Positions 1-38,948 of a stretch of DNA of 38,948 nt are shown here, in pieces; position 1 is the stretch's first letter; the number at the start of each line of letters is the position of its first letter. The notes beneath the pieces were generated by a model that ran no database searches, was not told the DNA's origin, and saw only the letters and a list, made by a program, of their open reading frames with translations. Source of the stretch: Thiotrichaceae bacterium (GTDB lineage: Bacteria; Pseudomonadota; Gammaproteobacteria; Beggiatoales; Beggiatoaceae); assembly GCA_029939505.1 (NCBI GenBank), contig JAOZSV010000014.1, forward strand, positions 1 to 38,948. The letters run 5' to 3'. The position numbers and the translations under genes were made by a program.

Positions 1-64
1 GCCGTTAAAAAAACTTGAGCATCAAGTGAAAGTTCACCGTTCAGGTGATTGAAACAATAGACAC

Positions 65-97
65 AAACCTCTGAGGTTTCCAAAACCTCAGAGGTTT
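65..97. repeat. Palindrome of the ACCTCTGAGG family
   Basis: The arms AAACCTCTGAGGTTT and AAACCTCAGAGGTTT flank a CCA loop, and a run of T follows on the plus strand, so the unit could also end transcription entering from the left. The same core palindrome sits inside the coding sequence of the kinase gene at 22239-22269, which shows that this is a dispersed repeat and not only a local terminator. Confidence 0.85.
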
Positions 98-203
98 TTT
101 TTTGTGAGCATTTTCAGAATTAAAACCACATAAATTCGGTCAATTCTTTAATTCGATCAATTCTGATACAATTGAGTAAAAAATAGGGAAGACATTTTAC
201 TAT

Positions 204-379
204 TACTCGATGATCAAGTTTTTCGTCTGACAACAATAACTACAAGGATTATTTACTGATGTGACGCAGGGTTTTTCCAATTTGAAACCCACCTCAATTC
301 CACCGATGAAATCGGTGGAACTTATAAATAATCCTTGTAGTTGTTGTTTGGGATAACGAGAAAACTTGATCATCGAGTA
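204..379. repeat. Family D composite inverted repeat, 176 bp
   Basis: The outer arms TACTCGATGATCAAG (from 204) and CTTGATCATCGAGTA (to 379) enclose inner arms AACTACAAGGATTATTTA and TAAATAATCCTTGTAGTT. A further small hairpin around TCCACCGATGAAATCGGTGGA lies in the centre. The same outer and inner words recur at 30143-30577 and 15373-15454. The rest of 1-423 holds no gene that I can see. Confidence 0.8.
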
Positions 380-423
380 TTAAGTTTTCAAACTCAATTT
401 TTGTAGAAAATCTGGAGAATCTA

Positions 424-1059
424 ATGTCATACGGTCAATTTGAGTCGATTTCAGAAGTGGCTAGGATATTCGATATTGAAGTGAGTGATAATAAACCATT
501 CGTAGATAAGTTAGAAATTGAAGTGCCTAATTCAGATTTCAAAAGAATTGAAAAAAAATTAGGGGATGATTTTAACTTCATAAATGAAACGACTATTTGT
601 GAAAGGATAATCAGTCCTATTTTGGAACTGATATCAGATAATTATGAATCATTAAAAATTTGGTCGCATGTCTCCTACAACGTAGATAAGAAAAAAGGAT
701 TGGTTGGTGAGCCTGACTATCTCATTGCACCAAAAACAAAATATGGTGACATGGATATACCACATCTCTGTGTTATTGAAGCTAAGAAGGATAACTTTGA
801 AGAGGGATGGACACAAGCTTTAGCTGAAATGGTGGCGACTTCTTTGCAGGGTAGAAAAATTTCCTACAGTATTGTGACCACAGGTAACATTTGGGAGTTT
901 GGTCACCTAGAAAATAAGGTATTCACTAAAGAGCCAACAAAATTTTCAGCGACAGTCGATCTGCAAGGGATATTTGATGTACTGAATTGGATGTTTAATA
1001 TGGCAAAAGATCAACTTGGAAACGAGGAAAAACAGGGGCAACATGAAGCCATTGGATGA
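424..1059 (+). CDS. PD-(D/E)XK-fold protein of unknown function
   Basis: This 211-residue protein carries a likely PD-(D/E)XK nuclease core: P97-D98 in GEPDYLIA, then a beta-strand ending in E119-A120-K121 (CVIEAKKD), followed by an alpha-beta stretch (QALAEM ... YSIVTTGNIWEF). No signal peptide or membrane segment is seen. The start is supported by GGAG at 414-417, six bases before the ATG. A paralogue lies at 24989-25630 with the same order of motifs (DYLVA, VVEAKKD, CLVEM, YGIVTNGEVWKF), but that copy is interrupted by a palindromic repeat. Proteins of this kind are usually annotated as hypothetical; a nuclease role is inferred from the fold only, and no partner gene points to a restriction system. 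Confidence 0.75.
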   Translation: MSYGQFESISEVARIFDIEVSDNKPFVDKLEIEVPNSDFKRIEKKLGDDFNFINETTICERIISPILELISDNYESLKIWSHVSYNVDKKKGLVGEPDYLIAPKTKYGDMDIPHLCVIEAKKDNFEEGWTQALAEMVATSLQGRKISYSIVTTGNIWEFGHLENKVFTKEPTKFSATVDLQGIFDVLNWMFNMAKDQLGNEEKQGQHEAIG

Positions 1060-1297
1060 AAACAGTACAAAATGGCCTACGTTTAATCTTTGAATTTTTG
1101 TAACTACTCAGCCCCCTCGTTCCCAAGCTCCAGCTCTCATCGTGAGTCATAAGCCAGGTCGGCTGTTGCACAATGTCTTTTTATTGATGCACAGCATAAG
1201 AGGTCAACCAAATGCCGTTGCACGAAAAGAGGGATGCCCTTCCCTACATGGCTGTTTCCTGATAAAACCTTTCATTTACAAATATGATGAACATGCT

Positions 1298-1534
1298 ATG
1301 CCACAAAAAATAAGAGAACTCATTCGTGAACTTGAAAAAACGGGTTTTATTAATCGGGGAGGTAAAGGGAGTCATAGAAACTTCACCCATAAAAGTGGTG
1401 TTAGAATTCGAGGTAATCGTTTGTTCTACCGAAAAAACGATTACCTCGAAACCATTTCAGGCCATCTTGGTGATGATGCAAAACCTTATCAAGAACGTGA
1501 AGTCAAGAAAAAAATTAAGGAATCGCAAAAATGA
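1298..1534 (+). CDS. hicA: HicA-type mRNA interferase toxin carrying a palindromic insertion
   Basis: HicA toxins are small double-stranded-RNA-binding-fold RNases that cleave mRNA and are neutralised by HicB. The start MPQKIRELIRELEKTGF fits the family; the frame is open back to 1142, but those 52 extra codons run through a dispersed repeat and look spurious. The core GGKGSHRNF contains the expected catalytic His26. The family continues directly from GVRI to TISGHLGDDAKPYQE, but here 14 residues (38-51, RGNRLFYRKNDYLE) intervene. They are encoded by a 42-nt palindromic unit (1409-1450) that keeps the frame. Without it the protein would be 64 residues, normal for this subgroup. The stop overlaps the hicB start (ATGA). 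Whether the toxin still works is not known; the insertion lies just before the strand carrying the conserved SGHLGDDAK. Confidence 0.85.
   Translation: MPQKIRELIRELEKTGFINRGGKGSHRNFTHKSGVRIRGNRLFYRKNDYLETISGHLGDDAKPYQEREVKKKIKESQK
1407..1450. repeat. Family A palindromic element inside hicA
   Basis: The perfect 16-bp arms TTCGAGGTAATCGTTT and AAACGATTACCTCGAA flank a 12-bp loop. The net insertion relative to normal HicA is 42 bp (14 codons), so the reading frame is kept. The ends match the dispersed TTCGAGG...CCTCGAA units elsewhere in the window. Confidence 0.9.
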
Positions 1535-1803
1535 AAGAAAGTCAACATTATTTGAAAATTGTGGAATGGTCAGAAGAAGAACACTGTTTTGTTGGACAAT
1601 GTCCCGGCATCGTTGGACCCTGTTGTCATGGGAACGATGAAGCCCAAGTTTATGCTGAACTGTGTCAAATCGTAGATGAATGGATTACCATTTTAAAACA
1701 AGAAGAAAAACCCTTACCCCCAACTACCGCAGGAAAAAATATCGTTGATCAGATTTTAAGTTGGGTTCATAGCGAAAATGCACCGCTATATGCCGCATCA
1801 TGA
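1531..1803 (+). CDS. hicB: HicB-type antitoxin, short form
   Basis: This 90-residue protein has the HicB fold signature: YLKIVEWSEEEHCFVGQCPG near the N-terminus, then CCHGNDEAQVYAELCQIVDEWI and PLPPTTAGK. HicB binds and blocks HicA and usually represses the operon through a C-terminal ribbon-helix-helix or HTH domain. Here the family-like sequence ends near residue 70 (TAGK) and a short unrelated tail (NIVDQILSWVHSENAPLYAAS) follows, so the DNA-binding half seems absent or replaced. It overlaps hicA by four bases (ATGA), which implies translational coupling. Toxin neutralisation may be intact while autoregulation is lost; that is inference. Confidence 0.8.
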   Translation: MKESQHYLKIVEWSEEEHCFVGQCPGIVGPCCHGNDEAQVYAELCQIVDEWITILKQEEKPLPPTTAGKNIVDQILSWVHSENAPLYAAS

Positions 1804-1866
1804 CACGAGCCAGCTCGGATCACTGCCATTAAGTTCCTTGGAGTTAACCCGTTTTTATAAGATTTA

Positions 1867-1943
1867 TTGGAGTCCAAACCTTCAGATTTGGATTATTTCG
1901 TTTAAATCTCAAACACTTCCAAATCTGAAGGTTTGGACTCCAA
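1867..1943. repeat. Inverted repeat of the GGAGTCCAAACCTTCAG type
   Basis: The perfect 25-bp arms at 1867-1891 and 1919-1943 are reverse complements, with a 27-bp loop. A further direct copy of GGTTTGGACTCCAAGG follows at 1951-1966. A related broken copy is cut by the right edge of the window (38925-38948). Confidence 0.85.
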
Positions 1944-2089
1944 GGCTAAAGGTTTGGACTCCAAGGCTTCACTTAATGACATTGAAGCTAGAGCTTGAGA
2001 ACGAGGGGTACTGAGTAGTTACAAAAAAAATTGAAAAATTCGAGCCTTTTCTTTTTTCAACCGACTAAAGAAAATCTGGTGAGAAAATC

Positions 2090-2393
2090 TCAATATGGGA
2101 TTGAAGCGGTGTGCCACAAAATATCATCGGTTTTGGACTCATGAGGACTAAAGATATTGACGGAGAAACTCGCAGCCCATGTTTTGGTATCTGTACAGAA
2201 ATAGACCGTTTCCTCATTCTTCATCTTGCCCACCGCTAAGGGATAATCATGACATCCCACCATCAACCCTTTCCCTTCCGTCATTAATGCCATCAGAGAA
2301 AATTGCCCCTTCAATTTGGTCATCATCTTCTGCATGGCCTCAATCGGTGAAAGAAAATTCGGTTTCTAAATAATGGTGAAGCAATAGCTCTTT
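2090..2393 (-). pseudogene. Remnant of a class II glutamine amidotransferase domain
   Basis: The minus-strand reading KLKGQFSLMALMTEGKG, MVGCHDYPLAVGK and ETVYFCTDTKTWA matches the pattern of the glutaminase (GlmS / PurF type) domain, in which a strand (GxFAL) is followed by a strand ending in SPL.(I/V)G and then FxxSD. Just upstream, in another frame, comes KELLLHHYLETEFSFTD, the expected preceding helix, so at least one frameshift separates the parts. The catalytic N-terminal Cys region and everything after residue ~60 of the frame are missing. The longest open piece is 2090-2335 (81 codons). It is a gene scrap joined to a transposase scrap; the exact parent family is uncertain. Confidence 0.4.
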
Positions 2394-2539
2394 TCACTTA
2401 TCTCACTGTAACGATTCAGATTACGATAGTTAGCTTTTCCTCTGTTAAGCATTAATGTCGTCATTAAAACGAGAAGACATTTTCTTTGAGGTTCGTCTAT
2501 ATTTGACATTTTTTGTAAAGTATTTTCTAATATTTGCAT
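2366..2539 (-). pseudogene. N-terminal fragment of an IS4/IS701-like transposase
   Basis: The frame opens with MQILENTLQKMSNIDEPQRK, continues through LLVLMTTLMLNRGKANYRNL and ends in NRYSEISEK. The pattern of a hydrophobic helix, then RG(K/R)xNYRNLxRYSxxSEK, is typical of the N-terminus of DDE transposases of the IS4/IS701 type, where (T/S)(F/Y)xRWF normally follows. Here the likeness stops at about 2393, where the sequence switches to the amidotransferase scrap. Only about 50 of some 400 residues remain and no inverted ends were found, so it is inactive. Confidence 0.55.
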
Positions 2540-2650
2540 GGGAATCCTTTTGGTAATTTGTGGTTTAGAAGACTCTATTTTATCATCACTTTAATTCCCG
2601 TTTTTTCAGCTACTTAGGAAAAACGGTCCGAACCATTGTTAATAGAAAAA

Positions 2651-5600
2651 CTATAAAGCAGTCTGCGTTGCTAAATTAATTTTATCCTTGAGTTGCTGAT
2701 TTTGAGTTTCTAATTCCACATTTCTCGTCTGAACTTGTTGTTGTAAACAATAAAGCGTTAAATGGGTTCTTATGCGTGACAGAACTTCTTCTGGTTCAAA
2801 AGGTTTAGTCACGTAATCGACTGCCCCTAATTGAAATCCTTTGATTTTATCATCAGTATCGGAAAGTGCAGTCATAAAAATCACCGGAATATCCTGAGTT
2901 TTTGTATTTTCTTTGAGTCGCCGACAAACTTCAAAACCATTCATTCCCGGCATCATCACATCTAACAAAATTAAATGGGGGTTTCTCAGTATAACCATTT
3001 GAAGGGCTTTTTCTCCATCTTTGGCAATTAACACTTTAAAGTTGTGTTTTTTGAGAATATTTAACAATAGCTTTAGATTAATCGGCATATCATCAACAAC
3101 AAGAATGACAAGTTGTTTTGGCATGATGAAGCCTAAGACTTTTCGACAACTTTCGACGTAAATCTGCGCGGCTTTATCATCACTGTTCACTTGCAAGACT
3201 TTTTCAAACGTTTTTTGGGCTAGTTCAAATTGTCCGTCATGAAAATAGTGAAAACCTTGTTCAAAATCAGCTAAAGTCGTTGATTTAAGTTCAACTTGAA
3301 CCGATTCTTGGGCATCAAAAACTTCATAAATTGTTACCGGTTCAGTTTTACCTTTAACAGTTACCCGGTCAATGATGCGAATTTTGTATTGACTTGGTTT
3401 TGTTAATTGCTGATAGGTATTTTCGGTGATTAATAAAGGTGTATGGTATGTTTTTGTCAAACCCTCAATGCGAGAAGCTAAGTTGACGGCATCAGAAATC
3501 ACGGTGCTATCCATGCGCTTTTGTCCCCCAACCGTACCCAACATCAACTTTCCAGTATGAAGCCCAATACCAATGCGTATTGTGTCAAATTCAGTATATT
3601 GCAATATTTGGTTATATTTTTCCAGTGTTTTTAACATCGCAATTGCGCCTTTGATGGCATTATCGACACTGGTCGGAAATAAAGCCATAATGGCATCACC
3701 GATGTATTTATCAATAAACCCTTGATATTGTTTAATAATTGGAGCCATTTGGCCTAAGTAAGCATTGATATAATCAAAATTGTCTTGCGGGGTCATTTTT
3801 TCTGAAATTGAGGTAAAATCACGAATATCAGAAAATAGAATAGTCATTTCTTTTTCAACCTGATCTCCTAATTGAATATCAATAATACTTTCCTTATTTA
3901 GAAATTTAAGAAATTCATGCGGCACAAAACGACTATATGCTCTATTTAACTCATGTAATTTTAAGTGCGTTTTCACTCTGGCTAATAATTCACTCTTAGA
4001 AATGGGTTTAGTTAAATAGTCGTTTGCACCCACTTCAAAACCGGTTACTATATCAGAGATTTGATTTTTAGCCGTCAACATTAAAATGGGCAATTCATTG
4101 GCTGAAAAACGCTTGCGAATTTTTTGTACTGCTTCATAACCCGTCATCTGCGGCATCATCACATCTAATAAAACTAAATCTAGTTTAGTCCCTTCTTCAA
4201 TTAATCTGCAAGCCTCTATCCCAGAGCTGGCTTGTATGATATTGTAATTATGTAATGATAAATGATTGATTAAAACTTGAATATTAACGGGTTCATCATC
4301 AACTATTAAAATGGTAAATGAGCCTTCATTATGAACGGGCATAATGACTTCAACCGGTAATAAAGAGAATTCTTTGGCGTTGTCAGAGTGTAGTGGTTTT
4401 GCTAACGATTTAGCGACAGGCAAAGTGAATATAAACTGTGAACCCACTCCAATTTGTGATTTAACCCAAATTTCGCCACCATGCAATTGAACTAACTGCT
4501 TAGTCATCGCTAAACCTAAACCTGTGCCACCATATTTTCTCGCTATTGAACCTTCCGCTTGTTCAAAGGATTCAAATATGCGGCTGAATTTATTTTCTTC
4601 AATACCAATGCCAGTATCAGAAATAATGACTTCAAAATGCTGATTCACCACTTGAGCAGAGACTTCGATTTGTCCAATTTCCGTGAATTTAATCGCGTTG
4701 CCAAGCAGATTATGCAATATTTGTTGCAAACGGTTTTCGTCTGCATGGGCGGGCGGACAATCCGACGAAATCGCATTAATCAATTGCACCGATTTATTCC
4801 GAATGAGTGATTGGCTTAGTGTGATCACAATTTCAACGATTTCCCGTAATCCAATCGGTTTCAGTTGCAACTCCAATTCTTGATGTCTTAGTTTAGAAAA
4901 GTCCAGAATATCATTCACTAAGTTAGCCAAGCGTTGTCCACTTCCCATAATCATGGCGAGATTCGCCTTGGTTTTGTCAGGTAATTCGCCGGTGGCACCG
5001 TCAATTAAGGATTCAGTCAGACCAATAATCCCATTAAGCGGGGTGCGAAGTTCATGGGAAGTATTGGCTAAAAATTCATCTTTGAGTTTATCCGATTCTT
5101 GCAAACGTTCATTTAATTTTTGTAGGCGTTCATTAAAAGTGCGGGTATATTTTAATTTTCTTTGTTGTATGATGAAGAAAGTGATAATGCTACCTAAAAT
5201 AGCCAAGACATAAAGGATATAAGCCCACCAAGTTTGCCACCAAGGGGGCAATATGATGATTTGGATTGAGGTGCTGGTTTCATTCCAAAAACCGTCATTG
5301 TTAGAGGCTTTCACTCGAAAGGTATATTTGCCTGTATCTAAATTGGTATAGGTGGCAAACCGCCGATGACTATCAACATAAGTCCATTCTTTATCAAAGC
5401 CTTCCATCTTATAGGCATATTGGTTTTTTGCAGAAGCGCGATAATTTAAAGCAGCAAATTCAAAACTAAACACAAATTGCTTATAAGACAGCGTTATCTT
5501 TTCGGCGAAATTAATATGTTTTTGCAAAGGAGAATTTTTACCAATAGATACCGGTTTGTTAAACAGTTGAAAATCAGTCAAAAATACCGGCGGAATGGTT

Positions 5601-7654
5601 TGATTATCAACCAATTTATCTGGATAAAAGGCATTAAAGCCATTGATACCCCCGAAAAATAGTTCGCCCGTCGCACTTTTATAGGCTGAACGCGGCAAAA
5701 ATAGATTGCCTTGCAAACCATCATGCTTGTCATAATTGCGAAAGGTTTCAGTTTGCGGGTTAAACTTGGATAATCCCTTATTCGTACTAATCCAAAGATA
5801 GCCTTGATTATCTTCTAAAATGCCAGCGACACTATTACCCGCTAAACCGTGTTTGGCTTGATATATCGTGAATGTTTGATTTGAAGGATTAAATCGGTTT
5901 AAACCGTCATAAGTACCAATCCATATCGTACCCTTGCTGTCTTCAAAAATCGTACTAACAACATCATTGCTTAAACTATGAGCACTCTTGTCATCTGCTC
6001 TATAGTGGGTAAACGTTTTATTCACCGGGTCAAATCGGCTTGCTCCAGCTTCATCCATGCCAATCCACACCAATCCAGAAGAATCCACTTTAACAACAGA
6101 AAGCCAGTTACTCGTAAGACTATCGGGATTATTTTCATCAAATCCATAATGCACTACGGTTTTGTCTTTTGGATTAAACTGATCTAAACCAGCACCAATA
6201 TAAGCAATCCATACGTTACCCGTTAAATCAACATCAATATCCCATATCGTACCACCGTTTAATTTATTAGGAACATTCGGTTCAGTTGGATAATGAACAA
6301 ACGTTTCAGTTTCAGGTTCAAACCGATTGAGTCCGCCTTCCATACCAATCCATAACGCGCCAGTGTTATCGGAGTGAATAGCGGTAATATTATTGTGACT
6401 AATACTCTGTGGATTATTATCATCATGCCGATAATGAATAAAGGTGCCGTTTTGCTGATCAAATTTGTTCAGTCCGCCTCCTTTGGTACCAATCCAAAGA
6501 ATACCGTTTTTATCCTCATGGATAGCACCGATTTGGTTGTTATTCAAGCCATTTTTCTGGAGCGGATTATGGTAATAATGTGCGAAACGATCACTGCCTT
6601 GATCATATTTGTTTATCCCATTTTCGGTTGTAATCCACAATGCACCGTTAGTGTCTTCATTAATACCAATAACGGTATTATTACTCAGACTATTTGGATT
6701 GCTGGACTCATTTTGGTAACGGATAAACCGGTGATTGAGCCGATCAAATTTGTTTAACCCGCCACCTATTGTGCCTATCCACAGTATTCCTTTGCGATCT
6801 TCATAAATGGAAATCACTGAATCAATGCTCAAACTGTCGGGATTGGTTTGATGTTGATAATGGGTAAACCTGTCGCTGTTAGGATCATAGTGATCAAGCC
6901 CGCCTTCAGTCGCAATCCATATTCCTTCATTATCCCCATAAACCTTCCAAATAGAATCATTAGCTAAACTATTGAGGTTATTTTCGTCATGCTGATAATG
7001 GATAAAGGTTTCTGTTTTGGGATCAAATTTATTCAAGCCGCCACCATAGGTGCCGATCCATAATACCCTGTTATCATATTGATAAAGAGAATGGATGTGA
7101 TTATTACTCAAACTATTTGGATCGTTTTCGTCGTGCTGATAATTGACAAATGTGCCATTATTTGGGTCAAATCGGCTAAAACCCGCATTAGTCGTCATCC
7201 ACAATATCCCTGTTTTGTCTTCATAAATGGACAGCACAATGTTACTAATCAAGCTGTTGGGATTTTTTTCGTCATGTTGGTAACGGGTAAAGGTTTCGCT
7301 CACTGGATCAAATTTATTGGCTCCTCCGCCAAAAGTACTTACCCATAATATGCCATTATGATCTTTCAAAATAGACCAAACATAATTATTACTAAGGCTG
7401 TTCGGATTATCGGGTTCATGTTTATAAACGGTAAATTCAGCACCATCATATTTGGCCAGGCCATTTTTAGTTGCAAACCACATAAAGCCTTGATCATCTT
7501 GGACAACACTGCTGGTGAAATTACTGGGCAGCCCGTCTTCGACGTTTAGATGTTCAAATTTGATGGCATTTTCCCCTTGAGCAAACACCGTCTGCGTCAA
7601 TGTGATGAGGGTAAAAAACATCGTTTCTATGAGTGTTTTGAAAAATTTGTTCAT
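2651..7654 (-). CDS. Giant hybrid sensor kinase with beta-propeller, two receiver domains and a nucleotide cyclase
   Basis: This is a 1667-residue sensor. A signal peptide (about 1-25, ending VFAQ) leads to roughly 14 two-component-propeller repeats (pattern G.LWIGT.GGGLNKFDP), enough for two seven-bladed propellers in the periplasm. A Y_Y_Y domain follows (about 690-795), then one membrane segment (about 806-830). The kinase has the H-box SHELRTPLNG with H867 and an ATPase domain with LLGNAIKFT, DTGIGI and GGTGLGLAM. Receiver 1 has D1164 (LLDVMMP). A class III adenylate/guanylate cyclase domain (about 1268-1430) carries both metal aspartates, D1276 (LFSDIRDFT) and D1320 (GDAIMALF). A short TPR-like stretch and a C-terminal receiver with D1565 complete it. 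All catalytic residues that I can check are present. The ligand is unknown; outputs are probably phosphotransfer and cyclic nucleotide. It is transcribed alone from the minus strand. Confidence 0.95.
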   Translation of the reverse strand: MNKFFKTLIETMFFTLITLTQTVFAQGENAIKFEHLNVEDGLPSNFTSSVVQDDQGFMWFATKNGLAKYDGAEFTVYKHEPDNPNSLSNNYVWSILKDHNGILWVSTFGGGANKFDPVSETFTRYQHDEKNPNSLISNIVLSIYEDKTGILWMTTNAGFSRFDPNNGTFVNYQHDENDPNSLSNNHIHSLYQYDNRVLWIGTYGGGLNKFDPKTETFIHYQHDENNLNSLANDSIWKVYGDNEGIWIATEGGLDHYDPNSDRFTHYQHQTNPDSLSIDSVISIYEDRKGILWIGTIGGGLNKFDRLNHRFIRYQNESSNPNSLSNNTVIGINEDTNGALWITTENGINKYDQGSDRFAHYYHNPLQKNGLNNNQIGAIHEDKNGILWIGTKGGGLNKFDQQNGTFIHYRHDDNNPQSISHNNITAIHSDNTGALWIGMEGGLNRFEPETETFVHYPTEPNVPNKLNGGTIWDIDVDLTGNVWIAYIGAGLDQFNPKDKTVVHYGFDENNPDSLTSNWLSVVKVDSSGLVWIGMDEAGASRFDPVNKTFTHYRADDKSAHSLSNDVVSTIFEDSKGTIWIGTYDGLNRFNPSNQTFTIYQAKHGLAGNSVAGILEDNQGYLWISTNKGLSKFNPQTETFRNYDKHDGLQGNLFLPRSAYKSATGELFFGGINGFNAFYPDKLVDNQTIPPVFLTDFQLFNKPVSIGKNSPLQKHINFAEKITLSYKQFVFSFEFAALNYRASAKNQYAYKMEGFDKEWTYVDSHRRFATYTNLDTGKYTFRVKASNNDGFWNETSTSIQIIILPPWWQTWWAYILYVLAILGSIITFFIIQQRKLKYTRTFNERLQKLNERLQESDKLKDEFLANTSHELRTPLNGIIGLTESLIDGATGELPDKTKANLAMIMGSGQRLANLVNDILDFSKLRHQELELQLKPIGLREIVEIVITLSQSLIRNKSVQLINAISSDCPPAHADENRLQQILHNLLGNAIKFTEIGQIEVSAQVVNQHFEVIISDTGIGIEENKFSRIFESFEQAEGSIARKYGGTGLGLAMTKQLVQLHGGEIWVKSQIGVGSQFIFTLPVAKSLAKPLHSDNAKEFSLLPVEVIMPVHNEGSFTILIVDDEPVNIQVLINHLSLHNYNIIQASSGIEACRLIEEGTKLDLVLLDVMMPQMTGYEAVQKIRKRFSANELPILMLTAKNQISDIVTGFEVGANDYLTKPISKSELLARVKTHLKLHELNRAYSRFVPHEFLKFLNKESIIDIQLGDQVEKEMTILFSDIRDFTSISEKMTPQDNFDYINAYLGQMAPIIKQYQGFIDKYIGDAIMALFPTSVDNAIKGAIAMLKTLEKYNQILQYTEFDTIRIGIGLHTGKLMLGTVGGQKRMDSTVISDAVNLASRIEGLTKTYHTPLLITENTYQQLTKPSQYKIRIIDRVTVKGKTEPVTIYEVFDAQESVQVELKSTTLADFEQGFHYFHDGQFELAQKTFEKVLQVNSDDKAAQIYVESCRKVLGFIMPKQLVILVVDDMPINLKLLLNILKKHNFKVLIAKDGEKALQMVILRNPHLILLDVMMPGMNGFEVCRRLKENTKTQDIPVIFMTALSDTDDKIKGFQLGAVDYVTKPFEPEEVLSRIRTHLTLYCLQQQVQTRNVELETQNQQLKDKINLATQTAL

Positions 7655-7750
7655 TATTTTTTTCTATTGATTAATTGGAATCTAAAGCTTTTGCTTATAC
7701 TGAACGTGATTATAAAATTTTTTTTGTGCAAGAAATAAACCAAGTTTCTT

Positions 7751-7866
7751 TGTAACTACTCAGCCCAAAAAAAAGCCCCCTTTCATTCATTAATTAATTA
7801 GATAAAAGAGGGCTTTTTTAAATTTTAATTAGTAACTACTCAGCCTTGAAATCAATTTCAAGGCTA
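7751..7866. repeat. Two family C ends in direct orientation
   Basis: TGTAACTACTCAG occurs at 7751-7763 and GTAACTACTCAG at 7832-7843, the latter followed by a small hairpin (CCTTGAAATCAATTTCAAGG). No matching opposite end is seen nearby, so these look like broken or stacked copies. The rest of 7867-8020 holds no recognisable gene. Confidence 0.6.
7767..7821. terminator. Hairpin with A-run/T-run flanks, possible bidirectional terminator
   Basis: AAAAAAGCCCCCTTT (7769-7783) pairs with AAAGAGGGCTTTTTT (7805-7819) with one mismatch, and on either strand a T-run ends the stem. It lies downstream of gspK (minus strand) and upstream of the sensor gene, so it could end gspK transcription. The 21-base loop is long for an intrinsic terminator. 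Confidence 0.4.
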
Positions 7867-8023
7867 ACAGCTAAAGCCAACTAAAATCCATCATTCAGTA
7901 TAGATGTCCAGATAAGTTCCAACCGAGACTTTAGTCAGGACAAAACTTTTCTGGATAACTATAGTAGCGTAGGATCAATGCCATTAAGTTAAGCAATGTC
8001 ATTAAGTGAAGCCTTGGAGTCCA

Positions 8024-8108
8024 TTCGAGGTTTTAGTTTTTTTTTCAAAAAAACTAAAACCTCGATTCGAGGTTTTAGTTTTTTTTTCAAAAAAACTAAA
8101 ACCTCGAA
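8024..8108. repeat. Two family A palindromes in perfect tandem
   Basis: Two identical 42-bp units, each TTCGAGGTTTTAG, T-run, C, A-run, CTAAAACCTCGA, abut exactly at 8065/8066. A related degenerate hairpin (CCGAGTTTTTTC ... AAACTCAAACATCGAATTC) lies at 8165-8200, close to the end of gspK. Confidence 0.9.
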
Positions 8109-8212
8109 TACTTAATGGCAGGAGCCTACATCTACCCACCCTACATCACTTTTTTCGCCAGAAACCGAGTTTTTTCAAAAAAACTCAAACATCGAATTCT
8201 AAATACCTCTTC

Positions 8213-9124
8213 TCATCGACTTCGCATCACAACAGTCACTTTATCAGATAATCTGTGCAAAACGCTGTTTAATTCTGTTCGCACCTTATCAATTTGGACT
8301 TTTGCCTTAAATAGAAAATAAGTGCTTGATATAGAAAGATAATTCGCCTTAATTTTCAGCCCTGCTAAAGCGTCATGGATGAGAAAATCTTGAACAGATT
8401 CAAAAGGTTTTTTCTCTCTGTCTGCGATAAGTGCGGTAGCATCTGTTTCATTTAAGCCTTTGGCTAATGCCATTAATATAGGTAAGGGCGCAGTATTGAC
8501 ATTAATCGGAGTACGAGTGGGTAATGTACTGATATAAGGTAATAATATTTGATAATTCTTATTGTCAAATCCCGCTAATAAACGTATTTCTGTAGGGCTA
8601 CTCAATAACGTATTTGATGTACGATAGGCAGGCGTTTGACTGAGGTAAATATCATCTTCAGCCCCATTAGGGATTTTGGCTTCCATATCGCTATCTATCC
8701 AATCCACTACTACTTGAGCCAGTGCAGGGGATAATTTTAAAATACGGAGTAAATGTTCAAAAAGGATAAGGTCTTCTGGGCTGGCTTGCCCCTCTTTGAC
8801 TAGGTTATTTAAATTAAAACGGCTTTGTAAATCTTCAACTTGCCCTTGAACAGATCCGCCTGGGATAGCGAGAGGCGGCATGGGCATTGCCCACAGATCA
8901 TGAATGCTATCAGTATTGTTATTATCGCGTAGTAAAATCCGTTTAATCCAACTTTCTCCTCCTAACGCATATATATATGCTTGCTCTCCGTTGATGATAT
9001 TGGCAGTGCGATGAATATCTAATTGTTGTCGCGTCGTCATCGCTACTGCTGCAATAGTTGCTAGGGCAACAACTAATAATGCAGTGATTAAGGCAACACC
9101 TTGTTGGTTATTTGATAATTTCAT
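8213..9124 (-). CDS. gspK: Type II secretion minor pseudopilin GspK
   Basis: GspK is the largest minor pseudopilin, part of the GspI-J-K complex that caps the type II secretion pseudopilus at the inner membrane. The N-terminus shows the class III signal: a short basic leader, then QQG|VALITALLVVALATIAAVAM, cut after Gly by prepilin peptidase. GspK characteristically lacks Glu at mature position 5, and here it is Thr. Further family features are the NLVKEG segment, VVDWIDSD and NINVNTAPLPILMAL (helix-hairpin-helix-like) in the C-terminal half. At 303 residues it is slightly short for the family. AGGC/GAGG lies 7-8 bases upstream of the ATG. No other gsp gene is present in the window, so it stands apart from its usual operon. 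The 3' end runs to within about 15 bp of a repeat. Confidence 0.9.
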   Translation of the reverse strand: MKLSNNQQGVALITALLVVALATIAAVAMTTRQQLDIHRTANIINGEQAYIYALGGESWIKRILLRDNNNTDSIHDLWAMPMPPLAIPGGSVQGQVEDLQSRFNLNNLVKEGQASPEDLILFEHLLRILKLSPALAQVVVDWIDSDMEAKIPNGAEDDIYLSQTPAYRTSNTLLSSPTEIRLLAGFDNKNYQILLPYISTLPTRTPINVNTAPLPILMALAKGLNETDATALIADREKKPFESVQDFLIHDALAGLKIKANYLSISSTYFLFKAKVQIDKVRTELNSVLHRLSDKVTVVMRSR

Positions 9125-9157
9125 AAAAGCCTCAATTGATTTTTTTTAACAAAATCC

Positions 9158-9185
9158 ATTATACTTAAATTTCAATTTTCAATAA
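9158..9185 (-). promoter_or_regulatory. Possible sigma-70 promoter of gspK
   Basis: On the minus strand a perfect -10 box TATAAT (complement of 9158-9163) lies 34-39 bases upstream of the gspK start. TTATTG (complement of 9180-9185) sits 16 bases further upstream as a weak -35. The region is AT-rich, so chance occurrence is possible. Confidence 0.4.
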
Positions 9186-9227
9186 ACATAACTTATTTTG
9201 TAACTCATCAGGTACTATCCAATATGA

Positions 9228-9415
9228 AGTACAACGGATTAGGGAATAAAACGGATGGATTCAAGGTGAAAGTTTCGGAGACACTGCTTTTTTTAAGTCC
9301 TCCTCCTCTGATTATCAATTCGTTATATTCTAAAATCCATTCGAGGCTAAAGTTTTTTCTTTAAAACAACTTTAGCCTCGAATGTACTTACGTTTCCCTT
9401 AATCCGTTTAATCCT
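9228..9415. repeat. Family B element interrupted by a family A palindrome
   Basis: The left arm AGTACAACGGATTAGGGAATAAAACGG begins at 9228 and a degenerate right arm TTAATCCGTTTAATCC ends near 9415. Within it, at 9340-9382, lies TTCGAGGCTAAAG ... CTTTAGCCTCGAA, a family A unit with one mismatch in the A-run. This fills most of the gap before ccmD. Confidence 0.7.
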
Positions 9416-9427
9416 GTTCAAAAAGCG

Positions 9428-9607
9428 ATGAAAGAATTTTTTTATATGGGCGGTTACGCCTTTTACATTTGGACGAGCTATGGTCTAACCCTGATCGTTC
9501 TTCTTGCTAATATCATCATTCCTTTTAATCAAGAGCGTACACTATTGCGTACATTGGCTCGTAAATTACGGAGAAAAGAACGTGATCACTATAAATCAAA
9601 AGCATAA
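9428..9607 (+). CDS. ccmD: Heme exporter protein CcmD
   Basis: CcmD is a small single-span inner-membrane protein of the system I cytochrome c maturation pathway, which helps release holo-CcmE from the CcmABC complex. The 59-residue frame has the family signature MGGYAFYIWTSYGLTLIVLL, one membrane helix (about residues 17-33), and a basic cytoplasmic tail (RTLLRTLARKLRRKER). The gene is easily missed because of its size. Its end overlaps the GTG start of ccmE by 26 bp. ccmABC is not upstream; repeats and gspK are there instead. Confidence 0.92.
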   Translation: MKEFFYMGGYAFYIWTSYGLTLIVLLANIIIPFNQERTLLRTLARKLRRKERDHYKSKA

Positions 9608-10055
9608 AAAACGTCTGGCTATTGTGTTATTGATGGTTGTCGGTATTGGTCTCGCTGTCACGTTAGCTGTTATTGCTTTTAATGAAAACATGCTCTATTT
9701 TTTCAGCCCAACTCAAGTGATGGCGGGTGAGGCTCCGATGGATAGGGTGATTCGTGTTGGTGGTATGGTGACTAAAGGGAGTGTAGAACGCGCTTCTGAT
9801 AGTCTTCATGTGAAATTTAGCGTCACTGATTACGCGCATACGATACCTGTGGAATATATTGGCATATTGCCTGATTTATTTCGTGAAGGGCAGGGCATTG
9901 TGGCGATAGGGCAGATGCAAGAAGGAAATACGTTTTTAGCAGATGAGGTGTTAGCTAAACACGATGAAAATTATATGCCACCTGAAGTGGCTGATGCGTT
10001 AAAAAAGGCTGAAGAAACGAGTACAACAAGTACAACGAGTACAACGAATGAATAA
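9582..10055 (+). CDS. ccmE: Periplasmic heme chaperone CcmE
   Basis: CcmE binds heme covalently in the periplasm and hands it to CcmF. The GTG start at 9582 is chosen because GGAG (9570-9573) lies 8 bases before it and the protein then begins with a short basic stretch and one membrane anchor (about residues 11-31). An open frame reaches back to 9504, but it lies within ccmD. The OB-fold core has RVGGMVTKGSV and the heme-binding His in LAKHDENYMPPEV, with the conserved HxxxY spacing. The C-terminal tail (EETSTTSTTSTTNE) is encoded by three direct copies of AGTACAAC(A/G), the same word that opens family B repeats. The stop overlaps the ccmF start by 8 bp. Confidence 0.95.
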   Translation: MITINQKHKKRLAIVLLMVVGIGLAVTLAVIAFNENMLYFFSPTQVMAGEAPMDRVIRVGGMVTKGSVERASDSLHVKFSVTDYAHTIPVEYIGILPDLFREGQGIVAIGQMQEGNTFLADEVLAKHDENYMPPEVADALKKAEETSTTSTTSTTNE

Positions 10056-12012
10056 TATGATTCCTGAAATTGGACATTTTGCTTTAATTTTAGCCATGAG
10101 TTTGGCTTTGATACAAACGGTATTCCCGCTGATTGGTGCAGCGCGTGGTATTCCTAACTGGATGGCGGTTGCACGTCCTGCTGCGGTAGGGCAATTATTT
10201 TTTATGAGTATCGCTTATGCCTGTTTGACTTATGCTTTTGTGAATAATGACTTTTCCGTACTTTATGTTGCGGGTCATTCCAATAGTACATTGCCCCTTG
10301 TCTATCGCGTCGTGAGTGTTTGGGGTGGACATGAAGGCTCTATGCTTTTGTGGACTATCATGTTAAGTCTTTGGACTGTCGCTGTGGTTATCTTTAGTCA
10401 TAACCTACCAAAAGTGACTGCAACGCGAGTGATCGCTGTGATGGGTTTTATCACAGTTGGCTTTTTGCTCTTTATGCTCCTGACTTCTAACCCATTTAGT
10501 CGATTTGATACTCTTTCTCAGATTCCCGCAGATGGACGTGATCTTAATCCTCTATTGCAAGACCCTGGCTTAATATTTCATCCGCCACTGTTATACATGG
10601 GCTATGTGGGATTTTCTGTGGCTTTTAGTTTTGCCATTGCTGCCCTGTTAGGCGGAAATATGGATAGTGCGTGGGCGCGGTGGTCAAGGCCCTGGACATT
10701 GATTGCTTGGATATTCTTAACTGCGGGTATTGTCTTAGGGAGTTGGTGGTCATATTATGAACTGGGCTGGGGTGGCTGGTGGTTTTGGGACCCTGTTGAA
10801 AATGCCTCATTTGCGCCCTGGCTTATTGGCACTGCTTTGATTCACTCCCTCGCCGTCACTGAAAAACGGGGGGCATTTAAAAACTGGACAGTGCTATTGG
10901 CTATCATCGCCTTTTCACTGAGCCTATTGGGAACTTTCTTAGTCCGTTCTGGTGTTTTAACTTCGGTACATGCCTTCGCGACTGATCCAGAACGCGGGAT
11001 TTTTATCCTGATGTTTTTTGGGATAGTGGTCACTATATCCTTGTTACTCTACGCCTGGCGTGCGCCAACAGTGGGCAAAGGGGGACATTTTGAGGTCTTC
11101 TCAAAAGAAACTTTCTTATTGACCAATAATATACTATTAGTTGTCGCCTGTGGCGCAGTATTATTAGGCACTTTATATCCACTTTTTTTAGATGCCTTAA
11201 ATCTGGGTAAAATTTCGGTAGGCCCTCCCTACTTTTCCGTTGTCTTCTTTTGGATTGTCGCACCACTCATGTTTTTAATCGGCGTTGGAGTGAACATCCG
11301 TTGGAAAGCGGATCAAGCCAAAGCTTTATTTATCCGTTTACGCTATACGCTGCTTATTAGCATTGCATTAGGTTTGCTATTGCCTTTTTTAGTGATGGGG
11401 CAAGCAGGTTTACTTGTTTCTCATGGTGTCGCAGTAGCCGTTTGGATTATATTGACGAGTTTGCAAGCGATGCGTGACCAAATGGTTGTGAAAAGCACCT
11501 CTCAGGGAGAAGCAAAGAAATTACGCAACTTATCTCTTAGTTTTTATGGGATGACGATTGCCCATATTGGCGTGGCGGTATTTGTCATTGGTGTTGTTGT
11601 GTCCAATGCCTTTAGCGTTGAAAAAGATGTGCGTATCGAACCAAACAAGCCCTTAGAAGTCGCGGGATATACCTTCATTTTTGAAGGGACAACACGTCAA
11701 GATGGCCCTAACTATAAGGCTGATAGGGGGTTCGTGAAAGTATTGAAAAATGATAAAGAAATCAAAGTGTTATATCCAGAAAAACGGCTTTATACTGTCC
11801 AAAACATGCCGATGACTGAAGCGGCGATTGACTGGGGATTTACCCGCGATATTTATGTGGCTTTAGGAGAACATTTGGGAGCGGGCGCGTGGAGTATGCG
11901 TGTTTATTATAAACCATTTATTCGTTGGATTTGGTTAGGCGGACTCTTGATGGCATTGGGCGGACTTTTGTCGGCAAGCGATAAACGTTATCGTCGTCGG
12001 ATGGCAGGTTAG
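10048..12012 (+). CDS. ccmF: Cytochrome c heme lyase subunit CcmF
   Basis: CcmF is the large polytopic inner-membrane subunit that takes heme from holo-CcmE and, with CcmH/CcmI, attaches it to apocytochrome c. The 654-residue protein is full length. It shows the tryptophan-rich WWD signature GWGGWWFWDPVENASFAPWL (about 240-259), preceded by HPPLLYMGYVG with a conserved His near 178, many membrane helices, and a periplasmic domain near the C-terminus (about 525-630). ccmG and ccmH, which normally follow, are absent; a block of repeats comes next. They must lie elsewhere if the pathway is complete. Confidence 0.97.
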   Translation: MNNMIPEIGHFALILAMSLALIQTVFPLIGAARGIPNWMAVARPAAVGQLFFMSIAYACLTYAFVNNDFSVLYVAGHSNSTLPLVYRVVSVWGGHEGSMLLWTIMLSLWTVAVVIFSHNLPKVTATRVIAVMGFITVGFLLFMLLTSNPFSRFDTLSQIPADGRDLNPLLQDPGLIFHPPLLYMGYVGFSVAFSFAIAALLGGNMDSAWARWSRPWTLIAWIFLTAGIVLGSWWSYYELGWGGWWFWDPVENASFAPWLIGTALIHSLAVTEKRGAFKNWTVLLAIIAFSLSLLGTFLVRSGVLTSVHAFATDPERGIFILMFFGIVVTISLLLYAWRAPTVGKGGHFEVFSKETFLLTNNILLVVACGAVLLGTLYPLFLDALNLGKISVGPPYFSVVFFWIVAPLMFLIGVGVNIRWKADQAKALFIRLRYTLLISIALGLLLPFLVMGQAGLLVSHGVAVAVWIILTSLQAMRDQMVVKSTSQGEAKKLRNLSLSFYGMTIAHIGVAVFVIGVVVSNAFSVEKDVRIEPNKPLEVAGYTFIFEGTTRQDGPNYKADRGFVKVLKNDKEIKVLYPEKRLYTVQNMPMTEAAIDWGFTRDIYVALGEHLGAGAWSMRVYYKPFIRWIWLGGLLMALGGLLSASDKRYRRRMAG

Positions 12013-12032
12013 TTTTTTTCTGGAGTGCGTTA

Positions 12033-12065
12033 AGAAACCAAGTTTTTTGAAAAAACTTGGTTTCT
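12033..12065. repeat. Family H-like palindrome AGAAACCAAG
   Basis: The stem AGAAACCAAGTTTTTT / AAAAAACTTGGTTTCT closes on one G and lies 20 bp after the ccmF stop. It could act as a terminator as well as being a dispersed repeat; related stems occur at 30230-30273, 34019-34046 and 36541-36582. Confidence 0.75.
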
Positions 12066-12086
12066 AAAATCAGAATTCAGAATAAT

Positions 12087-12308
12087 GAGTACAACGGATT
12101 TTAGAAAGGATTTTAAAAAACGTTCCAACGCGATGAATTTATTTTTAATCCGTTTTATTTCGTCAATCCGTTGTACTCAGAGAAAAAAACTTTAGCCTCA
12201 AAATGAGTACAACGGATTTTAGAATAAAACGGATTTTAAAAAAACGTTGTGATTAACACTATAAATTTATTATATTTAATCCGTTTTATTCTCAAATCCG
12301 TTGTACTC
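12087..12308. repeat. Two family B hairpins in tandem
   Basis: The first (12087-12178) runs from GAGTACAACGGATTTTAG to CAATCCGTTGTACTC; the second (12207-12308) runs from GAGTACAACGGATTTTAG to AAATCCGTTGTACTC. Between them lies a half family A arm (AAACTTTAGCCTC at 12189-12201). These fill the 344-bp gap between ccmF and the TolC-type gene. Confidence 0.85.
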
Positions 12309-12356
12309 AATGCGTCAGTCCTAAGACATTAAAATTGATGTAATTGATAAGATTTC

Positions 12357-13667
12357 ATGAAAAAATTAACATTCCTCTTTTTTCTAACGCTATCATCTTC
12401 TCTTCAGGCAGAGATCACACTGACAGAAGTGATTCAACACACCTTAAAAACTAACCCTGATGTTCTAATAACCATTAATAATCGCCGCGCTGCGGATCAA
12501 GAAGTTAAGCAAGCTCAAGGCGGTTATTGGCCATCAATAGAACTGACGGGGGGGTATGGACGTGAAATAAGCGATAACGTGACGACGCGCCGCGCTGGTG
12601 GAGAAATGACCTTAGCTCGTCAAGAAATAGGTATTACCCTTTCGCAAATGCTTTTTGACGGATTTAGCGTCAAACATAAAGTGGCACAGCAAAATGCTTT
12701 GCTCAACTCAGCGACGTATAAAGTCAAAAATACTATTGAAAACATAGCCTTACTGACAACAGAGCTTTACCTAGAAATACTTCGCCGCCAAGAAATTCTT
12801 AATTTGAGTAAAGATAATGTGGTTGTTCATCAAAAAACTTATGAACAAGTCCTTATGCTCGTTACTGGGGGGGCTGGACAGAAGGCTGATCTGCAACAAA
12901 GCACTAGCCGTTTGGCTTTAGCAAAATCTAATTTAGTCAATGCCCAAGGACATCTTTATAATGCCCAAGTCAATTATCAGCGTATCACAGATGAATTTCC
13001 TAATCCTGAGACATTGATTATGCCAGCACGCACACCTATTGAAGCCGCTTTACCCGCAACCATTGACATCGCAGAAGATATCGCATTGATGAATCATCCC
13101 TCTTTAAAAGTCGTCCAGACAGAATTAGAATCCGCTATTGCTGCCAATCAACACGCTCAATCGGCTTTTATGCCTCGCTTTTTTCTGGAATTAGGTACGA
13201 GCAAGAATGAAAATTTGGATGGCATAGAGGGAGATAATGACGATGTTAATGTCATGTTAAGAATGCGTTACAATCTCTATCGGGGCGGTGCTGATAAAGC
13301 GCGTAGTCAAGAAACGGCGGAGCGGATGAGTGCCGCTAAAGAAGTGATACGACGTACTCAGCGAATTGTTAAGGAAAACATTCTTCTCGCTTGGAATAAT
13401 CTTATCACTATACGTGCTCGCTTAGATTATCTGAGAACGCATTTTAGATCAACTCAAGAAGTGCTTGAATCTTATAAAGAACAATTTAAACTGGGGAGAC
13501 GTAGCTTATTGGACGTGTTAGACTCAGAGAACGAACTTTTTAACGCCCGCGCCTCGTTAGTGACCGCGCAATATACAGAAATATTAAGCATTTTTCAATT
13601 ATTGGAAAGTATGGGATTACTTCTGGATACTTTAGGAATTGAACGTCCCAAAGAAGCGCATTTATAA
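12357..13667 (+). CDS. TolC-family outer-membrane efflux protein
   Basis: This 436-residue protein is of the TolC type, which forms trimeric channels through the outer membrane for type I secretion or drug efflux. A signal peptide (1-18, ending LQA) precedes TLTEVIQHTLKTNPDV, the usual first helix. Two structural repeats follow with the GYWPSIELTGGYG and AQSAFMPRFFLELGTS strand segments, each after a long helix. The end has LGRRSLLDVLDSENELFNAR, typical of the type I secretion (TolC/LapE/AggA) subgroup. No ABC transporter or membrane-fusion partner is adjacent, so the substrate cannot be told. The next gene follows 13 bp later. Confidence 0.92.
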   Translation: MKKLTFLFFLTLSSSLQAEITLTEVIQHTLKTNPDVLITINNRRAADQEVKQAQGGYWPSIELTGGYGREISDNVTTRRAGGEMTLARQEIGITLSQMLFDGFSVKHKVAQQNALLNSATYKVKNTIENIALLTTELYLEILRRQEILNLSKDNVVVHQKTYEQVLMLVTGGAGQKADLQQSTSRLALAKSNLVNAQGHLYNAQVNYQRITDEFPNPETLIMPARTPIEAALPATIDIAEDIALMNHPSLKVVQTELESAIAANQHAQSAFMPRFFLELGTSKNENLDGIEGDNDDVNVMLRMRYNLYRGGADKARSQETAERMSAAKEVIRRTQRIVKENILLAWNNLITIRARLDYLRTHFRSTQEVLESYKEQFKLGRRSLLDVLDSENELFNARASLVTAQYTEILSIFQLLESMGLLLDTLGIERPKEAHL

Positions 13668-13680
13668 GGTCTTTATATTG

Positions 13681-15177
13681 ATGAAAAATTTACAAGAAAA
13701 TCAAGAAAATACTAAAAACCATTTAGTCCTTTTCGTTTCAGTCATTTTATGCGGTGCCATTGGCGTTTGGGGAGTGATTGCGCCTGATGCAATGACTAAT
13801 GCAGCACTTGGTATGACAGGTTTTGCATTAAAAAGTCTTGATTGGTTTTTCCTTGCTTTATGTACGGGATTTCTTATTCTCAGTATTTATATGGCATTTG
13901 GCCCTTATGGTCATATTCGTTTAGGAAAAGATGAGGACAGGCCAGAATTTTCCACAATCTCTTGGCTTGCCATGCTCTTCGCAGCAGGTATGGGGGCAGG
14001 ACTCATCTTTTGGGGCGTGGCTGAACCGATGTTTCATTACTTATCGCCTCCAGGTATGACAGGAAAAACGCCTGAAGCGGCTAGAATGGCAATGGTTATC
14101 ACCAATTTACATTGGGGATTACATGCTTGGTCGATTTATGCAGTATGTGCTTTAGTGATTGCTTATTTCGGCTTCCGTAAAGGTAGCCCATCGCTGATTT
14201 CAAGTCCAATTAAAGCAGAATTTGGATGCAAATACGGACTTTGTCATACGGCTGATGTGATTGGAGTATTAGCCGTCGTTTTTGGTTTAGCAGGTTCCTT
14301 GACAATGGGCGTTTTACAAGTGAGAGCTGGTTTAGGAGAAGTGTTTTATATTCCCGCGACCGATTCAGTCAGCCTCATGATTTTACTCTTTATGACCTTA
14401 TGCTTCTTAATTTCAGCCACGACTGGATTAGATAAGGGCATTAAAATATTGAGTAATATCAATGTCTTCATCGCGGTGGTAATATTGTTGATCATTATTT
14501 TTTTTGGTCCAACCCGCTTTATCTTGGAAATCTTTATCACTTCAATTGGTGACTACTTCAGCCAATTAATTAATATGTCCTTTAAGCTTTATCCCTATAA
14601 AGATTTGTCCGGTTGGACATCGGGCTGGACGTTGACTTATTTGATTTGGTGGTTGGCTTGGGGACCATTTGTTGGTATATTTATCGCTAGAATTAGTCGA
14701 GGCAGAACCATTCGTGAGTTCACAATCGGTGTCGTTTTATTGCCAACCCTTTTCTCTATGTTATGGTTCGCCGCTTTCGGCGGTAGTGGACTTTATATAG
14801 AAATGTTTGGTGGCGGCGGTTTCGCAGACTTTGTATTGGAAGATGTCACAAAAGCACTATTTGCCCTATTTACTTGGTTTCCCTTTCCTAAAATACTCAG
14901 TATTCTCGCATTGCTATTAATCTTTGTTTTTTTAGTCACCAGTGCTGATTCAGGCACTTTCGTGATCAGTATGATGACTTCCAATGGTGATTTGAATCCG
15001 CCTGTCCATCTCAAATTAATTTGGGGTGTCATTATAGCCCTGTTGACTGCCGGAACGCTTTTTACCGGTTCTGTCACGGTTGCTAAAGCGATGGCGATTA
15101 CAGGTGCGATTCCTTTTAGTCTTATTTTGATTCTGCAAGTGATCGCTTTTTTACGGACGATTCGTGAGGAAAGGTGA
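13681..15177 (+). CDS. BCCT-family betaine/choline/carnitine transporter
   Basis: BCCT transporters are sodium- or proton-coupled inner-membrane importers of quaternary ammonium compounds such as glycine betaine. The 498-residue protein has 12 likely membrane helices, the family segment AAGMGAGLIFWGVAEPMFHY, a tryptophan-rich stretch (WTLTYLIWWLAWGPFVGIFI) and SADSGTFVISMMTS. The frame is open from 13639, but that would overlap the preceding gene; the ATG at 13681 gives a typical N-terminus. It probably forms an operon with the TolC-type gene by spacing only. There is no long C-terminal osmosensory tail of the BetP type. The substrate is not decided by the sequence. Confidence 0.9.
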   Translation: MKNLQENQENTKNHLVLFVSVILCGAIGVWGVIAPDAMTNAALGMTGFALKSLDWFFLALCTGFLILSIYMAFGPYGHIRLGKDEDRPEFSTISWLAMLFAAGMGAGLIFWGVAEPMFHYLSPPGMTGKTPEAARMAMVITNLHWGLHAWSIYAVCALVIAYFGFRKGSPSLISSPIKAEFGCKYGLCHTADVIGVLAVVFGLAGSLTMGVLQVRAGLGEVFYIPATDSVSLMILLFMTLCFLISATTGLDKGIKILSNINVFIAVVILLIIIFFGPTRFILEIFITSIGDYFSQLINMSFKLYPYKDLSGWTSGWTLTYLIWWLAWGPFVGIFIARISRGRTIREFTIGVVLLPTLFSMLWFAAFGGSGLYIEMFGGGGFADFVLEDVTKALFALFTWFPFPKILSILALLLIFVFLVTSADSGTFVISMMTSNGDLNPPVHLKLIWGVIIALLTAGTLFTGSVTVAKAMAITGAIPFSLILILQVIAFLRTIREER

Positions 15178-15214
15178 TTCTGCTGAGTACGCTGAGTACA
15201 ACGAATTGACGAAA

Positions 15215-15259
15215 TTTCGAGGCTTACCGTTTTTTAAAGAAAAACGGTAAGCCTCGAAA
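15215..15259. repeat. Family A palindrome after the BCCT gene
   Basis: TTTCGAGGCTTACCGTTTTT pairs with AAAAACGGTAAGCCTCGAAA. The variable word is CTTACC, different from other copies but matched by GGTAAG in the other arm. Confidence 0.9.
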
Positions 15260-15372
15260 CGAATTAAAACTTAAAATCCACATCTTTCGCATTTCTTGAA
15301 CAAGCCAATTGATTGGTGCCAATTTAGGAGCGAGATGTTAAGTCAATTCAAAGTCTTCAAACCGTTTTTGAA

Positions 15373-15594
15373 CGATAACGATTGTATATAAAAAAGGATT
15401 AAAAGCCAGACATAACGAAACTCTAATCCTTTCTTATATATAATCCTTGTAGTTCTTTTAAGTTAAAAAACAAAAAAAAACCAAAATACCCAAAATACGA
15501 GCAAAAGACGTTGCCTACCTGGCTGCATCATACAAATGGTACAACGCAGAGCGTTGTAGTCGCCATCATAAAAGTACAACGCTCCGCGTTGTGG
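15373..15594. repeat. Family D inverted repeat and CAACGC hairpin
   Basis: At 15373-15454 the words ATAACGATTGTATATA and TATATAATCCTTGTAGTT flank AAAAAAGGATTAAA ... CTAATCCTTTCT. At 15538-15594 GTACAACGCAGAGCGTTGTA and GTACAACGCTCCGCGTTGT form a second inverted pair. No gene is seen in 15178-15600. Confidence 0.6.
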
Positions 15595-15599
15595 AAGGA

Positions 15600-15725
15600 T
15601 AGGGTCGGAAAATCTTTCGCTTCCCCGCCTCCGAACCGTGGGTTCTCCCACACACGGCTCTCCAGTCGATAGTTTCCTCATCGGGATTGACACGCCTTCA
15701 CATGGGCTTCAAGTAGAGTGAAAAG
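15600..15725 (-). ncRNA. Fragment of a group II intron RNA
   Basis: Read on the minus strand, the stretch contains TTGAAGCCCATGTGAAGGCG, GATGAGGAAACTATCGACTG, GAGAGCCGTGTGTGGGAGAA and CCCACGGTTCGGAGGCGGGG in this order. Bacterial group II introns carry this kind of segment (GAGCCGTGTGCGG...CCGCACGGTTCGGAGGG) just before the intron-encoded reverse transcriptase. No reverse transcriptase and no domain V hairpin were found next to it, so only a short internal part remains. Confidence 0.65.
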
Positions 15726-15785
15726 TCCACGCTTAGCGAAGAAGATATTAGGCCCAATGGCACTTAGTGTCCATCCGGGCTTTAA

Positions 15786-15855
15786 AAATCCCAAAGCTGA
15801 AGCGTTGAACTCCAAACAACGGGCCTCTTGGAGTCCAAAGTTTTCGCTTTAGAAG
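15786..15855. repeat. Family E units
   Basis: CCAAAGCTGAAGCGTTGAACTCC and the opposite TTGGAGTCCAAAGTTTTCGC form a loose inverted pair around AACAACGGGCC. Matching outer words TAGTGTCCATCCGG (15767-15780) and CCGGATGGACACTA flank them. 15856-16018 has no recognisable feature except GTTCCCAACCTTTGGTCGTTGGGA (15959-15982), a small hairpin. Confidence 0.65.
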
Positions 15856-16018
15856 TGTTTCCGGATGGACACTACTTAAGAAATTTTTCAAACAATTAAT
15901 AGACTTGTCCCGAAATAATGGATTATAAGATATTGATTAATAAAATATTTTATCTCGTTCCCAACCTTTGGTCGTTGGGAATACGTGAAGGAATTAGAAT
16001 TAGGGAGATTTTGAATAA

Positions 16019-16780
16019 GTGAATACGCCATTAAATATTCAACATGGGCATCTGAACTTCCAACCCCGTCTCATTGGTAAAGAAAAGGCTTGTTTTCGTC
16101 TCATGAAATTGTTTCCTCAATTCGTGTTTGACATTGCTAAATTAGAAGGGAGTCCATATACATTTCCACAAGTACAAACTTTATTAGAAGGCATTACAAT
16201 TGGCGGAAAGCGTTTAGAAGATCAACAATTAATTTTAAATCAACGCGATAGTTTACAACGGTTGTTACGTCTGGTCAAAAAATATAAATTTATGATAACA
16301 AAGGATATTTTTTGTCAATTACATGAACTTGTCGTTTATGAAGAAGCATTAACTTGGGGAAAATTCCGTGATGGTTCTGTGAGTATTGCCGGTACAGATT
16401 ATTCTCCACCAGAAAGTATGCAATTAGATCACATTTTTGGAGAAATAGTCAATTACTTACAAACGATTCAAAATCCATTAGAAAGTGCGATGTTATTCTT
16501 TTTAATGGGCAGTTTAGCCCAGTTTTTTTTCGACGGTAACAAACGAACGAGTCGCTTAATGATGAATGGCTTATTATTAAGTTCTGGAATAGATGCGATT
16601 AGTATTCCGGCTAAGAAAAAATTAGCGTTTAATAAAAAAATGTTGGCTTTTTATAACACAAGAAACGCGAACGATCTGCTCAAATTCTTATGCAGTATCG
16701 CGGGTTATCGAATCAAAAAATATAAAAACAATTACATTAATGGTGAATGGTTAATGGTTAATGTAACTACTCAGCCTTGA
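16019..16780 (+). CDS. Fic/DOC-family protein with Gln at the catalytic His position
   Basis: Fic proteins usually transfer AMP to hydroxyl side chains using HPFx(D/E)GN(G/K)R. Here the motif is Q168-F-F-F-D172-G-N-K-R176-T-S-R179, so the phosphate-binding loop is kept but the catalytic His is Gln. A Fic inhibitory-helix-like element (AKLEGSPYTFPQV, 40-52) sits N-terminal, and the C-terminal part (MNGLLLSSGIDAISIPA ... FNKKMLAFY) fits a Fic subgroup. The GTG start at 16019 has AGGGAG about 12 bases upstream; this is weak support. The last six codons (NVTTQP) and the stop are supplied by a family C repeat end. It may be inactive in AMPylation or have another activity; I recall related proteins with Q here but cannot verify. 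Confidence 0.8.
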   Translation: MNTPLNIQHGHLNFQPRLIGKEKACFRLMKLFPQFVFDIAKLEGSPYTFPQVQTLLEGITIGGKRLEDQQLILNQRDSLQRLLRLVKKYKFMITKDIFCQLHELVVYEEALTWGKFRDGSVSIAGTDYSPPESMQLDHIFGEIVNYLQTIQNPLESAMLFFLMGSLAQFFFDGNKRTSRLMMNGLLLSSGIDAISIPAKKKLAFNKKMLAFYNTRNANDLLKFLCSIAGYRIKKYKNNYINGEWLMVNVTTQP

Positions 16781-16979
16781 GATAAATCTATTCGAGGTTT
16801 CAGTTTTTCTTCAAAAAACGAAAGCCTCGAATGCTAACAGCTAAAACAGGCTAAAGCGTTAAGGGCGAATACGCAGGTTCGCCCCTACAATTACAGGGCG
16901 ATTTATTAGGTAAATGTCGGGTTACGTTATCACGCGACGCTTGATAAGCTAACCCAACCTACTATACTGAGTAGTTACA
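16762..16979. mobile_element. Family C element, 218 bp, with nested palindromes
   Basis: The ends TGTAACTACTCAG (16762-16774) and CTGAGTAGTTACA (16967-16979) are perfect inverted repeats. Inside are a family A unit (16791-16831), a hairpin of the GGCGAATACGCAGGTTCGCC type (16862-16880), and one arm of family F (GTCGGGTTACGTTATCACG...). No open frame of note. It overlaps the end of the Fic gene. Confidence 0.75.
16791..16831. repeat. Family A palindrome, imperfect
   Basis: The ends TTCGAGG and CCTCGAA are kept, but the variable words do not match (TTTCAG against CGAAAG), so this copy has decayed or is a recombinant of two types. Confidence 0.75.
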
Positions 16980-17155
16980 AGTATTTTTAAAACATAAATG
17001 TAGTAGAATACTAAGGAATGAGACTTTAATCACTTCCAATTAAGCCAAACCTGACAGGTTTAGTTTTGTGTTTTATTAAATTTTCATTCCTTAGTTTCGG
17101 GTATTATTGAATTCTCATTCCTAATTTTCATTTTTTCACTCTTCATTCACTTAAA

Positions 17156-18412
17156 ATGCAACGTCGTTATTTCATTAGTTTATTAGGGTTATTAGGCGTA
17201 AGCGGATTATCCGTTTATAGTTTTAACAAGTTTAAAATATTTAAATATTGGCCAGACAATAATCAATTCTTTAACAGCTGCTTAGACAGTCAATTACCTG
17301 AAAAATTGGCAAAGCATGAAGTCATCTTATCCGCTTTTGATGGTATTGACAGCACACAAGTCTGGGATGGGCATGTTCACTTAATAGGTGTCGGCGATTC
17401 TGATAGCGGTATTTGGATTAATCCCCGTTCACGAAACATATTATATTTCAAAGATTATGCACAATTTCGTTTTTATCTAAACGCCTCATGTCCATCACCT
17501 AATATGTCAATAGATGAAGGGTTTGTGGCCCGTTTAAAAAGTTTACATTGGGGGCAACGAGAATCACATTTTGTCTTGTTAGCATTCGATTATACTTACA
17601 ATGAGCAAGGCAAACGTCTCCCTGATAAAACGGCCTTTTACACGCCAAATAGCTACGCAGCGCGTATTCACAAAGAATCACCAAACACTTTTGAATGGTT
17701 AGCCTCCATTCATCCCTATCGAAAAGACTGTGTTGAAGCATTGGAAAAAGCGATTTTTGATGGAGCAAGGGGGGTCAAATGGCTGCCACCTGCTCAAGGT
17801 ATAAATCCTGCGTCACCGCTCTGTGATCGTTTTTATAAAGCACTGGCTTATTGGGATATACCTTTATTATGTCATGGTGGCGAAGAACGTGCAGTCAATG
17901 GTGCTCAAATTCAAGAATACGGTAATCCTTTACTATTACGAAGGGCTTTAGATCAGGGAGTCAAAGTCGTTATTGCACATTGTGCTTCATTAGGGACTAA
18001 TCGTGATATTGATAAAGGGTCAAATGGACCTATTACATCCAATTTCGAGTTATTTAGCCGCCTGATGGACGAAGTTCGTTATGAAGGACGCTTATTTGCT
18101 GACATTTCTGCCATCATACTCAAAAGTCATTTATCATGTATAAAAACACTGATTACTCGCATCGACTGGCATCACCGCTTACTTTATGGTTCTGATTACC
18201 CACTTCCTGCGGTCATACCGATAATTTCTTTGAAATTACTTCAAGAAAAACAGTATATTACTGCTGAACAAGCCAAAATATTAGAACAAGTGCGCGAACA
18301 TAATGCCCTGTTATTTAATTTTGTACTGATGCGTCATTTACAAGTGGAGGGGGAACGTTTTAGCCTCCCTGTTTTTCATACACGCTCACTGTGGACAGGT
18401 ACGAGGAAATGA
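17156..18412 (+). CDS. Membrane-anchored metal-dependent hydrolase (amidohydrolase_2 type)
   Basis: This is a 418-residue TIM-barrel hydrolase. It has the HxH metal motif on the first strand (WDGHVHLIG), a Lys-containing strand end (GARGVKWLPP), HGGEE and a later His strand (VVIAHCASLG), and the C-terminal Asp strand LLYGSDYPLP. This is the order of the amidohydrolase_2 family, which hydrolyses or decarboxylates small substrates. The N-terminus MQRRYFISLLGLLGVSGLS is a hydrophobic anchor preceded by RR, perhaps a Tat or lipid-free signal, so the enzyme probably faces the periplasm. No clear ribosome site precedes the ATG. Repeats lie on both sides and no neighbour hints at the substrate. Confidence 0.85.
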   Translation: MQRRYFISLLGLLGVSGLSVYSFNKFKIFKYWPDNNQFFNSCLDSQLPEKLAKHEVILSAFDGIDSTQVWDGHVHLIGVGDSDSGIWINPRSRNILYFKDYAQFRFYLNASCPSPNMSIDEGFVARLKSLHWGQRESHFVLLAFDYTYNEQGKRLPDKTAFYTPNSYAARIHKESPNTFEWLASIHPYRKDCVEALEKAIFDGARGVKWLPPAQGINPASPLCDRFYKALAYWDIPLLCHGGEERAVNGAQIQEYGNPLLLRRALDQGVKVVIAHCASLGTNRDIDKGSNGPITSNFELFSRLMDEVRYEGRLFADISAIILKSHLSCIKTLITRIDWHHRLLYGSDYPLPAVIPIISLKLLQEKQYITAEQAKILEQVREHNALLFNFVLMRHLQVEGERFSLPVFHTRSLWTGTRK

Positions 18413-18471
18413 ATGATGAATGTTAAATTGTTAGTTAAATCAATCGTTTAAAGATAAATTTTAAACCATCA

Positions 18472-18621
18472 TTGTCACTACTCTGCCTTGAAACCAATTT
18501 CAAGGCGAAAAGCTACTCAGGGCAACCATAAAGGATTGCCCCTACAACAATATTCTTATTAATACGGACGAAAATATTCTTATGTAGGGGCAATCCCTTG
18601 TGGTTGCCCTGAATAGTTACA
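18472..18621. repeat. Family C element with GGGCAACC inner arms
   Basis: Degenerate ends TTGTCACTACTCTG and GAATAGTTACA enclose GGGCAACCATAAAGGATTGC and GCAATCCCTTGTGGTTGCCC. The same inner arms appear in the intact element at 20290-20403. A family A palindrome follows at 18664-18701 and a CCTTGATA/CAAGG hairpin at 18711-18730. They fill the 365-bp gap. Confidence 0.75.
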
Positions 18622-18663
18622 AACAATTTAATCAATCTTCTTTCAGTCTGCTTTAGCAGACTA

Positions 18664-18701
18664 TTCGAGGTTTTAGTTTTCAAAAAAACTAAAACCTCGA
18701 A
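18664..18701. repeat. Family A palindrome
   Basis: TTCGAGGTTTTAGTTTT pairs with AAAACTAAAACCTCGAA; this is the short version (38 bp) of the unit found in tandem at 8024. Confidence 0.9.
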
Positions 18702-18777
18702 TGCTTTCAGCCTTGATATTTATCTCAAGGCTGGGTAGTGGCATAATTTATAATTCATAATTCATAATTAAATTGAT

Positions 18778-19131
18778 ATGATTATTTCAAAACAACAGCG
18801 CATACAACGCATTTTTAAACAATTACCTTCCGAGCAACAAGCGACTTTATTGGCTTTTGCAGAATTTTTACACGCACGTTTAGTTGAACAACCGGAGCCG
18901 CTTCCTATACCTCAAATAAAGCCACGTCTTCCCGACGAAACGGTTGTGGGTGCGATCAAGCGTCTTGCACAAAGCTATCCGATGCTTGATAAAGCGGTGA
19001 TGCTCAATGAAACTTCTCATCTAATGACTGAATTTATGGTACAAGGGCGTGATAAAATGGAAGTGATTGATGAACTAGAAGCCGTATTTTTACGATATTA
19101 CAATAAATTGATTAAAGAGAAAACGACATGA
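18778..19131 (+). CDS. Small conserved protein coupled to the downstream permease
   Basis: This 117-residue soluble protein is unrecognised by name. The N-terminal half has two amphipathic helices (QQRIQRIFKQLPSEQQATLL, AFAEFLHARL), then a proline-rich link (QPEPLPIPQIKPRLP) and a helical C-terminal half (VVGAIKRLAQSYPMLDKAVM ... VIDELEAVFLRYY). The LP.E.Q..LL.FAEFL pattern resembles DUF2281-like helical proteins. The stop overlaps the ATG of the permease gene (ATGA), so the two are translationally coupled and probably act together; no function can be given. Confidence 0.8.
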   Translation: MIISKQQRIQRIFKQLPSEQQATLLAFAEFLHARLVEQPEPLPIPQIKPRLPDETVVGAIKRLAQSYPMLDKAVMLNETSHLMTEFMVQGRDKMEVIDELEAVFLRYYNKLIKEKTT

Positions 19132-20231
19132 TAAGAGTTATCAAAGATTGGCTTCATCGTTATTTTTCTGATCCCCAAGCAGTATTCATAGCGATATTAT
19201 TAGTCTCAAGTTTCACGATTTTAATGACAATGAATGAAATGCTGGCGCCTGTATTAGCAAGTCTGGTGATTGCTTATCTGCTAGATGGGGTTGTTGAAAA
19301 AATGCACTTATGGCATATTCCACGTTCACTTGCGGTTTTTATTGTCTATTCAGGCTTCATTACTCTATTGATGTTTATTATCGTTGTTTTATTGCCTTTA
19401 GTCTCGTATCAATTAACACAACTGATTCAAGAATTACCCTCAATGGTGGCGCGAGGGCATCAATTGTTACAAGACTTACCGGAGAAATATGAGATAATCT
19501 CCGCTGAGCAAGTTGAGGGCATTATTAACTCAATACGCATTAAAGTCGATCAAATCGCTCGAATAATATTATCTTATTCATTGGCTTCCATCCCAGCCGT
19601 AATTACTTTACTGGTTTATTCGATTTTAGTTCCATTATTGGTGTTTTTTTTCCTCAAAGACAAAGATAAAATTATCAAATGGATCGTGGCATTTTTACCT
19701 AAAGAACATAGCGTTGCCAAAAAGGTTTGGTTTGAAATGGACGCGCAAATGGGCAATTATGTTCGTGGCAAAGTCTATGAGGTTTTTATCGTCGGTACAT
19801 TTAGCTATTTTCCATTCGCCTATATGGACTTGAATTATGCATCGCTATTAGCGGTACTTGTTGGATTATCTGTTATTATTCCTTACGTGGGAGCGGTGGT
19901 GGTGACATTTCCCGTATTCTTAGTCGCCTATTTCCAATGGGGAATTGGTTCAGATTTTTTTTGGGTGATGGGAATGTATGGCTTTATTCAAGGATTAGAC
20001 GGCAATGTTTTAGTACCATTGTTATTTTCTGAAGCGGTCAATTTACATCCTGTGGCGATTATCGTCGCCGTATTAGTTTTTGGTGGAATATGGGGATTTT
20101 GGGGCGTATTTTTTGCGATTCCTTTAGCCACATTAGTTAAAGCGCTACTGTCCGCTTGGCCTCGTTCACCTCTCCCTCCTCAAGAGGAAGTAAATACTCA
20201 ACCACCTCAGCAAGTCGTTGAGCAGAGTTAA
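19128..20231 (+). CDS. AI-2E family / PerM-type permease
   Basis: This 367-residue inner-membrane protein has about eight helices in the arrangement of the AI-2E transporter (PerM, YdiK, TqsA) family: two N-terminal helices (VFIAILLVSSFTILMTM; LAPVLASLVIAYLLDGVV), a central soluble stretch with LIQELPSMVARGHQLLQ, then helices with VPLLVFFFLKDKDKI, the YVRGKVYE motif and SVIIPYVGAVVVTFPVF, and DGNVLVPLLFSEAVNLHPVA. The substrate is unknown for most members; export of quorum signals or sodium/proton exchange has been reported for some. The C-terminal tail is proline- and glutamine-rich. It overlaps the upstream gene by four bases. Confidence 0.9.
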   Translation: MIRVIKDWLHRYFSDPQAVFIAILLVSSFTILMTMNEMLAPVLASLVIAYLLDGVVEKMHLWHIPRSLAVFIVYSGFITLLMFIIVVLLPLVSYQLTQLIQELPSMVARGHQLLQDLPEKYEIISAEQVEGIINSIRIKVDQIARIILSYSLASIPAVITLLVYSILVPLLVFFFLKDKDKIIKWIVAFLPKEHSVAKKVWFEMDAQMGNYVRGKVYEVFIVGTFSYFPFAYMDLNYASLLAVLVGLSVIIPYVGAVVVTFPVFLVAYFQWGIGSDFFWVMGMYGFIQGLDGNVLVPLLFSEAVNLHPVAIIVAVLVFGGIWGFWGVFFAIPLATLVKALLSAWPRSPLPPQEEVNTQPPQQVVEQS

Positions 20232-20248
20232 TCGAAAGTCCTTTTGAC

Positions 20249-20479
20249 TTAGTACAGCGGATTTTAGAATACAACGGATTTAAAAAAAATGTAACTACTC
20301 AGGGCAACCACAAGGGATTGCCCCTACATCAGAAGATTTTCGTCACTCAACATAAGAATATTGTTGTAGGGGCAATCCTTTATGGTTGCCCTGAGTAGTT
20401 ACAAAAAAATGTTGTTTAACATTAACACTATGATTTTATTATATTTAATCCGTTTATTTCTCAAATCCGTTGTACTCAG
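20249..20479. repeat. Family B element split by a family C element
   Basis: The outer arms TAGTACAGCGGATTTTAGAA (20249 on) and TCAAATCCGTTGTACTCA (to 20479) match the uninterrupted unit at 12207-12308. In its middle, after AAAAAAAATG, comes the perfect family C element (20290-20403), and then CAAAAAAATG and the rest of the unit (TTAACACTATGATTTTATTA). This gives the order of insertion: C came after B. Confidence 0.8.
20290..20403. mobile_element. Intact 114-bp family C element
   Basis: The terminal repeats are TGTAACTACTCAGGGCAACC and its complement, continuing as AAGGGATTGCCCCTACA, about 37 bp each with few mismatches. It has no coding capacity and looks like a MITE. AAAAAAATG occurs on both sides of TAACTACTCAG...CTGAGTAGTTA and may be a target duplication. 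Confidence 0.75.
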
Positions 20480-20517
20480 TATTATACTGTAATAACTTAA
20501 ATTAGAGTATCAACACC

Positions 20518-23484
20518 ATGTCACCATCAAGCCTCCTACAATCCTTATTCGGCTCACTACTCGACAGCCCGGCTGTCGTCGAAATCGCTTCTCAGGCAGG
20601 TAAAAATGCCCTTTCCCTGATTCAGAAACATTTTACCTACAGTGCTTATGAAATCAGCAAAACCTATCAAGAGAGTTATGGCTATGCCCTGGGCGCAATT
20701 CGCGTTGGAGTCGCTGCACCTGATAAAACGTTCGCTTTTACTGATAAAATTTTTCAGTCGAAAATTACCCGCGAATTTGCGGCGCAAATCGAAAAACATT
20801 ACTTTCAGCCTTTTGCTGAAAAACGCGATGCTGAAGATTTATCCCATTTTAGAAAACAACTCGTTGATAATATTAACGTTTTATCGAAACGCGCTGAAAA
20901 ATTCCAATTTGAGAAAGTCACTGAAGAAGATTTAGTTGCCCTGATTAATCCTCAAAAGACAATTGCCATTACTGATTTAGTCATTGAGCAAATCGCGCCT
21001 TTGGATGATCTCGTTGCTGATTTTTTTCGTTACGAAGGGCTTTTAGGAAACGCGCTACTTTTTTTCTTTCGGGAATGCCTTCGTCGAGATGAACGGCTGA
21101 AAACGACTCAAGCCCTGTTGCAACGTGAGGGCTTATGTGTAACAGTGCAAGATATCCAAAGTGAATTGACTGCCATTGAAGGGCGTATTATCGAAGCCAT
21201 TAAAAAGAAATCACCGATTTTGGAGTTGGCGCAACGCCAGAATCAATTGATAGAAGTTGAAACGGCTTGGCAAACGCGCCATGCTCAATTAATCCAATTT
21301 AACCAGTGTTTTGAAAATCAATTAGGTGAATTGCTCTCCTGGGCAGAAAATATTTATTTCGCCCTTGAAAATCTCCAAGAGCAGGTTGAGGAAACTAATG
21401 AAAATGTGAAAGAAACTAAGAGTTTAGTCGAAGAGGTTTTGGATAAAGTCACGGCTCTCTTGGCGCGTCAAAATGTTTCTGCCCAAATTAAGCCCCGTGA
21501 TGAATTTACGCATCATAATAGCAGAAGTTTGGAATTGATTCAGGAGGTGTTTAGCCAATTAAAACTGGTTTCTTCAAAAACGCCTGAATATTATCGCGCC
21601 TCTATTTTAGTTGGTAGTGCTTTATCTTCAAGCGGGGATTTGGAACGCGCTTCACGGTTATTTCAGCAAACCATTGAAAATTCTCAGGATTCTGCGGAAA
21701 AGGCATTGGCGCATTTTAATTTATTTCAAGTGCAATTGCGGAATAAAGCGTTTGGCGATGCTCTGAAAAATTTAGAAACCGCGATTGAAATTGATTTTCA
21801 ACAATATTCCCTCCATGATACCCATAGATATCCAATGAAACGGATTTTAGGGGCGGGCGGTATGGGCTGCGTGTTTTTATGTGGATATCGCTTGAAAAAA
21901 AATAAGCGTGTGGCAGTGAAATGTTTTTGGGAAAATCGCAAAGGCTCACGCGATGAGATTTTTCGTGAACCCCTATTAATGGCTGAGATTGCGGGCGAAT
22001 GGGTGCCTGAGCCGTTGGATTATGGGTATTTTGATAATGCTCAACAAGCGCGTGCCTTTTTTGTCACAGAATATATTGATGATGCGATAGATGGGGAAGC
22101 GTGGCTAGAAAAAAATGGGCATCTCAACGTCAAAACTGCCCTTCCCGTTGCCATCCAAATTGCTCAGGGCTTACAAATTGCTCATCAAGCGGGGATTTTT
22201 CATTTGAATTTAAAGCCCGCGAATATTTTGCTAAAAAAGACCTCTGAGGTTTCCAAAACCTCAGAGGTCTCAATTTCGGTTAAAATCATCGACTTTGGTT
22301 TATCACAAGTGGCGAATTCTTTGCGGGATGAGGTGGCAGGGCAGAAAACCCGCACGGGTTTGACGACTTTTGGGCAAGCGATATTTGGTACTTTAGATTA
22401 TGCCCCGCCAGAGCAACAGGGCTATATCCAATTTGGTGAACCGAGTGCGAAAAGCGATATTTTTGCGTTTGGAAAAACGCTCTATCGTCTGCTCACGGGT
22501 GAAATGCCTTTGGAAGTGGAGCCAGAAGCTTTAGAAGATGCCCCGAATTGGTATAAGTTACTTTATAGTTGTACGCGCACTAATCCCGCAAAACGCCCTC
22601 AATCTGTAGAGGAATTGATACGTCTTTTAAAGGCGATTGAAACGGTTTCGGAGACGAAAACGAGTGAAACCCAACAGGGCAAACTTTTCCAATTTGAAAT
22701 CGTCACCGTTAATAATAAAGGCAAAATCACTCACCGCGAAGAAAAACAAGCCAATTATCAAACTGAAGACTTGGGCAATGGCGTAACGCTGGAAATGGTT
22801 TATATCCCAGGGGGAACGTTTAAGATGGGTTCACCTGAAACTGAAAAAAGAAGAGATAGCGATGAAAGCCCCCAGCATCAAGTAACGGTTCAACCCTTCT
22901 TTATGGCTAAATATCCCATCACCCAAGCCCAATGGCAAGCGGTGATGGGCAAGAATCCCTCCTATTTTAAAGGTGAAAAACGCCCAGTAGAAACAGTTTC
23001 GTGGGATTATGCTGTCAAATTCTGTCAGCGATTATCTGAAAAAACAGGTAAAGACTATCGCTTACCCAGTGAAGCGGAATGGGAATATGCCTGTCGTGCG
23101 GGAACAACGACGCCCTTTTACTTTGGGGAAACGATAACGACGGATTTGGCGAACTATGATGGTGATTATACCTACGCCTCTGAACCAGAAGGGGTTTATC
23201 GTGGAGAAACAACCGATGTGGGTAATTTTCCGCCGAATAGTTTTGGCTTGTACGATATGCACGGTAATGTTTGGGAATGGTGCGCTGATAATTGGCATAA
23301 TAATTATAAGGGTGCGCCGAGTGATGGAAGTGTCTGGGGGAAAGGGAATAGTGGGCAGCCTGTGATTCGCGGTGGCTCGTGGTTCAACGAACCGTGGAAC
23401 GTGCGAGCAGCGTTCCGTAGCTGGAACTCGCATGACTACCGCTACGGCAGCGTGGGGTTTCGCCTCGCCAGGATAACTCTTTGA
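20518..23484 (+). CDS. Protein kinase fused to a formylglycine-generating-enzyme-like domain
   Basis: This 988-residue protein has three parts. Residues 1-330 are helical with a coiled coil near 280-315; 340-425 look like TPR helices. A Ser/Thr kinase domain spans about 437-705, with the glycine loop GAGGMGCVF, VAVK, and DFG at 592-594. The catalytic loop reads H562-L-N564-L-K566-P-A-N569, so the usual catalytic Asp of HRD is Asn. Eleven residues (575-585, TSEVSKTSEVS), encoded by a palindromic repeat, sit between this loop and the DFG strand. Residues about 755-985 form an FGE-sulfatase/C-type-lectin-fold domain (GGTFKMGSPE, YRLPSEAEWEYACRAG, GLYDMHGNVWEWCAD, RGGSW ... GFRLA). The catalytic Cys pair of true FGE is not seen, so it is more likely a binding domain. 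The last ~100 bp resemble a retroelement-diversified region. No signal peptide. Confidence 0.9.
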   Translation: MSPSSLLQSLFGSLLDSPAVVEIASQAGKNALSLIQKHFTYSAYEISKTYQESYGYALGAIRVGVAAPDKTFAFTDKIFQSKITREFAAQIEKHYFQPFAEKRDAEDLSHFRKQLVDNINVLSKRAEKFQFEKVTEEDLVALINPQKTIAITDLVIEQIAPLDDLVADFFRYEGLLGNALLFFFRECLRRDERLKTTQALLQREGLCVTVQDIQSELTAIEGRIIEAIKKKSPILELAQRQNQLIEVETAWQTRHAQLIQFNQCFENQLGELLSWAENIYFALENLQEQVEETNENVKETKSLVEEVLDKVTALLARQNVSAQIKPRDEFTHHNSRSLELIQEVFSQLKLVSSKTPEYYRASILVGSALSSSGDLERASRLFQQTIENSQDSAEKALAHFNLFQVQLRNKAFGDALKNLETAIEIDFQQYSLHDTHRYPMKRILGAGGMGCVFLCGYRLKKNKRVAVKCFWENRKGSRDEIFREPLLMAEIAGEWVPEPLDYGYFDNAQQARAFFVTEYIDDAIDGEAWLEKNGHLNVKTALPVAIQIAQGLQIAHQAGIFHLNLKPANILLKKTSEVSKTSEVSISVKIIDFGLSQVANSLRDEVAGQKTRTGLTTFGQAIFGTLDYAPPEQQGYIQFGEPSAKSDIFAFGKTLYRLLTGEMPLEVEPEALEDAPNWYKLLYSCTRTNPAKRPQSVEELIRLLKAIETVSETKTSETQQGKLFQFEIVTVNNKGKITHREEKQANYQTEDLGNGVTLEMVYIPGGTFKMGSPETEKRRDSDESPQHQVTVQPFFMAKYPITQAQWQAVMGKNPSYFKGEKRPVETVSWDYAVKFCQRLSEKTGKDYRLPSEAEWEYACRAGTTTPFYFGETITTDLANYDGDYTYASEPEGVYRGETTDVGNFPPNSFGLYDMHGNVWEWCADNWHNNYKGAPSDGSVWGKGNSGQPVIRGGSWFNEPWNVRAAFRSWNSHDYRYGSVGFRLARITL
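22239..22269. repeat. Palindrome inserted in frame in the kinase domain
   Basis: The perfect 14-bp arms GACCTCTGAGGTTT and AAACCTCAGAGGTC flank CCA. It is the same palindrome as at 65-97. It encodes a near-duplicate of TSEVSK and leaves the frame intact. Confidence 0.92.
23368..23475 (+). other. Candidate variable region of a diversity-generating retroelement target
   Basis: The end of the C-type-lectin-fold domain reads RGGSWFNEPWNVRAAFRSWN then SHDYRYGSVGFRLA. The 102 bp from 23371 are 64% GC against an AT-rich gene. The changeable codons are TTC, TGG, AGC, TCG, TAC, GGC, as expected if AAC or AGG codons of a template were changed at A, while framework codons (GTGCGAGCAGCG, GTGGGGTTTCGCCTCGCC) stay constant. 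The GC-rich end is followed by a hairpin (23521-23533). No template repeat or reverse transcriptase is in the window, so diversification would have to act in trans. Confidence 0.5.
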
Positions 23485-23520
23485 TATTTAACGCTTTTAT
23501 CTATCGTTTTTTGTCTGTGG

Positions 23521-23543
23521 GGCAGCGCCTGCCGTTTTTTTTT
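23521..23543 (+). terminator. Likely intrinsic terminator of the kinase-FGE gene
   Basis: GGCAGCGCCTGCC forms a GC-rich hairpin, followed by a run of nine T. It lies 37 bp after the stop. A GC hairpin shortly after a variable region is also known in Bordetella phage retroelements, so a second role is possible. Confidence 0.7.
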
Positions 23544-23591
23544 AGGGGTATTTCCGTATTTGTTGTAGGGTTATTGATTGGTTTAATTATT

Positions 23592-23866
23592 CAGTACAGC
23601 AGGATGAGTACAGCGGATTTCGGATTGAGTACAACAGGATGAGTACAGCGGATTTGAGAATACAACGGATTTTTTTTCAATCTGTTGCATTCCGAAATCC
23701 GCTGTACTCAACCTCAAATCAATCCGTTGCATTCTCAAATCCGCTGTACTCATCCCGCTGTACTGATCATTAATCCGTTACATTCCGAAATCCGCTGTAC
23801 TCATCCAGCTGTACTCACCCCATTGTACTCAACCCCATTGTACTCACCCCATTGTACTCAACCTCT
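23592..23866. repeat. Dense array of family B half-sites
   Basis: Many copies of GAGTACAGCGGATTT, GAGTACAACAGGAT and, in the opposite sense, AAATCCGCTGTACTCA, AATCCGTTGCATTC and CCCATTGTACTCA are packed together. Left units point one way and right units the other, so the array can fold on itself. Open frames here are artefacts of the repeat. Confidence 0.85.
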
Positions 23867-23881
23867 ATATTGATTACACTA

Positions 23882-24697
23882 ATGAACAAACAACATACCC
23901 ATTCAAATCTGATACACGAAGAACTTAGCTACGAGGTCAAAAAAATACTATTTGACATTTATAATCAACTTGGCCCTCAACTCCCAGAAAAGCTATACCA
24001 AAGAGCGGTTAATCGTGGACTAAAAGAACAAGGTATTACTTACGAACAAGAAAAAAAGTTTGAAGTGATTTATCGGGAAAAATCCGCAGGGACTTACTAC
24101 CTTGATCACTGGATTGAAAATGGCAAACTCCTCCTAGAACTCAAAGTCGCCCCTAAAATTATGCCTATTCACCAAGCCCAAACCATTTCTTACCTCAAAG
24201 TGAGCGATGTTGATTTAGGCATTATTGTTAATTTTGGTGCAACCTCTTTAGAAACCAAACGATTACCTAATTTTATACGGGATAAAACGGTTGACTTTCA
24301 ATGGCAACCCCAACCATTAACTGGAGATATTTTATATCCGGTTCTTAGCCAGAATATTCTTAAAGCCTTGCACCGAGTCCATTTAACATTAGGTCCCGGC
24401 TTTATCCATCGTGTTTATCGGCAAGCGATTCGGATTGAATTACAACAACAAGATATAGGTTATGAATCTATTCGCAGAATCCAATTTTATTATAAGAATT
24501 ATTATCTTGGCGAACAAAAAGTTCAAATACTCAAAGTAGAGAATAAAATATTATTGGGTGTTTTTGCCCTTGAAAAGGTTGATGAGGTAATGGAAGTAGT
24601 CATGAAAGCACGGTTGAAGCGTTTTGAGATCAAATTAGGACTTTTGGCGAATTTTTATGGAAGACGATTAATGCTAAAATGGGTATTGAATACATAA
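23882..24697 (+). CDS. Tandem GxxExxY-type protein
   Basis: GxxExxY proteins have a PD-(D/E)XK nuclease-like fold and unknown function, and are common in repeat-rich genomes. This one is 271 residues, about twice the usual length, because the domain is duplicated. Copy 1 (12-130) has GPQLPEKLYQRAV, GITYEQEKKFEVIY, an Asp (D75) and E86-L-K88 (LLELKV), followed by HQAQTISYLK and GIIVNFGA. Copy 2 (155-271) has GPGFIHRVYRQAI and GYESIRRIQFYY but GVFAL in place of E-L-K, and LGLLANFYGRRL at its end, so its active site is lost. The ATG at 23882 is chosen because the ten upstream codons are repeat DNA; no ribosome site is clear. The stop overlaps the start of a family B repeat. Confidence 0.85.
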   Translation: MNKQHTHSNLIHEELSYEVKKILFDIYNQLGPQLPEKLYQRAVNRGLKEQGITYEQEKKFEVIYREKSAGTYYLDHWIENGKLLLELKVAPKIMPIHQAQTISYLKVSDVDLGIIVNFGATSLETKRLPNFIRDKTVDFQWQPQPLTGDILYPVLSQNILKALHRVHLTLGPGFIHRVYRQAIRIELQQQDIGYESIRRIQFYYKNYYLGEQKVQILKVENKILLGVFALEKVDEVMEVVMKARLKRFEIKLGLLANFYGRRLMLKWVLNT

Positions 24698-24912
24698 GTA
24701 CAACGGATTTGGGAATAGAACGGATTAAGGATTGAGTACAACGGATTTAGGAATGCAACTGATTGAAAAAAATCCGTTCTATTCTCAAATCCGTTGTACT
24801 CATCCCGCTGTACTCAATTTGCCGCTGCACCAAAAAGACGGTGCAACGTCTACATGGTTCAGCCTTGAAATCAATTTCAAGGCTAACAACGGCTGAGTAC
24901 ACAATATAAAAT
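24695..24912. repeat. Family B hairpin and neighbouring repeats
   Basis: AAGTACAACGGATTTGGGAA to TCAAATCCGTTGTACTCA (24695-24802) is a full family B hairpin that begins in the stop codon of the GxxExxY gene. Then come CCGCTGTACTCA, GCCGCTGCACC...GGTGCAACG, and a CCTTGAAATCAATTTCAAGG hairpin. Confidence 0.8.
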
Positions 24913-24988
24913 GTGAAATTTTAAGTTAAGTACGAACACGCAGGTTCGCCCTATTCGGAATAGGATGAACCTGTGGAGCATTTATTAA

Positions 24989-25630
24989 ATGCAAAGCAAG
25001 AGAAAAAACTTTTCCAGATTTACGCCAAAAGAAGCATTTAAACAGTTAAAAATCAAAGATTTAACAAAGTTAAAGATTGATTTCAAACCGGTTGAACCGA
25101 GTCAATTCTTTCAAACTCGGTTGCAACGACTTGAAAATTTCGATTTGAGCATTTCCAAAAAAGCGAAGGAACTACTCATTGATGCCTTATGTGAAAAAGT
25201 CATTCAACAACATTCCCATCTCAAAATCTGGAAAGAAGCCCCCTTACAAAGTGATAAGCTAACGGGTTTTTTTGATTACTTAGTGGCAGAAAAAAGAGCC
25301 TATTTGGACGCGCCCTTATTATGCGTTGTCGAAGCCAAAAAAGATTTCGAGGTTTAAGTTTTTTGAAGAAAAACTTAAACCTCGAAGTTTGATAAAGGAT
25401 TAGCGCAATGTCTGGTTGAAATGCAAGCCTGTCAATGGAATAATGAACAAGTCGGTCAAAAAATTGAGATTTATGGTATCGTCACTAATGGCGAAGTTTG
25501 GAAATTTTATAAACTGAACCTTGATGGACAGGTTTATGAAACACTGCCTTATGCTTTAGGCGAAACAAGTCATGTTTTAGGGATGCTTGATTATGTCTTT
25601 CAGAAATGTGAAGAAAATCTCAATTTGTAA
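24989..25630 (+). pseudogene. PD-(D/E)XK-fold gene interrupted by a palindromic repeat
   Basis: This gene is a paralogue of 424-1059. The first part (122 codons to 25357) has D96 (GFFDYLVA) and E115-A-K117 (CVVEAKKD). Then a 41-bp family A palindrome brings TAA, TGA and TAA into the frame. After it, from 25388, the same frame resumes as FDKGLAQCLVEMQACQWNN ... YGIVTNGEVWKFYKL, matching the paralogue after its EAKKD. The insertion is a multiple of three, so only the stops break it; an ATG at 25421 could start a 69-residue second piece. GGAG lies about 10 bases before the start at 24989. It is either a pseudogene or a split gene whose product would need readthrough. Confidence 0.85.
25346..25386. 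repeat. Family A palindrome interrupting the PD-(D/E)XK gene
   Basis: The perfect 18-bp arms TTCGAGGTTTAAGTTTTT and AAAAACTTAAACCTCGAA flank TGAAG. It differs from the copy at 27716-27756 at one base pair of the stem only: A/T here, G/C there. Confidence 0.95.
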
Positions 25631-25671
25631 TCAAGGCTAAAGTTTTTTAAAGTTTTAGTCATGTAGGGTGG

Positions 25672-25716
25672 TTTCGAGGCGAAAGTTTTTTCTTTAAAAA
25701 AACTTTCGCCTCGAAA
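25672..25716. repeat. Family A palindrome
   Basis: TTTCGAGGCGAAAGTTTTTT pairs with AAAAAACTTTCGCCTCGAAA. It lies between the broken gene and the ribbon-helix-helix gene. The same variable word CGAAAG occurs at 34047-34081. Confidence 0.92.
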
Positions 25717-25813
25717 GAAACGAAGTGGAATCCCACAATTAAAAATGTGGGTGGAGCGTTCGCTTTACCCACCTACTAAATCGGGGACTTTTATAAAATA
25801 GGAATTTCTAAAA

Positions 25814-26041
25814 ATGAAAATTGAAACCTCCATTTCCTTGCCTGAAGACATTCTTGATGTGATTGACAAACTGTCAGAAAAATACCAAAACCGTTCTGAA
25901 TGGATTGAAATGGCTTTACGCAGTTTTATCGCTCAAATAAGCAGCGAAAAAAACGGGCAGGATATTGACATTATTAATAAAAACGCAGCACGTCTTAATG
26001 AAGAAGCTTTAGATGTACTCACTTATCAGGTGGATTTATGA
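25814..26041 (+). CDS. Ribbon-helix-helix antitoxin
   Basis: This 75-residue protein opens with [20 protein letters not shown] then [16 protein letters not shown], the strand-helix-helix pattern of CopG/MetJ-type DNA-binding antitoxins; the C-terminal part ([20 protein letters not shown]) would wrap the toxin. The stop overlaps the toxin start by four bases (ATGA). It likely neutralises the MazF-type protein downstream and represses the pair. The operator was not identified; the 5' region contains repeat DNA. Confidence 0.88.
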
Positions 26042-26361
26042 AACGAGGTGAACTTTATCGTGTTGCTAATCCTTCAGCAAGAGATCCAAAAAAGTTTCGG
26101 GTTTTCACAGTTGTTAGTCGTCAAGATTTGATTGAATCACGTTTTTCAACGGTGATTTGTGCGCCCGTTTATACTGTTTATGATGGTTTATCAAGTCAAG
26201 TACCTGTTGGGGTGAACGAGGGTTTAAAACATGACAGTAGTATTCATTGTGATGAATTGGTGAGTTTGCCCAAATCTAGGCTAACTCATTTTATTGGTAC
26301 ACTCCCACTTCACAAAATTAAAGCCCTTAATAAGGCACTCCGTATTGCGTTAGATATTTAG
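26038..26361 (+). CDS. MazF/PemK-type mRNA interferase toxin
   Basis: This 107-residue protein has the PemK/MazF pattern: [11 protein letters not shown] at the start, [45 protein letters not shown] and [18 protein letters not shown]. MazF toxins cut single-stranded mRNA at short motifs. Family members usually have RR or KRP before the VVSR strand, and here KKFRVF is close to that. Translation is coupled to the antitoxin. Confidence 0.9.
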
Positions 26362-26376
26362 TCATGTAGTCATGTA

Positions 26377-26536
26377 GGTGGGCATAAGTCGTTGAATCAG
26401 GCCTGACAGGTTTCCAAAACCTGTCAGGTCTAGCCATATAGCCATATCGGGTGGGCATAAGTCGTTGAATCAGACCTGACAGGTTTCCAAAACCTGTCAG
26501 GTCTAGCCATATAGCCATGTAGGGTGAGCATAAGTC
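26377..26536. repeat. 73-bp direct repeat, two full copies and a partial third
   Basis: GGTGGGCATAAGTCGTTGAA starts at 26377 and again at 26450, with GGTGAGCATAAGTC at 26523; the period is 73 bp throughout. Each unit holds the palindrome CCTGACAGGTTTCCAAAACC TGTCAGG, related in its loop to the one at 65-97. The stretch 26537-26640 carries a GTTGCAC-type dispersed repeat ending CCTACATGGCT. Confidence 0.9.
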
Positions 26537-26682
26537 TTTTTATGTGCAACGGCATTCATCTATGAAATGGTATTTTTAGATGAGGTTTTAACGTTTTGCC
26601 GCTGCACCACGGTGCAACGCCCTACATGGCTGGAGCGTCAAAAGAAAACGAGAGAAACGAGAGAACTTAAAGAGGATAACAG

Positions 26683-27036
26683 ATGAAACAGATTGCAAAA
26701 GCGATTGAGACAACGGGCATCGTAGATGCACACCGTCGATTATTATTAGATGAATCACTTCCTGTTGCAGATAAAAGTCGTGTGCGCGTGATTGTGTTAG
26801 TCACTGCAGAGCATGAATATACGACACTTTCCCACGACTCTTTAGAATCCTTAACGCCAGCCATGCGGTTAGCTGCGGCTTTTTCAGGCTATCAACGCAA
26901 TGAAATTTCTCAAGAAAAAGCGGCAGAATTGGCGGGATTAAACCGCCGAGATTTTCTTTTAGCCCTTGCCCATGAAAACCGCGAGGTATTTGCTGTCGAT
27001 TTTAACGATTTAAAAAAGGAATTAGCGCGTGGTTAA
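26683..27036 (+). CDS. UPF0175-type antitoxin
   Basis: This 117-residue protein joins an N-terminal strand-rich part (TTGIVDAHRRLLLDESLPV, VRVIVLVT), like small AbrB/DUF104-type antitoxin N-termini, to a C-terminal UPF0175-like part (GYQRNEISQEKAAELAGLNR RDFLLALA). UPF0175 proteins are usually paired with DUF3368 PIN-like proteins, which is what follows. AGAGG lies upstream at 26671-26675. It overlaps the next gene by 8 bp. Confidence 0.82.
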   Translation: MKQIAKAIETTGIVDAHRRLLLDESLPVADKSRVRVIVLVTAEHEYTTLSHDSLESLTPAMRLAAAFSGYQRNEISQEKAAELAGLNRRDFLLALAHENREVFAVDFNDLKKELARG

Positions 27037-27517
27037 ATCTCTCTTTATTGATGCTTCTCCTTTGATTTTTTTGACTAAAGCTGGCAAACTTGATTTGTTA
27101 CAAAAAATAGCCGGCATAGATGTCATTGTACCCGTTGCAGTCGAAACAGAAATTCAACAATATGGGGAAGAAGATATTACCGTGCAGGCACTGGCACAAA
27201 CGAATTGGCTAGTTGTTATTAATACCCCGCCTGTACCCAAAGTGATTCAATCTTATCATTTAGGTGCAGGCGAGTCAGCGGTTTTGACTGGGGCTTATGT
27301 CAACCAAAATGCAGAGGCAATTATAGACGATTTAGCCGCCCGTCGCTGTGCTGCTGCTTTGGATATCCCAGTACGTGGTACCCTTGGATTAGTGTTGACG
27401 GCTAAACAACGGGGTATTATTCCAGCGGCAAAGCCAATTATAGAAGATTTACACCAAGCAGGCATGTACCTGTCAGGCAAAGTAATAAATCAAGTACTGG
27501 CATTAATTGGAGAATGA
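27029..27517 (+). CDS. DUF3368 PIN-like toxin
   Basis: This 162-residue protein has the PIN-domain acidic positions: FIDASPLIFLTKAG at the N-terminus (Asp8), the ETEI strand end, GAGESAVL with a conserved Glu, and AIIDDLAARRCAAALDIPV with two Asp. The C-terminal TLGLVLTAKQRGIIPAAKPI is typical of DUF3368. Such proteins are presumed RNases regulated by UPF0175 partners. The start is GTG. The stop is followed within about 20 bp by GC-rich repeats. Confidence 0.85.
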   Translation: MVKSLFIDASPLIFLTKAGKLDLLQKIAGIDVIVPVAVETEIQQYGEEDITVQALAQTNWLVVINTPPVPKVIQSYHLGAGESAVLTGAYVNQNAEAIIDDLAARRCAAALDIPVRGTLGLVLTAKQRGIIPAAKPIIEDLHQAGMYLSGKVINQVLALIGE

Positions 27518-27536
27518 TGTGTTTCGTTCTCTCATT

Positions 27537-27700
27537 TTCTCGTTCCCACGCGCCGGCGTGGGAACGCATTCTCGACGCGCCAGCGTCGAAGTGAAACGAG
27601 AATTGTCATTTCCCCTTTCTTTAAGTGATGATGAACAGGACGCTGGCGCGTCCAGACTGCATTCCCACGCCGGCGCGTGGGAACGAGAAAAACGATATAA
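27537..27700. repeat. GC-rich BIME-like palindromes
   Basis: CGTTCCCACGCGCCGGCGTG GGAACG (27541-27566), CGACGCGCCAGCGTCG (27573-27588), GACGCTGGCGCGTC and CATTCCCACGCCGGCGCGTG GGAACG alternate. Further partial copies lie at 27785-27840 (GACGCGCCAGCGTGGGAACG). They are much richer in GC than the surroundings and resemble REP/BIME arrays. Confidence 0.85.
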
Positions 27701-27715
27701 TCCAAATCTGAAGGA

Positions 27716-27756
27716 TTCGAGGTTTGAGTTTTTTGAAGAAAAACTCAAACCTCGAA
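27716..27756. repeat. Family A palindrome
   Basis: TTCGAGGTTTGAGTTTTT, TGAAG, AAAAACTCAAACCTCGAA: 41 bp, perfect. It is the closest relative of the unit that breaks the PD-(D/E)XK gene. Confidence 0.95.
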
Positions 27757-27852
27757 TGGACTCCAAGGATTAACTTAATGGCATTGACGCGCCAGCGTGG
27801 GAACGCATTCTCGACGCGCCTGCGTCGAAGTGGAACGAGAAAAAAAACCCAT

Positions 27853-30045
27853 TCATTTTTGCTGCCAAAGATTAGCTCTAACACATCTTAAAATCTCATA
27901 ACTATACTTACCTTCAAAATCCTCAAATACCGGTTTTAAAATATGTTGTTCTTCTATAGGGCGTTCTAAGAGCTTATCTTCAATTTCATGGATTTCTTCT
28001 TCCTTTAATTGAACCACTTGACGTAATTTGACTTTTCCCAATTCAATGGCTTGTGAAAGATGAGCATAAATTGTTGCTGGTTTCAGATTGCGTTGCGCGG
28101 CGATTTCTTCAAGGCTTAATCCTTGATAAAATGCATCAATAGTCGTTTCAGCGGATTCAGATAGCGCGCTTTCATTATTAGATGGGGTTGTGGGAGTGTT
28201 TTCTGAGACTTTCTCCTCTTCGCATTGCAACGTATGTTCGTCTAGCACGTCAATAAAAATTTGACCATAATGTTTTAATTTAGTGGCACCAACCCCTAGT
28301 AATTGTGCAAATTCTTTTAAGGTATGGGGACGTTGTACGACTATATCTGTTAAGGTGCTATCGTGGAAAATCATATAAGGGGGAACTTCTTGTGTAGTTG
28401 CTAATTCTAAACGTTTAGCACGTAAGGCTTCCCAAAGTTTTTGATCGTTACCCGTCAACGAGATGCTTGACGTTCTACCAAACTTGTTCTCTTTTACTTT
28501 CAAAGACTTAACGTCTTTACGTAAATGAATAGTTTGTTCGCCACGTAGCAAGGGACGAGCATTTTCAGTGAGTTGTAAACCGTTATAGCCTCCTACATCA
28601 ACCCTGATAAAGCCCCTGGCAATGAGCTGTCTAAAAACGGAATGCCATTCTTTCTGGTTTAAGTCTTTGCCAATACCATAAGTACTAACCCGATTATGCC
28701 TAAATTTTTCGATACGTTCATTGGTTTTACCGAGTAATACATCAATCAAATAAGCGACACCAAATCGTTGTCCAGTACGATAAACACAAGAGAGGGCTTT
28801 TTGGGCTGCTTCAGTCCCTTCCCAGGTAATCACAGGCTCTAAACAGGTATCGCAGTTGCCACAAGGTTCAGGTAAATGATCACCAAAATAGCTTAACAAG
28901 GCTTGGCGACGACAGGTTGTGATTTCACAATAATCTAACATGGAATCCAATTTATGTCGTTCTATTCGTTTATGTTGTTTATCTGCCTCGGATTCGTCTA
29001 ATATGCGTCGTAACATAACCACATCTTGTAAGCCATAAGTCATCCAAGCATTCGCGGGTAGTCCATCGCGCCCTGCTCGCCCTGTTTCCTGATAATAGGC
29101 TTCTAAACTTTTAGGTAAGTCTAAATGGCAGACAAAACGCACATTGGATTTATCAATGCCCATGCCAAAAGCAATTGTCGCTACAATAATAATGCCTTCT
29201 TCACGTAAAAATCGCATCTGATGATGTTTACGCATTTCTTTATCTAATCCAGCATGATAGGGTAAAGCGGAGCATCCTTTTTTCGCTAACCAGGATGCAG
29301 TCTCGTCCACTTTTTTGCGTGATAAACAATAGACAATCCCAGCATCGCCACGATGTCCTTCTTCTTCGAGAAAATTTAAGAGTTGATCACGGGCTTTTTG
29401 CTTTTGCACCACGCGATAGCGAATATTGGGACGATCAAAACCCGCGATAAATTTCTTAGCGTCTTCTAAACCTAAATGGGTGATGATGTCTCGTTGCGTG
29501 GGTTCATCGGCGGTGGCTGTGAGCGCGATACGGGGAATGGTAGGAAATCTGTGTTGTAATATGGATAATTCGACATATTCCGTTCGGAAATCATGCCCCC
29601 ATTGCGAGACACAATGCGCTTCGTCTATGGCAAAAAGGGCGATTTCTGTTGAGTCCAAAAATTCTAAAAAGCGGGGAGTCATTAACCTTTCTGGAGAGAC
29701 ATAGAGTAAGTCTAATTCACCTTGACGTAATTGTTTTGAGACGAAACGCGCTTGATTGGATGTTAAAGTGGAGTTGAGATGGGCGACACGAACGCCAAAT
29801 TGTTGTAAAGCACTGACTTGATCCTGCATTAAGGCAATCAGAGGTGAAATGATTATTGCTACACCTTGACGGATCATGGCGGGAATTTGATAACAGAATG
29901 ATTTACCGCCGCCTGTTGGCATTAAGACTAAAGCGTTATCACCCGCTAAAATATGGTGGATAATCTTTTCTTGTTCACCACGAAACTGTTGATAGCCAAA
30001 TACATCGCGTAGGATTTCTTGGGGAGTCATTTCTTGGGGAGTCAT
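27853..30045 (-). CDS. recQ: ATP-dependent DNA helicase RecQ
   Basis: RecQ is a 3'-5' helicase of the RecF recombination and fork-repair pathways. The 730-residue protein has motif 0 (GYQQFRGEQ), Walker [15 protein letters not shown], the DEAH box [15 protein letters not shown], motif III LTATAD and the arginine-finger motif VI ([12 protein letters not shown]). The zinc-binding RQC has [13 protein letters not shown] and CGNCDTC, and there is one HRDC domain (about 520-600). A further C-terminal helix-turn-helix part ([20 protein letters not shown]) makes it longer than E. coli RecQ (609). The first 15 bp of the gene are duplicated in tandem ([10 protein letters not shown]), giving two possible starts; a hexanucleotide repeat lies just upstream. 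Confidence 0.95.
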
Positions 30046-30061
30046 TTTTTTACCATTTGTT

Positions 30062-30089
30062 TTAATCTTAATCTTAATCTTAATCTTAA
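30062..30089. repeat. Hexanucleotide tandem repeat upstream of recQ
   Basis: Four copies of TTAATC and a partial fifth lie 17-44 bases before the recQ start, within its probable leader or promoter. Slippage could change spacing here. Confidence 0.9.
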
Positions 30090-30142
30090 AAATTGATTTT
30101 ATAACATTTTTGGCTTAATAGGTAATGGTATTAACCTTTTTT

Positions 30143-30577
30143 GATGATCAAGTTTTTATAAGAATAACGACAAGGATTGTATATAAGAAGGGATTAAAAT
30201 TGTTTGGGTTTTTAAAATCTTTTTTTTTGAGCTTAGAAATCCGATTTTTTCAAAAATCGGATTTCTTAAAGCTGAGACAATCCTTGTACTCGATCATCAA
30301 GTTTTTCGTTTTTCAAGAATAACTACAAGGATTATATATAAGAAGGGATGAGATCGTAGTTGTACTTGCTTTAAATCCTTTTGCTGAGACAATTTTTATC
30401 GTTGGTTGAAATGAAATCCCTTCGCTAATACAATCCTTGTAGTTAATGTGTTTTTAAAATCCTTTTTTATATACAATCCTTGTAGTTAATATGTTTTTAA
30501 AATCCTTTCGAGGCTAAAGTTTTTTCTTTAAAAAAAACTTTAGCCTCGAATCTTATATACAATCCTTGTAGTTAATA
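30143..30577. repeat. Family D cluster with nested palindromes
   Basis: ATGATCAAGTTTTT, ACAAGGATTGTATATAAGAA and the reverse words ACAATCCTTGTA, TACTCGATCATCAAG alternate several times, with ATATACAATCCTTGTAGTTAA repeated at about 30469, 30553 on the right. A family H stem (30230-30273) and a family A stem (30507-30550, TTCGAGGCTAAAG ... CTTTAGCCTCGAA) are embedded. No gene is seen in 30046-30631. Confidence 0.8.
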
Positions 30578-30631
30578 TAAAATAGGTAGATTATAAATAG
30601 GATTATTTTTCTGTAAAAATAGGAAATCACA

Positions 30632-32917
30632 TTGAAAAACAAACACTTAAAAAATACAATTCTTTCTCAATTGACACTTTATACAATTTCGTTAAGTGTT
30701 TTGATTTTTTTATTGAGTACATCAATACAGTGGATTCTGTCTGATAATGAAAATATTAACCTGAACTGGACTTTAATTATCAACGCGCTAACTCTTAGTT
30801 CAATGAGCATTTTTATAGTATATTTTTTTGAATTTAAGGTATCCAATCCTCTCAAAAAAATCGCCAATTATTTAGAATGCCTTGATTTTGAACATTCAGA
30901 GTACGCGCTGAATTTGGAACGCCCTCGTCGTGATGATGAATTAGAGTTGATTGTTAATTCTATTAACCATGCACGTCAATCTTGTGAAAAGATTTGCGAG
31001 CGCGAAATCAATACTCAACATTTGCTAAACACGACACTCGTGGGGCTTGCTTTATGGCAAATTAATGGGAGATTAATAACGATTAATCCGGCTTTGGCAC
31101 GAATGATTGGGCGTACAGTAGATGAAACCTGCACGTTAAATTATTGGAAAGACATTGTTGTCGAAGAGGATGTTGCTGCTGAACAAGCGCAATTACAAGC
31201 TCTTGAAGCAGGTGAACAGTATGGTCCTATCGAAAAAGAATTTCAGCATAAAGATGGGTATTATGTGCCTGTCAAAATATCTGCCCTAATTATAGAAAAA
31301 GAGGGAGAATGTTACGCATGGTCTCATGTCGAAAATATCAGCGAACAAAAATGGCTGATAACGGATTTGCAACAAGCCAAACAAAAATCGGAGGAGGCAA
31401 ACCTCGCTAAAAGCCAGTTTCTTGCGAACATGAGCCACGAATTGCGTACCCCTATGAATACGATTGTGGGTTATACTGAAATGCTCGAAGAAGAAATTAA
31501 AGAGTCTGATCAGGACAATTTATTACAAGAAGTCAAAAATGTTCATACTGCGGCTAAACATTTGTTGGCACTTCTTGATGGTATCCTTGATATTTCTAAA
31601 ATCGAGGCGGGCAAAATGCAGTTATATTCTGAACGCTTTGATTTAAAGAATATGATTCAAAATACTATCACAACAATTCAGCCTGTGATAGAAAATAAAG
31701 CCAATGCTTTGCATATTTTATGGGATGAAGATTTGGGTGAAGTCTATACTGATCTGAGCAAAGTGAGGCAAATTATATTCAATTTGCTGAATAATGCTTC
31801 TAAATTCACTGAACAAGGTATCATTACGCTAGAAGTGAGGCGACAAAGGGAAAAGAATGAGGACGATGATTGGATTATCATCAGCGTGAGTGATGAAGGC
31901 GTTGGTCTCACACAAGAGCAAAAATCAGATTTATTTCAAGTCTTTACCCAAGCAGATGCTTCTACGAGCCGCAATTATGGTAGCACAGGTTTAAGTTTAG
32001 CGATTACTAAACATTTCACGCAAATGCTAGGGGGCAATATCAATGTCAAAACGGAATTGGGTAAATCTTGTCATTTTACAATACGTTTACCTGCACATAT
32101 TACCGTTGACAAACAAGAAGATGTTGCTAGTGAAACACCACTTAGAATACCAGATAATCCTATGGAAAGCGGCGTACTTTTGGTCATTGATGATGATGAA
32201 ACCGTGCGTGAATTACTCACTATTTACCTCAGCAAGATCGGCTATCATGTGGTAACAGCATCAAGTGGTCAAGAAGGGTTGAAATTGGCTAAAAAACTGC
32301 GCCCTGATACGATTACCTTGGATGTGATGATGCCTAAGATGGATGGTTGGCAAGTATTGTCTAAGCTCAAGGCTGATCCTGATTTGGCACATATCCCTGT
32401 TATCATGTTGACGATGACGGATGATCAAAATATCGGTTATTCTTTAGGGGCCGCTGAATTTCTAAATAAACCTATCACTCGTTCTCAATTAATCAAGGTG
32501 TTGCGTAAATATCGCTCAAAGAGTGCCTCTTGTACTGTGATGGTGGTGGAGGATGAGCCGATTACCCGTGAAATGATGGTACGCATGATTCATAAGATGG
32601 GTTGGCAAGTGATTGAGGCAGAAAATGGTAAAATCGCTTTACAACTTATGCAAGAGCGACAGCCCGATTTAATTTTGTTAGACTTAATGATGCCGCAGAT
32701 GGATGGATTTGAATTTATTGTTCAGTTGCGACAGCATAAAACTTGCTCATTAACGCCAGTTGTGGTGTTGACTGCTAAAGATATTACTGTTGAAGATCGC
32801 CTTTGGCTCAGTAAACGTGTAGAAACGGTGTTTCAAAAGGGGGCTTATAGTCGCGACGAGTTACTCACTGAACTTAGGCAATTATTGGTTCGTACTGTTA
32901 TACCAAAAACGGAGTAA
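30632..32917 (+). CDS. Hybrid sensor histidine kinase with PAS and two receiver domains
   Basis: This 761-residue membrane sensor starts at TTG 30632, with AGGAAA 6-8 bases before it. Two membrane segments (about 14-32 and 47-68) frame a very short outer loop. A HAMP-like stretch, a PAS domain (about 130-245; LALWQINGRLITINPALARM) and the H-box SHELRTPMNT with H269 follow. The ATPase domain has FNLLNNASKFT, SDEGVG and GSTGLSLAI; the usual G2-box GTGLGLAI has Ser in place of Gly. Receiver 1 has D564 (TLDVMMP) and receiver 2 has D684 (LLDLMMP). No DNA-binding output is attached. There is no response regulator next to it. Confidence 0.93.
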   Translation: MKNKHLKNTILSQLTLYTISLSVLIFLLSTSIQWILSDNENINLNWTLIINALTLSSMSIFIVYFFEFKVSNPLKKIANYLECLDFEHSEYALNLERPRRDDELELIVNSINHARQSCEKICEREINTQHLLNTTLVGLALWQINGRLITINPALARMIGRTVDETCTLNYWKDIVVEEDVAAEQAQLQALEAGEQYGPIEKEFQHKDGYYVPVKISALIIEKEGECYAWSHVENISEQKWLITDLQQAKQKSEEANLAKSQFLANMSHELRTPMNTIVGYTEMLEEEIKESDQDNLLQEVKNVHTAAKHLLALLDGILDISKIEAGKMQLYSERFDLKNMIQNTITTIQPVIENKANALHILWDEDLGEVYTDLSKVRQIIFNLLNNASKFTEQGIITLEVRRQREKNEDDDWIIISVSDEGVGLTQEQKSDLFQVFTQADASTSRNYGSTGLSLAITKHFTQMLGGNINVKTELGKSCHFTIRLPAHITVDKQEDVASETPLRIPDNPMESGVLLVIDDDETVRELLTIYLSKIGYHVVTASSGQEGLKLAKKLRPDTITLDVMMPKMDGWQVLSKLKADPDLAHIPVIMLTMTDDQNIGYSLGAAEFLNKPITRSQLIKVLRKYRSKSASCTVMVVEDEPITREMMVRMIHKMGWQVIEAENGKIALQLMQERQPDLILLDLMMPQMDGFEFIVQLRQHKTCSLTPVVVLTAKDITVEDRLWLSKRVETVFQKGAYSRDELLTELRQLLVRTVIPKTE

Positions 32918-32942
32918 TGGCTGTGTTTTAGTTTGGATAGAT

Positions 32943-33290
32943 TTTGGAGTCCAACGCTTCAGCTTTGGAATAGGAGTCCAACGCTTCAGCTTTGGAATAG
33001 GAGTCCAACGCTTTGAAAGGAGATGAAAAAAACGATAATAATGCGATTATGTTATAAACGTGTTTAAAATCAAATATTTAATAAAAAATTGGCGTTATTT
33101 TTTTCTGGAAAACGCCCAAAGCTAAAGCGTTGAACTCCAAAACGCCCAAAGCTAAAGCGTTGAACTCCAAAAAACGCTCAAAGCTAAAGCGTTGAACTCC
33201 AAAACGCCCAAAGCTGAAGCGTTGGACTCCTATTCCAAAGCTGAAGCGTTGAATTCCAGAAAACGCTCAAAGCTAAAGTGTTGGACGAAA
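32943..33290. repeat. Family E array forming a long inverted repeat
   Basis: Three plus-sense units (GGAGTCCAACGCTTCAGCTT at 32943, 32972 and 33000) are followed by five or six minus-sense units (AAAGCTAAAGCGTTGAACTC and variants) from 33119 to 33286. The two blocks could pair into a branched hairpin just upstream of rlmE. Confidence 0.85.
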
Positions 33291-33330
33291 AAAATTCAAC
33301 TCTTAATTCGTACTTTAATAGAACAATGTA

Positions 33331-33963
33331 ATGAGTAAAAAGCGTTTTAGCAAAAGTAGTCAGCGTTGGATCCAGGAACATAGAACTGATCAGTATGTTA
33401 AACAAGCTAAAGAAGCGGGTTATCGTTCACGGGCTGTTTACAAACTGGCACAAATTGATGCCCGTGATCATTTATTTCAGCCTAACATGACTGTTATTGA
33501 TTTAGGGGCCGCACCTGGTGGTTGGTCACAATGGATCAGCCAACGTTTCCCTCATAAAATTCGCGTGTTTGCCCTAGATATTTTACAGATGAATCTTCTA
33601 CCTGATGTCACGTTTATTCAGGGCGATTTTCGAGAACCAGTCGTGGTTGAAAACTTACTGAATCAACTAGCTCATAATAAAGCTAACCTTGTAATATCTG
33701 ATATGGCACCCAATATTAGTGGTATGAAAGCAATTGATCAGCCCCGCATTATGTTATTGGCAGAACTCGTCAAAGATTTTGCTTATGATGTACTTGCTCC
33801 AGATGGGCATTTATTAACTAAAGTGTTCCAAGGGGAAGGTTTTGATGCTTATATTAATGCATTAAAAACCCACTTTAAGCAAGTTCTTATTCGCAAACCA
33901 GAGGCTTCACGTTCTCGCTCATCTGAAGTTTATGTGCTTGCCAAGCATTACCTGACTCAGTGA
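33331..33963 (+). CDS. rlmE: 23S rRNA 2'-O-ribose U2552 methyltransferase RlmE
   Basis: RlmE (FtsJ/RrmJ) methylates U2552 of 23S rRNA in the large subunit using S-adenosylmethionine. The 210-residue protein is full length. The catalytic K-D-K-E tetrad is visible: K38 (AVYKL), D124 (SDMAPN), K164 (TKVFQGEGF), E199 (SSEVYVL). The cofactor loop is DLGAAPGGWSQ (57-67). The gene precedes ftsH as in many gammaproteobacteria, though here a 481-bp repeat block parts them. No strong ribosome site is evident. Confidence 0.97.
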   Translation: MSKKRFSKSSQRWIQEHRTDQYVKQAKEAGYRSRAVYKLAQIDARDHLFQPNMTVIDLGAAPGGWSQWISQRFPHKIRVFALDILQMNLLPDVTFIQGDFREPVVVENLLNQLAHNKANLVISDMAPNISGMKAIDQPRIMLLAELVKDFAYDVLAPDGHLLTKVFQGEGFDAYINALKTHFKQVLIRKPEASRSRSSEVYVLAKHYLTQ

Positions 33964-34017
33964 TCAGAATCAAGTATAAGTACCTGAGCATTGTCAGAGA
34001 TTTTATTCGCCGCTCAG

Positions 34018-34362
34018 AAACCGAGTTTTTTGAAAAAACTCAAGACGAAAGTTTTTTCTTTAAAAAAACTTTCGCCTCGAATTCTAAATACTCGATCATC
34101 AAGTTTTTGATGTAATTTGGCTTGGCCTCAATCAATTTTAAAATTTTAAAAAAAGCAAGTTATTGATTTTTAATATAATTTTAAAAAATTAAAATATTTT
34201 TAATGAATCAAAAATTGAGGTCTTTTAAAATCAATGATTTACAAAAAACTTGTTCGCTTGAATAAAATACCTGAAAATTTATCATTCGGTACTGACAACG
34301 TTTTTTAAAATCAGTTTTATTCTAAAATCCGTTGTACTCATTATTATTTGTTGTACTCATGA
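34018..34362. repeat. Chimeric family H/A hairpins and a partial family B
   Basis: AGAAACCGAGTTTTTTGAAA AAACTC (34018-34043) is followed directly by GACGAAAG, T-run, A-run, CTTTCGCCTCGAATTC (34045-34084), a family A unit whose left end is lost. ACTCGATCATCAAG (family D word) follows. At 34297-34362 stand AAATCCGTTGTACTCA and TTGTTGTACTCA of family B. The centre (34110-34290) is very AT-rich and holds no recognised feature. Confidence 0.7.
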
Positions 34363-34444
34363 TTAAAGTTACGCAAAGCCACGCCATTCAAGTTCTTGGC
34401 TAGAAACAGCGTATCACAATATTCACACAAAGAGGCATAGTTTA

Positions 34445-36385
34445 GTGAATGACATAGCAAAAAATATTCTATTATGGATAGTTATCGCCCTTGTTTTAAT
34501 GATGGTGTTTAACAATTTTGGTCCGCCAAAAAACACTCCTACCCAGTTAGTTGAATATTCAAAATTCATTACTGATGTTGAACAGGGACAAATCCGAGAG
34601 GTGGTTATTGAAGGACGCAATATTAAAGGGGTCACACAAAATGGTGAACGTTTTGTGACTTATAACCCGGGGGATAACGGTTTGATTGGGGATTTGTTGA
34701 AGTATCATGTGAAAATTATCTCCCGCCCACCTGAACAGCAGTCGTTGCTGATGCAAATTTTCATTTCCTGGTTTCCCATGTTGCTACTGTTTGGGATATT
34801 AATTTTCTTCATGCGCCAAATGCAAGGCGGTGGGCGCGGTGCGTTATCGTTTGGGAGAAGCCGCGCTCGGATGATTGAAGAAGATCAGATCAAAATTACC
34901 TTTAACGATGTTGCTGGTGTTGATGAGGCTAAGCAAGAAGTCAGTGAATTAGTGGAGTTTTTACGTGAACCAGCCAAATTCCAAAACTTGGGTGGAAAAA
35001 TTCCACGCGGCGTATTGATGGTTGGCGCACCAGGTACAGGTAAAACCTTACTGGCAAAAGCAATTGCGGGTGAAGCTAAAGTACCCTTTTTTACCATTTC
35101 TGGCTCTGACTTTGTAGAAATGTTTGTTGGTGTCGGTGCATCGCGGGTGCGTGATATGTTTGAGCAATCTAAAAGACATGCGCCCTGTATTATCTTTATT
35201 GATGAAATTGATGCTGTCGGTCGTCATCGCGGAGCCGGTTTAGGCGGTGGACATGATGAAAGGGAGCAAACGCTTAACCAATTGCTGGTCGAAATGGATG
35301 GCTTTGAGGGCAATGAAGGCGTGATTGTGATTGCAGCAACGAACCGCCCTGATGTGTTAGACCCTGCTTTATTGCGTCCTGGCCGTTTTGACCGTCAAGT
35401 GGTTGTTCCTCTTCCTGATATTCGGGGGCGTGAGCAAATTCTAAAAGTACACATGCGGAAAGTCCCCATTGCTGATAATGTCAAACCGACTTTGATTGCA
35501 CGGGGTACGCCCGGCTTTTCTGGAGCAGACTTGGCTAACCTTATCAATGAGGCAGCCTTATTTGCCGCTCGTTCTAACAAGCGTTTGGTAGAAATGGACG
35601 ATTTTGAAAAAGCCAAGGATAAAATTATGATGGGGGCCGAGCGTAAATCTCTGGTTATGACCGAAGAAGAGAAAAAACTCACGGCTTATCATGAAGCAGG
35701 TCATGCCATTGTGGGACGCTTAGTGCCTAAGCATGATCCTGTTTACAAGGTGACGATTATTCCCAGGGGACGTGCCTTGGGTGTCACGATGTTTTTACCT
35801 GAAACAGATCGTCTTAGTTATAGTAAAGAATTATTGGAAAGTCAAATTTCCAGTATTTTTGGTGGGCGTGTTGCTGAAGAACTGATTTTTGGATCAGAAG
35901 CGATCACAACAGGCGCGACTAATGATATTCAACGGGCGACTGAAATTGCCCGTAATATGGTTACAAAATGGGGATTTTCGGAACGTCTTGGGCCACTGAC
36001 TTATGGTGAAGAAGACAGCGAGGTCTTTTTGGGGCATAGTGTCACTAGACATAAAATGCTTTCTGATGATACCGCGCGTATCATTGACGAAGAAGTGCAT
36101 TCCTTCATTGATCGCAATTACGATAGAGCTGAACATTTGCTTAAGGAACATACAAATCTTCTGCATTTAATGGCAGAGGCTTTGCTCAAGTACGAAACGA
36201 TTGATAGTGAACAAATTGATGATATCATGGTAGGAAAAGTCCCAGGACCGCCAAAAGATTGGGAAAATAATGATAATGACGAGGACCAAAAAAAGGACTC
36301 CAGTGAGGATAGCAGCCAGGATAGCAGCCAGGCTGAACCTATCAAGCCTGTCAACAAAATTGGCGAACCTGCCAGTTTACACTAA
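34445..36385 (+). CDS. ftsH: ATP-dependent zinc metalloprotease FtsH
   Basis: FtsH is the membrane-anchored hexameric AAA+ protease that degrades misassembled membrane proteins and regulators such as LpxC. The 646-residue protein has two membrane segments (about 7-23 and 105-123) around a periplasmic domain, Walker A GAPGTGKT (194-201), Walker B IIFIDEID (249-256), the SRH region ([20 protein letters not shown]) and the zinc site HEAGH (416-420), with the third ligand expected in the later ATNDI region. The start is GTG, with AGAGG about 11 bases upstream. The acidic, serine-rich C-terminal tail ([15 protein letters not shown]) contains short internal repeats. Confidence 0.98.
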
Positions 36386-36389
36386 TAAA

Positions 36390-36770
36390 TATGGTAGGTC
36401 GGGTTAGCTTATCAAGCGTCGCGTGATAACGTAACCCGACATTTACCTAATAAATCGTATGGGTAGGTCGGGTTAGCTTATCAAGCGTCGCTTGATAACG
36501 TAACCCGACATTTACGAACCTATCCCACTATTCGTTTTTGAGCTTAGAAATCCGATTTTTGGAAAAAATCGGATTTCTTAAACCTCGTTTTTTGGTCAAA
36601 AACCCAACTATTTTTATTCATTATTCTGCATTTTTGAATAGTGGGATAGGTTCACCTAAGAAATCGTATGGTGTCGGGTTACGGCGCCATCTAACCCGAC
36701 CTACTTAGCTAAGAAATCGCCCGGTGTCGGGTTACGTTTTTTTGCGGCGCAAAAAAATCTAACCCGACCT
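36390..36770. repeat. Family F units with nested palindromes
   Basis: GTAGGTCGGGTTAGCTTATC ... GATAACGTAACCCGAC occurs twice in tandem (36391-36446 and 36464-36509), then further GTGTCGGGTTA / TAACCCGACCTAC hairpins follow (36671-36772). Between them GAACCTATCCCACTATTC (36516-36533) and its complement (36636-36653) enclose a family H stem (36541-36582). Confidence 0.85.
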
Positions 36771-36783
36771 ACTTAGCTTTTCT

Positions 36784-36882
36784 TTGGAGTCCAACGCTTC
36801 AGCTTTGGACGTTTTTGGAGTCCAACGCTTCAGCTTTGGAAACAGTGTATTAACTCGCCAAAGCTGAAGCGTTGGACTCCAG
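36784..36882. repeat. Family E units before folP
   Basis: GGAGTCCAACGCTTCAGCTT TGGA occurs twice in direct orientation (36785 and 36815) and AAAGCTGAAGCGTTGGACTCC once in the reverse (36861-36881), so a hairpin is possible just before folP. Confidence 0.85.
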
Positions 36883-36911
36883 AAAAAGACTAAGTCTGTA
36901 AAAAAGAAAGC

Positions 36912-37736
36912 ATGTTCTTAGAAAATAGCTTACCTCTCCCACAAGTCATGGGAATTATTAATGTGACTCCCGATTCCTTTTCGGATGGGGGACATTTTTT
37001 TTCCATAGACTCCGCATTGAATCATGCCCGCTTGATAGTCGAAGAAGGGGCGGATATTATTGATATTGGTGGCGAGTCCACCCGCCCCGGCGCACACGCA
37101 GTATCAGTACAAGAGGAACTTGATCGCGTTATTCCCATATTAGAAAAAATTCGTGCAGAAGAATGGCCAATAAAAATATCGGTTGATACCAATAAAGCGC
37201 AAGTGATGCGTGAAGCGATTGCTGTCGGTGCCGATATGATTAATGATATTATGGCTCTACGTGGTGAAGGGTGCTTGGCAACTGTTGCCACTTCGGATCA
37301 GGTGCAAGTTTGTCTTATGCACATTCAAGGTGAACCAAGAACCATGCAAGAAAATCCCCATTATGAGAACGTGGTTGCTGAAATTAAAGCGTTTTTATTA
37401 GAACGAGTACAGGCTTGTTTAGATATGGGCATTGCTTCAAATCGTCTTTTGATTGATCCGGGTTTTGGTTTTGGCAAAACGGTGGCGCATAATTTACTTT
37501 TAATGAAAAAACTAGATGTTTTTACTGACTTAGGTTATCCTGTTTTGGTGGGACTCTCTCGTAAGTCATTGATAGGTAATATATTAAATAAACCGGTTAC
37601 AGGACGTTTGTATGGCAGCTTAGCTTTAGCCGTCTTAGCGGTTAGCAAAGGTGCAGCGGTTATTCGTACCCATGATGTTGCAGCGACTGTTGATGCCCTT
37701 AAAATGACTGATGCGGTTTTAAATAGTCAGAGTTAA
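36912..37736 (+). CDS. folP: Dihydropteroate synthase
   Basis: FolP condenses 6-hydroxymethyl-dihydropterin diphosphate with p-aminobenzoate in folate synthesis; it is the sulfonamide target. The 274-residue TIM-barrel protein has MGIINVTPDSFSDGG (14-28), DIGGESTRPGA, VDTNKAQVMREA, LMHIQGEPRTMQ, DPGFGFGKT and GLSRKS. The lysine and Arg loops at KSLIG and IRTHDV are present. It follows ftsH as is common; glmM, the usual next gene, is not there. The ribosome site is weak (AAAGAAAG). Confidence 0.97.
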   Translation: MFLENSLPLPQVMGIINVTPDSFSDGGHFFSIDSALNHARLIVEEGADIIDIGGESTRPGAHAVSVQEELDRVIPILEKIRAEEWPIKISVDTNKAQVMREAIAVGADMINDIMALRGEGCLATVATSDQVQVCLMHIQGEPRTMQENPHYENVVAEIKAFLLERVQACLDMGIASNRLLIDPGFGFGKTVAHNLLLMKKLDVFTDLGYPVLVGLSRKSLIGNILNKPVTGRLYGSLALAVLAVSKGAAVIRTHDVAATVDALKMTDAVLNSQS

Positions 37737-37810
37737 AATGATTTTTTGTCGTTGGGCGAACGTACTGCAAAACTCGTAAGCCGCATATGTCTGATTGATA
37801 AATCGTAATT

Positions 37811-37932
37811 TGTAGGGTGCATAAGCGATAGCGTCATGCACCATTTGCATCCATTACGGCAATTCATACACAACCAAATTTTTATTAAATGAATGGGTTT
37901 GGTGTATGACGCTTCGCTTATACACCCTACGA
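37811..37932. repeat. Inverted repeat TGTAGGGTGCATAAGCG
   Basis: TGTAGGGTGCATAAGCGATA (37811 on) and its imperfect complement CGCTTCGCTTATACACCCTA (to about 37930) enclose GCGTCATGCACCA / GGTGTATGACGC. It lies between two converging genes and may also serve to end transcription. Confidence 0.7.
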
Positions 37933-37940
37933 GCTCTTTA

Positions 37941-38513
37941 CTACTTAACTAGATAAGGTTCCAACTCTATTCTAACTTGATTACTGACATCAAACGGTAT
38001 TTGTTTGTGCTCAAAAGATTGTTGTAGGCGCCAAGCCATTTCTTCCAGAGGACTTTGGCGATAACCTTTTTCAATGATACCGGTACCATATAAATCCATA
38101 TAAACTTTATCTTTAAGTATTTGCCATTGTATGGTATGTACTAGCTCGTGGAAATGAACCACATTCCAATATTTTAAATCTTGACGTACAAAGTACATAT
38201 CCTTGTATTGAACGCCATTAGGTTCCCAATTTTCATAGGCAGACATGCCTTTAATACCCAACTTAGCTAAAGGAGGAATAGGGCAACGTTTGACAATAGC
38301 AACCTGTGTATTTTGTAAAAGCGGTTGTGGATAATAATCAGGTAAGCGAGAGAGATTTAATTCACAGGTATAAGGTGCATTCTGTTTATAATAAGTTGTT
38401 ATTTCATTTACCCATTCTAAAATAGCAGGTAAACGCTGACGACATTGTCGTTTAAGCAATATTTTAACCATTGAACCAATAATAGGTGTTGTTACTATTG
38501 ATTTATAATACAT
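37941..38513 (-). CDS. Small HExxH metallopeptidase-like protein
   Basis: This 190-residue protein starts at ATG 38513, with AGGAG (complement of 38521-38525) 7 bases upstream; a longer frame to 38561 would run into repeat DNA. It contains H122-E-L-V-H126 in VVHFHELVHTIQWQIL, the zinc-binding HExxH helix, and a later SPLEEMAWRLQ helix whose Glu (157 or 158) could be the third ligand, as in gluzincins. The N-terminal stretch TTPIIGSMVKILL may be a membrane-binding helix. There is no signal peptide. I do not recognise a named family; the protease role is an inference from the motif. It converges with folP. Confidence 0.7.
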   Translation of the reverse strand: MYYKSIVTTPIIGSMVKILLKRQCRQRLPAILEWVNEITTYYKQNAPYTCELNLSRLPDYYPQPLLQNTQVAIVKRCPIPPLAKLGIKGMSAYENWEPNGVQYKDMYFVRQDLKYWNVVHFHELVHTIQWQILKDKVYMDLYGTGIIEKGYRQSPLEEMAWRLQQSFEHKQIPFDVSNQVRIELEPYLVK

Positions 38514-38539
38514 TATTAATCTCCTAGCTGTTAGCCAGG

Positions 38540-38948
38540 TAGCGGGGCAAAATGTGTGCAACGGTATAAGAGATCAACCATAAGACGTTGCACGAAAAAA
38601 TGTGGTCCACCCTACATGGCTTGAAATTCGTTTCGCCATTCATAAGAAATGCGTACTCTTAGAGGAGTTTGAATTCGTTTATTTCGTCAATTCGTTGTAC
38701 TCAATTAACCCTCGATTTAAAGAAACCACTGCCTTCCCCCCAAAAAGTAGCAAGCGTGGGCAACGTCTTTTTGGTGCAACGGCACCCACTTTTTTCTGAT
38801 TTCCATGCGTCTGCATCACTGCCATTAAGTTTTCGAGTCGAGGCTAACGTTTTTTTAAAGAAAAAACGTTAGCCTCGACTTGAGTTTTTTTTCAAAAAAA
38901 CTCAAACCTCGAAAGGAATATTTATTGGAATCCAAACCGTCAGATTTG
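38540..38948. repeat. Mixed dispersed repeats at the right edge, with nested family A units
   Basis: GTGTGCAACGGTATAAGAGATC and GACGTTGCACGAAAA to CCTACATGGCT (38552-38621) repeat the word order seen before hicA. Partial family B words follow (TTCGTCAATTCGTTGTACTC). At 38832-38914 a family A unit (TCGAGGCTAACG ... CGTTAGCCTCGA) sits inside another (TTTCGAG ... CTTGAG, T-run, A-run, CTCAAACCTCGAAA). The window ends in a cut copy of GGAATCCAAACCGTCAGATTTG. No gene is seen. Confidence 0.8.

What the first reader, a model, noticed from the sequence alone, without database searches (positions are those of the whole stretch)
22239..22269. A different palindrome is inserted in frame between the catalytic loop and DFG of a protein kinase
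Seen: GACCTCTGAGGTTT/CCA/AAACCTCAGAGGTC encodes TSEVSK-TSEVS, exactly between NILLKK and VKIIDFG, and the same palindrome stands in intergenic DNA at 65-97. A second repeat family therefore also enters genes without breaking them. The site is a surface turn in kinase folds, where extra residues are tolerated.
Basis: partly seen in the sequence, partly recalled or inferred. Interest (0 to 1): 0.8.

Follow-up and report, generated by a model that had tools for sequence, protein, structure and literature searches.

The report
Mobile DNA hairpin inside kinase gene
A 33-base DNA hairpin that is scattered hundreds of times through this sulfur-bacterium genome, and that sits beside a transposase gene of its own in many unrelated bacteria, has landed in frame in a surface loop of a protein kinase and in a few other genes, lengthening proteins without breaking them.

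Summary
A perfect 33-bp palindrome (22238-22270) lies in frame between the catalytic loop and DFG of a TPR-kinase-FGE protein, and a sister copy stands at 65-97. The genome (5.58 Mb, Beggiatoaceae) holds about 308 copies; the reversed control gives none. A same-genus orthologue has the empty site (8-residue loop; net +21 bp here). One kinase paralogue carries the same palindrome in the same turn, and a relative carries half of it. PurL, a single-copy purine-synthesis enzyme, carries two copies in frame, so 'enters genes without breaking them' holds. This kinase is poor evidence for it: its catalytic Asp is Asn. The change was also a local replacement, not a clean insertion.

The palindrome is a REP/REPIN-like element (AGACCTSNSAGGTTTNNNAAACCTSNSAGGTCT) shared by Beggiatoaceae, Bacteroidota, Chloroflexota and others. 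A clade of REP-associated tyrosine transposases (RAYTs) is flanked on both sides by it in 18 of 29 loci (0 of 8 other RAYTs), including on one side in this genome, with the same core. Intragenic in-frame REPs are known; the variant (no GTAG/CGTC foot, cross-phylum sequence, core matched to the RAYT) looks new. Mobilisation is inferred, not shown.

The parts
22238..22270 (+). REP/REPIN-like palindrome, CTG/CAG core: two inverted 11-bp half sites (ACCTCTGAGGT, ACCTCAGAGGT) 7 bp apart; perfect 15-bp arms, loop CCA
22240..22272 (+). codons for the added peptide TSEVSKTSEVS, predicted as an extension of the beta7-beta8 hairpin
22225..22278 (+). whole block that differs from the empty orthologue (54 nt here, 33 nt there; net +21)
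20518..23484 (+). host gene, 988 aa: TPR-like, protein kinase (PF00069), FGE-sulfatase domain (PF03781)
21811..22641 (+). kinase domain used for homologue searches, alignment and fold
22207..22209 (+). codon AAT (Asn) where 15 of 16 aligned homologues have the catalytic-loop Asp
22291..22299 (+). DFG motif, intact, directly after the insert and beta8
65..97 (+). intergenic sister copy, followed by a T-run (intrinsic-terminator-like on the + strand)
26399..26431 (+). intergenic family copy with GAC/GTC core (one end imperfect)
26472..26504 (+). intergenic family copy with GAC/GTC core, perfect arms

Best explanation
The palindrome is a short mobile REP/REPIN-like element: two inverted half sites ACCTSNSAGGT that fold into one hairpin. 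It is most likely multiplied by a REP-associated tyrosine transposase (RAYT, HuH/Y1 nuclease) that acts on the single-stranded hairpin, probably during lagging-strand replication. In this genome a RAYT of this kind, cut by the contig end, followed by and containing the same CTG/CAG-core palindromes, is on contig C474. Copies settle mainly downstream of genes, where some can act as transcription terminators. Rarely one lands inside a gene; it survives if the net length is a multiple of three, the frame is one without a stop (TSEVxKTSEV for this core) and the site is a surface loop. In the window it enlarged the beta7-beta8 turn of a kinase domain by seven residues net. Shown: copy number, dispersal, empty and filled orthologues, same-loop recurrence, in-frame coding, RAYT flanking and core matching. 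Inferred: that the RAYT moves the element, the single-strand route, and tolerance of the enlarged loop.
For: 308 copies, reversed control 0; general motif 445 copies in G000, 265 and 93 in congeners, 111 in G004, none in many others. Empty site in the same-genus orthologue (kinase domain 94% aa, gene about 90% DNA identity: NLLLIQTKKDIAVKIIDFG). Same loop filled in paralogue C249 and by a half element in G009. Other in-frame genes: PurL, two kinase-AAA proteins, a CHAT protein, a GAF/histidine kinase, a RAYT. PurL filled in G000 (two copies) and G002 (one), empty in G001, G004 and others. RAYTs of one clade flanked on both sides by family palindromes in 18 of 29 non-redundant loci found by protein search, 21 with at least one side; other RAYTs 0 of 8. 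Core next to each RAYT: G000 CAG, G024-C180 CCG (that genome's main core), G004 GAC. [quoted passage not shown] Arms co-vary: 129 of 136 public copies have exactly complementary cores, shuffled mean 26. Papers: RAYTs flanked by REPs and in-frame REPs within tnpA-REP genes (PMC6006769); intragenic REPs (PMC3733652).
Against: No transposition was observed. The G000 RAYT of this clade lies at a contig edge, so its completeness is unknown. The GTAG or CGTC foot that guides known REP cleavage is not enriched beside the palindromes (GTAG 7 of 115 against 3 of 115 background; public 4 of 98 against 4 of 98), except around the G004/G049 RAYTs. No target-site duplication or clean insertion was seen; intergenic regions differ wholesale between G000 and G002, so recombination or gene conversion may move copies. 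G002 has 265 copies without a detected RAYT of this clade, though its assembly is in 910 contigs.
Confidence: 0.77

Rival explanations
1. The palindromes are bidirectional intrinsic terminators kept by selection; the in-gene copies are accidental look-alikes or gene fusions.
For: Intergenic copies lie near gene 3' ends (public loci: median 25 bp to 3' ends, 70 bp to 5' ends) and are rare between divergent genes (5 of 68 against 41 of 255 gaps). The copy at 65-97 is terminator-like.
Against: Sequence, not only structure, is conserved across phyla; copies flank RAYT genes on both sides and sit inside them; the kinase copy has no T-run; 3' bias is also typical of REPs (PMC3733652).
Confidence: 0.1
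2. The kinase copy came by gene conversion from another kinase gene that already carried it (such as C249 or an unseen paralogue), not by insertion of the element.
For: About 20 nt left of the palindrome also differ from the orthologue (NILLKK against NLLLIQ) while the rest of the gene is closely similar; paralogue C249 carries the palindrome in the same turn.
Against: Flanks, spacer and position (two codons apart) differ between C86 and C249; no donor with the window's flanks was found among homologues. A first insertion into a kinase would still be needed.
Confidence: 0.25
3. Copies spread by recombination, slippage or hairpin-templated repair in arrays, without a transposase.
For: Regular arrays (45-56 bp periods); G002 PurL shows a 15-bp unit tripled next to the copy; wholesale intergenic turnover.
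Against: Does not explain single copies in hundreds of unrelated places, nor the RAYT association and core matching.
Confidence: 0.13

Closest known systems
REP sequences / REPINs with RAYT (TnpA-REP) transposases (PMC2817692, PMC3116915, PMC6006769)
   Same: 20-65 nt hairpins in hundreds of copies, singles, doublets and arrays, mostly 3' of genes; RAYT gene flanked by copies; in-frame copies inside RAYT genes.
   Different: No consistent GTAG/GTGG foot; the hairpin sequence is shared across phyla, whereas PMC6006769 calls REPs species-specific; RAYT scores 45-57 bits against the NCBIfam RAYT cut-off of 80.
Intragenic GTAG/CGTC REPs (PMC3733652)
   Same: In-frame palindromes inside unrelated genes, sometimes at the same site in related genes (recB of two Xanthomonas species).
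   Different: Different sequence, no tag; here empty and filled orthologues and the linked RAYT are in hand.
Rickettsia palindromic elements (RPE) (PMC10969869)
   Same: Palindromes inserted in frame in protein genes, in places that proteins tolerate.
   Different: RPEs described there are about 150 bp; this element is 33 bp and has a linked RAYT.
MITEs and unexplained palindromic repeats of Thiomargarita (PMC4853749)
   Same: Related Beggiatoaceae rich in short palindromic repeats.
   Different: The MITEs described there are longer, with direct repeats, and disrupt genes; several of its palindromic consensus sequences were left unidentified.

Membership tests
REP / RAYT (REPtron) | short hairpin repeat, 20-65 nt, in high copy and dispersed | tested here: met
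   33 bp, 308-445 copies
REP / RAYT (REPtron) | RAYT (HuH, Y1_Tnp) gene flanked by copies of the same family | tested here: met
   18 of 29 clade loci on both sides, 0 of 8 control RAYTs; in the own genome on C474 downstream and inside only, because the contig ends within the gene
REP / RAYT (REPtron) | GTAG/GTGG (or CGTC) tetranucleotide at the hairpin foot | tested here: not met
   GTAG 7/115 vs 3/115 and 4/98 vs 4/98 background; CGTC 1/115 vs 2/115 and 5/98 vs 4/98. Seen only beside the G004/G049 RAYTs. So not filed as a GTAG or CGTC REP
REP / RAYT (REPtron) | mainly intergenic, tandem or convergent gaps, near 3' ends | tested here: met
REP / RAYT (REPtron) | RAYT cleaves and rejoins the hairpin | not testable with these tools
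   needs biochemistry
RAYT subclass 2.4 of PMC6006769 | in-frame REP inside tnpA-REP between HuH and Y | tested here: met
RAYT subclass 2.4 of PMC6006769 | NH[IFV]H, WQ, YIxNNP, HuH-Y median distance 88 | tested here: not met
   NHFH but FQ/FE, YIHxNP, distance 61-74, SS motif; motifs mix those of subclasses 2.1 and 2.6
Rickettsia palindromic element | about 150-bp palindromic element coding in frame | tested here: not met
   33 bp
MITE | target-site duplication around terminal inverted repeats | tested here: inconclusive
   no clean empty/filled pair with a duplication; flanks differ too much
intrinsic terminator | GC hairpin followed by T-run | tested here: not met
   the kinase copy has no T-run; the copy at 65-97 does
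active protein kinase | VAIK Lys, catalytic-loop Asp, DFG Asp | tested here: not met
   Lys and DFG kept, catalytic-loop Asp is Asn
Rfam RNA families | match at gathering score | tested here: not met
   0 matches in the window

The most novel reading that the evidence does not exclude
A RAYT-hairpin system spread over several phyla keeps one hairpin frame but changes a three-base core together with the transposase, so each lineage amplifies its own core variant; because the hairpin is open in at least one frame it repeatedly adds short beta-hairpin peptides to permissive surface loops, acting as a natural loop-insertion mutator.
Probability: 0.35. Interest if true: 0.75.

Novelty: new variant of a known kind. 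Interest (0 to 1): 0.56.

Why it matters
In-frame mobile hairpins are a simple way for bacterial proteins to gain loop segments, but good before/after pairs are few. Here close relatives give an empty and a filled kinase and an empty, singly and doubly filled PurL, and a candidate transposase with its own core sequence is named. That makes two open questions directly testable: whether RAYTs move REPs, and what sets their specificity.

Tried and rejected
Other RAYTs of the genome (PF01797) were checked first and none had the palindrome alongside; the link appeared only through a weakly scoring RAYT in G004. GTAG/CGTC tags were tested and rejected. Text search for the sequence in papers gave only unrelated hits. 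Rfam gave nothing. A target-site duplication could not be shown. Long ORFs made of array copies in the PLRF frame (L220; L231 5100-5289) were judged not to be genes. The RAYT subclass was not assigned because motifs disagree and no reference set was at hand.

Full report
CHECK. The palindrome is present as described. ORF 20518-23484 encodes 988 aa with TPR-like, protein kinase and FGE-sulfatase domains. The perfect palindrome spans 22238-22270, 15-bp arms and a CCA loop, -24.1 kcal/mol as RNA, z -6.9. The second copy is at 65-97. In shuffles of the window the pattern never appears. The own genome, G000 (5.58 Mb, 497 contigs, window = contig C86), has 308 matches at up to three mismatches; the pattern read backwards has none. 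The family name Beggiatoaceae is inferred from the named carriers and the relatives; the genome itself is unnamed.

KINASE FAMILY. Five related kinase genes exist in G000. Between the catalytic loop and VKIIDFG the plain members have eight residues (KQIDSGII, LRQDNRVM, KQTDTGLM); the window copy has KKTSEVSKTSEVSIS and C249 has QRRKTSEVLKTSEVS, both seven longer. The same-genus orthologue G002:C70 has IQTKKDIA and is otherwise 94% identical in the kinase domain. The DNA alignment shows 54 nt here against 33 nt there, and the 15 nt left of the palindrome also differ. So the event was a local replacement with net +21 bp, in frame. In G009 the same turn holds AAACCTGACAGGTTT, one half site with another core, read as KPDRF. 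Three genes of one family therefore carry this element in the same turn. Positions, spacers and flanks differ, which favours separate events; conversion between paralogues is not excluded.

STRUCTURE AND ACTIVITY. AlphaFold2 on a 16-sequence alignment (mean pLDDT 81) places the insert as a lengthened beta-hairpin, strands 139-147 and 152-159 with a turn at 148-151, block pLDDT 73-84. But the window protein reads HLNLKPAN where 15 of 16 aligned proteins, the G002 orthologue and C249 included, read HLDLKPAN. From general knowledge of kinases this Asp is the catalytic base; the window protein is probably a weak or dead kinase. C249 keeps Asp and DFG with the same insert.

OTHER GENES. In sampled contigs (0.98 Mb, biased to copy-rich ones) 172 copies form 85 sites; about eight sites lie in clear genes, all in an open frame, although ORFs of at least 200 aa cover about 66% of the sample. 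They are the two kinases, PurL (C490), two kinase-AAA proteins with the insert at the same linker (C151, C243; 66% identical to each other, so possibly one ancestral event), a CHAT-domain protein (C166), a GAF/histidine kinase near a contig end (C328) and a RAYT (C474). The CTG/CAG- and CCG-core copies among them all use the TSEV frame; the second open frame (PLRF) occurs only in dubious ORFs. PurL is the clearest case: one match per genome in G000 and G002; G000 has two copies (NQTSEVLETSEVFRNQTSEVLETSEVFR), G002 one (plus a tripled LNQTS unit), G001, G004 and others none, always just before ILMKVETHNHP. In other phyla the element lies in frame in a SpoIIE-domain protein (L146) and a DNA-methylase-like protein (L180).

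WHAT THE ELEMENT IS. The general motif ACCTSNSAGGTTTNNNAAACCTSNSAGGT occurs 445 times in G000, 265 in G002, 93 in G001, 111 in G004 and is absent from many family members. The outer bases are mostly AG...CT in other organisms; beyond them nothing is conserved. The three-base core varies but the two arms agree in 129 of 136 public copies, against 26 expected on shuffling. G000 is dominated by CTG/CAG, G024 by CCG/CGG, G004 by GAC/GTC in the copies listed.

TRANSPOSASE LINK. A Y1_Tnp ORF in G004 (193 aa, motif NHFH) has family palindromes within 30 bp of both its start and its stop. A protein search with it over 45 genomes gave loci L304-L333; by my count, leaving out the duplicate L307, 18 of 29 have palindromes on both sides and 21 on at least one, within 350 bp; eight RAYTs of other clades from the Beggiatoaceae genomes have none. 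The genomes were chosen because they hold the palindrome, but the RAYT places were found by protein alone. In G000 the RAYT on C474, cut by the contig end, is followed by an array of CTG/CAG palindromes and carries one in frame (EQTSEVFETSEV). G024 has one RAYT beside CCG copies, its main core, and another beside GAC/GCC copies. A further RAYT in G000 (C146) is surrounded by a different palindrome, AGAAATCCGATTT...AAATCGGATTTCT. This is the REPtron arrangement, one transposase with its own repeat (PMC6006769).

COMPARISON. Intragenic in-frame REPs are known (PMC3733652), in-frame REPs inside RAYT genes are known for subclass 2.4 (PMC6006769), and RPEs do the same on a larger scale in Rickettsia (PMC10969869). 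The family differs from described REPs in lacking the GTAG or CGTC foot and in a hairpin sequence shared across phyla. The RAYT motifs (NHFH, FQ/FE, YIHxNP, HuH-Y distance 61-74, SS motif) do not fit one published subclass, and NCBIfam's RAYT model is matched below its cut-off. Subclass 2.6 of PMC6006769 is said to have 'atypical' hairpins, mostly in Bacteroidetes; whether some of these are this family could not be checked, because the figures and supplements are not held.

VERDICT. It is a new variant of a known kind. Mobilisation, core specificity and tolerance in the protein are inferred and need experiments.

Noticed in passing
22207-22209: Catalytic-loop Asp codon GAT is AAT (Asn) in the window kinase only; possible pseudokinase.
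   Followed up: partly
L334 (G000:C146) 2899-3907: A second RAYT in this genome is surrounded by another palindrome family, AGAAATCCGATTT...AAATCGGATTTCT; other repeat families of the genome may have their own RAYTs too.
   Followed up: partly
L031 1390-1687 and 7340-7540; L048 9900-10050, against G002 loci L256 and L261: Intergenic regions between near-identical genes differ wholesale between two congeners, filled with different repeat families.
   Followed up: partly
L293 (G002 PurL): A 15-bp unit (LNQTS) is tripled beside the palindrome copy, so the site keeps changing length in frame.
   Followed up: no
window 8025-8108, 9341-9382, 15217-15258, 25674-25715, 30508-30549, 34040-34081, 38838-38879: Another palindrome family (TCGAGG...CCTCGA, about 42 nt) with about ten copies in the window; its transposase was not identified.
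   Followed up: no
window 20251-20292, 23589-23863, 24697-24819: Dispersed AGTACA(A/G)CGGATTT / AATCCGTTGTACTCA repeats clustered around the kinase gene and its neighbours.
   Followed up: no
window 16911-16964, 36393-36515, 36725-36773: Repeats of the form GTCGGGTTA...TAACCCGAC.
   Followed up: no
L146 1-972: In a Bacteroidia genome a SpoIIE-domain protein carries two family copies in frame.
   Followed up: partly
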